A stretch of 64,000 nt of DNA from Antedon mediterranea (lineage: Eukaryota > Echinodermata > Crinoidea > Comatulida > Antedonidae). The position numbers and the translations under genes are program-made. The notes beneath the pieces were generated by a model, which had not been told where the DNA came from, ran no database searches, and saw nothing but the letters and a program-made list of their open reading frames with translations. Location: contig NC_092673.1 of NCBI RefSeq assembly GCF_964355755.1, forward strand, positions 19,783,001 to 19,847,000. Direction: 5' to 3'. Below, piece by piece: positions 1 through 64,000 of the stretch. Numbering within the stretch: position 1 is the stretch's first letter; every line of letters starts with the position of its first letter.

Positions 1-722
1 ATATTGTTTTAAGAGGTGTGCACTTCTGTGGGTCTCTCTGTGTTGGCCCATGGTTTCCAAATTTTTAATAAATAAGAAGTCATGTAATAATAGAGAGTAA
101 GATCAAATGAACAAATAAATAGTTATTAATTATAGGCCTAATTTACTCACAGACACAGCTATATAAATTAATAAATAGTAAATATTTCAAATATTACCTA
201 AACATTATAAGTGATAAGACATTTATATTTTGGTAACAAATTCTACAGCCTTCTTATTTGTTACTGCTGTATAAATAAGCCTCCTATTATATAAAATCAT
301 ATAATAAAGAGCCTGCTGCCTACCACTGCACTATATAGTACATATAGCATTGAATGGTACCCACCCCCACACAGTGATCACACACGTACGTAGTAAGTAC
401 GGTCGGTGAGTAATCAATATTGGTAAGTTTTTATCAGGTAATTTCTACACTTACCTTGAAGTAAAATACTAATTGTAATCAATATACACAATTCCATAAT
501 ATTCATGACCAGGATATTTCAGTTGACATGAAGAAAAACGTTATATTTAAGCGATTTTATTATAACAATAATACATCCACCTCCATATCTCACATCATCA
601 AAACAACATTGCGAAAGTAAAGTTTGATTAAATACTGCCCTCTTGCGTCCCACCAACTCCGTCCCCAAATACTGTACTATGAAACGCAAAAAAAATGCAA
701 CCAGGTAGTCAGCAAAGTACTG
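1..722. other. Intergenic, no gene seen
   Basis: AT-rich DNA with no open frame resembling a known protein and no splice-consistent exon that I could connect. It lies beyond the 3' end of the Pol mu/TdT-like gene. The short frame at about 624-836 has no recognisable features and runs into the MITE that starts at 725. Confidence 0.5.
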
Positions 723-724
723 TA

Positions 725-1010
725 CCGTAAATCTTCTAACCCCCCTTCCATTTTTCTAATAGTAACCCACCTTATAAGTCAATCTATAATAATAACCCAT
801 TATTTTGAAAATAATGAGATAATGCATGTTGATTGATGATATGAGTTGCTGACCGCAAAAGTTAGGGGTGGGTTACTATTTCCAGGTGCCTAAATTAAGA
901 TTAGTAATAGTAAACCCACTACTCTAATGGTGACTCCTCTTCTAATAGTAACCCACCCTAAAAAACAATCAAAGAATAACAACCCAGGGTTACAACTAGA
1001 AGATTTACGG
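725..1010. mobile_element. MITE with TA target duplication
   Basis: A 286-bp element has 14-15-bp terminal inverted repeats (CCGTAAATCTTCTA on the left, its complement on the right) flanked on both sides by TA (723-724 and 1011-1012). Its interior repeats a block containing AATAGTAACCCACC near both ends. A TA duplication and short inverted repeats are typical of non-autonomous Tc1/mariner-type elements, but no transposase is present, so the superfamily is inferred. Confidence 0.7.
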
Positions 1011-1456
1011 TAATTGCATTATAAAAATATGTCCTAATTCAGTTAATATATATCATTTATATCACAATATAAAGCTTGCAACCAATACAATATTTCATAT
1101 ATTGATATGACAAATATATTGACATGATAAAACAATTGTAAATAAGTTAAAAACGAAAATGGGTTTATCAATATTTTGCTTATTGGACAATGTACAACTC
1201 CTCCTAGAGTGGACCATTTAGATTGAATTCATGTTATGTCATGAAGTTATGATGTCACCACAGAGAATATGCTCCTAAATTTAAAATCGACCTTATATAG
1301 AGCAATAAAAACAAATGTACAAAAGAAACTCTGAACTCAGAAATGCAATGCAAAGCAATTTATTCTTCCTTTCTTAGCCTTTATAAAATATGTCATTTGA
1401 GATGGAAGTCTAGAAATTGTTAAAAAATATTTCTGAATTGAATAGAGCCCATTTTG
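1011..1456. other. 3' flank of the Pol mu/TdT-like gene
   Basis: Non-coding, AT-rich. On the minus strand it would be the 3' UTR of the polymerase gene. A forward TTTATT at 1,359-1,364 reads AATAAA on the minus strand about 93 bases after the stop codon and is the likely polyadenylation signal. Nothing else is recognisable. Confidence 0.5.
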
Positions 1457-4400
1457 TTAGCAGTTTCTTTCACCAGGTTCTCGATACTCAAGGCATAAAT
1501 GTTGGAAGATTTCTCTCTCATCTTTGGCTGTCAGCAGTTTATTCTATGAAAAGAAAATAACAATTAATCAAACATATCAAACAATAGACAATTAATCAAT
1601 AATTAAATCAATCAATCAACAATCAAGCAATCACTGTCTCCACTTAAAGACGAAATGTATTTTGGATTAAATTATTTGCAATGAGATAATACCATTAAAA
1701 TATGAACATAAAATTTTAAATTATGAAAAAAAAAATAATATTGAATACCGTTGTTTTATCATACAATCCATGACTTGTTAATATCATATTCTTTTCCTTT
1801 CTTGAATAATCACGGATTGACCTTATAAACATTCTAGATCCAGTCCAACCCAGGAGTGCAAATGGGTACTGACTCGCAGGAACAAAAATCAGGTCCACCC
1901 TCCTTGCAAAGAAGCAATTGGTAATAGTTGTGTCGGACTTGTTGATTGGTTGATCTCTGATTGATTGCTCTCTGATTTGTTGATCTCTGATTGATTGTTC
2001 TCCGATTGGTTCATTCAAACATAGAGCATTATCAGAAATGTCCTTTTCAGTACTTTGCTTTGCTTTGCTAATGTTGTCTAGTGAATTCTTTTTATTTTCA
2101 CTATTGACATCATTAATATCTGAAACTGCAGCGGCTGATTTTGAAAGCTTAAAAACACTAAAGCATCTAGCATAATGATCCATGTGGCCTTTGCGAGGCT
2201 CAGTTGTCGAATACATCGATTCAGAATAATTGTTTTCTTTCGTACTGGTGTAGAGTAGAAGATTCAAGCTCTTGAGCTTGTTTAGAAGTTTGTGTAGGAG
2301 ATCAGCTTCTTTGCTTTCTTCTGGATGTGATATTAATAGATCTACATCATGACCATACTCTTTGCCTCTGTAGATTACAAAATATAAAGTGTAAATGTAT
2401 TTATTCTGGTCCTCAAGCTTTACTGGAAACTGAGGAAATTCGGATTTAGACCCTCCATAGACCCACGGCTCTTTTCAAATAGTGTACCAAGTTCTTTAAC
2501 ATGCACTATATGTACACAGGGCCAATGGCTTTACATCCCATCCCAAGGACGAGGCAATGAGATTAAAGCATCTTGCCTAAGGATGCAATCAGTATGGTAC
2601 AGGTAGGCTTGAAGTCATGCATATCACATGCTAGTCTGATATTATCATTACACCTCCCTTCACTCTCGGGTATATGCAGCACATGTCGCTATTCCCAGAT
2701 GGTCTCCCATCAACACCGGGTCCAACGTTGCTTAACTTTTGTGATTTGACAAGAATCGACAATATTTCAACTGTATTTCGTAATACTGAATAAACAGGAC
2801 AAATATGATCCAATGCTTATTGAATGAGAATCAAATTAATGAATAAAATGATAAATATATTTCAATGCTTTACTGCTCTTTACAATTGAAAATAAGTAAA
2901 TAACAAAATATGTATTACCTACTAAAGCCTCCTGTGATAGTAACTGTTGTTTCTGGTAGAATACGGACAGCTTCATCACAAACTATTTGTCTAATCAACT
3001 CAGCTTCCTTTTGCCTGACAGGGGTATTCAGATCACTGTAGTATTCAATACCTGAAAAATGAAAAAAAAAATTTTATTTGTAAAAGATTAATATGTATTG
3101 TAATGTGTGGAATACTGTAAACATAAAGGGGAATTTCCCTCCTTTCCCCACAAGGGAATGTCCCACTGTAGGTGCTGACCAGTCGTGTGCGACCTACTAG
3201 TTTTTTTTAAATTTTTTTTATTATATATGTTTTTTTGTATTATGTTCATGAATGTTGTCTTGTATGTGTGTATTACTTAATATTATTAAAAAGATAAAAA
3301 TGTTGGCACATTTGGCATTTTATACGTATACTACTTGAGCTTGTAAACTATGTATTATTGAGGCAAGTCTAGTGTGTACTGTACATGTAAGTGGTATCCA
3401 AACTGACAAGCACCCACTTCTTTTGGTACTATTGAACATTGTAATTGTGAATGAATAAAGATGAAATATTCTCTATAAAAAAAATTTAAAAATTAGATAT
3501 CCATAAAAGTAAAGTTAACGTTACAAACCAATTTTCTGTTCTCTTGATAGAGAATTAACAAAATGTTTCTTAACATCCTCCAAGGATCGGCACCCTTTAT
3601 CAAACCACTTCTTAGCTGTTACTGGCCCACAACCAAAAACACCAGTAAACATCTAGCAATGATAAGTGTATTGTTTAAGTTTCCTATTTACAGTACATTT
3701 TTCACAGCACTGCTGTCACAGAAGATGTAAAATGAATCATGTTTATAATTACCAGTATAACTTTGTACCATTCACTACCTGCTATTCGTTCCACTTCCGA
3801 ACAAAAACCCTCGTCTAAGATTTCCTGTAAAACATAACAAAGTAGTATTTGGTTTAACTATGGTATAATTCTATGCTGGAGAATAATCATGTCTCCAAAT
3901 TTTATTTTAGCTAAAATTCGGCAAAATACTTCAATCTATTGTTAATGCAATCCCAGAATATAATTCCATACAATAAATAAACTGTTTTGTATCAAAGCCC
4001 CTGGAACTACACTTGGTGATATACATAGAAATAACTACAGTAGTCTAGTTTCTACACTGAAATTAGTAAAAAGATAAAATATTTTGGCACATATGGCGTT
4101 TCATACGTATAATACTTGAGCTCACATTTTTGTCGTTTTCAGGTGGACCAACATAAAAAAGACAACATCAACTACACGGAAATCCAAGAAATAACATTCT
4201 TTCAGCACTCCCCATTCAGTCAACCTTTTTAGAACATTTTTATGATTTTCACCTGTATAACTTGTTTGCAATGCTGTCCACCTTTTAAATCTTTTAAATT
4301 CTCGACTTGATTCATCATTTTAATTTCACTTGGATATGCTTTGAGGGCAGCAGTCGCCTTTCTGAATGCTAAAGCTCGGGCATTATTTTGATCATCAGTT

Positions 4401-5868
4401 AAAAATTCTGCATGCTTCTCAAGAACTTCCAATGCATCCTGTGAAGAGACAAATCAAATTATTATTTTTTTTTCTTTTTATATATTTAGGCAAATTGCCA
4501 AGGATAACCATTTAAGCAAATTCATTCACTATCCTTCTGAAAGGTGGCAATCCTGTTCACAAGACAAACATATACACAAGATGTTATACATTAACAAAGT
4601 CTTATTACAAGCCTTTGGGAGTGGAGTTATAAATTGTCATCAGAAAAAATCCTGACACTGGCAGGACTTGAACTCAGGACCGTTGGATTGCTAACCAAGC
4701 ATCATAACCACCAAGCCACAACCAATCAATTATGTTGATATCAAACTGCGCTTACTGTTAATTTGCGATTTGGATGGTGGAAAGGAGTTGACCTCTGACA
4801 TGCATACTTAGCATTCTTGTATTCAGTTTTCTCGACATTTCTTTCATCAGTACTAGATTCATTCTGTAAAGCAAACAAAAATGAAATTATGTGTATTTAT
4901 TTATTTATTCAAGATCCAACAGTCTAAAGAAAAACACCAAAACAGGATTGCCGTAAAATATACATTTGATTTAATTAAAAAAGGATAAGGAAACAAACAA
5001 ATTTATATATTAATAAATTAAAAATGACATTAAAAGAAGAAGTACAGATGTTTACAGAAGTTTATTCAACAATTAATAATAATTATTAATTATTTGATGA
5101 TTCTAGTACAGTAAATAAGGTATTTCGCCAGTGTAGCATAGCAAAAAGCTATACAAAACAACCTTATTGCTACACATTTTGAAAATTGTGTAGCAAAAAA
5201 TACTATACAAAACTATGTTTCTCGACCTAAAAATCAGCTTGATTAGCAATATTGCTAAACAAAATTTTTAAATGAAAATTTTCCCTGATAAATGTTCATC
5301 ATCTTACCTTATCTTCATCCTTTCTCTCTGATGGCAGCCTGTATTTGTCTGTAACTGGAAGTGCACTTTCAGTTTCCATGCAGTCTACAAACCATTGCAT
5401 CGATAGTATTTCACATGAGGATGGCACAGTGAATACTAATTTATCAGCCACATGTTCTAAAACCTCATTTTTCGTCTTAAGCTCAGAAACAATGTGTGTT
5501 ACATTTTCACTAAAATAAAAAAAAAACAATTTTAAAATCATTATTTTAAAATAAATTTCCTTTTAGTAGATCTGCACGTAACAAAACAACGAACTCAATC
5601 AATGTTTCGAACTTTATAATTCAATGTATATCATATTAATATATTCAGGCGATCCGGTACGAACCGACTCGAACTTTGTGAAGGTTTCTGCCTACCTCAT
5701 TATATCCGTTATCTCAAAACCTTTCCTGCGCGCTAACTTTTTCATGTGTTCTAATCTTAGCCTCTGAATTCTAATTGGAATTATAAAAATGGTAACATTA
5801 CGGAATCGTATACTTGAAATGTCAGTCGAAGTTTCTAGTTTTAATTTCTTCTTTTTATGGGATAACAT
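1457..5868 (-). CDS. POLM: DNA polymerase mu / TdT-like (family X)
   Basis: Nine exons join in phase to 567 codons plus stop: 5868-5696, 5509-5308, 4863-4756, 4438-4253, 3824-3753, 3652-3529, 3051-2919, 2367-1749, 1543-1457. Family X polymerases of this branch fill or extend DNA ends in non-homologous end joining in the nucleus. A lysine-rich segment (residues 4-8) could be a localisation signal; a BRCT domain spans about 20-112 (LARRKGFEI, VTHIVSE, then a conserved tryptophan). The 8-kDa/fingers region includes YACQRS and FTGVFGCG. The palm has the metal-binding aspartates in GHDVDLLIS (about 340 and 342) and RRVDLIF (about 491). GWTGS at about 506 marks the Pol mu/TdT branch; Pol lambda and beta have YFTGS-like motifs. 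The end (HLCLEYREPGERNC) matches the family C-terminus. Odd: the segment before the third aspartate is about 50 residues longer than in vertebrates and contains SIRDQ repeats. DNTT versus POLM cannot be separated by eye. Confidence 0.9.
2440..2740 (-). mobile_element. 5S-rRNA-derived SINE fragment
   Basis: On the minus strand, bases from about 2,738 to 2,665 resemble the 3' two-thirds of 5S rRNA (AGTTAAGCAACGTTGGACCC, then GGGAGACCATCTGGGAATA), including the internal pol III promoter region. A non-5S body follows that contains TTAAAGAACTTGGTACAC, resembling a central segment of other SINEs here (25.2 and 26.6 kb). It lies in the intron between the two catalytic exons of the polymerase gene. 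A SINE is more likely than a functional 5S gene because the 5' third of 5S is missing. Confidence 0.6.
3283..3345. repeat. Dispersed repeat, copy 1
   Basis: Shares AAAGATAAAAA, TTGGCACAT, GGC and TTT-ATACGTATA-ACTTGAG in the same order with 4,066-4,120 and 23,777-23,835. All three copies are intronic. The full extent and the class are unknown; flanking A/T-rich tracts obscure the ends. Confidence 0.5.
4066..4160. repeat. Dispersed repeat, copy 2
   Basis: The clearest of three intronic copies: AAAAAGATAAAATATTTTGG, then CACATATGGCGTTTCATACG and TATAATACTTGAG. It continues into a sequence containing GGTGGACCAACATAAAA, which has a counterpart (GGCGGACTACCATAAAACAT) at 23,861-23,880. Confidence 0.5.
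4525..4740 (-). mobile_element. tRNA-derived SINE, copy 1
   Basis: Read on the minus strand, the head carries a box A-like TGGCTTGGTGGTTATGATGC and a box B-like GAGTTCAAGTCC, followed by a body shared with 7,790-8,045 (TCAGGATTTTTTCT, ACTCCACTCCCAAAG, CTTGTAATAAGACTTTGTT, ATCTTGTGTATATGTTTGTC). It lies in an intron of the polymerase gene. The box B here has GAGTTC in place of GGGTTC, so it is more diverged than copy 2. Confidence 0.75.
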
Positions 5869-6520
5869 TGTAAAACACTTTGTCAGGTTAGGTTATTATT
5901 TTTGTTTATGATGGGCGCTGCCATTTTTATCCTCGTACATGTATTGTTTAATAATTTAAATAGTTTTATTTCTTTTATGAATTTATAAAAATAATCAGAT
6001 TATTAGAAATTAAAAATATATATCTTTTTTATTTATTTTAAAGATTTGAATAAATATAATTAATTTTAACAAAAATTTGCACAATACATTCAACTTTTCT
6101 TTGTGTAATACAATTTTAACATCCATGTTTCGCTCGTCGCATAGTGTAGCGCCATATTCTTAATTTAAATGCAGATAAGAACCATCTTAAGCCTAAATTA
6201 TTACAAAATTTGGGTATTTTATATATTATTAATGTATGTATTGACAATAAATTGACTTACTTTTCGCATTAGTCGTTTTTGTAGGCCTAGTTCCACTTAG
6301 CTCTAGTAATCCACAGTAATTGCATGGGATACAATGCAGTGCAATTGCGTTTTTAAAGTTTGTAGGTCGTTTCGGCCTCAGGCAATCTGCTTTAGATGGA
6401 TCCTTTAGATTACAGTGCAGTAACTAACAGGATTTAAAGTTAATATTGCTGGGTTTTTTTTTCATTTTTCATTAGGTAGTAGTGTACTGGCATTTATAAA
6501 TAATAACAACCGCAACAAAA
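5869..6520. promoter_or_regulatory. Shared divergent promoter region
   Basis: About 650 bp separate the start codon of the polymerase (minus, 5,868) from the start codon of SMIM8 (plus, 6,521). A head-to-head pair at this spacing implies a bidirectional promoter or two close promoters. I see no clear TATA box. The sequence is AT-rich and holds no open frame of note. Promoter function is inferred from arrangement only. Confidence 0.4.
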
Positions 6521-7028
6521 ATGAGCAAAAGTAATCCACAAAAAGACCCGGCTGCTGCGAAACCTGGATTAAGTGGTGTTAAAACAACTAACTTTTTTCG
6601 TGTATTCAACTTTGAACTTTTTGTCAAACCTGTAAGTTGTTCAAGGCTGTGTAAACACATCATTGATTGATACAACCGATATTCTTATTTGTTGGCCTGT
6701 TCCGTTTTTCTTAACTTTTTGTACACTGTATTCAAATACTGTCAATATTTACTTGCTATATCTAGAATAACTTTTAGGCCAGAGGTAAATAAACAATATC
6801 ACTTAAAACCTTTATTTGCTGAAGAGATTTACTGTTAACGGTCTGAGGTATTGCATTCCTTTTCAGAACAAAGTGGTGATGGCATTTGGCTTAGCAGCAA
6901 TAACTGGTTGTGTGTGTTATATCGCGTATATGAATGCAATGAGTGAGAATAAACAAGACAAGCTTTATGAACAATATAACCCAGATGGAACTACAAGAAT
7001 GCGCAGAAGCACCTCAAAATGGGATTGA
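6521..7028 (+). CDS. SMIM8: Small integral membrane protein 8
   Basis: Two exons, 6521-6631 and 6867-7028, join in phase 0 to 90 codons plus stop, close to the length of the vertebrate protein (97 aa). The order matches the family: a polar N-terminus, a G-V-x-T-T-x-x-F-R block (residues 19-27), FELFVKP, the start of the membrane segment KVVMAFGLAAITGCVCYIAY (about 39-58) and the terminal signature MRRSTSKWD. One transmembrane helix is predicted by eye, with no signal peptide. The family's molecular function is not established. The first intron (235 bp) begins GTAAGT and ends TTTTCAG. It is divergent from the polymerase gene. Confidence 0.93.
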
Positions 7029-7589
7029 GATTTACATTACCGGGCTTACAGAGTTATTTATAAACCTTGTATAATATGGATGAAATATACGACGTAAAAA
7101 TGAACACACCATCCTCTATAAACACAAATATAATATACAAATGTTTTTCTAATTATTTAACATGTAGAATCGTTTTATGGTAACGACAGTTCGTAACAGT
7201 GGCACCAGGGACACGCACAAAGTTATGCGCGCGTTAAACAGTTGATATCATCTAGGCCTACACGGTACGTCTTTTGCGCCCCTCATGTGTAAATATACAC
7301 ATAGGACCACCAATTGTGTATATCATTTATACGTCACAGAAGTGTATTACTGTACTTTAAAGATACTATAAATCTAATAATAATATGCCATGATGCAGGC
7401 CTACCGTAATAAATGATAATGCTGTATTAATATAACGTTTAAAACAAATCCACAACGTTATTGCAACATATATTAAATCACATCTATATGACGTTCGTTA
7501 TTATTGCTAAAAGTAAATAAAAGATTTTATCACGAACATGTCGACTTGTAATACACTGTTGTATAACCCAGTTTAAACAGAACATAATA
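7029..7589. other. 3' flank of SMIM8
   Basis: AT-rich DNA without a recognisable gene. It holds the SMIM8 3' UTR and a possible polyadenylation signal (AATAAA near 7,409). Nothing else could be supported. Confidence 0.4.
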
Positions 7590-8443
7590 CCTAAAGATGT
7601 ATTGTCCCTTGAAACACAAAAAATGAAGGTCAAAATATTCTAAATTTAAATTGGCCATATCAAAGCAATATTAGAGTTATTCACTTTAAGTCGAAAATTC
7701 GAGCCAAAAACAACAAGTTTACGTAATTAACAGGTGAATTAATTTGATTACATTTCGCCTGGAAAATCGTCGCGAGCGAATATAAACAAAGATTTTTTTT
7801 TTTTTTTGTAACCATATTTAATGAGGGTGATCCATCCAGCTATTGCTGATCATTAGGGACCCTCAGAGCTTCACAAGACAAACATATACACAAGATGCTC
7901 TACATAAACAAAGTCTTATTACAAGTCTTTGGGAGTGGAGTAATTTGGCCCTTAGAAAAAATCCTGACATGTGACGGGACTTGAACCCAGGACCCTTGGA
8001 GTGGTAGACAAGCATCATAACCACCAAGCCACAACTCCACTCCAAACCACGAGTATGCATTATGAATGATGCCAATTAGGATTGTTTACAACTTATCACG
8101 GTTGCCAATAGGGTAGAGAAGGTGTTTTCACACAGATCGCAAGGAAGTTTTTATGATACAGAGTAGCCAAACAAGCTCGTTGCATTATGAGATAATGTTT
8201 TTTAAAAAACCGGAAAAATTAATGTTTTCACTTATAAAATGACAAAACAAATGGTTAAATTCAGCAGCCCATTTGACTATTTTTTTGCTTTGAATTACAG
8301 TTTTTTAGGTAAATACATTTTTTTCCGATCCGATTTTTGGTAAAAGTGAACTATTAGGCCTACTATTAGGTGGTAACATTAAATGGCATATTCAACAAAT
8401 TGTTTAAGAATTATTTTTACAGGGGGACAATACATTTTTAATT
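7590..8443. mobile_element. Short inverted-repeat element with SINE nested inside
   Basis: The left end (AAAGATGTATTGTCCC at about 7,592) and right end (GGGGGACAATACATTTTT ending near 8,441) are imperfect inverted repeats. The body shares blocks with other copies here: GTTTTCACTTATAAAATGAC, CATTTGACTATTTTTTTGCT, TTACAGTTTTTTAGGTAAAT. Relatives lie at 16,974, 19,272, 21,655, 25,977 (inverted), 36,215 and 62,736. A tRNA-derived SINE (7,790-8,045) has split this copy, so the SINE is younger. No protein is encoded; superfamily unknown. Confidence 0.6.
7790..8045 (-). mobile_element. tRNA-derived SINE, copy 2
   Basis: On the minus strand the order is a tRNA-like head with box A (TGGCTTGGTGGTTATGATGC) and box B (GGGTTCAAGTCC), an unrelated body, and an A-rich tail seen as a run of T on the plus strand at about 7,793-7,807. 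The body matches 4,525-4,740. The intact box B, the tail and the insertion inside another repeat indicate a fairly recent, pol III-transcribed type element. The tRNA of origin is not assigned. Confidence 0.8.
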
Positions 8444-9105
8444 TCAGCCTACTTCTTCCTATAAATGCGATGTTATGACATATGGCATTAATAAAGTTGT
8501 TGCGTAATGATGTCTACCACTATTAAGCATTGTTAAATTGATGATAAATAATAGATAATGTATTCCCCTCCTGTCTATAGAGTTACGCACGCAGCCAATT
8601 TATTATGTTAAAATACTAATAGCTATTTAAACACATCGATTTTGTTTGATTAGTAATTTAGTATTAAAAACAAGCTATTAATAGAAACTTAACATTTCTA
8701 ATATTTGCGTAACTCTTTAATCCAAATAGTGAAAACACGTTCTTGACAATAAACTCATTATCGCAATGCACTGTGACATACTTTCTTAAACCTCCATTGA
8801 ATGTGTAACCGTAGCAACAGTAAACAACAACCAACCGATTCGCATGAGTACGTCATAAGGTCCGACACAAAAAAAGGTTCGATAAAGTCGACAGGATTAA
8901 CTCTACCCATTGAATTCGAGAAGTTGTTTCTTTTAATTGTAATACTGTCTAAGTTATTTCGGTATACATTACTCAATACTCAATCGTCTTCAATTAATTA
9001 TTTTACGTTGTTAAACTTGTTGCTGATATTACGTCATGGAGAATTATTAATATGACACATGAACAACGTTCGTAACTTACGATTTCTACTTCCACTCAAG
9101 AAAAG
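8444..9105. other. Intergenic, no firm gene
   Basis: AT-rich sequence with a small inverted repeat around AGAGTTACGC (about 8,578) and GCGTAACTCT (about 8,707). An open frame at 8,801-9,055 has no recognisable motifs and is probably chance or a 5' leader of the possible exon at 9,106. Confidence 0.35.
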
Positions 9106-9146
9106 ATGGGTTCAGATCGCCGGATCGACCACATGCTTCGTATTGC
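9106..9146 (+). CDS. Possible orphan first coding exon
   Basis: An ATG opens 13 codons plus two bases (MGSDRRIDHMLRIA...) and stops at a strong splice donor, GC|GTAAGTAT. Its phase (2) equals that of exon 1 of the unrecognised gene at 20,222, so it could be an alternative first exon spliced to 21,356. The region between has been rebuilt by a duplication and a retrotransposon insertion. No downstream partner is proven and this may be chance. Confidence 0.2.
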
Positions 9147-9505
9147 GTAAGTATTAAAATCAACCATTAATGCCTGATACGGTAATTAAGTAATTGTGAG
9201 GTGTTGTAAACAATATTATACATAACAAATGGAATATTTTTTTTTTGTCTTATGTAGGATCGACCCACTTTTATTTCTTCATCAATAAAATGTTCGTTTA
9301 CAATGAGTACATTGAGCACATGAGTAATGTAATGATACAATACAATATAATTGACATTAACTAACTTTCAGTACAAAAAAATTCCTCTATGTTATACACT
9401 CTTTACACGTTTTTCAATCCTTAACAATGTACGTATAATTTACCACAGAATTCTTAATTTTATAACTCTTTTTATCTCTTTCAGGCAAGTTATATTTTAC
9501 TTTAC

Positions 9506-9802
9506 CTAAATATCAATTTTATAAACGTTAATTTTATACCTTGCTAAATTGTTACGGTCCATATCTGACCACATTTTTTTTGCCTTTTCTTTATTTATTA
9601 AAAACTCACAATTGATTATATCTTCTAACTCCGCAGTGAACATTAACCATGGACATTTTTTAACAAGTCCTAGTCTGTGTTTGACTTTATTTTTATAAAC
9701 ACAGAAAGTTAAAATGGAAAATATTTCATTAATTTTGACATCATATTTTCCAAGTAAAATTTTCTCCCATGTAACTTCCTGAGTAAATGCAAAACATAAC
9801 AT
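9506..9802 (-). pseudogene. LINE ORF2 C-terminal fragment
   Basis: A 98-codon frame contains WEKILLGKYDVKINEIFSIL, then TFCVYKNKVKHRLGL and a tail ending in a K/W-rich segment. It resembles the last about 100 residues of the LINE ORF2 at 45,218-49,015, which has SIFTFCIYKSRIRLSLLDN followed by a similar FELKNLIENEY-KW tail. It is a 5'-truncated remnant of a different L1/Tx1-type element; divergence is substantial. Confidence 0.6.
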
Positions 9803-9901
9803 AACAAATGGAATATTATCATATCATATCTTGTTTAGTGTATGAAGCTGTCATAAGTAGACGGTGAGAAAATGATTCGATGGTGATTTTTTTATTTGAT
9901 T

Positions 9902-10917
9902 TGAATTATTTGCATCTCATTAAAAAACATGCACAGTTCATACGATTTAAATTTAAAAAGAAATTTACAGACTTACAGGATAGCCTATGAAAGTCCCGAC
10001 GTGGGACTTTATTTCCAATGGGGTCCTCAATAACCAATTTAGAAAAGACAAAAAAAAAATTACAATACATAAAACATGCTTAAAAATACTAGTACATTTA
10101 AATTACTGTACTTACCGTTGAATCACTATCACAGGTTCTAATTCTAAGATAATCTTTAACTTTTATTTTAAAATGTCAAATAGATTTGCTTTGTTTTATT
10201 AATATGGGCAGGGCATTAATTATCATTGATATAGGCCTATATTTATTATGAAGAAGTGATGTTTTAAAATGGTTAGGCTCACCTTCCAACTAAGAATTCA
10301 ATTATGACAATGGGTTTTGCTTCAGGCACTTTGAACAAAACACCTCACAATAAAATAAAACCACAACAGTCAACTCATCCGACGAGCTAGGAAATATATA
10401 TATTTGATCAACTCCACCACCACAACTTTCCGATACTATTTGTGCGTGTATTATACATAATAGTAATAATATCAGCGGCCGTACCCGTACGTCTCAAAAT
10501 GCTACCAACATACTCGCGTATATTTTTCGCGTGAACAATATTGGTCGCCGCATGTTACACAAAATACATAGTTAATTCCAATAATGTATGCAACTAAAAA
10601 GAGCATTTAGGGGTATTTTATTAATAAATGTTTACTATACTACGTTTAAGTTGTTTGCCTTGGGAAACCATAATCGGCATGATATTGGTGGCGTTGATTA
10701 TATTGGTTGCCATTAACTCATTTTCATTAAACTGTTTGATCAGGTTTTGGGTATGTATACTTAATTGAGGTGTATTGATATTTTCACAAGAATTATCAAT
10801 AATCCACACCGAAGTGTCGCAAATAGGGCCTACAATCTTTACGAGCGGCATGGTCATCGTTTGTGAACACGTGCAATGTGATGGGTAGGCTACGAACAAT
10901 TGGGCTATTAATAGATA
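9902..10917. repeat. Segmental duplication, copy 1, left part
   Basis: Near-identical to 18,137-19,17x, starting at GAATTATTTGCATCTCATTA. Differences are small substitutions and indels plus a 45-bp insertion at about 18,521 in copy 2. Copy 1 is interrupted here by the DIRS-type element and resumes at 16,864. No protein-coding content is recognised in the duplicated DNA. Confidence 0.85.
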
Positions 10918-10990
10918 AATTCTATTTCGTCATCAGCCTATGTCGCTACGGAGTAGTACGAGAGAGAGTACCGCGCATGCGTATGCTAGT
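10918..10990 (+). repeat. DIRS left terminal inverted repeat
   Basis: Starts AATTCTATTTCGTCATCAGC and includes GTACGAGAGAGAGTACCGCG followed by CATGCGTATGC. The second part is the exact complement of 16,752-16,782; the first part (10,918-10,960) is the complement of the internal region at 16,553-16,592. Confidence 0.85.
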
Positions 10991-11140
10991 TGTACCGTTC
11001 ATGTACATGCTGCTAGTCATTTTCACTTATCAGATAGAAGAATAAATTTCCAAACTACAGTTTTTCAAAGTTTTTGTAGAATTTCCATCTAGACTGGTCA
11101 ATTCAGATAAGTATATAGACACTATATACTTGTATATAGA

Positions 11141-11250
11141 GTTATCGTATAAAAGGAGGGACACATTAAGACCGCTATTAAGCACAGACCTCAAAAATGC
11201 ATGTTTAAGAACAAACAAACCTGAAAGAATGTTTTTTAGAACAGGTTATT
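11141..11250 (+). repeat. Gag fragment duplicated in the DIRS leader
   Basis: About 95 bp (from GAGTTATCGTATAAAAGGAG) nearly repeats gag bases 12,985-13,080, with one substitution in the shared block; the match resumes in ACAGGTTAT after a short deletion. The copy lies upstream of the original gag ATG (11,264), so it is a captured internal fragment in the leader and not coding there. Confidence 0.85.
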
Positions 11251-11280
11251 TCTTGTTTTCTCTATGGAGAACAGTGATTA

Positions 11281-12160
11281 TGTTATGCGCGATTTGAACG
11301 ATTTGCGCAATTTGAAATTGCGCAAAAAAAATCCTTGCGCAATTTGAATTGAAACATGTGTTTCAAATTGCGCAAGCAACGTATTAAATTGCGCAAGTAA
11401 TCTGCAAATTGCGCAAGGTTTTTCGACAGATTGTGAAATCATGCACACCCATATTTTTATAGTAATTTCTAAGAATGATTCAAAATTAAAGATAAATATC
11501 GCATTTCCTTATTTTAGTAGTGCAAATATTGTTATAAGTTAGCATACCGTCGAAGAACCGACGAAGGAAAACGAAGCGGTGGTGTTACACCAGGCGGGCG
11601 CGGCGCGGGCGGCCGGCTATACTACTCTAGCCTAGCTAGGGTCTGGACTACTGATACTGACTAGGTTACATGGCCTAGCTTAAACTAATATTAAAAACTT
11701 AATTTTTACATTTATTTTGATTTATTTCAAGTTACAGTGATAATATTATTTAATTGTAATAATAAATGTTATGTATTTATTATACACATGTTATCTTCGC
11801 ATTTATTATGTTTTATTTTGAGTTATTTAGTTTCCAATAAATTATTATAATACCGATTGTCTGGTAGAATTTTGTTGCGCAATTTGAAAATTTACAGTTC
11901 GTTTTCAAATTGCGCAAAGGTGTCATATTGCGCAAGAACTATCTTGCGCAATTTACAAATTGTGCAGCGCAATTTAAAATTGCGCAAAGATTTTCTTGCG
12001 CAATTTGAAATTGCGCAAGTTGATTGCGCAATTTGAAATTGCGCAAAAAAATCCTTGCGCAATTTTAAATTGCGCAAGAATTCTTTGCGCAATTTCAAAT
12101 TGCGCAAGGATTTTTTTGCGCAATTTCAAATTGCGCAAATCGTTCAAATCGCGCATAACA
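11281..12160. mobile_element. Foldback element made of TTGCGCAA palindromes
   Basis: An 880-bp insertion whose ends are inverted repeats of about 50 bp beginning TGTTATGCGCGATTTGAACG. It is flanked by direct ATTA copies (11,277-11,280 and 12,161-12,164). Both arms are arrays of a 23-bp palindrome (TTGCGCAATTT, one central base, AAATTGCGCAA) spaced by 5-15 bases; the right arm (11,873-12,160) has about seven. The centre (11,430-11,870) is unrelated and includes a GC-rich stretch near 11,590-11,620. No transposase is encoded. It sits 17 bases after the first base of the presumptive gag ATG of the DIRS element. Confidence 0.85.
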
Positions 12161-13341
12161 ATTACATTTCTACTACGCCTAGGTCAAGCGAGGGTTTTCC
12201 CGCCGGCGCGCTTCCCGCCGTAGTAGGCGATGAAGAGACGGACCCCCCGCTATCGCCAACAGCGAAGGGCTCATCGCTTGTAAATGTGTTAGCTGCAATG
12301 CAGCGTAGTATGACAGAGACTAATACACTGTTGGGCGAGCTTAGTAGAGCCAAGCCTATTCAATTGTCTTCAAATGAAGCAATTAACACACCAGCTTCAC
12401 AGGAAGCATACACACTAGCTTCACAGGAAGCATACACTCCAGCTTCACAGGAAGCATCAAATACTGCACATGCAGCACATACCTCTAATGATAACTCAAA
12501 TAATCACCCCATATCGGAGGACGAGGCCTTGAGCATATTCGGAGGGGATGAATTTGAAGAGGCTGAAGAGGTGGAGGAGGAAAATGTAGACTCCATCCTT
12601 AATCTAATAGATACGTCCCTATGTGTTGACAACACTGTTGGGCCTGACATATCGGAAAAAATCGCAAAGATAATAAATGCTAAATTTGAATCTGCACTGA
12701 GTCTAGATAAACGCAAGGCTATCATTGAGAGATATAAGATACCGGGAAATCTAAAAGAAGTATATGTACCAAAAGTAAATGACCAAATTTGGAATGGACT
12801 GAAGTCTTTTAATAAACAAAGGGATCTGCGTGTAGCAGCCCTACAGGACTCAGTCGTAAAGGCCACAAGTGCCATTGCTATTTGTATCGAAGATATGCTT
12901 AAGGCGAAAGAATCCAAAAAGGCTCCTGATTATAAGCTAACAGCTACCCGCCTGTACTCTGTAGCCCTCTTGGGTTTTGTCAACAAAGAGTTATCGTATA
13001 AAAGGAGGGACACATTAAGACCGCTATTAAGCACAGACCTAAAAAATGCATGTTTAAGAACAAACAAACCTGAAAGAATGCTATTTGGCAATGACTTAAA
13101 ACAGGTTATGACTGATTCAAAACTGGAAGGGAGGATTATGAAAAACCAGGGACAAGTAGGCAGATATGCCCCATACACTACACAGAGAAGGCCTTTTTTA
13201 CCTCAGAGAGGGTACAACCCTCAGACATATCGACAAAACTATCAACAACACCAGGTAAATCCCCACGCCAGCGGACAAAGGGGACAGTCCGGACAGTACC
13301 AGGGAAAAAGAGGCAGGATGTTCAAGAATTACCGGCGATAG
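12055..13341 (+). CDS. DIRS gag-like protein, 5' end displaced
   Basis: The open frame is 428 codons, but the first 36 or so are translated foldback palindromes (MRNFKLRK repeats) and are not ancestral. Element-derived coding starts at about 12,161; the presumptive ancestral ATG is at 11,264, separated by the 880-bp insertion. An internal in-frame ATG at 12,298 is another possible start. Features: a 24-base repeat unit three times (12,386-12,457; ASQEAYT), an acidic stretch (EEAEEVEEE), the conserved DIRS gag block ending ERMLFGNDL near residue 344, and an R/Q/G-rich basic C-terminus suited to nucleic acid binding. It probably forms the particle protein. The stop lies 23 bases before the RT frame. 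Confidence 0.8.
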   Translation: MRNFKLRKNSLRNFKLRKDFFAQFQIAQIVQIAHNNYISTTPRSSEGFPAGALPAVVGDEETDPPLSPTAKGSSLVNVLAAMQRSMTETNTLLGELSRAKPIQLSSNEAINTPASQEAYTLASQEAYTPASQEASNTAHAAHTSNDNSNNHPISEDEALSIFGGDEFEEAEEVEEENVDSILNLIDTSLCVDNTVGPDISEKIAKIINAKFESALSLDKRKAIIERYKIPGNLKEVYVPKVNDQIWNGLKSFNKQRDLRVAALQDSVVKATSAIAICIEDMLKAKESKKAPDYKLTATRLYSVALLGFVNKELSYKRRDTLRPLLSTDLKNACLRTNKPERMLFGNDLKQVMTDSKLEGRIMKNQGQVGRYAPYTTQRRPFLPQRGYNPQTYRQNYQQHQVNPHASGQRGQSGQYQGKRGRMFKNYRR

Positions 13342-13364
13342 ATTCACAGGTAAAGGCACACTCT

Positions 13365-15314
13365 GTGTTAAATGATCTTAAACGATACTTAGACTATCGA
13401 GTAGAACATTTTGTTGGTGGCCAATTGAAAAAATTTATAGAAAAATGGCAAGAACTAACTTCTGATCATACAATCCTAAATTCAGTGAAGGGTGAAATAA
13501 TACAATTTTTAAGTCCTCCACCACAAACCATTACACGTCCATCAAATTTTATTGCAAAGAATCACATCAACTTAGTAGAACATGAAATACAGACACTGTT
13601 AACTAAACGTGTACTGGTTAAATGTGCATATGAACCAGGGGAATATGTATCTCCAATTTTTTCAGTTCCTAAGAAAGATAATAGGGTACGCATAATCTTA
13701 AATTTAAAATCACTAAACAAATATATTGAATATAAACACTTTAAAATGGACACAATCAATACCGCATTAAGTATGATAACGAAGAATTGTTGGATGGCCT
13801 CTATTGACTTAAAGGATGCATATTATAGTGTGGGAATACACAAGAATTCTCAGAAGTATCTAAAATTTCACTATCAGGGAGAACTTTATAAATTTACAGC
13901 ATATCCAAATGGTCTTTCCTTTTGCCCACGAACATTCACCAAACTTTTAAAACCACCACTTAGTTTTCTGAGAAAGAGAGGACATATTTTATGTGCCTAT
14001 ATTGATGATTTACTATTAGTAGGATCCACATACAAGAGATGCGTTGATACTATTATGGAAACAATAAAGATGTTTGATAATTTAGGTTTTGTCATACATC
14101 CTGAAAAATCAGTTTTTATACCTACACAAAGTATCACATTCTTAGGTTTTAACATTAATTCAGGTAATATGAAAATTAATTTGACAAGTCCAAAAATTGA
14201 TCGACTTACTAACTGTATTACCAGGATATTGGCAACATCTACTCCAACAATTCGAGAGATAGCACAGATTATTGGGTATATGGTGTCAAGCTTCCCTTCT
14301 GTACAATATGGTAAATGCCATTATCGGGCAGTGGAGAGGGATAAGATTAATGCTTTAAAGACAGCCAGAGGAAATTTCGACTCTAAAATGTGCTTGTCGT
14401 CCTCGGCTATTGAGGATCTACAATGGTGGCTGATAAACCTACCACAATGTTTTAATGTAATTGGACATTTAGCAATTGATTTAACTATTTACACAGACGC
14501 CTCTCTTTCTGGTTGGGGGGCAGCAATGGGTGAAGCCGCTACAGGTGGTCATTGGACAGTAAATGAGAGAAAATACCATATAAATTATTTAGAGCTATTA
14601 GCTGCATATTTTGGCCTGAAATCCTTTTCCAAACAAGTTCTAGGTAAACAGGTAAAGCTCATGATTGACAATACTACTGCTGTTTCCATTATAAATAATA
14701 TGGGAACATGTCACAGTGACCCTTGTAATGATATTACACGGACAATTTGGGCATTTTGTGAAAGTAATAATATTTGGATTACTGCAGCCCACATACCAGG
14801 AGTGCTTAATGTTACTGCTGATTTTGAATCTCGAAGACAGAATATAGATACAGAATGGATGCTAAATTCTAAAACCTTATGTGAGGTTCTAACGAAACTT
14901 AATGTTCTACCCACAATTGATTTATTTGCATCAAGACTAAATAAACAATTTGATAAATACATCTCTTACAGGCAAGATCCATATGCAACAGATATTGATG
15001 CGTTTACAATATCATGGCAAAATATATTATTCTATTGCTTTCCCCCTTTTAATTGTGTTCTCAGGGTTATACAGAAAATAATACAAGACAAGGCGCAGGG
15101 AATTCTAGTAGTACCAGATTGGCCATCCCAATCGTGGTACCCCATGCTGCTGGGGATACTCAAGGAAGCAACACAAATTCAACCGGCACCAGACCTTCTG
15201 TTGATGCCAGCACAACCGGGATTGATTCATCCTCTACACAAGAAACTACGACTGCTCATATGTCATGTATCAGGAGAAGCTTATTATCAAAGGGATTTAC
15301 CTCAGGCACAATAG
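13365..15314 (+). CDS. DIRS reverse transcriptase / RNase H
   Basis: An uninterrupted 649-codon frame. The reverse transcriptase copies element RNA; landmarks are SPIFSVPKKDN, SIDLKDAYYSV (about residue 145), the catalytic YIDDLLLVG (about 220) and FLGFNIN. RNase H follows with acidic residues in YTDASLSGWGAA (about 373), YLELLAAYFG, MIDNTTA and TADFESR. The C-terminus (LPTIDLFASRLN ... DAFTISWQ ... FPPF) is the methylase-like tail typical of DIRS polyproteins. All visible catalytic residues are present and there is no frameshift. The last 262 bases overlap the recombinase frame. Confidence 0.93.
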   Translation: MLNDLKRYLDYRVEHFVGGQLKKFIEKWQELTSDHTILNSVKGEIIQFLSPPPQTITRPSNFIAKNHINLVEHEIQTLLTKRVLVKCAYEPGEYVSPIFSVPKKDNRVRIILNLKSLNKYIEYKHFKMDTINTALSMITKNCWMASIDLKDAYYSVGIHKNSQKYLKFHYQGELYKFTAYPNGLSFCPRTFTKLLKPPLSFLRKRGHILCAYIDDLLLVGSTYKRCVDTIMETIKMFDNLGFVIHPEKSVFIPTQSITFLGFNINSGNMKINLTSPKIDRLTNCITRILATSTPTIREIAQIIGYMVSSFPSVQYGKCHYRAVERDKINALKTARGNFDSKMCLSSSAIEDLQWWLINLPQCFNVIGHLAIDLTIYTDASLSGWGAAMGEAATGGHWTVNERKYHINYLELLAAYFGLKSFSKQVLGKQVKLMIDNTTAVSIINNMGTCHSDPCNDITRTIWAFCESNNIWITAAHIPGVLNVTADFESRRQNIDTEWMLNSKTLCEVLTKLNVLPTIDLFASRLNKQFDKYISYRQDPYATDIDAFTISWQNILFYCFPPFNCVLRVIQKIIQDKAQGILVVPDWPSQSWYPMLLGILKEATQIQPAPDLLLMPAQPGLIHPLHKKLRLLICHVSGEAYYQRDLPQAQ

Positions 15315-16249
15315 AGATCATACTAGCATCGTGGCGAGCAGGAACAAAGGTTCAATATCAAACTATGGCTAACAGATGGTTTGAATTTTGTGAGAGAAAA
15401 AATTGTGACATTATTTCACCACATGTGACATTACCACTTGAGTTTTTATCAGATATGTTTAATTCAGGTTTATCGTACAGTTCTATTAATACTGCTAGAA
15501 GTATGTTGTCTTCTCTTTTTGCTGTAGGTCAAGAGTATGCATCTTTTGGTCAATTACCTATTGTGAAACGCTTTATGAAGGGTATTTTTGAATTAAGACC
15601 ATCTTTACCAAGGTACAGTTATACATGGAATGTCAATGTTGCCCTAGATTACATCAGAGGGCAACCATCAATCAAAGAATCATCGCTGAAAGAAATATCA
15701 CAAAGATTGGCGTTCTTATTGTGTCTTTTAAGTGGTCAAAGGTGCCAGACGATATTAAATCTCTCGATTGCAAATATGGAAAAGAGTGATCATAAAATTG
15801 TTTTCTATGTAACTGAAAAATTAAAGCATACACGGGTTGGCTCACATCAAAAGCCATTGGAATTCAATGCGTTTCCATCTGACAAAAAATTATGCATTGT
15901 GTCTTTGTTGACAGAATATCTTTCACGTACAAGTGTTTTTCGCCAGGATAAGGCACAGCTACTGTTAAGTTACATTTCCCCACATAAGCCGATTTCAAAG
16001 GATACAGTGTCCCACTGGGTAAAGAAATTCATGTGTAATGCAGGTATAGATACAGTCCAATATAAGCCCCATAGTACCAGATCAGCCTCAGCTTCTCATC
16101 TTCTAAATAAAAATGTTGACCTAAACAACATCATGAAGTCAGCTGGTTGGGCTAAGGAGGAAACTTTTCAGAAATATTATAATCGTATAGCACCTCCTAC
16201 TTTTAATTATGGTACTGCAGTTCTTGAGTCATGCTCAAGCGAGAAATGA
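15053..16249 (+). CDS. DIRS tyrosine recombinase
   Basis: A 398-codon frame, of which the part overlapping the RT frame (to 15,314) may not all be translated from this ATG; the first recombinase-like residues are around SCIRRSLLSKGFTSGTIEII (residue 69 on). It cuts and rejoins DNA to integrate the circular DNA form. The core shows the catalytic set: arginine in LSGQRCQTILNL, the H-x-x-R box in HSTRSASASHLL, tryptophan in SAGWAKEETF and the nucleophilic tyrosine in FQKYYNR. It appears intact. The stop precedes the internal complementary region by about 300 bases. Confidence 0.92.
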   Translation: MCSQGYTENNTRQGAGNSSSTRLAIPIVVPHAAGDTQGSNTNSTGTRPSVDASTTGIDSSSTQETTTAHMSCIRRSLLSKGFTSGTIEIILASWRAGTKVQYQTMANRWFEFCERKNCDIISPHVTLPLEFLSDMFNSGLSYSSINTARSMLSSLFAVGQEYASFGQLPIVKRFMKGIFELRPSLPRYSYTWNVNVALDYIRGQPSIKESSLKEISQRLAFLLCLLSGQRCQTILNLSIANMEKSDHKIVFYVTEKLKHTRVGSHQKPLEFNAFPSDKKLCIVSLLTEYLSRTSVFRQDKAQLLLSYISPHKPISKDTVSHWVKKFMCNAGIDTVQYKPHSTRSASASHLLNKNVDLNNIMKSAGWAKEETFQKYYNRIAPPTFNYGTAVLESCSSEK

Positions 16250-16552
16250 AGTGTTATTGAAACCATGTTTGCATTGTTTAAAGTTAATGTTTCTTATAGT
16301 TACTATCCAAAGGTATGTTTTACAGTGTTATTATACCTGAATGTTATTTTTCCTGTAAGCAGTGTATAATACATGAAATACAGTGATTTCAGTTAATTAT
16401 TTACAGACTAAAGTATCGTACTACATAGTTTTGTGGTAATAAAGTGTTTTCTATTGAAAGAATGTAAACGACTTGAATGACTGTTAATTTGTTTATTAAT
16501 CTGTTTTTCCACCGTTTTGCGAATACTGGCTCACTGTGCTCTAAAGTCTCGT

Positions 16553-16676
16553 ACTACTCCGTAGCGACATAGGCTGATGACGAAATAGAATTGAAAATTA
16601 AACGAGACTTACCTGTAAGTTGAAGTTTAATTGTAATTCTATGAGTCATCAGCCGGGAGTGGAGGAGTTGTACGCC
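16553..16676. repeat. DIRS internal complementary region
   Basis: Bases 16,553-16,592 are the complement of the left terminus (10,918-10,960) and 16,593-16,676 the complement of the right terminus (16,780-16,863), joined head to tail at GAATT|GAAAATTAAA. This is the arrangement expected of the circle junction used as template in DIRS replication. Confidence 0.88.
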
Positions 16677-16751
16677 CTCCCTTACGTAGGTTGGCCCTGA
16701 CCCAGACTCCTCCACTCTCCTCACTGAGCCTGTATTCTGCTCTAAAGACTG

Positions 16752-16863
16752 GCATACGCATGCGCGGTACTCTCTCTCGTACAACTCCTCCACTCCCGGC
16801 TGATGACTCATAGAATTACAATTAAACTTCAACTTACAGGTAAGTCTCGTTTAATTTTCAATT
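16752..16863 (-). repeat. DIRS right terminal inverted repeat
   Basis: Contains the complement of 10,956-10,986, then ACTCCTCCACTCCCGGCTGA and a 3' extension ending CTCGTTTAATTTTCAATT that has its complement in the internal region. The last four bases (AATT) match the first four of the left end, so the exact boundary is ambiguous by that amount. Confidence 0.85.
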
Positions 16864-18136
16864 AAATATAGAGTGATAGCCTTAGTACGAATGACTAGAG
16901 ATCGCAGATCTATGTAACAAGTAATAGTGGATATTTCATTGTGTTTCTTATTTATATAGCTTAATTTTTTTCTTAAAGATGCATTGTTTCCCCAACATCA
17001 AAAATGAAGATTAATAAAATCAGACTTTGAATACGCCATTTTGTAGTTAATCACTTCTGTAGAAAAAAAACCTCGAAAATGTTTCACTTCAACCAAAAAC
17101 TCTTTGGCTGACAGCCAATTTGACTATTTTTTTGCTTTAAATTACAGATTTTTAGTTAAATAATTTCACTTCGATTCAATTGTTGGTCTAAGTGTTTGGT
17201 TTAAAATAGCATATTCAACAAAAACATTTAAATTCAGGGGGGAAATACATCTTTAAAAGTCTTTGAATACGCCATTTTGTAGTTAATCACTTCTGTAGAA
17301 AAAAAACATCGAAAATGTTTCACTTCAACCAAAAACTCTTTGGCAGACAGCCAATTTGACTATTTTTTGCTTTAAATTGCAGATTTTTAGTTAAATAATT
17401 TCACTTCGATTCAATTGTTGGCCTAAATGTTTGGTTTAAAATAGCATATTCAACAAAAACATTTAAATTCAGGGGGAAAATACATCTTTAAAAGTTAGCG
17501 ATTTTAAAGTGAAGTTATAACTACCAAAGCTAAACTTTCCTTAAAGTGATTTTATAATGTGAATTTTAATTTAAATGCTGTCAGAATGGTCTGTTTTTGC
17601 TTGGTTAACAAACAATCATATATTTTAAAAACTGGTGGTACTCCAAGTACTCTCACTTGCACTGATAGTGTTGCCCGAAAGCTCTGCTACTTTTTCTGAC
17701 TGTTTTACTTTATCGTTTTGATTTAGCTTTTTGCTTATTAATTTTATCCATTGATTTTCAACCATCTCCATTGAGATCCAGGCACTGATACCCGCAGCAT
17801 TGTAATTTTTTCAGTAATTTGTCTTTGGATTTATAAACTGGTGGTATATATAGTATTTGTAATATTGAATAAAAAACAAAAGTTAAGTTAACAACAACAA
17901 TCCTTTAAGGTTGATTGCGTTAGGCCGCGGCAGTCATAGTAACATAACACAATAGTTTACTTAAGAATACTTTGCAAATAGGATTTTGTTCATTATATAT
18001 TTTACAAACAATAACACGACCTTGCCGCCGTCAAAAGAATTGAGTGTGTTCAAAATGCACTTGACTAGAAATTTCGGATCATTAAACATGGTGATCTCAT
18101 TCTCAAACGAGATAGGCCTATCTATGGTCCCGAAAA
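16864..18136. repeat. Segmental duplication, copy 1, right part
   Basis: Near-identical to about 19,175-20,184, continuing copy 1 beyond the DIRS insertion. It contains the dispersed inverted-repeat family (16,974-17,495) and ends in ATAGGCCTATCTATGGTCCC at the exact junction with copy 2. It has one additional internal tandem duplication of about 240 bp that copy 2 lacks. Confidence 0.85.
17024..17495. repeat. Tandem pair of ~239-bp units
   Basis: A unit starting at ACTTTGAATACGCCATTTTG occurs at about 17,024 and again at 17,263 with a handful of differences. The corresponding segment in copy 2 (19,323-19,560) is single. The unit is part of the dispersed inverted-repeat family also found at 7,590 and 21,655. 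Confidence 0.85.
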
Positions 18137-20184
18137 TGAATTATTTGCATCTCATTAAAAAACATGCACAGTTCATACGATTTAAATTTAAAAAGAAATT
18201 TACAGACTTACAGGATAGCCTATGAAAGTCCCGACGTGGGACTTTCTTTCCAATGGGGTCCTCAATAACCAATTTAGAAAAGACACAAAAAAAATTACAA
18301 TACATAAAACATGCAGCACTAGTACATTTAAATTACTGTACTTACCGTTGAATCACTATCACAGGTTCTAATTCTAAGATAATCCTTAACTTTTATTTTA
18401 AAATATCAAATAGATTTGCTTTGTTTTATTAATATGGGCAGGGCATTAATTATCATTGATATAGGCCTATATTTATTATGAAGAAGTGATGTTTTAAAAT
18501 GGTTAGGCTCACCTTCCAACCATGGAGTAAAACTTTACTCCATGCTTCCAACCTACTCCATGTTCGAACTAAGAATTCAATTATGACAATGGGTTTTGCT
18601 TCAGGCACTTTGAACAAAACACCTCACAATAAAATAAAACCACAACAGTCAACTCATCCGACGAGCTAGGAAATATATATATTTGATCAACTCCACCACC
18701 ACAACTTTCCGATACTATTTGTGCGTGTATTATACATAATAGTAATAATATCAGCGGCCGTACCCGTACGTCTCAAAATGCTACCAACATACTCGCGTAT
18801 ATTTTTCGCGTGAACAATATTGGTCGCCGCATTTTACACAAAACACATAGTTAATTCCAATAATGTATGCAACTAAAAAGAGCATTTAGGGGTATTTTAT
18901 TAATAAATGTTTACTATACTACGTTTAAGTTGTTTGCCTTGGGAATCCATAATCGGCATGATATTGGTGGCGTTGATTATATTGGTTGCCATTAACTCAT
19001 TTTCATTAAACTGTTTGATCAGGTTTTGGGTATGTATACTTAATTGAGGTGTATTGATATTTTCACAAGAATTATCAATAATCCACACCGAAGTGAATCG
19101 CAAATAGGGCCTACAATCGTTTGTGAACACGTGCAGTGTGATGGGACGAACAATTGGGCTATTAAATAGATAGATTGATAGCCTTAGTACGAATGACTAG
19201 AGATTGCAGATCTATGTAACAATAGTGGATATTTCATTGTGTTTCTTATTTATATAACTTAATTTTTTTCTTAAAGATGCATTATTTCCCCAACATAAAA
19301 AATGAAGATTAATAAAATCAGACTTTGAATACGCCATTTTGTAGTTAATCACTTCTGTAGAAAAAAACCTCGAAAATGTTTCACTTCAAGTTCAACCAAA
19401 AAATCTTTGGCTGACAGCCAATTTGACTATTTTTTTGCTTTAAATTACAGATTTTTAGTTAAATAATTTCACTTCGATTCAATTGTTGGTCTAAATGTTT
19501 GGTTTAAAATAGCATATTCAACAAAAACATTTAAATTCAGGGGAAAAATACATCTTTAAAGTTAGCGATTTTAAAGTGAAGTTATAACTACCAAAGCTAA
19601 ACTTTCCTTAAAGTGATTTTATAATGTGAATTTTAATTTAAATGCTGCCAGAATGGTCTGTTTTTGCTTGGTTAACAAACAATATATATTTTAAAAACTG
19701 GTGGTACTCCAAGTACTCTCACTTGCACTGATAGTGTTGCCCGAAAGCTCTGCTACATTTTCTGACTGTTTTACTTTATCGTTTTGATTTAGCTTTTTGC
19801 TTATTTATCCATTGATTTTCAACCATCTCCATTGAGATCCAGGCACTGATACCCGCAGCATTGTAATTTTTTCAGTAATTTGTCTTTGGATTTATAAACT
19901 GGTGGTATATATAGTATTTTTAATATTGAATAAAAAACAAAAGTTAAGTTAACAACAACAATCCTTTAAGGTTGATTGCGCTAGGCCGCGGCAGTCATAG
20001 TAACATAACACAATAGTTTTGCAAATAGGATTTTGTTCATTATATATTTTACAAACAATAACACGACCTTGCCGCCGTCAAAAGAATTGAGTGTGTTCAA
20101 AATGCACTTGACTAGAAATTTCGGATCATTAAACATGGTGATCTCATTCTCAAACGAGATAGGCCTATCTATGGTCCCGAAAAT
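18137..20184. repeat. Segmental duplication, copy 2 (uninterrupted)
   Basis: A full second copy of 9,902-10,917 plus 16,864-18,136 without the retrotransposon. The empty insertion site is at about 19,155-19,185 (GGGCTATTAAATAGATAGAT). It ends 38 bases before the ATG of the unrecognised gene at 20,222, so its right portion is that gene's immediate 5' flank. Copy 2 has a 45-bp insertion at 18,521-18,566 bearing a near-perfect hairpin (CATGGAGTAAA, CTTTACTCCATG). Confidence 0.88.
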
Positions 20185-20221
20185 TCTAAATTGACTAATT
20201 GTTGCCCGTGTAGAAGGCACA
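19930..20221 (+). promoter_or_regulatory. 5' flank of the unrecognised gene
   Basis: Sequence directly upstream of the ATG at 20,222; it includes TTGCGCTAGGCCGCGGCAGT and TTCATTATATATTTTAC. Most of it is duplicated at about 17,890-18,136. Promoter function is inferred from position; no transcript start can be seen. Confidence 0.35.
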
Positions 20222-23200
20222 ATGGCTGGAGGAAATGCTCACAATTCTGACACTGATGCTAAACATGTTCTACCGATGCTGAATGTGTTGCGAGCTAAAA
20301 CGGTTGATGAAAGATCTGGTTATTTTCCAAGGTAGGTAAAGTCGACAGTTATTGCTGATAAGTACATATATCGTGAAGATTGTAGAATCACATGTGTTTT
20401 GATGCCAGGCAGAGGAAAATAAAATAAGAAAAAACAACTGATTGGGAAAATCAAGAATGTGCAAAAAAAGTTTCGGTTATCTAAAGAAAAACACAGGCCT
20501 ACGACTATAACACATGTTCCTATTTTGTTGGGGATCGGAATACGGACACACTGAATCATCCTAAAACCTTAACCTCCAATGAGAGGGATCAAAGTAACTC
20601 TAAACTAAATGCCATGGTAACACACACAAACACAAAGACATTTCGTTCAAGTCAAGTTTTAAGATTTTGAGAGAATGTTTGAAGGGAATGTCTTCCGACG
20701 AAAGTAAAGTGTCATTTCCAAACATAGTTCGTGTTAATGCACCATGGTGGTCGAATCTAAGGTATTTGTTACGTATAGGCCTATCTCTATAATCGTCAAT
20801 TTGCAATTATATAATTGTTTTGTTAGATATTCTATTGTGTAGCTTGTCACCTTTTCACGTTTTACGGTCACGCTCCAACGTTTGCCCCCATAGGTTACTA
20901 AGGGCATGCATGACTATTCACGTTCATGTATTTCTTTGGTTTACATTGTTGAGTATCAATATGTCTTTTTCGAAATTTCTCAATTTTAAGAAGAGGCTAT
21001 TATAATGTAAATAGTGTGATTGTGGACACAATATTCATGTAATCAGTATTATGTTCAGTATTTTAGGATTTGTCAACGTTTGCAATTCATTGTTTGACCA
21101 GAACCATATATTATGTCAAATTCAATATACTAGAATAGTTTATGTTTCTTTGGTAACTTTGAAAGAGGCAATGTCCGAGCTTTTTGCTCTCTGTAAATAG
21201 TGTGGAAACAAATAGGCCTATATTCATGCAATCAGTGCAATTCGTTGTTTGACCAGAATAATATGTCAAATTTAATACTAGAATTCATTTTTGTTTCAAT
21301 TTTAATTAAGGTTTTTTTACATTATATGATAACAAACATCTTTTTATTTTTGCAGCATTTCTGGAGGCGGTCAACTAAAATTCAGCAATAATAAGAAAAC
21401 TGTACGATCTAAACCTCAAATGGATTTGACCTCGGCGCCCCCAATAAATCTCCCTGGCAACGCTTCCAAACAACCAAAATCAAGGCAGCATCGTAATCAC
21501 CAAGTAAGAACAAGTAAAAGTGACTCCTTCCCGACAACCAACAAACATGGTAAGTAAAATTCGTTCACTATTAATTTCTCGAATGGATATGATAAAAAAT
21601 ACTTGACCGATTAAGTTACTGTTTTACGATTTTTTAAATTCCTAATAGAAAAAAAAAGGTTTAAATATTGTCCCCCAAACACATGAACAAATGAAGATTA
21701 ATTTAAAAAGACTTTGAATAGGCCATTTTGTAGTTTTAATCAAGTGAATCACTTCCGTAGAAAAAAAAAAGCGAAAACAATAATGTTTTCACTTAGAAAA
21801 AGACAAAATGAATTGTTTAAATTCAACCAAAAACCCATTGACCAAACCCAATTTGACTATTTTTTGCTTTAAATTACAGTTTTTTCAGGTAAATAATATT
21901 TTTTTCGATCCAATTTCTGGTCAAAGTGGATAACTATTATGTGACATTAAAATGGCATATTAAAAAAAAAAATTAACATTACATCTTTAATTTAGGCAAA
22001 TAAAATTCATTAAATATTAATTAAAATGCACCACAGGAAAATTATTTATTATTTATTTGTTTGTTTTAGGTATTTCAACGCGTCCGAACAACTCTGCTCC
22101 CGAAACACGTAAAACTGCTGCTAACATACCCAAGGAAAATGAAAAAAGGGAAAACTTTCCAAAAATGAATACATTTGTACAAGGTTATTGCATATTATAT
22201 TATCGACTTCTGTGTATATTTTCATTCTGAAAGTTCTTAATCAAACGTTTGTTTGTAATGAAACTATGGGATATTAACTTTAACGCATTTTTTAACACAG
22301 AAAACGTATATGGTTTGACTACAGCACAACTGGCGTTTCGAGACATGCCGAATGGAAAGAATTGGGCTAGACAACTAGCAGGGTTACAGCAATCAAATAA
22401 ATATCTGAGAGCAGAGTAAGTACAATAGAAATGTGTTATTTCCACCACTTTAGTACAAAATCACTTTAAAGTGTAGTTAGTCCTAATCCCCCATCTCAGG
22501 ATCCTTTAGCTCTTTTTCTAGACTCCTTTGGAAAATGTCTGGATTCTACGTGTTTTTCAGTGTTATACACGATTTTGTAGTAGTTTTTGTAACCAAACTA
22601 ATTGTATTCTTATATCACGTTAGGGGTTCGAAGGACAAACTAATTTTACGAAAACATAAACCTGAAAAGTCAAACCTGAAAATTATACCACAAACTCAGA
22701 CTCCGGAAACTGATCACGGGCAAAAGATAGACAAATACGAAGCACACAAAACTTTTCCCAAACTAGACGTATCGAAAATAACAGCCAAAACTGATAGCGG
22801 ACAAACTGTTAAAAAAACGTTAAATGAATCAACAGAAACGTCACGTTCGACAGTGCGCACATACGACCATTTGCTAAGGAAACGAGTTCGAACAAGATTA
22901 GCTGCTAGAAGATTAGCATGGACAACATTTAGACGGAAAAATAAACATAAAGCTCAGATTCTAAGCCAGAATAATGTGAAAACAGAAAAACAACTTAATG
23001 GTGTTTATGCAAACAATAATTACAAGATGCAGCGACAGGCACGGGTGCTGAAAAAAGTTGAAGATGTCCAGTACAACAAAGTTCAAGATATAAACGAAGA
23101 AATAACCAAGCGTGAAATGATGCGAAATCACAGTATACTAGCTCAGCGCGAACATTTAAAGTTACTTCGTGACAAATTCGATGCCGAACAAGTTAAACGT

Positions 23201-24102
23201 TTTAAAAACCAGTACGTGTCGTGGAAAAGTGTTGAAACTGATCGTTTAGCAAGATCAAGCGAAGCGTATGGACTACCTGAGAATATTTACGTTGATAGAT
23301 ACAGTAAAGAATTACAACCCGTTGCGGCTAAAATACCCGCGAAGAAAACATTTAAGTTAATGGCAACACGAGTTAGAAATATTCAAAGATTTCGGCTTAT
23401 TTTGAACCCTAAAACGACCTCTGACCCTGACAAAGTTTTAAAGGTTTCTGATAAATTGCTAGTTGAAGGTATTGATACTGTACAACTTCCGTCGACAGGT
23501 AAGTTATCAATTTTGTTTTGAATCACTGATATTGTTTTATTACCTCCGTCCAGGTGGTTATGATGTCTCCCTGTGGTTTTGTTTGTTTTGTTTATTGTTT
23601 TATTTTATCATTTTTGTTGTAGATGGTGATCAACAGAAACGTAAAAAACCGATCAAAATTCGTGCAGTAATAGGTTCCGCTAAGAGATTGATATCTTCAA
23701 ATACAATTGGTATGTACACACAATAAAAAAAATCAAATGAGGCTTTGATACTACTGTACTCTAGGTTCTAGACCGAAATTAATAAAAAGATAAATATTTT
23801 GTCATATATGGCGTTTCATACGTATAATACATGAGATCGTATTTTCAAACAAATATCGAAAGGCGGACTACCATAAAACATGTCAATAAATACAGAATTT
23901 GGGCAAGTCTACTTTGATACCATTAGTGCATAAATGTGTTACATTCAACAGTACATTCAGGTCAGACTTATAATAATCCAATGAAAAACAAGAGTTTCAT
24001 CATTTTTATCTTTCAGATGCAATAAATGAACTATCAGAAGGCGAATGGGATGACCTATCTTCACTCGATATTTCTGATACTGAAGAATTAGATAAAAAAT
24101 AA
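20222..24102 (+). CDS. Unrecognised basic coiled-coil protein, 7 exons
   Basis: Exons 20222-20331, 21356-21549, 22070-22183, 22301-22415, 22624-23498, 23623-23709 and 24017-24102 join without phase conflict to 526 codons plus stop. Introns have GT-AG ends; the exon 3 donor (CAAG|GTTATT) is the weakest. I do not recognise the family. The N-terminus is polar; exon 4 encodes a conserved-looking block (VYGLTTAQLAFRDMPNGKNW). The large exon 5 (about residues 178-469) is lysine/arginine-rich with a long helical, coiled-coil-prone stretch (from about QARVLKKVEDV through LAQREHLKLLRDKFDAEQVK) followed by AYGLPENIYVDRYSKELQP. The C-terminus is acidic (EGEWDDLSSLDISDTEELD). No signal peptide or membrane segment is visible. 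Composition suits a cytoskeletal, centrosomal or nuclear protein, but function is not assigned. An AATAAA lies about 35 bases after the stop. Confidence 0.8.
21655..21995 (+). mobile_element. Dispersed inverted-repeat element, intronic
   Basis: A copy of the family at 7,590 and 16,974: it begins near TTTAAATATTGTCCCCCAAA, has AGGCCATTTTGTAGTTTTAA, CAATTTGACTATTTTTTGCT and TTACAGTTTTTTCAGGTAAA, and ends near ACATCTTTAATTTA. It lies in intron 2 of the unrecognised gene. No coding capacity. Confidence 0.6.
23777..23880. repeat. Dispersed repeat, copy 3
   Basis: Third copy of the repeat at 3,283 and 4,066: ATATGGCGTTTCATACGTAT then AATACATGAGATCG and GGCGGACTACCATAAAACAT. It lies in the last intron of the unrecognised gene. 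Confidence 0.55.
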
Positions 24103-24529
24103 CATTCTAAAATGTAGATGGTATAACTAGACTTAAAAATAAATACTCTACTGGGTCAGTGTTACAAGAGTTGGTATTTTACTTGGGTAGCTAAAATTCA
24201 ATATATAACTATATAACTTCAATTCTTTTCTGACGACAATTTTGGAAAAAAAGATTTTACAAATTAAAATTTGTTTCCTTTTAATCATCATGAGTTTATT
24301 TACTAAATTGTTCAGTGGATAATTGTTCCCCTTTTTTGGGCACAGTTTGTTTAGTAACAACATTATAGTAGGTCCATTGTACACACATCTAGCTAACCAT
24401 CTGAGTGATCTGAGTTCCAAAATAGTTATGGAGAAGCCTGTTATTATATCAAATTGTTTTACTTTAATATAGGATTAATATAATATACACATTTTCTTAC
24501 TATTTAAGTTACTATTTTTCCATGCATAC

Positions 24530-24668
24530 TACATGGCACTCAATATGTGAGGAATCCAAAAACCAAGGAGTGCTTGTATTGCCAGTGTTAGACCCAAAAG
24601 GAGAAGGCTAGTCCTCACAGCGCATTGAGAGCTTGCTTATATGCGCTATATAAGAATGACATTTTATT
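24530..24668 (+). mobile_element. SINE 3' end
   Basis: Carries the common metazoan SINE tail arrangement CAGCGCATTGAGAGC ... ATGCGCTATATAAGAATGAC followed by a T/A-rich simple repeat. The 5' head is not identified. It lies in the tail-to-tail gap between the unrecognised gene and SUPV3L1. Confidence 0.55.
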
Positions 24669-24898
24669 ATTGTCATCAATACTTCTACTTCAGAGGGAAG
24701 CATGACTAATTCTCCAATTATTAATATTGAATATGTAAAGTTAATTACGGTCAAAAATCATTTCAATTGTAACAAAAGCTGTGACAAAGGTACAGTAAAT
24801 TACAGTGACCTAAAAAAAAAAAAGAGTTAAAACCAGGTAATGATACTCCAAATCCACTATATATATCCATAAAATAAAATATAATCTTTCATAATTTT

Positions 24899-27800
24899 TC
24901 ATTTATATTGATAATCATTTTTGCCCTTTGTGTTCCTGGTACTACTTCGCTTCTTTTTATAGTCAGCGGTTTGAAATTCCTTTTTCAGCATTTGCAGCAT
25001 CTCTGGACTAATAACGCCCTCCTTGATAAGGGTATCACTCAACTTCGGCGACCAACCGGACTTCACGTAACTACCATCGTTTTTAGGTGGAGGAGCTATA
25101 ATTAATTTTGAAATTCAGTGTTGTTACAAACAAAAAAGTAGACCTTTAAATGTAATTTTCATCAAAGCATTATATATTAATAGATAATTTTTTAAAAAAA
25201 CAACTCCATTGGGTGCCCGTTCGTCTCTCCACGACAGGGGCTGCATGGACCAGTAAACCGGGGTAACCCCATACTTTTCAGTGAGGATGTACTGGGTTCT
25301 TTAAAGTGCACATGAGCCAGATGTGTACACTGAACCTACAGTTTTTAGTCTTTATCTGACCAGAACAATGGTCGAAAAGTGCATTAAACCTGTTCATTAT
25401 ATATTGATAATAATTGGAAAAAAAAAACCTCCAGTAGGTGCAAACTTACTGCTAGGCAGCTATTGTCACCCATTTGCAAGATGAAAAAGAAGACCCCTTC
25501 CATTTATTTTTAGATGCACAACTACGTACCCCTGATCACTAAATCTCTGTCTACACTATCGAACTTTATGTGAAAAAAAATGTGATGGGGCCCATATATG
25601 GACATGTCATATCAATATTTTTGGCCATATCACCACCAAATTTGGGCACATCACACTTTTTTTTGTCAAACAATACTCACATCCTTTCTTGCTAAGAGAT
25701 TTTTTTCTTTCAATCTCATCATCCGGCAGGTTGGCAACATCATCCATTTTCTTCTCACTCGCATGTATTAACTTCGTAATGTGAATGACGCCCTCTTTGA
25801 TGATGTCATCTAACTTTCGTTGAATTTCACGCACCATTTCTCCGTGTGGGAACATATCCATAAAACGATAACTAAACAAGAAAATAATTTTGCTGTTAGA
25901 CAAGAAAAAATCCATTCCAGTCATCCAGGTATTAGATTGTGTTCTGTAGATAAATAATAAGACTTATCCAGTCAGTTTAAAGATATATTGTCGCCTGAAA
26001 CATTAAAAAAAAATATTTTGGTTGAATAAAAAAAAAAAAAAAATTGGATCGGACAAACAAATATTTATCTGAAAAAAACGTAATTTAAAGCTAAAAATAG
26101 TCAAATTGGATTGACAAGTGGGTTTTTGGTTGAATTTAACCGTTTAATTTGTTTTTTTGTAAGTGAAAACATTTGTTTTTCTACTAAAGTGTGTAACTTG
26201 ATTAAAACTACAAAATGGCCTATTCAAAGTCATTTTTTATTAATCATGTTTTTGAGGGAAAATCTTTAAACTATTATTTACATAATTTAAGTAATTTTGG
26301 TTATCAAGATTATTTTACAAACCTAAACCAGAGGTACACATCCATGACGTCATGAACAGCCTCTAAGTGCATCAAATCACGCAGGTTACGAGGTACAGCA
26401 AGTGGCCAATCAACTTGCCTACTAAACCACTCAAAGGTCAAAGGTTGATTCTGACTGTATCGTCTTGCAAACTATCAAATAATTACAATTTAAAAATATT
26501 ATCAAATATATTTTATTTAATAGTAATGTAAAATGTAAATGGTGGCATAACCTACAACTTGCAGCCTACTGGGCTGAATTGTGCACAGGTATGGATGTCA
26601 CATACCACACCTTTCTTCTCCCCTAAGGGTCCCTTCGTGTTGCGTGCTGCCACCAAATGGCGCCTGTTCGTCTGTCCACAACGACAAAGATGTACTAGGT
26701 TATTTAAAGTGCACATGAGCCAGATGTGTACACTGGACCTCCAGTTTTAGAAAGACTTGTTCTACCACCAGAAAAATGGTCGATGAGTGCCTTGAACCTG
26801 TGCCGATTGTATAGCTATGGTTTGTGGCGCCCCAGCCTTAACCGCTTGACCACTCGATTCGACAAAATATGTTCTATACATGCATTTTTATGTTATATAT
26901 AAATAATATATAATTATTATACCTTGAGAAAAGCGGTGCATATAAAAGCATGCTTCTTGTTGATTGGTGCACAACAAAACACATATCTTGTACGCAAATT
27001 GAGCGGAATATGTTGGATCATGTCCGCCAGAAACTTGAAGTCATCAATATTACAAACAAAATAATTGCTATCTACTTTTGATAGACTAACAAATATATCC
27101 TGAAAAGAATGAAATATTAATAATTTATTTATATATCACTGTCAACTCAAAAATTGTAATACAGATATTTTAGGTTATAAAAGCTCTGTCTACACAATCA
27201 AACTAGTTTGACAAAATAAATGTGATGTACCCAAATATGGTGGTGATATGCCCAAATAAGGTAGTGATATGGCATCATCATGTACATATATGGGCACATC
27301 ACATTTTTTTGTCACATAAAGTTTGATAGTGTGGACAGAGCTTTAATATTATTTTTTTTCTTACGTCCCATATTACTTACACTATGTAGTGCAAAACAAC
27401 ATGAACAGTAATGTGTCTTGTTCAATTTAATGTGAAAACATTTTATTTTGAAACTAAAAAGCCTTTAAAATGTCATCAATTCATAATTCCATAATGCAGC
27501 ACCATCTTGTATTTTATAATAAACAGTTTTAAAAACTTACAATTAGGTTTGAGAGTGTGGCATCAGGCAGGTGATATGCAAACAACTCAATCTGCTCTGC
27601 TGTTGGGTGAAGTCCACATGCCTCTATTGGTTCTACCTTCGCAGCTAATATCTCTTTTAAGACAGGAAGGTCACGTGGATAAAACGTTGTAGCTTCGCCC
27701 TGCTCATAATCCATTCCGTAGCGACCAGCACGGCCAGCAATTTGAAGAGCCTGTGATGTAGATATTGTACTAATTTCTTTCTCTCCATCTTCTTTGATCA

Positions 27801-30800
27801 TTGGTTTGGTGACTGAGTAGAAAATCACTCGTCTGATACTCCTGTAAAAGGTTAAAGTTCTTTTAGGACTTTTAGATCATGTCCACTATGTCGACTGCTA
27901 CCCTATTACACTATTTTTATGATATGCACATGCGCTAGGAGATTGACACGTCGACTGACAAATTTGAGCAATTTTGGCGTTTGCTCTCTGACATGAGTAT
28001 GAGTGGACATGACGTCATAACACTGCAAAAGTTTACCAAAATCATGGCCGAGAATGATCTCGCGATAATTTTCTGAGGAAAGTGAATTTATTTTATTAGT
28101 TATTTTAAATAAAGCTTTTAATAATACAGGTTATGGCCTGGGTCACTAGGACGGCAGCCTTCGTTAATTAAGGATCTATACTAAGCCTAGCCACCAGACT
28201 AGTGTGGTGGAATAGCTCCACAGACGAGTGCTACTAGAGATTACAAGGTCAGATCAGAAGTTCATTACGTCATACGTTCAACGACACGTCAACGTAAATG
28301 TCCACTTAATGTAAATGTTCTTATATCTGTCAACGAGCAACAGTAGGACCATGTGGACGTGGTCTTCGTTCGTTTTCACGCAAATCTAAAAGTCCCTATT
28401 TGTCACAAGTGATTTTATTTTTGTTCCATTGTACCGTATGAGGGGGGTCATTCATGCGTAGCGGCCTCTTATTGGATGATGGGTTGGTATATAAAGTGTG
28501 TGCGGGAACGGCGCGAGGTTGAAACAAGGAGTTGGGAGTAAGCTGAGTGTTGCATTTCTTGTTTGGGTGTGGCAAACTACTATTGTTGTATTGATAAGTT
28601 GCTAAGCAGAGAAAATAAAGAAAACCACAAAGTAAGAGATATAGATATTTGATGCACACTTCAGCGATATTGTAGTCGGGTAATAAATAACTGCTTAATT
28701 TCTAATCTGAGGTCTCTTTTTACGACTGTTAATTGAGTGGTAGGCTACATTGAAGAACGGATTGACTAATTGAATTTATAACTAAAGGACAACCAGAACA
28801 CTTGTGAGTACAGAATAGTAACGATATTGGAATTGAACGAGACGGAAAGGAAAAACTTACTACTAGTACGACACACCATTGAATTGGAGACATTAAAGAA
28901 AGACGTTAAAGAAAAGAAGGACGGTTACAGAAATAATGCGTGGAATGTTATATACAACGGCTACTGGTGTGTGAAATAGCCACCTGATTGGAACTTACAT
29001 GGCATTATCAACGTGTAAACTTATTGTAATTATATATATATATGGAATAGATAGATGAATTATGAAATAACAAATATTATATGTGTGGAAAAGAATAGAA
29101 TACTAGTATATGAATTTAAGAAATATTGTGAAACAACTTATTGTAATTATATATATGGAATAGATAGATGAATTATGAAATAACGAATATTATATGTGTG
29201 GAAAAGAATAGAATAAGGTACGAATTTAAGAAATAGTGTGAAACAAAGTTTTGTTATTATAAATATGGAATAGATACTGAATTATGAATTAACGAGTATT
29301 ATATAATTATGTGAAAAAGAAATGAACATAAATAAGACAAATTGATAAAATTAGTGGCTAAAATATATTAGAAGATGAATGATTTATAATCAAAGTGTAT
29401 AAGACGAGATAGAGAAAGTGTTGTATTAATTGTATCATAGGGAATGGGGATAGTAATTTAAGAGGGTAATTCGAGATTTATATGATGAAATTAATTGAAT
29501 AATATTGTAAAGTGTAACGATGATGCAAGTATACGTATAGGGGAATTAGGGTAGAGTGTATTTGGAATAGAAGTAATTATTTATTTATTGTTGTATTCAT
29601 TTATTTGTTTATTGTATTTAATTGGGTTTTGAGTATTAGGAACAGGGGTAAAGGCCATCTCTAGAGATAATTGAGGGAGTAAAGGGAACTTGTAAGATAT
29701 TTATTTATGGGTTTATTATTAACGGGTATTTATTTATTAGATGTTATTGAATGGTTAAATGTGAAACTTCATATGAATGCTCGTTTGAGCCTGAGGTATA
29801 AATGTTTAAAAGAAAAGGAAAAAAAATAATTAAAATAACGATAGAAGCTCTTGAAGTAATTTGTAATTGTTTTCTGTATAACTAAATTGGCAAGGTTTCG
29901 TGACACTATTATTAAAATTATTGATTTTATATTTACTGTATTTTTTCTTTTATAGAGGTGAACTTTTTCATTACAAGATTGTTTCCCCAGAGGGCGCTGA
30001 ATAATACATGATCAGCACACTAGCAACGTAACAATGTCTCGCTTGCCTTGCATTTCTCTCTCGGTATGCAAAGGTGCATGTACATCACTCACTTCCCACA
30101 ATATGTTGTTTGTACCAATGAGCAGTAAGTAATAATACTTACAGATTCAGCCCCATTCCAATAGAATCTGTTGCCACTAGTATTTTACAAGTATCTTCAG
30201 AATCATTGAACTTCTCTGCCTGTCCTAATTTTGTTCCTGTGGAAAACAAATCGCATCTGTAATATGTATCTAACCAAATTTGAATTAATAATTAAAATGA
30301 TGATCCATCCATTTGCATTATTTATATGGTTTTAACTTTGTTAAGTGATTTATGTAATTGTTTAAAATAAAATTGATTATATGAAAAATGAATATTTATG
30401 AGTGTGATGGTAGAAATAATTTCATATTTAAACACGAAAAGAAGATTTTTTTCGTACAAGAAAAAAAAAGTACATTTACACGATCATTAAATATTACATA
30501 TTGTATAACAACTAAATAAATGCTGTCATTTGATTGGATGATTGTGGGTCACATGGCGTGCAATAGTACGCACTATTTGAACAGTTGTTAAATAGTAACT
30601 CAACTAACCTGGTGGTAGGCTGCCATATATAACAGCACATTCATGACCCATTTCCTCAAGTTTTCTACTTAACGTGAATATATCATTCTTACTAAAAGCA
30701 ACGATACAATCACCAGGCCGTATGTTTTCCAAACTATCTAATGACTTGTCAAGAATCTTGAGTGGCATCAACCTCTTGTATCGACGCACCTCCATGGACT

Positions 30801-33800
30801 CACCAGTAGATGTCAAAAGCTCATTGAGAAGAGGAATGGCAGCCTCCTCTCCACAAAGATGGATTTCCTTTGCACTGATGCCTGACAGAAAAGATTAAGA
30901 TTACTATGGACTATAAATTATAAATTTTTTCTCTTTTTATTCAATTTGAGTATTCATTATACTCATCAGAAAACAAGGAGTCGCATATCATGCATAACAA
31001 TTACCCAAAAGAGCACGAGTCCACGCCCAGCCTCGACTTGGATCACGCAACATCTGAATTTCATCTATTACAGCAATATCATCTGAATTATAAAGAATAA
31101 ATAAATAATTAGAATAATTAGTAAATTCAACAAAACAAAAAAATATTAATCTTTTTTAATTCAATTATTTCAATTACATAAAGTCTAGAACTTCTGTGGA
31201 GACTCTGAATTCTGTTGAAAATGAAACGTGCGACTACACAACAATTTAAATTCTATATATCAAATAATATCGTGAGGTAAATTCCCGATTGATCGTAATC
31301 AAAACGGTACTGGGTATGGTCTACTAGATTTTCTGCTCCCAACCAGTACATCCATTCATAGAAGCCTTGATGAAGCAAGCCTACCTGGTGGTAACCATAG
31401 AACGGTTCCGAGATAACGACTATACTTCAGCTTTAGTCGATAGAAGATTGAAATATTGTTAGAGATAGAGTATACGATGCTTGATTATGTGTAGATGTGT
31501 GATTTGTTCTATTATCCAAATGATGTTCCGCATATAGGAGATGAAGATAGTAGGCGTGGTTGGGTGTAATGATTTTGTATATTAAATAATTATCCTACAC
31601 TGCATATTATGCGATAAATAAAATTTTATATATTTTAAAAATATTTATTGTTATGATTATAATATTAATAAAAATATATTAGTATAAATTTTAAAAATAA
31701 AATATAGATATAAAGAAGAAAAGCAAAGAGATTATGGAGCGGCTATTCCTGAATATACAATAATAAGTATCGTAAGTTTAATTTATAAATTTTAGGCGAT
31801 CTTGTCAAAGGTCAAGCGCCTATAGCCTGCCACGTTTCGATATTCAATATTGAACTTGACCTGACGTGGTTCCACAATATCTTTATATGAATATGGTAGA
31901 GTGGATAGAAACATAAATTAATTTAAATTTAAAAAGTTTACCTTAATAACTGGTTTTGAACTGAATCGGTTGATGTCTTATCGTTGTATATATGATTTGG
32001 TTTGGTTTAAAATTATGTTCGATAAAGTGCGTATGCGTATAGAATGAAATGCTCGCGTTACGATGTACGCGTGTAATGTTGTTTATATCGTATAATAGAT
32101 AAAGTATGAAAATATAGAAGGTATATGGTAGAAAAAATAAAAAAGTAGTTTAGGATGTAGAAATAGGAAAAGTTTGTTAGTGCCAAAGTGTAGATTTTGA
32201 ATGCGAGAAATGACTTGATGGTACAGTCCAACTAGAGTCCTATGTCGGCACCTAGGCCTATATAACGTCGTGAGGTAAATTCCTGATTGATCGTAATCAA
32301 AACGGTACTGGGTATGGTCTACTAGATTTTCTGCTCCCAACCAGTACATCCATTCATAGAAGCCATATACTGTATCTATGGGTAAAACTTGCATACTACT
32401 GTATGTCACATTCTGTGTAGCTTGACATCAATACTGTATGTGATATCGATTTTCGATGCGTTTCGACGTGTAGATTACATTTAAGATTTATTCATTGAAA
32501 ATTAAGTTGTTAAGCGTGGCACAGAACACATTTCACCAGCAAAACTTAAACATAAATTATTCAAGAAAATTCAGACAGAGTGTTAGCATAAAACTGTTTC
32601 AAGAAAATGTTGGCTATGCCTAGGTAAAATGATTTTGCCAAAATGAAAAAAGCTATAAATTCAAATGTATCTGTATTCATGTTGTGACACAGATACGTTT
32701 GAATTTATTTATACACGGGTTTGCCAAAACTCTCTAATGTCTTACAAGGTTGCGTAGTGCTGGTCATCTCAACGGTACAAGCCACATGACCTGAAGGATG
32801 ACCTTGTGGGTCAGCAAACCGTCTTTCCTCTCCTGTTATAAGATCACATTTTATACCCTAAAAAAAGATAGAAAAACGATAATTTTAATTTCTTTTATTT
32901 CTGAAATGTTTCATCCATATCAAAAAACAGAAAAAGAAAAAAGAAAGTTATATACAGTTGAACACTTTTAAGGAGCAACAAGAATATTACAACTATTCAG
33001 CATACATTGCATGAAACTATAAATAGATTTGTGCATATACTCATTAAAAGAAGGGGCACCATGTTCAATATATATTCAGGTATATTTATTCATAAAAAAA
33101 GAAATCAATAATACAACGGCAGTCAAAAGGCTGAAAAGTAGTATTTTACTAAATTTGATAAACAATAAACATCATAATAAAATCATCATAATATTTGATA
33201 ATAAACATCATTCAAGATTCAAGATTCAAGAAATTTAATTTGTCCATAAAAATGGAAATTCACTTTGCTTGGTAGATTAAAACAACAATATTGCAACAAT
33301 TTAAAACGTGCAGAATTATAACAGATTAAAAATACAAGATAAAAAGTTAAAAATACTGTTAAAAATGTAAAACTATTTAAAAATTGCATTAACGTCTTAC
33401 ATTAGAATTAAAAATATGAATGCTATTTACAACGAAGGATTTTCTAGTTCTACAAAGATTTGCTCTTGGAGGTCGTAGCCTAATGCCTGATCTATTTAAG
33501 TTATAACAGTAATGTAACGGATGAGTGGGGTCTTTCATAATATTGTTTACTTTTTTTAAAATACATCACATACTGGCACTACTGCTTCTAGAGACATTCA
33601 GTATACAGTATTATCATAATCTATGGTATAGCATTCACAATAAAAAAAGGTGAATTTTGAAAAAAAAACTTACTCTTTCATTGGTTTTTCTATGTACTTC
33701 GTTCGCCAACAGTTTTAAAGGTCCACAATAGACGCCAGTTTCGGCTTTTGAGAAGCTCTCAAGAGCATGATATGTCTTACCACTGTTAGTTGGGCCAGCA

Positions 33801-35725
33801 TGGAAGATGATTTTCCGGTCAACGGCTCTAGCTCCAGGGTACCTTGAATAATGGAAATCATGAAAAGATAGAATAAAACAATGTAATCTGTCAGAAGGAC
33901 AAATGAAAATGTTGTAGCATTGTTAATAACATTCACATAATAATAAAAATATTCATTTATATATAGCGCTTATTGCACAATGCTTCACATTATTAAACCG
34001 GTCATTTTTTGGATGAAACATAATATGGAAACATACTGCAGCTAGCAATCAGCGCAAAGTTGTGTCTTGATCTAACAGGGTAACCATTTATCCTGGGTGG
34101 AGAGAGGCAAACTTGCCTAAAGATACAAGTAATGCGGCAAGAGTTGGATTCATTCTCACGATCAGTAATCCAACATTCAACACTGCACCACATGCCCTCA
34201 CATAAACAATGTAATAATACACTCTGATTATTGGCATATAGTAAAATTGTGTGTCTATGCTTTGAAGTAATTTCTACTTCAGTTAAAATTGTTACCTTTA
34301 CCTACCAATTAGCAGGATCAGTGAGGTCACTAATCTTCTTTAAGTCTTCAATACAATCCAAGTGAGGAAACACCCTTCTTGCATGCTCAAGAAAGTAGGG
34401 TAGAATGTCATCTACATGACCTCCGCCGACAAGAATGTCACTAAGTACAATGTGTAGGTCAGGCTCAAGCGATTCAGATTCAGCTATATACTTCCTAAAA
34501 CTAACAAATGCTTGATGAAATAAATATTCTGAAAGAAGAATGAAAGAAGCTGGGATTAAAACTGTATAAAACCTCTGTTATAGTGCATTTGACAGTGTAA
34601 TTTTTACTGACTAAATGTAGTTTGCCTTTTTGATATTTTATCAAAATGTCTGAATTGACAATGATAATGATAAGTCTATAGAATATTGTTAAATTTTTCA
34701 AATATTTAGAATTTAAAAAAAGTAAAAAGACAGTGACATACTTTATGGGTCAGGGGTACTGTATTCATTTAATATACCCCTTTTCAGATTGCCCACCATG
34801 ACACCTGTGTTTGCATGGTGTACGCACTATGTGGTAAAACCTTGATTTTGCTAGGTGATGCGAAAGGGGTATTATTGCATTCCCTCCCAGTACTATGTGC
34901 ATAAATGATGTATTTGTAAAAGAACAATATATACCATCTAAACCATTTTCTGCTGCAACACCTCTAATTTCCCTTCTCTTTGAAAATGTTGCAAGTAATT
35001 CCATCAACTCTTCTGAAAATAAAACGGCATCACAATCCAATCACAAGCTTCATAAATATTAGTTTATTATTTACCAATAATTAACTTATTTATTTTATAT
35101 TAATAATAATATTCATAAAATTATGTGTTGTGTTCCTAACAAACAAAAAAGGGAATACTTTTAACATTCTTTACCATGTACAGTATCTAGTTGGTAAGGC
35201 CAGGTCTAGTAAGAACTTTTAATTAGGTCTAGTTAGGCCTATAATAAATTGGGCCTAGGCCCTAGATTCATCTTCAATTTGCCATTCATCATAATATGAA
35301 TTAATTATATGATATATTTATATTATTATTAAATATTATATATTTTAAATTTATATATTAAACCTACCTGTCTTTTTTGACAAATCTGTTCCAAATTCTT
35401 CCCCGATATTTATGTCATCTGGATTACTTGTAATTTTTACTGGAACTGGAATAAACAGAGCCGATGGCTTTTTACCATTCTTTTTGTTACTGTAGGACCG
35501 CGTATTTAGGTTGTTTTCATCTGACTGAACGCATCCAGTGGGAAATACCAGTCTCTTCCCGGATAAACATTTCGAAATTCTGGGCCTAGGGCTAGAAAGT
35601 CTATCCGTTGGACGACTGCTGAACAATCGAAGGCTGCAATTGACTGGCCTACTGTGTTGTACTAATAAAAACGTGGAACAAGACAAGATTTTATCGAGAC
35701 ATCTAACACATATATTACTGTTCAT
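24899..35725 (-). CDS. SUPV3L1: ATP-dependent RNA helicase SUPV3L1 (SUV3), mitochondrial
   Basis: Thirteen exons join in phase to 799 codons plus stop (human protein: 786): 35725-35368, 35012-34935, 34528-34306, 33842-33674, 32857-32746, 31082-31005, 30881-30609, 30236-30143, 27841-27541, 27099-26923, 26471-26323, 25871-25681, 25095-24899. SUV3 unwinds RNA using ATP and works with PNPase in mitochondrial RNA decay. The arginine/serine-rich N-terminus fits a mitochondrial presequence. Helicase motifs: GPTNSGKT (Walker A, about 235-242), GPLKLLANE (Ia), the DEIQ box (about 320), [12 protein letters not shown] (V) and [10 protein letters not shown] (VI, about 495). The C-terminal SUV3 domain follows with [14 protein letters not shown], encoded across the exon 11/12 junction, then a lysine-rich tail. 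All helicase residues I can check are present and there is no frameshift. The introns contain SINEs and MITEs; intron 8 is the largest (2.3 kb). Confidence 0.96.
25200..25400. mobile_element. SINE-like repeat in SUPV3L1 intron 12
   Basis: Shares AAAGTGCACATGAGCCAGAT, GTGTACACTG and a following AATGGTCGA-AAGTGC block with 26,545-26,880, and TACTGGGTTCTTTAAAGTGC resembles the complement of the core of the 5S-derived SINE at 2.5 kb. The head is not resolved. Confidence 0.5.
25545..25672. mobile_element. Truncated MITE beside a SUPV3L1 splice site
   Basis: Starts CTCTGTCTACACTATCGAAC and contains GTGATGGGGCCCATATATGG and GGGCACATCACAC, like the complete element at 27,181-27,345. The right end is missing; the sequence breaks off about ten bases from the exon 12 donor site (25,680). 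Confidence 0.65.
25977..26275 (-). mobile_element. Dispersed inverted-repeat element, inverted copy
   Basis: Complementary to the family at 21,655: it begins AAAGATATATTGTCGCCTGA and contains AGCTAAAAATAGTCAAATTG, AAGTGAAAACATTTG and AAAATGGCCTATTCAAAGTC before a degenerate right end (GAGGGAAAATCTTT). It lies in SUPV3L1 intron 11. Confidence 0.6.
26545..26880. mobile_element. SINE-like repeat in SUPV3L1 intron 10
   Basis: Related to 25,200-25,400 through AAAGTGCACATGAGCCAGAT and GTGTACACTGGACCTCCAGT. It ends with a tRNA-like CGCCCCAGCCTTAACCGCTTGACCACTCG segment (about 26,828-26,857) that reads as a box A-like region on the minus strand, so a tRNA-derived head at the right end is plausible. 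Confidence 0.5.
27181..27345. mobile_element. MITE in SUPV3L1 intron 9
   Basis: About 165 bp with terminal inverted repeats of about 25 bp (AAGCTCTGTCTACACAATCA on the left; TGATAGTGTGGACAGAGCTT on the right) and inner inverted blocks (AATGTGATG / CATCACATT). The TGGTGATATG-like blocks repeat internally. The target duplication is ambiguous in A/T-rich flanks. Confidence 0.75.
27858..28398. mobile_element. Probable MITE in SUPV3L1 intron 8
   Basis: Ends are short inverted repeats, GGACTTTTAGATC at about 27,867 and ATCTAAAAGTCC at 28,385-28,396, with second inner inverted parts (CATGTCCAC at 27,879; GTGGACATG at 28,002; CATGTGGACGTGG at 28,350). No target duplication is clear. Confidence 0.45.
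28399..30142. repeat. SUPV3L1 intron 8 interior with ~115-bp tandem repeats
   Basis: Three units starting CTTATTGTAATTATATATA or a variant occur at about 29,015, 29,132 and 29,247, each with TGGAATAGATA, AATTATGAA and GTGGAAAAGAATAG. Upstream, at 28,488-28,500, GGTATATAAAGTGTG resembles a TATA box in a locally less AT-rich stretch, perhaps from a retroelement promoter. No protein domain is seen in the 1.7 kb. Confidence 0.55.
31271..31367 (-). repeat. 97-bp direct repeat, copy 1 (open on minus strand)
   Basis: Nearly identical to 32,269-32,365. Read on the minus strand both give the same 32-residue open stretch beginning [15 protein letters not shown] and ending in SGIYLT; the difference seen is synonymous (TCG/TCA). 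It lies in SUPV3L1 intron 5, antisense to nothing known. Identity of the peptide is unknown. Confidence 0.6.
32269..32365 (-). repeat. 97-bp direct repeat, copy 2 (open on minus strand)
   Basis: Second copy of the 31,271 block, 998 bp away. Here the minus-strand open frame extends about 20 codons upstream (to 32,409) and further downstream to 32,083. Flanks of the two copies are not alike beyond a short CTATATA on one side. Confidence 0.6.
33185..33560. mobile_element. Retroposon 3'-end remnant
   Basis: A heptamer-type repeat, TTCAAGATTCAAGATTCAAG, leads into AAATTTAATTTGTCC and an AT-rich body containing GGAGGTCGTAGCC. Such short tandem tails end many invertebrate non-LTR retroposons, read here on the minus strand. 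No coding sequence remains; class uncertain. Confidence 0.4.
33945..34205 (-). mobile_element. SINE in SUPV3L1 intron 3
   Basis: Minus strand: a head with GTGGTGCAGTGTTGAATGTT, a body with CTTTAGGCAAGTTTGCCTCT and a tail AATAAGCGCTATATATAAAT, the same type of tail as at 24,600-24,650. It lies between exons 3 and 4 of SUPV3L1. Confidence 0.6.
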
Positions 35726-36214
35726 TGCACTGTGTTTAATAAGATATTCAAGCTAGATTTTAGGACTAACTTTTTACAAAACACAATCCTGTCGTAAAAA
35801 AACACATGGGTTTTTTGTGCTTCGACTAAAAGAAGGTTTGCGGTCTAGGAAAGTGTTAAAACAACGATTCAATTCATCAAGGCCCGAATGTAATATTCGA
35901 ACACTAATAACGCTTCCTTCGAATAAAACGCCCCCTAAATAGAACATCATTTGGAATAAAAACGTCCCCCTCGAATAAACGTTTATTTATTTCCTCGAAT
36001 AAACGCCCAGCAGCCACATGACGTATTATATACACAAAATTGTAGGCCTACATTACATTACAACATTTGTAATGAGTATTATTTGCATGCAAATATAATA
36101 CTCATTACAAATGTTGCTAAATCTTGGAAGTTGTCATTTGAGATTTGTTTTCTTTAGTTTATTTTTTTGTTTATTTTACAGTACAGTCAAACAAGTATTA
36201 CTTATTGTTATTCA
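35726..36214. other. 5' flank of SUPV3L1
   Basis: Upstream of the SUPV3L1 start codon. It includes several CGAATAAA(A)CG(C/T)CC-like repeats at about 35,921-36,010, giving a loosely periodic block, and an inverted repeat around ATAATACTCATTACAAATGT at 36,055-36,115. The promoter must lie here but no core element is clear. Confidence 0.4.
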
Positions 36215-36290
36215 CTTTTACCACAATTTGGATCGAAAAAAAAATATTACCTGAAAAAACTGTAATTTAAAGCAAAAAATAGTCCGACTG
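36215..36290. mobile_element. Fragment of the dispersed inverted-repeat family
   Basis: Contains ACCACAATTTGGATCG, ACTGTAATTTAAAGC and AAAAATAGTCCGAC, as in the inverted copies at 25,977 and 62,736. Both ends are missing. Confidence 0.5.
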
Positions 36291-36529
36291 TCGAAGCTAA
36301 TAGTTGATGAGGATTTTTATTTCACATTTTTAAATATTCATAATCTATGTTTGATCTTGTTCGTTGTAATAATGTAGCTTTTGTAAACAGTACATCAACT
36401 TTCACTCCCAAACAATTCAAAAATCTTTATGTGGTTGGTATAACATTGTATACAAATAATGAATGTTATGGGTGTAATGGTACAAAATAATGGCATGAGG
36501 TGAATGATGAAAGGTTATATATCAACGTT

Positions 36530-36850
36530 TTTTTTTTCGTACGCAAAAATGTTTCAAAAAGTACTATTAAACGATCGTTTAATAGTGCGTACACATAGTC
36601 ACGCCATGTGACCCACAATCGTCCAATCAAATGACAGGAATTTATTTAGGTTATATAAAATCTAATAATTCCTGTCGTAGTATGGAGATGACTATTACAA
36701 TAATAGCTTTTTACAGTAGGCATTTCATGTGTAAAATTGAACAAGGCCAACAGCCATAAGTCGCGTGCTAAAACGCATAGTGATACCGGACCGACAGACA
36801 GACAGACCGACCGACATAGTGAACTATAGAGTCGCGTCCACGCGACTAAA
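36530..36850. mobile_element. Repeat with GACAGACA tract and hairpin end
   Basis: A palindrome ATTAAACGATCGTTTAAT (36,566-36,583) is followed by GTCACGCCATGTGACCCACA, whose complement recurs at 30,548-30,566 in SUPV3L1. The right end is a GACAGACAGACAGACCGACC microsatellite, then ATAGAGTCGCG and a terminal hairpin (AGTCGCG, TCCA, CGCGACT). Such hairpin ends occur on invertebrate repeats; class unknown. Confidence 0.5.
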
Positions 36851-38390
36851 AAGAAAAAAAAAAGTATATATGGATTACTTAGTACTGTATCTTTAAATTT
36901 TCCAATTCCTGTGTCACATGTGGCACAGAATTATCCTAAGATACTGTCAAGAATGACATGTGGAGATATAAGCCGCAGTACAGAAAATTAAATGAAATAT
37001 GGAAGGATGCTGTGATCTTTTAAAATAACGCCTAAACTGAAAACATATTGTTTTTTTATTTGGGATTTGTGTACCCAACAGGTATCCCCGGATTTCAGGA
37101 TTGGAAGGCAAGCACGTTAACCACTAAGCTATCAGCTAGCTAGACTATGGTGTTTGATGCCCCTCCCTTCACCCACCATGATTAAGAAATAAAATATTTA
37201 TACTACTCGTAATTAAATTAAATATGTAACTGGAAAATACCAAAAAGGACACCTACTAAATTTGACACAGGTATGTACTAATTTGATTTTTTTAGATGAT
37301 TTTTTAATAGTGTAAATACTATAGAGAAAATAAAATATATTTTATACTATTTATAGAGCTTTTAAATATTTATGAGAATAATTTAAACTTGTGACCTATC
37401 AAACAAAGGAGATTATCGATCATATCACGTGATTTTGGAAGACCAAGATGGATACCAAGCGGATGGGGTGTGGTTGTGGTTTATATTCAGAAATCCGCTA
37501 AATTATCCAGAAATCGAAAGAATCAGTTATTCTATGATGTAAAAAAAACATAAAAAAAGGGTAAGTTATTTGAATAGCTAGGCTAACAAATACTCACTTA
37601 CTATCCAATAAAACCTTCTTTAGGGCAACAATCCATACTCACATAGCAAGACCCGGTACCTACTAGTACTACTACTGGCAGTGGTGTAGCGCGCTCCAGG
37701 TACAGGTAGTAAAGTTAGGGCCTTTAGGCCTATACACTATTTAGACTTATTTCCGGGTTCGTATAAACCTCGGAGAACACGATCAGGTCCACAACAGAAA
37801 TAAGCATGATTTAGCTGGTTCAGAATGAAACTTTTATCGAAATAATATGTTGTTCAATCATGTCTTTTATTTGATATTTATTACTTTTTCCATTTACCTT
37901 TTATACTTACTACTAGCCTTTCTTAAGTCTTAGGCCTTCTTTGTAAGGTGCTGAAACTTTCAGCTTCCCTCCCCTATGATTGTGTATGCCAAAGTTGTAA
38001 ATGTTTTCAAGACTTGAATCAAATCATTATTGCCTTGAAGTTTATTAATACCATAAACATTTTTTCCCTTCAAATAATCAATTGAAATGTATCTTAACCA
38101 TCTGCACACTCTATGTTCTTTTATTGTCTGTTGTCTGTAACATGATCTGATTGGTTGAATCTTTTCAGACATAAAATGACTGACAAAATTAAAACAGTAC
38201 TACTATTTCTCACAGACATCAGTAAACTAAACTTTGTGAGGCCCGTTGTGAGGTCAGCAGACAATCTACTGAAAGGTATTTATTTCCTTGTACACTGTCA
38301 GTCAGTGAAGAGTGAGAATGGTCAGACAAGTAGCCGCAGGGCCGTAACCAGGTTTGACGGCGGGGTGGATCGTTAAGTTGTTTAGTGGAA
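36851..38390. other. Intergenic, no gene seen
   Basis: No exon chain or long frame could be supported. There is a tRNA-like stretch near 37,090-37,130 (AAGCACGTTAACCACTAAGC on the plus strand) that could be a SINE head remnant. Confidence 0.4.
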
Positions 38391-38780
38391 CCCAGGGGCG
38401 GATCCAGGATATTGAAATAGGGGTGGCGTAGATTTGCGAGCGAAGCGAGCAAACATTGGCTGGGGGCCAGGGGGCCGACGGCCCCTGGAAATTTTTGGCG
38501 TTCTAGCGCATTGTAAGTCGTTTAAAACGATTTACAAACATCTCATAATATCATTTACCAAACACTCTAAAGCGATCGCAAATTACGACATGTGGAATAT
38601 GCAGCTGATACTTACCTAGGGTACCAAAAGCATTACCTAGGGTACCAAAAGCAAGCTAACAACTTGCCTGTACTTTACATCTAAATTTTTACAACGCGAC
38701 GATGTTTTTCACCGTTAATTATTATAAACTTGTCCTAGCCTAGGCCGGTATTATTTTTTACACGCGCGCCGGGTCGATCG

Positions 38781-38940
38781 CGGTCACTATACTTCGCATG
38801 CAGCTAAAGTAAAATGACGTCACGTTAAAGCGGGTCGTCACAGAGTCTATGGTCTCATGCATATTAATGAAGCAAACTTGCTGAGAGTGTTTTCTCCACG
38901 CAACACATGCGACGCGAGATTTATCGAAACTCCGAGCCAT
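38781..38940 (+). repeat. Sequence shared with the MITE at 56,836
   Basis: CTTCGCATGCAGCTAAAGTA, TGACGTCACGTTAAAG, GGGTCGTCACAGAGTCT and ATGCATATTAATGAAGCAAA occur in the same order at 56,847-56,960. This is one arm of that element or a relative, embedded in the outer composite. Confidence 0.75.
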
Positions 38941-38973
38941 CGACTGACGGTCATGTTTTTGACAATTAAAATC

Positions 38974-40819
38974 CAGTGGTGGCGCCAGCGGGGGGGGGGG
39001 GGGGGGGGCTACGGGGGCTCTAGCTTCCTCGTCGGGGAGCCTAGCCAACCCGTCGGGGAACACGGGTACTTTTTGTCAGGGAATATAACATACAGTAAAA
39101 AACGTTCGCGTTCACTTCATATAGCTTCAGCGCCTAGAAAACCACGACGTTCCATTGACCGTGAGAGTACGTCAGAGGGCTTTTATGCACTTTTATGCAT
39201 TCATTATTGCCAGAGATCTAACTACTAAACAATAGCTAGTACGCACTTGTTTGGTGGTATCCCTTTGTACGAATCGTTCACCGTTGGGTCGAGACGCGTG
39301 ATATCATGTTCCATCCAGGGACCAAAATGTGTAATGTAGTTATTTTCCAGGCGAAGTTTACCGACGGTTACCGAAGGGAACACGGGTACTTTTTGTCGGG
39401 GAATATAATATACAGTAAAAAACGTTCGCGTTCACTTGGTAGCTTCAGCGCCTAGAAAACCGCGACGTCTCATTGACCGTGATAGTACGTCAGAGTGCTA
39501 TTATGCAATTTATATGCATTCATTATTGCCAGCGATCTAACTTACTACTAAACATTAGCTAGGTACGCACTTGTCTGGCGGTATCCCTTTGTACGAATCG
39601 TTCAACGTTGGGTCGAGACGCGTGATATCAAGTTCCATCCAGGGACCAAAATGTGTAATGTAGTTATTTTCCAGGCGAAGTTTACCGACGGTTCGGGTAC
39701 TTTTTGTCGGGGAATATAATTCGTTCGCGTTCACTTCGTAGCTTCAGCGCCTAGAAAACCTCGACGTTTCATTGACCGTGAGAGTACGTCAGAGTGATAT
39801 TATGCACTTTCTATGCATTCATTATTGCCAGCGATCTAACTTACTACTAAACAATAGCTATAGGTACGCACTTGGCTGGCGGTATCCCTTTGTACGAATC
39901 GTTCAACGTTGGGTCGTGATATCATATCAAAATGTGTACTGTAGTTAGTTTCCAGGCGAAGTTTACCGACGGTTACGTCGTGTACTGTGTCGACGTACGC
40001 TACACTACAGCAAAAAAAAATATGTTCACCAATTTTTTAATTTACAAGTAACCTTCTGTACCGTGGGGCACCTAAAATAAATATTTCATCCATTACTAAA
40101 CAAAAAAACATGCCATTTTCGCTTAGCCAACATCTTATTATAGCTAAGTTATTACATTTTCAATGTCCTGTATGTCATGAATACAAATACAAAAAATACA
40201 AAATTTCCCCGACTGAAAAAGGTCTACGCTTGCGTTTTTTAAGCCTCTGGGCCTGATGTTTCCAAAGTATAAAATGCAATTTTTTGAAGACCTGCAGCTC
40301 TAGTTTTAAACATTTTCTTAGCTCAGCCCCAACAATAAAGCTGGTCATATTTCGAAGTACAAGAAGTGCATTTTCCGGGACCTAACATCTCTATTTTTCA
40401 AACATTTCTTAGCTCAGTCACAACCATGATAGGGACTTATATATTTTGTTTCATGTTTTGAAGTATAATAAGTCCAATTTCCAGGACCTCCAACTCTATT
40501 TTTCTAAATTTTCTTTGAACTTTTATTTTTTAAATTGAAAAATATGGATTGAAACAGTAATCGCGCATCGTTTTTTTGCACGCAGTATTTTATTTATGCA
40601 TTATAAAAAATGGAAAAAATGGCTACCCTAAATCTGAATAAAATGACCTCAAATGACGCTAGAACGCGTTGCTTCCGGGGGCTTCGCCCCCTGGACCCCC
40701 ACCGGGGGGCCCTTGGCGGCCCCCTGGCCCCCAGCCTTGTGATCCTCGCTTCGCTCGCATAGCCCCCCCTCGTCGGGGAATGTAGCCCCCGCGTCGGGAA
40801 GATCCTGGCGCCACATCTG
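38974..40819. mobile_element. hAT-type element with 8-bp duplication
   Basis: A 1,846-bp element begins CAGTGGTGGCGCCAG and ends CTGGCGCCACATCTG, inverted repeats with two mismatches, and is flanked by perfect TTAAAATC on both sides (38,966-38,973; 40,820-40,827). The 8-bp duplication and CAG ends define hAT-type insertion. There is no transposase. The interior has a 19-base G run (38,990-39,008), three tandem units (39,055-39,977) and a GC-rich right end with CGTCGGGGAATG related to the left end. Confidence 0.85.
39055..39977. repeat. Three tandem units of 311-320 bp
   Basis: GGGTACTTTTTGTC recurs at 39,064, 39,384 and 39,695. Units share GTTCGCGTTCACTT, CTTCAGCGCCTAGAAAACC, GACGT-CATTGACCGTGA, GTACGAATCGTTCA and GGCGAAGTTTACCGACGGTT. 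The third is slightly shorter. They lie inside the inner hAT-type element. Confidence 0.9.
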
Positions 40820-41529
40820 TTAAAATCACGGCATATTCAACGACCTGGTTTAAACGATCGTTTAAAAATTGGCGGTCCGGCTCGATTACATTATATTTAG
40901 TGATTTGAAAAAAACAAAACACCTCTTTTGTCATGATGTCATCGCGATGTGTTTATGAGAATCATCGACGGGAAAGCAAATAAAACAACAAGGGTCATGA
41001 AATGCTGCAGCATTGTTAATATTTTAATAGTAATACGTTTTAATAAAATTTAGCCCTAACGGGATAATTTTCATAGGCATACAGTCCTAGCCTTTGTTTT
41101 TATTGTACTTAATAAATGGGCGCGTAGTATAGTAGCACTGACCATGTGGCTTCATCAACATTGATCGTCTGAGGTACCGCTACTCTACAATACGGGAGTG
41201 ACGATCACAAAGGATGCCGACCTGCTTAGTGGAACGCGACCAAGCTCACCACGTGGCTTTTATCAACTTGCTCCTTTTACACTTAACTGTGAATGATCGT
41301 TGGTAACGCTAGAGATTGATAGTACACAAAGGATGTCGACGTACATGCTTGGTGGAATGCGATCAAGCTGACGATGTGCTCCGACGTACTATTTTCACTA
41401 TGAAAATGTGCAAACCATCGGTGATTGATGACCGTCGAAACGATACGTGTTTTTAAAATCTATTTAATTTTTTAAAAAAATATGCCCCCGCTAGATCCGC
41501 CACTGGAACCATACCCTCGAAATTTTTTT

Positions 41530-42470
41530 CTCTATAGGCCTACCAGCAAACAATTTTACGTTTTGGTAACGTTATAATTACGTTATTTTTTGGTTATAAA
41601 AACGTTTTCTAATAACGTTGTACGAACGCAAAAATGTCGACCTTTTTATACGACTTTATAACGTCCAAAATAACGTTCAAAATAACGTGTTTATAACGTT
41701 TTTTGAACGTCCTCAATAATGTTCATAAATAACGTGTTAAATACGTATTTATAACTTCTACAATAACGTTGCACGAACGAGAAAATGTCGACCTTTTTAT
41801 ACGACTTTTTAACGTCCAAAATAACGTGTTTATAACGTTTTTTGAACGTCCTCAATAATGTTCAGAAATAACGTGTTAAATACGTATTTATAACTTCTAC
41901 AATAACGTTGCACGAACGAGAAAATGTCGACCTTTTTATACGACTTTATAACGTCCAAAATAACATTCAAAATAACGTGTTTATAACGTCTTTTGAACGT
42001 CATCAATAATGTTCATAAATAACGTATTCAAAACGTATATACAAGTTCTGCAATAACGTTGATAAAAAACGTGTCCTAAACGTTTTTTTAACGTTTTATG
42101 TAATGTTTGTAAATGACGTGTTTGCAACATGTTTTTAACGTCCAAAATAACATTCATACATAACGTATGCAACGCGTTTTTATAACGTCCTAAAAATGTT
42201 CACAATTAACGTGTTAGGAACGTGCCTTCTACGTTTGTAAATGACGTATTTGCTACGTGTTTTTAACGTTCTCAATGTTTTTAAATAACGTATGTAAGGC
42301 GTAATTATGACTTTCGCACATACGAACTAGTAACGTTCATTATAACGTACCAGATACATTTTCAAATCGTAGTTTGATAATGTTACATCATAAACTTTTT
42401 ACCACTGACGACGTATTTATAACGTCCATATTTGACGTCCTGAAAATGTAATACTAGTTATATACAACGA
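41530..42470. repeat. AACGT-rich minisatellite
   Basis: Units containing ACGAACGAGAAAATGTCGAC (or GCAAA for GAGAA) start at about 41,620, 41,771 and 41,910 (periods about 151 and 139). The motif (A/T)AACGT recurs every 10-25 bases throughout and decays rightwards to 42,470. The second unit lacks a 12-base block found in the first and third. Confidence 0.85.
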
Positions 42471-42800
42471 TTTGGCTAACGTTACCACATATTATATATA
42501 GTGTTCTGCAGATATACGCGTTACATAGCTCGTTATTTGTTAAAACATGTAGTTAGTACTGTATAAGACATATAAAAACAAGCAATTTAAAATGAAATAT
42601 TGTTTTTGATTTATTCTATTATCTGATTAAAAAAAGACATACAGTATTGCAAATAGCTTAAGAGGTAGGAACTTGATTATTATTAGAGAGCTTTCGCTAT
42701 TTTTGATCAGGAACGAGAACCAGCAGTAATTACCCGTTCTCGATGATACGGAGATCGATAATGAGAAACATTGTTCCTAAACGAGAATGAGCAAATTTGC
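42471..42800. other. 3' flank of the partial gene
   Basis: AT-rich, no open frame of interest. On the minus strand it follows the stop codon at 42,801-42,803 and includes forward TTTATT near 42,611, an AATAAA on the minus strand about 190 bases past the stop. Confidence 0.35.
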
Positions 42801-44263
42801 CTATAAGTCGTCCTCCTCTCTGCTGTCTGGCACATTCCGTTCCTGAAAAGATAACAAATTGTAAAACTAGGTAAATAAAATTATCTCTTAGCAGCAAGTC
42901 TTTAAAAAAAAAATTTAAGTGTTACTAGTTTACAAAATTAAATTATTGTCATTCTAATCGAATTTTCCCCACGTTTAAATTATAAATGATTTTGGCTATT
43001 GACTATTTGGTGTTTTTTATGTGGTGGTTGCACATTCCCTATTAAATTTACATTACAGTATGTAGTTGTTATGTTTATTTCGTATTGGATAGTGTTGTTG
43101 GGTCTAAATACCAAGCCCTATCAGTATAGTACCAGACGTTAGTTGTAATTTACTTTATTCCAACATTTGTATCCCGTAACTTTACATTAATTATTCGTTT
43201 GAGTGCGATTGTACGAATGTGTTTTATTGCTTTATATACCACTTGGTGAAACTGAACAATAATGACTAGTATATTTTAGTTTGTAAACTATTTAGTCTTT
43301 AAACTGATGCAGACTATAGTAAACTTCATCATTACAATATGAGTGATACGTAAAAGCATGGAGGAATAAGTTATTTCGCCATGGTAAAAAATAAATAAAT
43401 GATAAATCAAATTAAATTTATTCTTACCTTGTATCTTGAGCCACCTGGTCTGTTGGGAGCATGCTTCAGTGTTTCAGCAATCTCTATCTCACATTGCTTC
43501 AATATTTTGTGGGTGAGCTCGCATACACGATTCTAAAGATGAACAATTTGAATGAGAGTTATTAGTCACAATGTACACATTTAAAACTTTAAAATTCGGT
43601 ATTAGCAGTAAACATTAATGCCATTATGACATAAATTGTTGTTAGTAAATAAACGACTTATAATTTAGAAAGTTCAGTACTTTTACATTATGCGCGCGCC
43701 GAACACATAAGTACTAATGTGCATGAGCACATTTGGTTTTAAGCGTCTAGTATTATTTGTCTTATTTGACCTCCTTTCACACTTCTTTGTTTTTTTTTAA
43801 AGTACAAGTATCCCTATATATTTTTTTCAAATTAGTTTGATTACCTTATTGTTTATTACTATGATACCTGTTATCATTGTTTCACATAACTTGTGTGTGA
43901 AAAAAATTGAATAAAAGAAAAGAAAAGAAAGAAAACTTGAACTTCAAATACAACTTGTTAACGGCTACTTAAAAAAGTCCTACAGAGAAGCGACCGATGT
44001 TTCCGTTATTTCTTCTATCTTGTCATTTGCTACGATAATAAAAAAAAAATATTTCAATAGGCATAGTCTGTGAGAATATACCTGTTATATAACTTGCCAA
44101 AAAACAAAGTATAAATATTAGCAACTACTACTGTATACTTGACAACATTATTTCGCAAGTACTGTAATAATGAAGGTAACTCAATGTTTAAAATAGAGCA
44201 ACTATGACTTACTATGTATTGTTACCGACTCTTGAGCCATGCTGTCATCACTTTCACTATCAT
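42801..44263 (-). CDS. C-terminal exons of an unrecognised gene (partial)
   Basis: Three candidate exons read in phase: 44263-44226, 43532-43428 and 42842-42801 (stop TAG). They encode an acidic/serine start (DDSESDDSMAQES), a helical, charged middle with cysteines (NRVCELTHKILKQCEIEIAE ... PNRPGGSRYK) and a short acidic end (ERNVPDSREEDDL). Splice sites are CTTTAG/GTAAGA and TTTCAG at the inner junctions and GTAACA at the first donor. The 105-nt exon is open in only one frame. Upstream exons would lie beyond 44,264, where a LINE occupies 45.2-50.6 kb. I recognise no family. It could be a decayed gene. Confidence 0.45.
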
Positions 44264-45217
44264 CTATAATTAAATTAAAAATAACACATTATTAATTTAA
44301 CATAAGTCTTTGTTTAAATTGATTTTCTTTTAAACGCTTAACTTAATTACTTTTTGGTTCCATTTTTTTCAAAAGTATTCCCAAGATGAGAAAGAGAAAA
44401 CATTGACAGTATGGGTTTTGCTAAACCCCGCAAACCTCCCAAAAAACATAGCAAACCCCACCGAACTAACATAAAAGTGATTGAATCATGTACTGTACGA
44501 CCCACTGGGTATATCCATGTAAAAAAAAAAAATTAAATTTCTACTGTTTTTTCTCTTTCGTGGGGGTCACCCACATTTATTCATTCCTTTTACAAATATA
44601 TATTACATAACATACATACATTTTTATAAAATAAAGAACAATAAAATGCAATATAACAGCTAAAAAGGCACTATATCTATACATGTACATAAAATCGATG
44701 GAGTAAAAGTATGCTTTAAAAACGTACATTTTATGTTTATTGCAAGTTATAGTAAAAGTACAACTATTTATCATTTAAATTTACTTTATATTAAGAAATG
44801 TATTAAAAAGTAGCTGTTTCTTTTATTATATCTTAAATCAGTACTCACAATTTGTTTCTTTATTTCTTTTGACCTTATATTACATCCGTTACAAATAATT
44901 ATATACACACATACACACATTAATATACCTATTTACATTTACGAATCAGTTTAATATAGGTATTATAAACACATTATATGCTACTTTTTATGTTTTGGCC
45001 TTGTATAACATTTGTTTCACTCCACTATTTCTATTCCTTTAAAGTTCTTTTCTTACTATGTTGGCCCTTTACATTTACCAGTTTGTTTACTTATATGCTT
45101 GACCGTGTGTTTCAGTCTATGTTTTACCCTAATACATTTATTTCTATCATGTATTAGTTTTAGTATAAGTCTAGGTGTTAGTTTTACACTACAGCTTGTA
45201 CTAGTTTTATATTTTTC
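44264..45217. other. LINE 3' flank, no gene
   Basis: AT-rich sequence with short CATACA/CACACA-type tracts at about 44,905-44,920. It includes the LINE's 3' untranslated region on the minus strand; the element's 3' end could not be placed because no clear tail or target duplication was found. Confidence 0.4.
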
Positions 45218-48200
45218 TTATTTTATGAATTCTAATAATTTAATTTTAACATCATTCCATTTTATAACTGCTTTATACTGATTACATGCGTATTCATTTT
45301 CTATAAGATTTTTTAATTCAAACTTAAACATATTCAAGATACTTTTTGATTCGTTACCCATCATGTTATCTAATAAACTAAGCCTTATGCGGGATTTGTA
45401 TATACAAAACGTAAAGATAGATGTTAGCTCATTTACAAGTTTATCTTTGGAACCAGTAACTATATCAAACCAATGTATTGGCGTTTCATTGGGAAAACAT
45501 TCAACAATAAGATTATTGAATTTCCTCCAAACTGGCTTAATCACTTTACACTTAAGTAACATATGTTCTTCGTTTTCTATCACATTCTTACATCTATCGC
45601 AAATATTAGTTTTAGACAATTTCCAAATATGTAATCTTTTATTACAAACAAGTATGCGATGTAAAAGTTTAAAATTGAATTGCGCAACTTTTACCATATG
45701 TTTCATATCTTTGACTTTATTATTCCATATTTTGTTCCATACCATAGTCTTATTTAAAAACTCTGCTTCCCATTTTACTTGGGAGATTGGCACTGTCTTT
45801 AGTTCAAATATAAACTTATCATAAAAACCTGTTTTAACATTTTTTGATTTGAATAATTCATTTTTAATATCAACATTAACTTGTTCTTTCTCTAATCTAT
45901 GTCGTGCCAATACTTCCTTCCATTCAATAGGAATAGCATTCATGAGCTTGAAGTATTCTATTATCCCATTATGCTTTACTAATAACGTGGGAATTAAATC
46001 TCTAAGACTTACAATTGTGTTATTGACCAAAATGTCACCAATTGTTTTATAGCCCGACTTTAACCAATCTTTGAAGTATAAAGACTTTCCGTCTGACAGT
46101 ATATGTTTATTTTCCCACAAGGTTTGAGATTTAATTTCCTGTACATTTTGAGGATCTAACATTTCAATATTATTTATTTTCACAATTGCATTAATCATAT
46201 TTAAATAAAATTCAGGCATAATTTGTAATTGTTTATGCTCTTCAAAATTAAGCCTACTTATCTCTAATGTACATTCTATAGGGTACATGTAATATTTTGG
46301 AATACATTTCCACTTGCCTGGGTCTGGGCTAAGTAGTCTCTTAACCCAGTTTAGCTTTAACGAGTTCACAACTACATAAAAATCAATCATATTAACCCCT
46401 CCTTCTTCTATTTTATTTATAAGTGTTTTCCTCTTAATCTTTTCTTTTTTATTTCCCCATAGGAATCTATACAGTAACTTCTCTACCATTGGAAATACAT
46501 GTTTTGGTACATTGATAATACTAGCATTGTATATTAATTTTGAAATTGCTAGACTTTTAATTATTATCATTTTTCCAAAGAAGGTAAGGTGTCGTTTTTC
46601 CCATAGCCTTAAAGTATGTTCTAACTCCATAATTTTATCATCCCAGTTTTTTTTTTCACAAACACCTTTTTTATAGCCTACATAAATTCCGAGGAATTTC
46701 ACTGGCTCTTTCGTCCAAGTGATACCACAAGGGGTTGCTAGGTTATTCTGAATTGATCCAATCCAGATTCCTTTACATTTTCCTTTATTTAGCTTCAACC
46801 CTGAAATATTACAAAATGCATTGATTTCAGTGAAAAAATATTTTAAACTATTTTCACCTGATGTAAAAATCACAGTGTCATCAGCGAGCTGAGCTATTTT
46901 CACCATATTATCAATATTTTTATTCTCAGGTAATTCAATTCCCTTACACAATGAATTATTCTTTATATTTATTGCCATTACCTCGACTACAACTGTAAAC
47001 AATAGTGCAGACAACGGGCAACCTTGACGTACTCCACATTCCATATTAAAACTGTTTGAAACCCATCCGTTATTTTTAACCATACATCTAGTGCCTGTGT
47101 ATATTACATTTATCCAATGTACAAAAGATAAACCAAAACCAAACTTTCTTAGAACATTTAACATTAGCTTTCTATCTATTGAGTCGAATGCCTTAGCAAA
47201 GTCAAGAAAAATCATGGCTCCTGGTATTTGCTTTTCTTTCGTATAAGACAACACATCTTCAACTAGTCTAATATTTTCTCCTCCAAATCTCTCATTAATA
47301 TATCCTTTTTGATCATTACTGATAATAGACCCTAATACTTTTTTTAGTCTGTTTGAAAGAGCATGTGCCATTATTTTGTAATCTACATTTAGCAATGTAA
47401 TTGGTCTCCAGTTTTCGAGACACTCTCTCTTTCCACTCTTAAATAAAAGATTTATTACACCTAACCTCTGTGAGTTACTTAAACTCTTATTGTTGTAACT
47501 GTAATTTAAAGAATTACACAAAATATCTTTTAGATATTCCCAAAAATGACGATAGAATTCGACACTTAGTCCATCGGAACCCGGACTTTTATTCAACTTC
47601 ATGTTAGATATTGCTTTTGTTAGTTCTCCTTCTGTTAATATTCCCTCACATTCTATTTTATCTTTTTCTGATAGTTTTTTAACTGTAGTATTTCGTAAAT
47701 ATTTATTTATTTCATTTTCTGTTAGAATTTTATTTGAATACAGATGTTCATAGAATCTAATTTGTTCCTCTAGTATCTCGTGAACATCCGTAGTATGTTT
47801 TCCATTCCTTTTTAAGAGCATGGTAATATGTTTTCTTTTTGCATTGTTTTTCTCCAATCCTAAAAAAAAAATGTTATTTTTTTCTCCCTTTTCAAACCAT
47901 TTAACCCTTGATCTGACTATGGCGCCTTTTGCTTCACAATGATAAATCTTATCTAAGTCATTAGTTTTATTTTTTAATTTTTCTTCTATATTTTGATCGT
48001 ATGCGATATTAAGCTTGTTCGTTAATACATTGACTTCCTTAGTTAGGTTTAGCTTATTAACATTCATCTCTTTTTTTTTACTTGCACAGAATTTAGCTGA
48101 AAATTCTTTTATTTTTATTTTAAGTAGTTCCCACAGCAAGTCTGGAGTAAGATTAATTTCATTTTTTTTTACATTTTCAATAATTCTTTTTATTTTTATG

Positions 48201-49015
48201 TTGTATTCTTCATCTTTAAGAATACTACAGTTAATTTTCCATATTCCTGGACCAGCTTTTTGTTGATTATTTAATATTTTTAATGAGATAGCCTGATGAT
48301 CAGAACATATTGATGGTCTAATGTCGGTAGACATCACATCACCATTTTTATAAAGGGCACTTGAGATGCACCACAGATCCAACCTCCTGTACGTGCTTTT
48401 TCGTCTCCAAGTAAATTGGGTTTTTGTTTTGTGATATTGTCTCCATATATCTATTAATTTATTTTTTGTCATGCAATTCTTTAACACAGATGGTGACTTG
48501 TCGTATTGATTTACACTATTTTTTTGATCTAATTTTCTTTCTAAAATGCAATTCATATCACCTCCAATTATTGTATATTCTTCTTTTTTAAAACACATCA
48601 ATTCAATCTTTTTTTCTAATTTTTTGAAGAAGTTTGCTCTTTCTTTGTAATTATTAGGTGCATATACATTAATAAAATTAAACACCTTCTCATTATATCT
48701 TACTTTAAGAATAAGCATTCTACCTTCTTCGTCTGTATATTTACATTCAATATCACTTTGATCAAATCCTGGCTTAAAAAATATTGATACACCTCTACTA
48801 TTAGTTGTACCAAAACTATGAAACATGGCCCCATTCCACAACAAATTGTTACATCTTATAGATTTCTGATCAAAGTGTGTTTCTTGGAGGAATGCAACAT
48901 TAAATTTTTGATCTTCCAGCCATTTAAATATTTTTTTCTTCTTATAATTTTCTCTAATCCCTCTAACATTTAGCGATATTAGATGTAGGTAGTCATTTTT
49001 TTTGTTGTTTTTCAT
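45218..49015 (-). CDS. LINE ORF2: APE endonuclease and reverse transcriptase
   Basis: An uninterrupted 1,265-codon frame, full length for the class. The endonuclease nicks target DNA and the RT copies the RNA at the nick. Endonuclease motifs: SLNVRGI (about 14), FLQETH with its metal-binding glutamate (about 41), IGGDMNC (about 148) and SDHQAISL (about 240). RT motifs: KSPGSDGLSVEFY, MIFLDFAKAFDSIDR, GVRQGCPLSALLF and the active site AQLADDTVIF, with LADD in place of the commoner YADD. Near the C-terminus CDRCKNVIENEEHMLLKC is a C-x2-C-x8-H-x4-C motif. Intactness suggests recent insertion. Confidence 0.95.
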   Translation of the reverse strand: MKNNKKNDYLHLISLNVRGIRENYKKKKIFKWLEDQKFNVAFLQETHFDQKSIRCNNLLWNGAMFHSFGTTNSRGVSIFFKPGFDQSDIECKYTDEEGRMLILKVRYNEKVFNFINVYAPNNYKERANFFKKLEKKIELMCFKKEEYTIIGGDMNCILERKLDQKNSVNQYDKSPSVLKNCMTKNKLIDIWRQYHKTKTQFTWRRKSTYRRLDLWCISSALYKNGDVMSTDIRPSICSDHQAISLKILNNQQKAGPGIWKINCSILKDEEYNIKIKRIIENVKKNEINLTPDLLWELLKIKIKEFSAKFCASKKKEMNVNKLNLTKEVNVLTNKLNIAYDQNIEEKLKNKTNDLDKIYHCEAKGAIVRSRVKWFEKGEKNNIFFLGLEKNNAKRKHITMLLKRNGKHTTDVHEILEEQIRFYEHLYSNKILTENEINKYLRNTTVKKLSEKDKIECEGILTEGELTKAISNMKLNKSPGSDGLSVEFYRHFWEYLKDILCNSLNYSYNNKSLSNSQRLGVINLLFKSGKRECLENWRPITLLNVDYKIMAHALSNRLKKVLGSIISNDQKGYINERFGGENIRLVEDVLSYTKEKQIPGAMIFLDFAKAFDSIDRKLMLNVLRKFGFGLSFVHWINVIYTGTRCMVKNNGWVSNSFNMECGVRQGCPLSALLFTVVVEVMAINIKNNSLCKGIELPENKNIDNMVKIAQLADDTVIFTSGENSLKYFFTEINAFCNISGLKLNKGKCKGIWIGSIQNNLATPCGITWTKEPVKFLGIYVGYKKGVCEKKNWDDKIMELEHTLRLWEKRHLTFFGKMIIIKSLAISKLIYNASIINVPKHVFPMVEKLLYRFLWGNKKEKIKRKTLINKIEEGGVNMIDFYVVVNSLKLNWVKRLLSPDPGKWKCIPKYYMYPIECTLEISRLNFEEHKQLQIMPEFYLNMINAIVKINNIEMLDPQNVQEIKSQTLWENKHILSDGKSLYFKDWLKSGYKTIGDILVNNTIVSLRDLIPTLLVKHNGIIEYFKLMNAIPIEWKEVLARHRLEKEQVNVDIKNELFKSKNVKTGFYDKFIFELKTVPISQVKWEAEFLNKTMVWNKIWNNKVKDMKHMVKVAQFNFKLLHRILVCNKRLHIWKLSKTNICDRCKNVIENEEHMLLKCKVIKPVWRKFNNLIVECFPNETPIHWFDIVTGSKDKLVNELTSIFTFCIYKSRIRLSLLDNMMGNESKSILNMFKFELKNLIENEYACNQYKAVIKWNDVKIKLLEFIK

Positions 49016-49103
49016 AATTATTTTTGTTCGTTTTTTTTTTGTTTTTGTTTTTTCTAATTCAATAATTATATCAAATTTACAGTTGAAGCAAGAACAACGT
49101 AAT

Positions 49104-49397
49104 TTAACTTACTGAATCAGATTTTCTATCTTTCTTTTCAACATTTTTCTCTCCACTTTCAGTAAGCTTTTTCTTTTTGCTAGATGCAAACTGGTCTCTA
49201 GCAACTATTGCTTTGGTATTAGAGGCATCCGTTGTGCTAGTAGTTGCGAAATCTGTAATTGGTCTCATACCCATGTTTATACTACTTGCTCTCTCACCAG
49301 CTTTATTTGTCTGCTCAACATTGCTTGCTTTTTTTTTTATCTCGTTTTCTTTGCTTCTTCTTTTCATTCTTTTGGTCTTGTGGTTGCATTTTTTCAT
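49104..49397 (-). pseudogene. LINE ORF1 C-terminal part in another frame
   Basis: A 97-codon lysine-rich open stretch in a different frame from ORF1 and overlapping its end. ORF1 proper terminates at 49,315 soon after a run of ten T on the plus strand (about 49,329-49,338). A one-base change in that run would shift between the two frames, so this is probably the original ORF1 tail. Confidence 0.55.
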
Positions 49398-50553
49398 TAT
49401 CTTTCTGATTTATTGTTTTCACTCTGTCTATGGCTTCCTTCATTATTTGCTGTACCTTTTCATCTAATTCTATAGATTCGGGCTTATTTGTTGGCATAAC
49501 TGGTTTGTTAAGCAGTTCTTCTAGAACTACTATGACGTTGCTTGTTGCTTCATCTTGTTTATTCTCTTCTTCAATGATGTCTAATATCTTTTCTTCCTCT
49601 TCTTCATCTTCCTCTTCTATGTCTACTTTCTCTTCCTCTTCTACATTCATTAATGTTTCCTCTTCTATATCTACTTCCACTTGCACTTCCTCTCCCATTC
49701 CTACCTCTATTTCTTTTACTTCGTGCGGGTATTCTTCCTCATTGTCAATCCACTTAGTGATATTTGTTGCAAGCTTTGGTAATGTATTTGTCGAGTTTAT
49801 AACTAATTTGTGTGGTAGGCCTACATATTTATCACCTTTACAGTTTTTGGCAAAGTGGCCTGACATATTGCATTTGTGACATATTATACTGTCCATCTTT
49901 TTCGGGCATTCATTAATTTTATGTCCAGTTAGACCGCATTCGAAACATGTAATTTCGAATTTCTGGTCTTTGTGAAAGAGCCTAGCACTGAAGTTATTCA
50001 CTTTAATGAATCTTGGCAAGCTTCCTTTGAAGCGCTCTACAAAGATGGCACGATCACCGTTCAGAAAACGGGATAGTTTTCCCTGTATTCTGAATTTAAT
50101 AAGTTGTATCTCTCCAATAATCTTACATCCTAATTTTTTTAAGGCGTTAGTTATCTCCTCATTTCTGACTGACAGAGGTATGTCTTTCACTAAAACTCTT
50201 ATCAAGTTCTCATCTGCGTTGATGTATGGGTTTAAGTCATATACAGTCACTTGCTTTCCTTTTATGCTGAGTCCAGAAGTTATTACTTTGACTCTTTCTC
50301 CGTGATCATTTATATAGATCCTCCATAAGTTTTTCACTTTTTGAGTACCAATTAGGTTGTCACAATTGATTACGTCTGTCAAAGCAAAATATATGTCTTC
50401 TTCTTTTATATAATCTTCGTTTTTGTTCCGAATGTCGTCGTCTTTGACAAATACCGGCTTAACCCGTGTATTAGGTTGTGTTACTGTCTCCATCGCAACA
50501 AGCGGTTTCAAGGACAAAGAAGAATTACTAGAGCGTGAAGCGTGCGTACACAA
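49315..50553 (-). CDS. LINE ORF1: zinc-knuckle RNA-binding protein
   Basis: 412 codons; a second in-frame ATG at residue 21 (50,493) begins METVTQPN and may be the real start. Two gag-type zinc knuckles are visible, CFECGLTGHKINEC and CHKCNMSGHFAKNC (C-x2-C-x4-H-x4-C), preceded by an RRM-like region (ENLIRVLVKDIPLSVRNEEI). A strongly acidic stretch follows (runs of E and D), then a basic tail. Such proteins coat LINE RNA. The C-terminus is probably altered by a homopolymer frameshift. Confidence 0.88.
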   Translation of the reverse strand: MCTHASRSSNSSLSLKPLVAMETVTQPNTRVKPVFVKDDDIRNKNEDYIKEEDIYFALTDVINCDNLIGTQKVKNLWRIYINDHGERVKVITSGLSIKGKQVTVYDLNPYINADENLIRVLVKDIPLSVRNEEITNALKKLGCKIIGEIQLIKFRIQGKLSRFLNGDRAIFVERFKGSLPRFIKVNNFSARLFHKDQKFEITCFECGLTGHKINECPKKMDSIICHKCNMSGHFAKNCKGDKYVGLPHKLVINSTNTLPKLATNITKWIDNEEEYPHEVKEIEVGMGEEVQVEVDIEEETLMNVEEEEKVDIEEEDEEEEEKILDIIEEENKQDEATSNVIVVLEELLNKPVMPTNKPESIELDEKVQQIMKEAIDRVKTINQKDNEKMQPQDQKNEKKKQRKRDKKKSKQC

Positions 50554-51420
50554 GTAAAGCTAGGCTCTAATCCTTTGTTGCTATAGGTTGCTAGTGTAAA
50601 CAATTGTCTCACCAATCAATCACTTCTTTTCACCGGTATTTTGTGGCTCTTTGATCAATCTGTTATTGAACACGGGGCTACGTAGATTTACACCTCAAAG
50701 TACGATCATAGGTTTCTAAATAACACGATTTAGACAGAAGTATACTCTTAAGAGACAACAGCTTACTTTTTTAAGTTTCTAATATCGAACCTGAATCCAA
50801 AGTATTGTAAAAAACTGAATATTAATCGTAGGTTTTTTAAATTTCTACTGTTAACTACTTATTTTGGGGGTAAAAAGAGAAAACAAAATATTAAATTGTT
50901 GTAAAAATACTTTTAACTGAAATGTTTAAATTAATATTTAAATTAAACAAATTGAAATCTTATTTAAATGGAGAAATACATTTGATTGTTTAATTAAGGA
51001 AATGCATGGAAGAGTTGGCAAGTAAGCGTCTTTTTTATTTTTAAATATTCATCTACAAAAGGGAGTCCGGACTCATTTTAAACTGAATAAATCATATAAC
51101 ATAAAAATGACATAATGTTTTAGCACAAAAAAACCAGTAAATTGTCAGCATGTTAAGTTAGTACTGTAGCATATTTAAAACAACAAACAAGTGCAATTTT
51201 GTGAATGATAAATAAAAATAACTCACCGAAAATGTGTCTATATAATAGAAGTTGATGATGATTTGGTTTTGAGTTATTTTAGGCTATTTATGCAGTCTTC
51301 TAAAATCTGTATAAAAATGTTGATAGAGTCATAGTTACCTTTTCAAATTAGTAAAGGTCTTGAGTTATTTCATATTTCAAGAATGTTTTTAATGATGAAT
51401 TTATCGGGTGCCGAATTAAT
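50554..51420. other. LINE 5' flank, no gene
   Basis: The first about 150 bases are probably the LINE's 5' untranslated region. The rest is AT-rich. AATAACTCACCG at 51,216 recurs as AATAACTCACCG at 52,731, followed in both by a loosely similar stretch ending in ATAGAAGTTG or GATAGAAGTTG, a weak hint of related sequence. Confidence 0.35.
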
Positions 51421-52118
51421 CTAGCCAAAGCCAGATATATAAAGAGTTACGACATTGGATTATAGTCACGTGATATGTAGATCAATTTTATGTCAAACTT
51501 GTCTCCGTTAATGCATGTAAAGTATAGGAGCAAGAAAATACTTAAAACTTTTTCTTATATTTAAAAAATGTAATTGCACATTTTACGTTGAAATATCGAT
51601 GTGCACAGCGTACAGAAGTACTTGCGGCAAAGAATATTGCGCGCGCGTGCGCTAGTACATTATAAAGTTCGATTGATTGATTTTGGAACGAAACATCCCG
51701 TAACTACGTCCTATTAATAACAATTATGTAATATTTTCAATTCATGCTTTGATGACTTAAAAAAATAATAAAGTGTCGTGGATATATTTGTTAATGTATT
51801 GAATAGGGTATGAACAATATTAAAATAAAGGCAAATTATTACAAATATACTTATTGTTATTATAGACCCAATATATATATGTTACCAAATTAATACCATT
51901 AATAAAATTAATTACTAAAATAAAAATGGAATATAAGCGTTATTTCATAGACAAAAAAATCTAAAAATAATGCATGAACTACAGGAAAATGCTCTATATA
52001 TGGCTCTGATACAAAATAGACGGGCGCGCCCTCAGCGTGCGAATTCTTTGACACAAAAATGGCTTCTAATTTTCAATGTCGTAACTCTTTATATATATAT
52101 GGCTCTGGTCAAAGCTAG
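51421..52118. mobile_element. MITE with ~38-bp inverted ends
   Basis: The left end CTAGCCAAAGCCAGATATAT, then AAAGAGTTACGACAT, is matched in complement by ATGTCGTAACTCTTTATATA and ATGGCTCTGGTCAAAGCTAG at the right, with indels. The 698-bp interior encodes nothing recognisable. ATATATGGCTCTGATACAAAATAGACG at about 51,994-52,021 partly repeats the end. The target duplication is unclear. Confidence 0.65.
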
Positions 52119-53179
52119 TCATTAAGGTCGTGCTAACAGTGAACAATTTACGTGGTTTAGAAACTACTGTACTATTCATTTAGCAAAAAAACATATGCAT
52201 GTTATATTTAATGGATCTCACTCCATCATCATGACTATTTATAACTATTAAGTTAATTTACAACTTTATAACATTAGTAAGTAATGATATAAACGAAACC
52301 TAGTCTATAGGCCCATCCTTTGTAAATACTAAATAGTTTAATAAGTACGGTAATTAAACGTCAAATGTGATCACTGTAAAACTGTAACAGTTTATAACCA
52401 GGTCTAGGCTAGGCCTAGTAGTAAGCCTAATTAGATTTGGTTTTCTAAAAAGGTAGTATAAATGTAACATCGCAAAATTGTATTATTTATTGATAATGTA
52501 TTCCAAACAATAAATAAACCATGTTATGTTAAATAAATATTCACGGATTTTTTAATATCTAGTAACATAGAGATATTATAATATCTATTATCTATTATTA
52601 TTATTATTATATCTCTATGCTAGTAATTACATAAGCAACCTACATTACATTGTTTTCTGTAGGAAAAGATACAAAGCATCGTCGATTAACCAAAAATTAA
52701 AAAGCCTCAATATATAACGATTAGTGAAACAATAACTCACCGCAAATATATTGGCTTGATAGAAGTTGTTAAGAAATTGTTTTTAGAAAATATAGTGTTC
52801 GTTTTGTCTCAAGGGACATAATATATTCATAAAAGTATATTGCCATGCACAACAAGTAATAATAAATACATATACATATATAATAAAAATAAACGACGAA
52901 AATAGAAAAAAAAGGTAATATGCCTTTAATATGTAAATTAAAATATTCCAAACTTCTAATGGAGTAAATTTTAAAAAAGTGTTGCATTTGTAATCTGCAA
53001 GGAAAAGTCAACAAAAACAGTTATTTAATAAACAATGGTATCAGAGTCTACTCTCGTCTACGTTTAACCGAATGTGATAAAAGAAAATATCTTTTAAATT
53101 ATTATGTGGAGAAAAAGCTACTAAATAAGTAATGTTAGTTATAAAATAATAATAATAACGTTAGGTTTGACTGTCCTGC
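52119..53179. other. AT-rich gap with a hairpin
   Basis: No gene or ORF2-like sequence, although this is where ORF2 of the neighbouring lone ORF1 would be expected. A hairpin at about 52,558-52,626 pairs AGTAACATAGAGATAT with ATATCTCTATGCTAGT around a TTA repeat. Confidence 0.45.
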
Positions 53180-54040
53180 CTAAGAGTGCAAACTTCCGTT
53201 TATGTACAAGTTGCCATTTCTGAAGGACGGCCTTTTCCCCTCTCTATAAGCTATGGCCATTGTGTCTTTCAGGCTTCGTTTTTTAATTAGGTCCGCCTCA
53301 CAGAGATCATTGAAGACATATATGTTACTGCTTTTTAGTGATGACTTCGACTTGGAGAGAACTTGATGTCGCTGGGGACGATATATGAACTTGGCGATGA
53401 TATGCCTGGGCTTGTCGTTAGGTCCTCGCGGCTTACCGGACCGGTGCGCATTTTCTATTTTAACATTAGGAATGCATAACTCATTTTCAATCAGGTCTGT
53501 GATTTTCTGGACTGTATTTTCATTGATTTCTTCCGGTAAGCCACCAAATCGCAAATTAAAAGACCTTGAATAGCGTTCAAGCTTGTTCAGTTGATTTTGT
53601 ACCAATAAGCACTTTGATTTTTCAGCTTCAACAGCAGATGATACGCCTTTAAGCTCTGTAGTTACATATTTCATTTTGATTTCCATTTTTGATATCGTAT
53701 TGCTAACAAATTCAATTGATGTTTCAAGTTGAGTTTGTTTGTTTTCAATTTTGTCTATCCTTCCAAGTATGGTATTCTGATTTGTTAGGACCGTGTCCAG
53801 CTGGTTACGTATACCAAACAATTCTCTTGCTATTTGTTGAATTTCGCGCCTCAGTGCTTCCGTGCTGGTCGCATCGGCTGCTTCAAGCACAGGGGGCGAC
53901 TCCAGTGATTGTTGGCCTATGTCTGATGTTTTTTGGATTTCGCGCCTCAGTGCTTCCGTGCTGGGCGCCTCGGCTGCTTCAAGCACCGGGGGCGACTCCT
54001 GTGATTTTGCGCCTACGTCTGTTGGCTTTTTTTTTCCCAT
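53180..54040 (-). CDS. Stand-alone LINE-type ORF1 protein
   Basis: An intact 286-codon frame beginning MGKKKPTD. The N-terminus has a 21-residue block twice (SPPVLEAA-A-STEALRREIQ at about 16-36 and 46-68). A heptad-like coiled coil follows (FGIRNQLDTVLTNQNTILGR through KSKCLLVQNQLNKLERYSR), then an RRM-like core opening with FNLRFGGLPEEIN and ending with HIIAKFIYRPQRHQVL, and a C-terminal domain. This is the architecture of L1-type ORF1p, an RNA-binding trimer. No ORF2 lies in the 2.6 kb downstream. It is either an ORF1-only family or a deletion remnant; the perfect frame argues that it is young. Confidence 0.8.
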   Translation of the reverse strand: MGKKKPTDVGAKSQESPPVLEAAEAPSTEALRREIQKTSDIGQQSLESPPVLEAADATSTEALRREIQQIARELFGIRNQLDTVLTNQNTILGRIDKIENKQTQLETSIEFVSNTISKMEIKMKYVTTELKGVSSAVEAEKSKCLLVQNQLNKLERYSRSFNLRFGGLPEEINENTVQKITDLIENELCIPNVKIENAHRSGKPRGPNDKPRHIIAKFIYRPQRHQVLSKSKSSLKSSNIYVFNDLCEADLIKKRSLKDTMAIAYREGKRPSFRNGNLYINGSLHS

Positions 54041-54200
54041 TTTGAGTGCTTGATTTCTCTATTAAAGTCAGATTCAATTTGTTAAATGCACTTACAGTTT
54101 TTTTACGGTTTATTTGTCCAACGTTGTATTAGTGTAGCATGTATTATTTATATATTTAGACGGAGCAAACTATCCACGTCTGTTCACTCACTTAGCATCT
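54041..54200 (-). other. Leader between the lone ORF1 and the BEL/Pao break
   Basis: About 150 bases upstream of the ORF1 ATG. The BEL/Pao RT similarity stops abruptly at about 54,205, so this is probably the 5' untranslated region of the ORF1 element and the junction marks its insertion or a deletion. Confidence 0.4.
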
Positions 54201-55302
54201 TACATCTGGTTTCCTGGGGTGGTAAACCCCATGATGTGGTATATACCACGCTGCTATTTCCTTCTCATTTTCGGGCACCTCTTCTGCTTGGCCTTCCTCT
54301 ATTATTTTCTTCATGAACAACTTGTATTGTTCGGCATACTTGGGATTCTGGCTCATTTTCCCTTTCAATTGTTCCAGTCTTCTCCTTGCTTGGAACTTGT
54401 TGTCAGGCAATATAGGGTTTTCAACCTTGAATGGTAAAGGTATTTGAAACTTACCATTAACCATCTCAACACCATCATTCAATGTCTTAAGAAAACTTTC
54501 ATCTTCAATAGACATAGACTGGGTCTTTTCAGCTTTTTCAATAAAATCGGCTTCAAACAGATCCAGTACTTCCTTGGTAGTTGTTTTAAATGAAAAGTGT
54601 GTTTTGTTGACTGTTTGCCCCTTGCTCAGCTTAGTTACGCCTACTATGCCCCATCCCAAGGAGGTCATTGTCGTTTTCACCATGGAGTAATTCCCTTGGC
54701 ATCAATGCTGTTGAACAATTATGGCCAATTATAAGGCCGACATCAACATTCAGAAGAGGACTCAGCTCTTTCTTCATTCCTTGGAGATGTACCCAACCAT
54801 TGGTTGCATCTGGTGTGGGGATTTGATGTCTGGACACTGGTATTTGATCTCGTGTGTATGCGGATGGTAACTGTATTGTCTTCTTTTCATTGAGGCCCTT
54901 TATCACCAAACCATCTATCTTTTTGGAAGTGACTGTCCCCTTCGTCATCATAGTTGATATCTCTAACCTTATGTCTGCTCCTTTAGTATTCAATCCCTTG
55001 GCAAGAGCTTCCGCAATAAAACAGGCATCTGATTGTTCATCTAGTAAAGCATATATTGTTATCTGCTGCTTATCCTCATACTTTATCCATACAGGGACTA
55101 TGGATGAGCAGCATTGTTCATTGGATTGGGAGTTAGTACACTGGCTTGCTGCAACGAACCGATGTAATGTTGTCGGGTGATCCCCTTTGCAGACTTCGCA
55201 TGTCATTCGATGCCTGCAATCTCTCCAAATGTGTCCCTTCTTTAGGCAACCTCTACAGAGCCCCTTTGTTCTTACTAGTCCATCTCTTTCTTTCAACTCC
55301 AT
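54192..55302 (-). pseudogene. BEL/Pao protease and start of reverse transcriptase
   Basis: Two overlapping open stretches. 55,302-54,631 has cysteine/histidine knuckles (CRGCLKKGHIWRDCRHRMTC), then the retropepsin-like region typical of BEL/Pao polyproteins (YALLDEQSDACFI, where an active site usually has D-S/T-G). 54,683-54,192 has DLFEADFIE, then DGVEMVNGKFQIPLPF and the segment just before RT (YIPHHGVYHPRKPD), where similarity ends. The frame changes at about 54,660-54,680. Most of RT, RNase H and integrase are missing, so it cannot move itself. Confidence 0.8.
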
Positions 55303-55339
55303 TGACTTGAACTTATCACAAACACTAACGGCATGATCT

Positions 55340-56429
55340 TCACCGCAACAGAAACAACCCTTCCGCCTCGACAGTCGACTGGGTAGCTTGAGTGCTGTAT
55401 GACCTGGTCTTGTCCGACTTCTCAGACTTATGGCTGTCCTTAGACTTCTGGGCAGATGTCACCTGGAACGACGGATCGTTACAAATCTTTGCCTCCTTGG
55501 CAATAAAATCAACGAATACCTTAAATGGCGGAAACGAAACGTCTTTATCTGCCTTGTATTTAGAACCAGTAGTGCGCCACCTTTCTTGCAGTCGGTATGA
55601 CAGCTTTGCTACTGCGATGTTCACTCCCCTGGCGGTGTCAAAGACTGCTAGCCCTGGCAGCCGCTTGTCCCTTTTTGCTGCTTCGATTTCACGTAGGAGA
55701 TCTGCCATCTCCTTCATCTGCTTGTTTTCTTTAATTTTCGGGAATGTTTCCAACTTGCTAAGAAGTACACTCTCGATTAACTCCGAAGCTCCATAATCTT
55801 CGTCCAGTCGCTCCCACATGGCCTTGAGTTCCTCTTCAGAATTGTCTAAATGGACAGCTTTCAATCTTAATATTGCCTTGTGGGATTCTTCACCCAACCA
55901 CTTCATCAGCAGATCTGATTCTTCCCTGGCATGCAAGGACAGCTCTTTAGTAATAGCCTTGAATGTCGCCTTCCATGTTCTATAATTGATTGGGTCATCA
56001 TCAAATTTAATAAGTCCATTGCTTATTAAATCCTTTTTCATCAGAAACTTGGCGATGTTGGATTTATCTTCATCACCATCATCAGGCTTGTTCGCAGCTA
56101 CTTGCGAATCCTGTCTATTTAGTTCGGCTAGATATGCCTATCTGTAACCCTTGGGTGAACTCCATCAGTACAGATTCCATGTATTTCTCTGCTTCTTCGA
56201 ATTCTGGGTCATCTTCAATAATTGCTACAAGAGCATCATGTACATGCTCAACTGCATTTGAGGCACGATTAAGTCGTTCAAGCGCATGCTCTACAACCTC
56301 CTTCTCACTTTCATCCACTGTTGCTGCCTTGAGTACATTAAGAGCTCTGGTAAAGGCTCCCTTCTTAACCTTTCTGGCATGCTTCAGTTTGTCTATTTGC
56401 TCCACCGTATCAGCAGGCATCTTTATCAC
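55340..56429 (-). pseudogene. BEL/Pao gag, frameshifted
   Basis: The N-terminal part (56,429-56,115, start MIKMPADTVEQ) is a charged helical region; the central part (56,041-55,340) has WKATFKAITKELSLHAREES, LLMKWLGEESHKAILRLKAV and AVFDTARGVNIAVAKLSYRL, typical of the Pao gag. A frameshift separates them at about 56,125-56,140 and a second near 55,355-55,375 puts the zinc-finger segment (C-x-C-C around 55,350) into the next frame. Read through, the order is gag, knuckles, protease, RT start. Confidence 0.8.
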
Positions 56430-56835
56430 CGTACTGTCAGGCTTGGTTGACAGTATCTGTAATCAGGTTGCTTAACAGTCGTAATTTACTGTAAGTTCAC
56501 CGGCAACTAGTACTCAATGACATTTTAAAATGAACGGCACCAACGAATTTACTGGCTCTTTGTTTTTTATTTCTTTCCATATAATTCTAGCATATTTCAG
56601 CGTTATTTCAACTTCTTGTCTTTAGCCGTAAGTTACTGAAATTAAACATTAACAACATAACAATAATAAGCAATGTAGAATAAATCTACAATCAACGATT
56701 ATCACGGCTTCAAAGAAATACCGCATTCCTAGTACAGAGTCCCAAATTGACCCTTGACCTTACATGCTCACTCAAGTGGAACGACAATATGGCCATCACA
56801 TAATTATTTCCTTGCAACGCACGTGCGATGAAATC
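56430..56835 (-). other. BEL/Pao upstream region, LTR not resolved
   Basis: Would hold the 5' LTR and leader on the minus strand. I see no second LTR copy for comparison because the 3' half is missing. TTGGTGCCGTTCA (minus strand, about 56,525-56,540) might be a primer-binding site, but this is weak. Confidence 0.3.
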
Positions 56836-57591
56836 GGTGACTACTTCTTCGCATGCAGCTAAAGTAAAATGACGTCACGTTAAAGTGGGTCGTCACAGAG
56901 TCTCATGCATATTAATGAAGCAAACTTGCTGAGAGTTTTTTCCACCACACCACACGCGACGCGAGATTTATCGAAAATATACAACAAAATATAATTGTTT
57001 TCACTGCTGAGGATAATAAATAATATACTTTAATTTTAACATGACAGGAGAACCTAGATACTTCCAGTGCGAATAAAAAATAATAATAATGTACAATATT
57101 AGTATGTATTTTCAAATGCTGAAATAGGCTAGGCCTCCTACTGTCTAGTGGCAGCGCAGTGCATACCTGAGAGCAAGGCCAGGGTGGGTGGGCTAGTATG
57201 CTGGGTTATCTGCACAATGCCACGCGGTAACGATGAAGGGGAGGATATGGATGGCCTGATAGTGGGTAGTGTATACTGTATTTTACTTGTCTTTAGTTAG
57301 GCCGCTAGTGAGTAGGTATCATAGAAAGTCTTTCTAGGGCTAGGCATCTAAGTCAAATGGGTCGAATAAAAAACTATATTTAATCTGCTTCTTTGTTATC
57401 TGGAACAATATCGGATTATTTTCTGTACCACAGATCGCACCATCATTAATCACTCTGAAAACATTTTGTAAAATCATGAGCGCACAAGAAGCAGAAACAA
57501 AACAACTTTTGCATATGCATGAGACTACTCTGTGACGACACGCTTTAACGTGACGTCTTTTACTTTAGCTGCATGCGAAGAAGTAGTCACC
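56836..57591. mobile_element. MITE with ~75-bp inverted repeats
   Basis: The left arm starts GGTGACTACTTCTTCGCATG and runs through GCTAAAGTAAAATGACGTCA and GTCACAGAGTCTCATGCATA; the right arm (57,510-57,591) is its complement with a few changes and ends GAAGAAGTAGTCACC. A related arm lies at 38,781-38,940. No protein is encoded. No target duplication is evident, so the superfamily is unassigned. Confidence 0.8.
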
Positions 57592-57821
57592 CACACCATC
57601 ATAGTACTTTAGGCAATAATACGGTGTCTATTCTAGGCTAAATTCTATATTAATAATAGTCAAATAAATTTCCGATACGCATCAATTACTTCTATAATGA
57701 TTCTAACATTAGATGCATTATTCCATATCATGATAAATGGTCAAACAATAAAGGTATGAGCAATCTAAAACAATGAATAACTCTCAACTACTACTGGGGT
57801 TAAAACAATATCGCCGCCAGC

Positions 57822-60800
57822 GGGTGTCACGAAAGCTCAGACCACGAAAGCTCAGACCCCCTAAGACCTAAGATCACGAAAGCTAAGACCCAACACCTAA
57901 CTAAGATTACAAATATTTATCTTTCGCACCTGCCTTGTATTTTAACTCCTAACATTTATTCTGAATACCACACCTTAGAATTGGCACTTTCATGAAAAAG
58001 AATCACATAAAAAGTAACAAATACATTTTTAAATTGATGATTTTACAGACGTTTTTCTCGCACACAAAATGACTAGCCTACAGTACAGTAGGCCTACCCC
58101 ATGGGCCGCGATTTTTTTTTCCGTACGTGAGTTCCTCCATCGGTTCGTTTCGGACTCAATCGACTCTCTTCGGTATTCGGTAAAGTCAGCTCACTGATGC
58201 GTGACAACATAATACAATTTACATTTACAAACCGCGAGCTTACTTTCACACAGGCTCTCACAATAGTAAAATAAATCTACACTAATACGAGTTTTGATTT
58301 GATGACATTAATTAATATATACTAGGCCTACTTAGTAATTACATTAAGAACCCAATAGCATATTGAAGATATTTAGGTCTACGACCCAATAGTAGGTCGT
58401 ATCAGATATTATTTTTTGAAGTTGAACGACATTTTGTCGCGAACGAGAGGCTCTTTTTCTTATCGTTTATGGTATTGTAGCTAGCCCATGGCTAGGCTAG
58501 CTTGTGTAAGCCTATGCAAGGTATTACTTTTGAATTTAAAATGATTATGTACAGTAGGAATTCCTATGCACAGTGTATGTTTTTTATACCTTTTAAAATA
58601 ATATTATTAAATTAATATTTATATTGTAAGGTAATGGAAATTTTACGTTAAAGGTGTACGTATTAATTATCCCCAATCTTGAAAAAAAGATTTCAGACTT
58701 TTAATAATAGGCAACTTTGGAGTTTTAATTAAGTTATAGGCCTACAACTAATATTATTGTTTATATGTAATTTGGAAAATCATAAAAAATACATGCAAAG
58801 TAAAAAACATTCAATTACGGTACTGACACGACTGCAATAGTACAAATACATTTAATAATAACACATTTTCCAGGAAGCTTATAATTATATGTGATACTAT
58901 CATCAATTATTAAATTAACACGATATTAAACGCGTTATAAGCAAGCATATGTTTCTATACATAATACATGTTACTAATACTAGGCCTAAATGTATACAAT
59001 TTTTCAAATGTTACACTTAAAAACCTGAAGAAAATTGTAATTTTCTTGATAAAAACATCTGTTAGTGTTACTTCTGTACATATAATTTCTAACCTACTAC
59101 TTCATTTTATTAAAATAAAAAATAGTACTGTAGATGGAATATACTACATTGAAGCACACGTAGGGCTAGGCTAGCTGGCCTTGCTTGTGACGACCAACAA
59201 AGTGCTGCTGCTGTGTGTGTGTGTTAAGGCTGGTTTCCTGTCGACGTAAGAACATCACTTTTGTTGCGACTACGTCGATTTGTCGTAAGAAATGCGGATT
59301 TTACAGGAAACCGATTACGATCGAAAATTTACAAAATCGACGCAACGTAAGAAAAATGGTAACGACAAACGATTTTACAGGAAACCGATGACCTAACAAT
59401 TGTTGCGTTATGACGTTTTCTCCCGATTTTACAGGAAACCGGGATTTTTTATCTTACGCTTGAATGAACGCCCTTGCGTCACGTTTCTTACGTCTCTTAC
59501 GAAAGTTGACTTGAAGTCAACTTTTGCAAGAGACGTAAGCGCAATCGTAACAAGCAACCAATGAGCGACAAGAGTTATGACGTAATGTGTATGTCCTTAT
59601 AGTGAAATAAAGCCGGACAATAACATTTGTATGTATTTACTACTATAATTTTAGCCCACTTTACGATGTTGTACATACTTTACAAATGCACAGTAGTGTC
59701 AATAATATGCCTAATAATGTTCTAATCAGGGAGTTTACAACTCATATCAAAATCTAATACTCTTATTTATGGACGTGCAATAAACAATCAGCATCGGTAG
59801 AAACGTCACGAAAATGAACATTTGCAACAAGATAAGATATAGAAAGCCCCTTTGTAAACAATATAATATTATTATGTAACTTTCAAAAAAAATTGTTTGC
59901 TTGATTTTGTATAATTTATATTGTTTTGTTAAATTTATTCTTATTATAGGCCTGTAAATAATGGGTATCTTACTGCGGTAGTACTATCTCATGCTCGATT
60001 AGAGTATGCCTGGGCCAATAGGCCAAGGCCTAGCCTAGGGCCTAGGTAGGTCTAATAATAATAGGAATCCCGAAATGATTTGCCTTTTTTTAATTTTGAA
60101 AACTATTTAAGGCTATGCCTAAAGGGCCAGGATAATTCATTCATATTTTGATTCATACAATAATACATAGGCCTACTAGCCTAGGCTCCTATAGGCTAGT
60201 TTGATTAGATTTTGGTCAAATCAATTCCTATTAGTACAGTATTAATTAAGTATTATTACTAATACTAGGGCCTAGCCTATCTACTAAAAATAATATGTTG
60301 GTGTGCTGCACTGACACTGATGCTGAGTTGCACTGACACTGATGCTGAGTAGCTACAGGTACAATAACATCATTCAACATTTCGCGCGAAAAATGATAAA
60401 ACCCGCTCTAAAAAGAAACACCAATCAGAGATGTTGTTTCAAATACGTCATAAATCTGACCGACGTAAGAAAAAAATTTCAACTTTCGTAACAACACTAA
60501 AATCGACGTAAGCATACGACGTGTGTTTCACAGCTAAAATTTCAACTTTCGGGAGCAGCATAACTACAGATGTTTTTCTGCGGCCCGACACGATCTTGAC
60601 TAACGTCAACGACGTCAATTTTTTCTCAACTTTCGTAAGAGACGTAAGAAACGTATGAAACGCAAGAATCGTTACAAAATTCGACTTCTTACGTCGACAG
60701 GAAACCAGCCTTTACTGTTTGTGAATCTGATGGTACATACATTGGTTTGTGGCTGCCTATACAGTATTATATTATTAAAATTCTAGGACTATTATTGTTA

Positions 60801-61827
60801 TTACAATGACGTTCAGTACTACTATTAATATTTATTATTATATTAATTTACAGTGAGTATAGTATTAGGCCTCTAGTATAGTATGTATAAATTTGTCACT
60901 CGTGCAAAGAAGCTGCTCACGTTTTGTTGTTGCTGTCACGCATCAGTGAGTATCTGTGGCTTACCGAAGAGTCGATTGAGTCCGAAACGAACCGATGGAG
61001 GAACTCTCGTACGGAAAAAAAATCGCCCATGGGCCATGTTCAATGTTTTTGTTTCTATGGAACGTCAAAAGAGCAAAAATTATATAGAGGGCTGAAAACT
61101 CTGTGGAGTCCATCTACAGTGTGGATGGAACAATGTAAAATTGTAATGATAATAGTATAATCATGCAAGTACGAAGAAATAAATACTGGCAAATAAATTT
61201 TAATTTAAAAATCATGATAAGTTTTTTTGTTTCGTTTTCTTTCTGTTTTTATACTTGTACTATTATTGTTGCTCTTTTGGCGCTCCATAGAAACAAAAAC
61301 ATTGAGCATGGGGAGCTCGAGGAGTTACATTACAGTATACAAAGAAACACATCTGTAAAATCATCAATTTAAAGGATTTATTTATTTGTTATTATGTGTT
61401 TCTCCTTCTGAAAGTACTTATAAGTCCTAATTTTAATGTGTGGTGTTCAGGATAAAGTTAGTCAACAAATTTGGAGTCAAAATACAAGAAAGGCAGGTGC
61501 GTAAGAAAAACATCCTCTGAATCAACACAATGGAGTAAATATATACCAACAAACAACCCGTCAAGTTTGTTTGTTGTAAAGAAAAAATATACATTTACTC
61601 AACGGGCGAAAATAATGTGAGTTTATCTATGTTTTGCGGTAGTATTAAATTATATTTATGGTAATAAATGAAACCTACTGTGTTTAAAATTATGTATGGA
61701 TAAACAAGTATTGTTTTTAAGCTGTAGTATATCTTAGTATTTGTAATCTTAGGTGTTGGGTCTTAGCTTTCGTGATCTTAGGTCTTAGGGGGTCTGAGCT
61801 TTCGTGGTCTGAGCTTTCGTGACACCC
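57822..61827. mobile_element. 4.0-kb long-inverted-repeat transposon with 10-bp duplication
   Basis: Ends are GGGTGTCACGAAAGCTCAGA in inverted orientation; about 75 bases are identical before indels. The arms extend inwards in patches to at least 58,170 and 60,960 (CCCATGGGC and GTCCGAAACGAACCGATGGA blocks), giving a foldback-like form. A perfect 10-bp duplication, CGCCGCCAGC, flanks it (57,812-57,821; 61,828-61,837). Long arms and a 9-10-bp duplication suggest a Mutator-type element (inference). No transposase is seen. A Harbinger-like element is nested at 59,227-60,711. Confidence 0.85.
59227..60711. mobile_element. Harbinger-like element, non-autonomous, nested
   Basis: 1,485 bp with inverted ends (AGGCTGGTTTCCTGTCGACG on the left; CGTCGACAGGAAACCAGCCT on the right) flanked by TTA on both sides (59,224-59,226; 60,712-60,714). 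A TTA/TAA duplication is typical of PIF/Harbinger. Both subterminal regions are crowded with CGTAAG, CGACG and ACAGGAAACCG variants. The middle is AT-rich and non-coding. Confidence 0.85.
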
Positions 61828-61837
61828 CGCCGCCAGC

Positions 61838-62735
61838 CTCTCAATACGAGCGCAATCCAACAGAATGCTAGCTCCAGGTGAGAACTTATACTCCTTTGAT
61901 ATCATTATAATTAACATAAAGTAAAACAGAAAAACATAGTGAACCATGTATTACCGGTTCTGGTGTCGTAACCTTTTTACAACTTATTATTGCTCTAAAA
62001 TCTTGCGAAAACATTCATTGTCAACACATCACATTCTTTCATCATGTCTGCCCAAAGGACCGCTCCAAGAGTGGGGGCGCTATAACTTTAAACTACTGAA
62101 GTCAATTCAGTACAGTGATCAATCAATCAATCAATGTATTATGTAATTATTTTCACGTAATATTGACATTTTATTTTTCTTGTATATTTTTTATTAGGCC
62201 CAGGAGTAGGAATAACAGAAAATCCACTGTCGCCTTAAGGGCGTGTGGCTCCCTATAGATGAATGGATGCGAGTGTCAGTGGCTCTGTTTGTAGGCCTAT
62301 ACTAGTACTCCGGGGTCACCCTCCTACTCGTCTCGAAAGATGTTATAAACCGCCTGGCCAGTCACTCGCTTTCAAGTCGCCATGTTTTGTGACAAAGTTA
62401 TGGTAATACCAAATATATTTTCTTTTGTGTAAATGTAAAAACCATTCTTACGTCATTTACATAAACCAGGAAGATGTCCTATTAGTATTACAAGTCATAA
62501 CCTTCACCGATCAACCGGTACCAGAAATGACAAAACGACAACGTATTTTGAATACTAAAATGTAGTACTGTCTCGGTTCGGGAATCCCTAAACTTTGATT
62601 TGTATAAGGTTTGATGTGCAAGACCAATTCCCCAATGCAAAATATTTATCAGTGTTTAAATATATAACATACACAATTCCACGGAATAACAATAAAAAGA
62701 ATTACAATAATTACGAAGCGCCATCACACTTTGAT
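61838..62735. other. Intergenic, no gene seen
   Basis: No exon chain or domain is evident. A short GATCAATCAATCAATCAATG repeat lies at about 62,118-62,137. Confidence 0.4.
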
Positions 62736-62945
62736 TAAAGATGTATTGTCCCCCTGAACAAAAATTTTTTTTTTTTAAAGGCCATTTTAATGATACATAA
62801 AAGTTATTCACTTTGAAAAAAAATTGGATAAAAAAAAAAATGATTTACCTTAGAAAATCGTAATTTAAAGTAAAAAATAGTCAACCGGAAGTCGGTTGGC
62901 TGGCAGCCAGCTGGCTTCCGGTTTAATTTAACCCTTGACCTGAAT
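62736..62945 (-). mobile_element. Dispersed inverted-repeat family, truncated copy
   Basis: Begins TTAAAGATGTATTGTCCCCC and has AAAGGCCATTTTAATG, AATCGTAATTTAAAGT and AAAAAATAGTCAACCG. It ends at a hairpin, CCGGAAGTCGGTTGGCTGGC pairing with GCCAGCTGGCTTCCGG. The right end of the family is missing. Confidence 0.55.
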
Positions 62946-63453
62946 TAGCTTAATATGAATTATGCATATTGTATGATTCTTGTGCGTGTATGTGACCTCT
63001 AGGTCATCAGAAAAAAAATACGACGTGATATGGCGAGACGACGATGTGGGAAAGTTCTGTAGTTTAACAACAAAAAAAACAACTCCTACTGTACTTGAAG
63101 AAAAGACTATGGCTAGGCCCTAGCAGATTGGTAAGTAAGAACTGTAGTTTATATGGTGCAGCTTTGTTAGTTAGTATAGGAAGCCTAGCTAGCCCATTAC
63201 AGCTGTACTGGCTATCTAGTGTACTATCCCCTATCTATTGGCTAGGCCTAGAGTAGTAGCTAGTCTAGTAGTAGTAGTAGTACTAGGCCTAGTTGTAGGC
63301 CTGAGTGAGGGTTCACCCTGAGTGAGTAGCAGGCCTAGCTAATACTAATAGATACAACTTGTATTGTAAGCCTTATTAATAGTTATTGCCAACCTAGCTT
63401 TAAATAGGATTAGGCCTATAACATTCATCTGTGAGTAAGGAATAAGGTTTTAG
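62946..63453. other. Intergenic, rich in AGGCCTAG motifs
   Basis: No gene seen. CTAGGCCTA-type motifs and CTAG are frequent, especially at 63,110-63,420, with a short TAGTAGTAGTAGTAGTA tract at about 63,257-63,275. Confidence 0.4.
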
Positions 63454-63491
63454 CATGGAGGTATAAAAATAAAATATTTTATACCTCCATG
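63454..63491. repeat. Near-perfect hairpin
   Basis: CATGGAGGTATAAAA at 63,454-63,468 is followed after a short A/T loop by its complement TTTTATACCTCCATG ending at 63,491. It looks like the fused ends of an inverted-repeat transposon that has lost its middle. Confidence 0.75.
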
Positions 63492-64000
63492 GTTTTATTG
63501 TGACTTGTGTGAATTTCGACACCACCAACTCGTCTTATTTTTAGTATAATACTATAATATTAATAATAGTCTTTAATTTATCATTATTCATATCACTTTT
63601 CATTCATTTTAAAACATTTAATTTTCTTTTCTATGTAGAGTTTGTGATTAAAAAAAATTATACATAAGAGCAGCGAAACTCAAAAAGCGAAAACTTGTGA
63701 ATGGCTGCCAAAAATAGAAAATAAGGTCACCACCAGGGCCAGGAGAGATTATGGTGCTTGGTTTTTCCTTCATGATTAATTAGATTTTAATGCTAATATA
63801 AATTTGTGAAAATTGTAACTAGGCCTATACTGTACATCCAATAAGTTAAATATTTTTTGGAATGTGTACTTTACAGTACTTAGTACCGTTATGTTGAAAA
63901 TTCTTCCAAAGCAATAACGTTCAAACCAACATTCACACAATTAAACTTTTTATGTACATATTTTAATAAATAATGTCTTTCTTTTAATAGGTATTAACAC
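63492..64000. other. Window end, no gene seen
   Basis: AT-rich; no open frame or splice-consistent exon could be supported. TTTTAATAG at the very end could precede an exon outside the window. Confidence 0.35.

Follow-up and report, generated by a model that had tools for sequence, protein, structure and literature searches.

A young family of foldback-type transposons with arrays of short palindromes, probably of the Ginger2 group, in the genome of Antedon mediterranea

The 64-kb window (the whole stretch of DNA analysed here) contains a DIRS element, identified by its reverse transcriptase, RNase H and tyrosine recombinase domains, and its gag gene is interrupted by a second element. The following features of the DIRS host have been located, all on the plus strand: the original gag start from the ATG at 11264 to the insertion point (11264 to 11280), the remainder of the interrupted gag (12161 to 13341), the reverse transcriptase/RNase H frame (13116 to 15314; PF00078, E 7e-21, and PF17917), and the tyrosine recombinase frame (15053 to 16249; PF00589, E 2e-19). 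The interrupting element occupies 880 bp at positions 11281 to 12160, and has inverted-repeat ends and ATTA on each flank.

The target-site duplication ATTA lies at 11277 to 11280 and at 12161 to 12164 (plus strand), and other copies of the element carry duplications of their own. The outer 50 bp, at 11281 to 11330 (plus strand, beginning with TGTTATGCGCG) and 12111 to 12160 (minus strand), are perfect terminal inverted repeats, 100% complementary over 50 nt, as found in non-autonomous cut-and-paste DNA transposons. The first-pass annotation, which was made from the letters of the window, had given the same element coordinates, the same outer repeats and the same duplication, and all of these have been confirmed. 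The left arm array (11303 to 11416, plus strand) contains 6 cores of the palindrome TTGCGCAA, the right arm array (11875 to 12138, plus strand) contains 15, mostly in steps of 15-16 bp, and the middle between them (11417 to 11874, no strand assigned) is non-coding and is replaced in other copies in a subfamily-specific manner. Inverted arms composed of short tandem repeats and a variable non-coding middle are the structure of a foldback element. When folded as single-stranded DNA, the element gave -241 kcal/mol versus -115 +/- 8 for shuffled sequences (z -15.4). No Rfam match was obtained for the element, and its end was absent from IMG/VR.

The arms had been described at first as arrays of a 23-bp palindrome. 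Arrays are certainly present, since TTGCGCAATTT occurs 20 times within the 880 bp, whereas 0.06 chance occurrences would be expected over the full 64 kb of the window, but the 8-bp palindrome TTGCGCAA in steps of 15-16 bp is a better description of the unit, and the supposed 23-bp unit corresponds to two such cores with a TTTNAAA spacer. The window copy has 21 cores, many of them 15-16 bp apart; the two arms are unequal, and the inverted repeat is perfect only in the outer 50 bp. In the 45 copies read in the genome, there are 768 exact TTGCGCAA cores, no other 8-bp palindrome is close in count, and 56% of near-neighbour core spacings are 15 or 16 bp.

Comparison with other DIRS copies has given direct information on the state before the insertion. 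At least five other DIRS loci lack the element, and their flanks are joined at one ATTA; this empty site was seen directly in one locus (L030) and through identical alignment boundaries in four more (L031, L032, L033, and L035). In L030, the ATG corresponding to 11264 begins a gag of 398 aa. Over 1,243 bp downstream of its empty site, the DIRS copy on contig C11 and the window copy share 99.6% identity, and the 398-aa gag starting at the equivalent ATG in the C11 copy reads MENSDYISTT... The original gag start has thus been confirmed by copies lacking the insertion, a comparison that the first-pass annotation had proposed, and its placing of the insertion 17 bases past the first base of the gag ATG was correct. 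Read from that ATG, the interrupted gag has 27 codons, MENSDYVMRDLNDLRNLKLRKKNPCAI, followed by a stop. The first-pass annotation had also suggested that gag now begins with an ATG at 12,055, but the codon there is TTG, and the first ATG of the open gag frame in the window copy is at 12,298.

Because the segment adjoins the gag start, it might have been a native leader of the DIRS element and no insertion at all, and the first-pass annotation had named its presence in all DIRS copies as the observation against an insertion. The empty loci, in which the flanks meet at a single ATTA, and the occurrence of the segment about 380 times elsewhere with other flanks leave this explanation with practically no probability, and we have rejected it on the empty sites. 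The empty sites in other DIRS copies, together with about 380 dispersed copies having their own differing 4-bp duplications, prove that positions 11281 to 12160 are an insertion within the DIRS gag start, as had been read from the window. The insertion appears to be recent, given how little the interrupted DIRS copy differs from the empty ones.

A 100-bp block just upstream of gag in the window (11138 to 11237) is a copy from the 3' part of the same gag, matching 13010 to 13086 with 96% identity over 77 bp. Since the other DIRS copies examined have no such block upstream, the window DIRS copy has a second rearrangement.

The first 20 bp of the element had 387 + 376 matches (about 763 in total) in the 354-Mb assembly with up to two mismatches, and the reversed control of this pattern had 0 + 1 under the same setting. 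The family amounts to about 380 copies, which are present on all 11 large contigs, and the complete copies are mostly 0.70-0.88 kb. Approximately 45 copies have been read, chosen among the matches listed by the genome pattern search, with other contigs sampled by bins. No relevant open reading frame was found in the copies read, and these copies are in this respect devoid of coding capacity. Over the aligned part, 13 of the 44 other copies share at least 99% identity with the window copy, so one subfamily has spread recently; the middles of other subfamilies have been replaced or inverted, and identity goes down to about 75%.

Several other elements were observed within or near family copies. 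A non-coding element of about 2.5 kb, whose ends are GATGTATTGTCCCCC...GGGGGACAATACATC, is nested in one copy (L105, C4:900362-903693), and the end sequence of this nested element is also found beside another family copy (L048). The element nested in a second copy (L106, C6:24058180-24059897) has inverted ends, CGCCGTGGCTAAAGATACGGTACCG. In a third (L005, C1:2620316-2621427), there is a second, nested foldback of repeated CGTTTGAACGGATTA-like palindromic units, resembling the TTGCGCAA arrays in style. A tiny element of about 190 bp at C1:7466365-7466554 has related ends, TGTTATGCGCGATTT, followed by a different continuation, TAAAATAGCGCA, and perhaps represents a sister family.

The duplications are informative on the mode of insertion. 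Among 44 copies read, they are exactly 4 bp in 33 and 5 bp in 3, and the 4-bp duplications comprise 25 different sequences, TATA being the commonest. A genome search for the end and its duplications, suggested at the outset, has thus yielded about 380 copies with varied 4-bp duplications; a duplication of fixed length at many sites is accompanied by sites seen empty, in the DIRS copies. In 34 copies with a 4-bp duplication, the target is palindromic, T-R-NNNN-Y-A: 31 have T at -2, 32 have R at -1, 33 have Y at +1, and 31 have A at +2 (P values between about 1e-8 and 1e-12). A dimeric DDE enzyme cutting with a 4-bp stagger would produce a symmetrical site of this kind.

These properties can be compared with those of known superfamilies. 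In the published description of Ginger2 (PMC2836005), the signature consists of TGTNR termini, 4-bp duplications (5 bp in TDD-4/5) and a preference for RTATAY, the inverted repeats are 45-297 bp, and a non-coding family, Ginger2-1N1_NV, is known. The present element ends in 5'-TGTTA...TAACA-3', its duplications are 4-5 bp, and its target agrees with RTATAY (R in 32/34, Y in 33/34, TATA commonest). The statement of the first-pass annotation that no family could be named is therefore only partly right: the arms are of the classical foldback kind, and Ginger2 agrees with the element in its ends, duplication length and preferred target. Ginger1 was rejected, since CCGG or CCGT duplications were not found, and a Mutator-type foldback likewise, since duplications of 8-10 bp were not found. 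A Mutator-type foldback with atypically short duplications would account for arms of short tandem repeats, which are typical, and most described foldbacks are thought to be Mutator elements (PMC4079207); duplications of 4 (sometimes 5) bp and a palindromic T-R-N4-Y-A target make this highly unlikely.

A transposase-coding partner has been searched for in several ways. No transposase-coding element with the ends of the family, and no H2C2 plus DDE integrase-like transposase between such ends, was found among the end matches listed. When the coordinates of end matches and integrase-domain matches were compared by eye, neither the 77 rva_4 matches nor the best 150 of 838 rve matches included one close enough to a listed end to suggest a partner. 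Eight rve loci were looked at; most have reverse transcriptase or RNase H stretches, and these few loci look like LTR retroelements. With end patterns designed to leave out the array, all copies obtained were decayed or rearranged. Searches with self-complementary duplications (TATA; BTAV) gave complete end pairs on all large contigs, nearly all of 0.7-0.9 kb. Of the longer pairs, two were read fully and two partly, and C10:2373599 (1.7 kb) was left out. Two candidates, C4:900382 (3.3 kb) and C6:24058200 (1.7 kb), were rejected as ordinary copies with a nested element. In the part read of C7:5217744 (3.8 kb), a transposase frame is absent in the middle, and C7:10527209-10532782 has a retroelement gag-like stretch at the end that was read.

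Two further features were recorded during this search. Inside a long end pair there is a stretch resembling a tRNA-derived SINE promoter (GGTGAGACTCGATCTCGGTACC...; L107 961-1030, C7:5219960-5220029). At several loci, rva_4 integrase-core matches occur as oppositely oriented pairs about 3.5-10 kb apart (C1:26565674/26569246, C4:20154973/20158541, C6:31605812-31615575, and C9:15661611/15670559).

Judged from its sequence features, the element is a non-autonomous transposon of the foldback type and probably belongs to the Ginger2 group. Since ends, duplication length and target match Ginger2 and others fit less, a Ginger2-type transposase acting in trans is the most likely mover; since no transposase-coding partner was found, this assignment is inferred. 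As a whole, we consider it reasonably likely that this is a young, non-coding cut-and-paste family, about 380 copies strong, that depends on a transposase supplied in trans, most likely one of the Ginger2/Tdd kind. The same type of non-autonomous element might be moved by the transposase of another superfamily giving 4-bp duplications (IS481EU-like, PHIS-type, Sola-, Academ- or an unknown DDE). This would agree with the result that no partner gene was found among the end pairs and domain matches examined, with the TGT..ACA ends and 4-bp duplications of IS481EU (PMC10045372), and with the 0-4 bp duplications produced by PHIS members. However, IS481EU has been described only from parabasalids and its frequent 15-bp duplications are not seen here (PMC10045372), and the RTATAY target given for Ginger2 is a very close match, so that we regard another superfamily as rather unlikely, though worth serious consideration.

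For the Ginger2 reading, the following mechanism is proposed. A transposase encoded at another locus, most likely an integrase-like DDE enzyme of the Ginger2/Tdd kind, would act in trans on the non-coding copies and join their 5'-TGTTA...TAACA-3' ends to the palindromic T-R-NNNN-Y-A target with a 4-bp stagger, giving the 4-bp duplication. The rows of TTGCGCAA, at about 1.5 helical turns, would be secondary binding sites for several transposase subunits per end. The window copy jumped into codon 6 of the gag of a recently copied DIRS element, truncating gag to 27 codons.

Secondary transposase binding is, by analogy, the most likely role of the arrays: the long inverted repeats of Galileo, a foldback-like member of the P superfamily, contain internal repeats that act as additional binding sites for its transposase (PMC3688188). 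Because TTGCGCAA was not better conserved than the spacers in a core-versus-spacer test, this role has no support from constraint; the copies may not be old enough to show it, or copying from unit to unit may keep the arrays uniform. The lack of excess core conservation also speaks against another explanation, that the arrays are mainly host bZIP (C/EBP) sites for transcription of the element or opening of chromatin, and not transposase sites. TTGCGCAA equals the reported C/EBP alpha/beta consensus (PMC10941009), and the 768 exact cores in 45 copies, with other 8-bp palindromes far fewer, are consistent with this, but the element has no gene to transcribe, and we find the explanation doubtful. 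Quite improbable as well is a further reading, in which a Ginger2-type lineage would have built its ends into rows of 8-bp C/EBP-consensus palindromes (about 20 per copy, in 1.5-turn steps) at some 380 loci, where host C/EBP-like proteins would either have been taken over to recognise the ends or be recruited as enhancers. If that were true, each jump would scatter a dense cluster of bZIP sites.

If the Ginger2 reading is true, the foldback architecture would be extended to this integrase-like group, the transposases of which are related to the integrases of retroviruses and LTR retrotransposons. The family would then be a natural system, with phased repeated sites on both ends, for studying how many integrase-type subunits load per end. 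Binding of C/EBP-type factors to the TTGCGCAA rows, if it occurs, would also make the family a mobile source of clustered regulatory sites.

Among known systems, the family shares with Ginger2/Tdd (PMC2836005) its ends, 4-bp and occasional 5-bp duplications, an RTATAY-type target, inverted repeats of tens of bp and the existence of non-coding derivatives. It appears to differ from the Ginger2 families described there in its arms of palindrome arrays, and differs from them in its copy number, about 380 being above the numbers given there; no transposase was found among the end matches listed. With IS481EU (PMC10045372) it shares TGT...ACA ends and the 4-bp duplications of some families, whereas IS481EU has so far been described in parabasalids alone and frequently has duplications of 15-16 bp. 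Galileo (PMC3688188) serves as a model in that repeats in its inverted arms hold several transposase sites, but it belongs to the P superfamily, and in place of short palindromes it has long direct repeats containing a THAP site. Arms built from short tandem repeats are the classical foldback structure (PMC4079207), and Drosophila FB, sea urchin TU and Tetris share with the present family such arms, a variable non-coding middle and a transposase that has not been found (PMC4079207). Foldbacks placed in a superfamily are mostly Mutator elements, and Tetris has 8-10-bp duplications (PMC4079207), whereas those of the present family are 4 (sometimes 5) bp; unlike FB, TU and Tetris, its repeated unit is an 8-bp perfect palindrome in steps of 15-16 bp.
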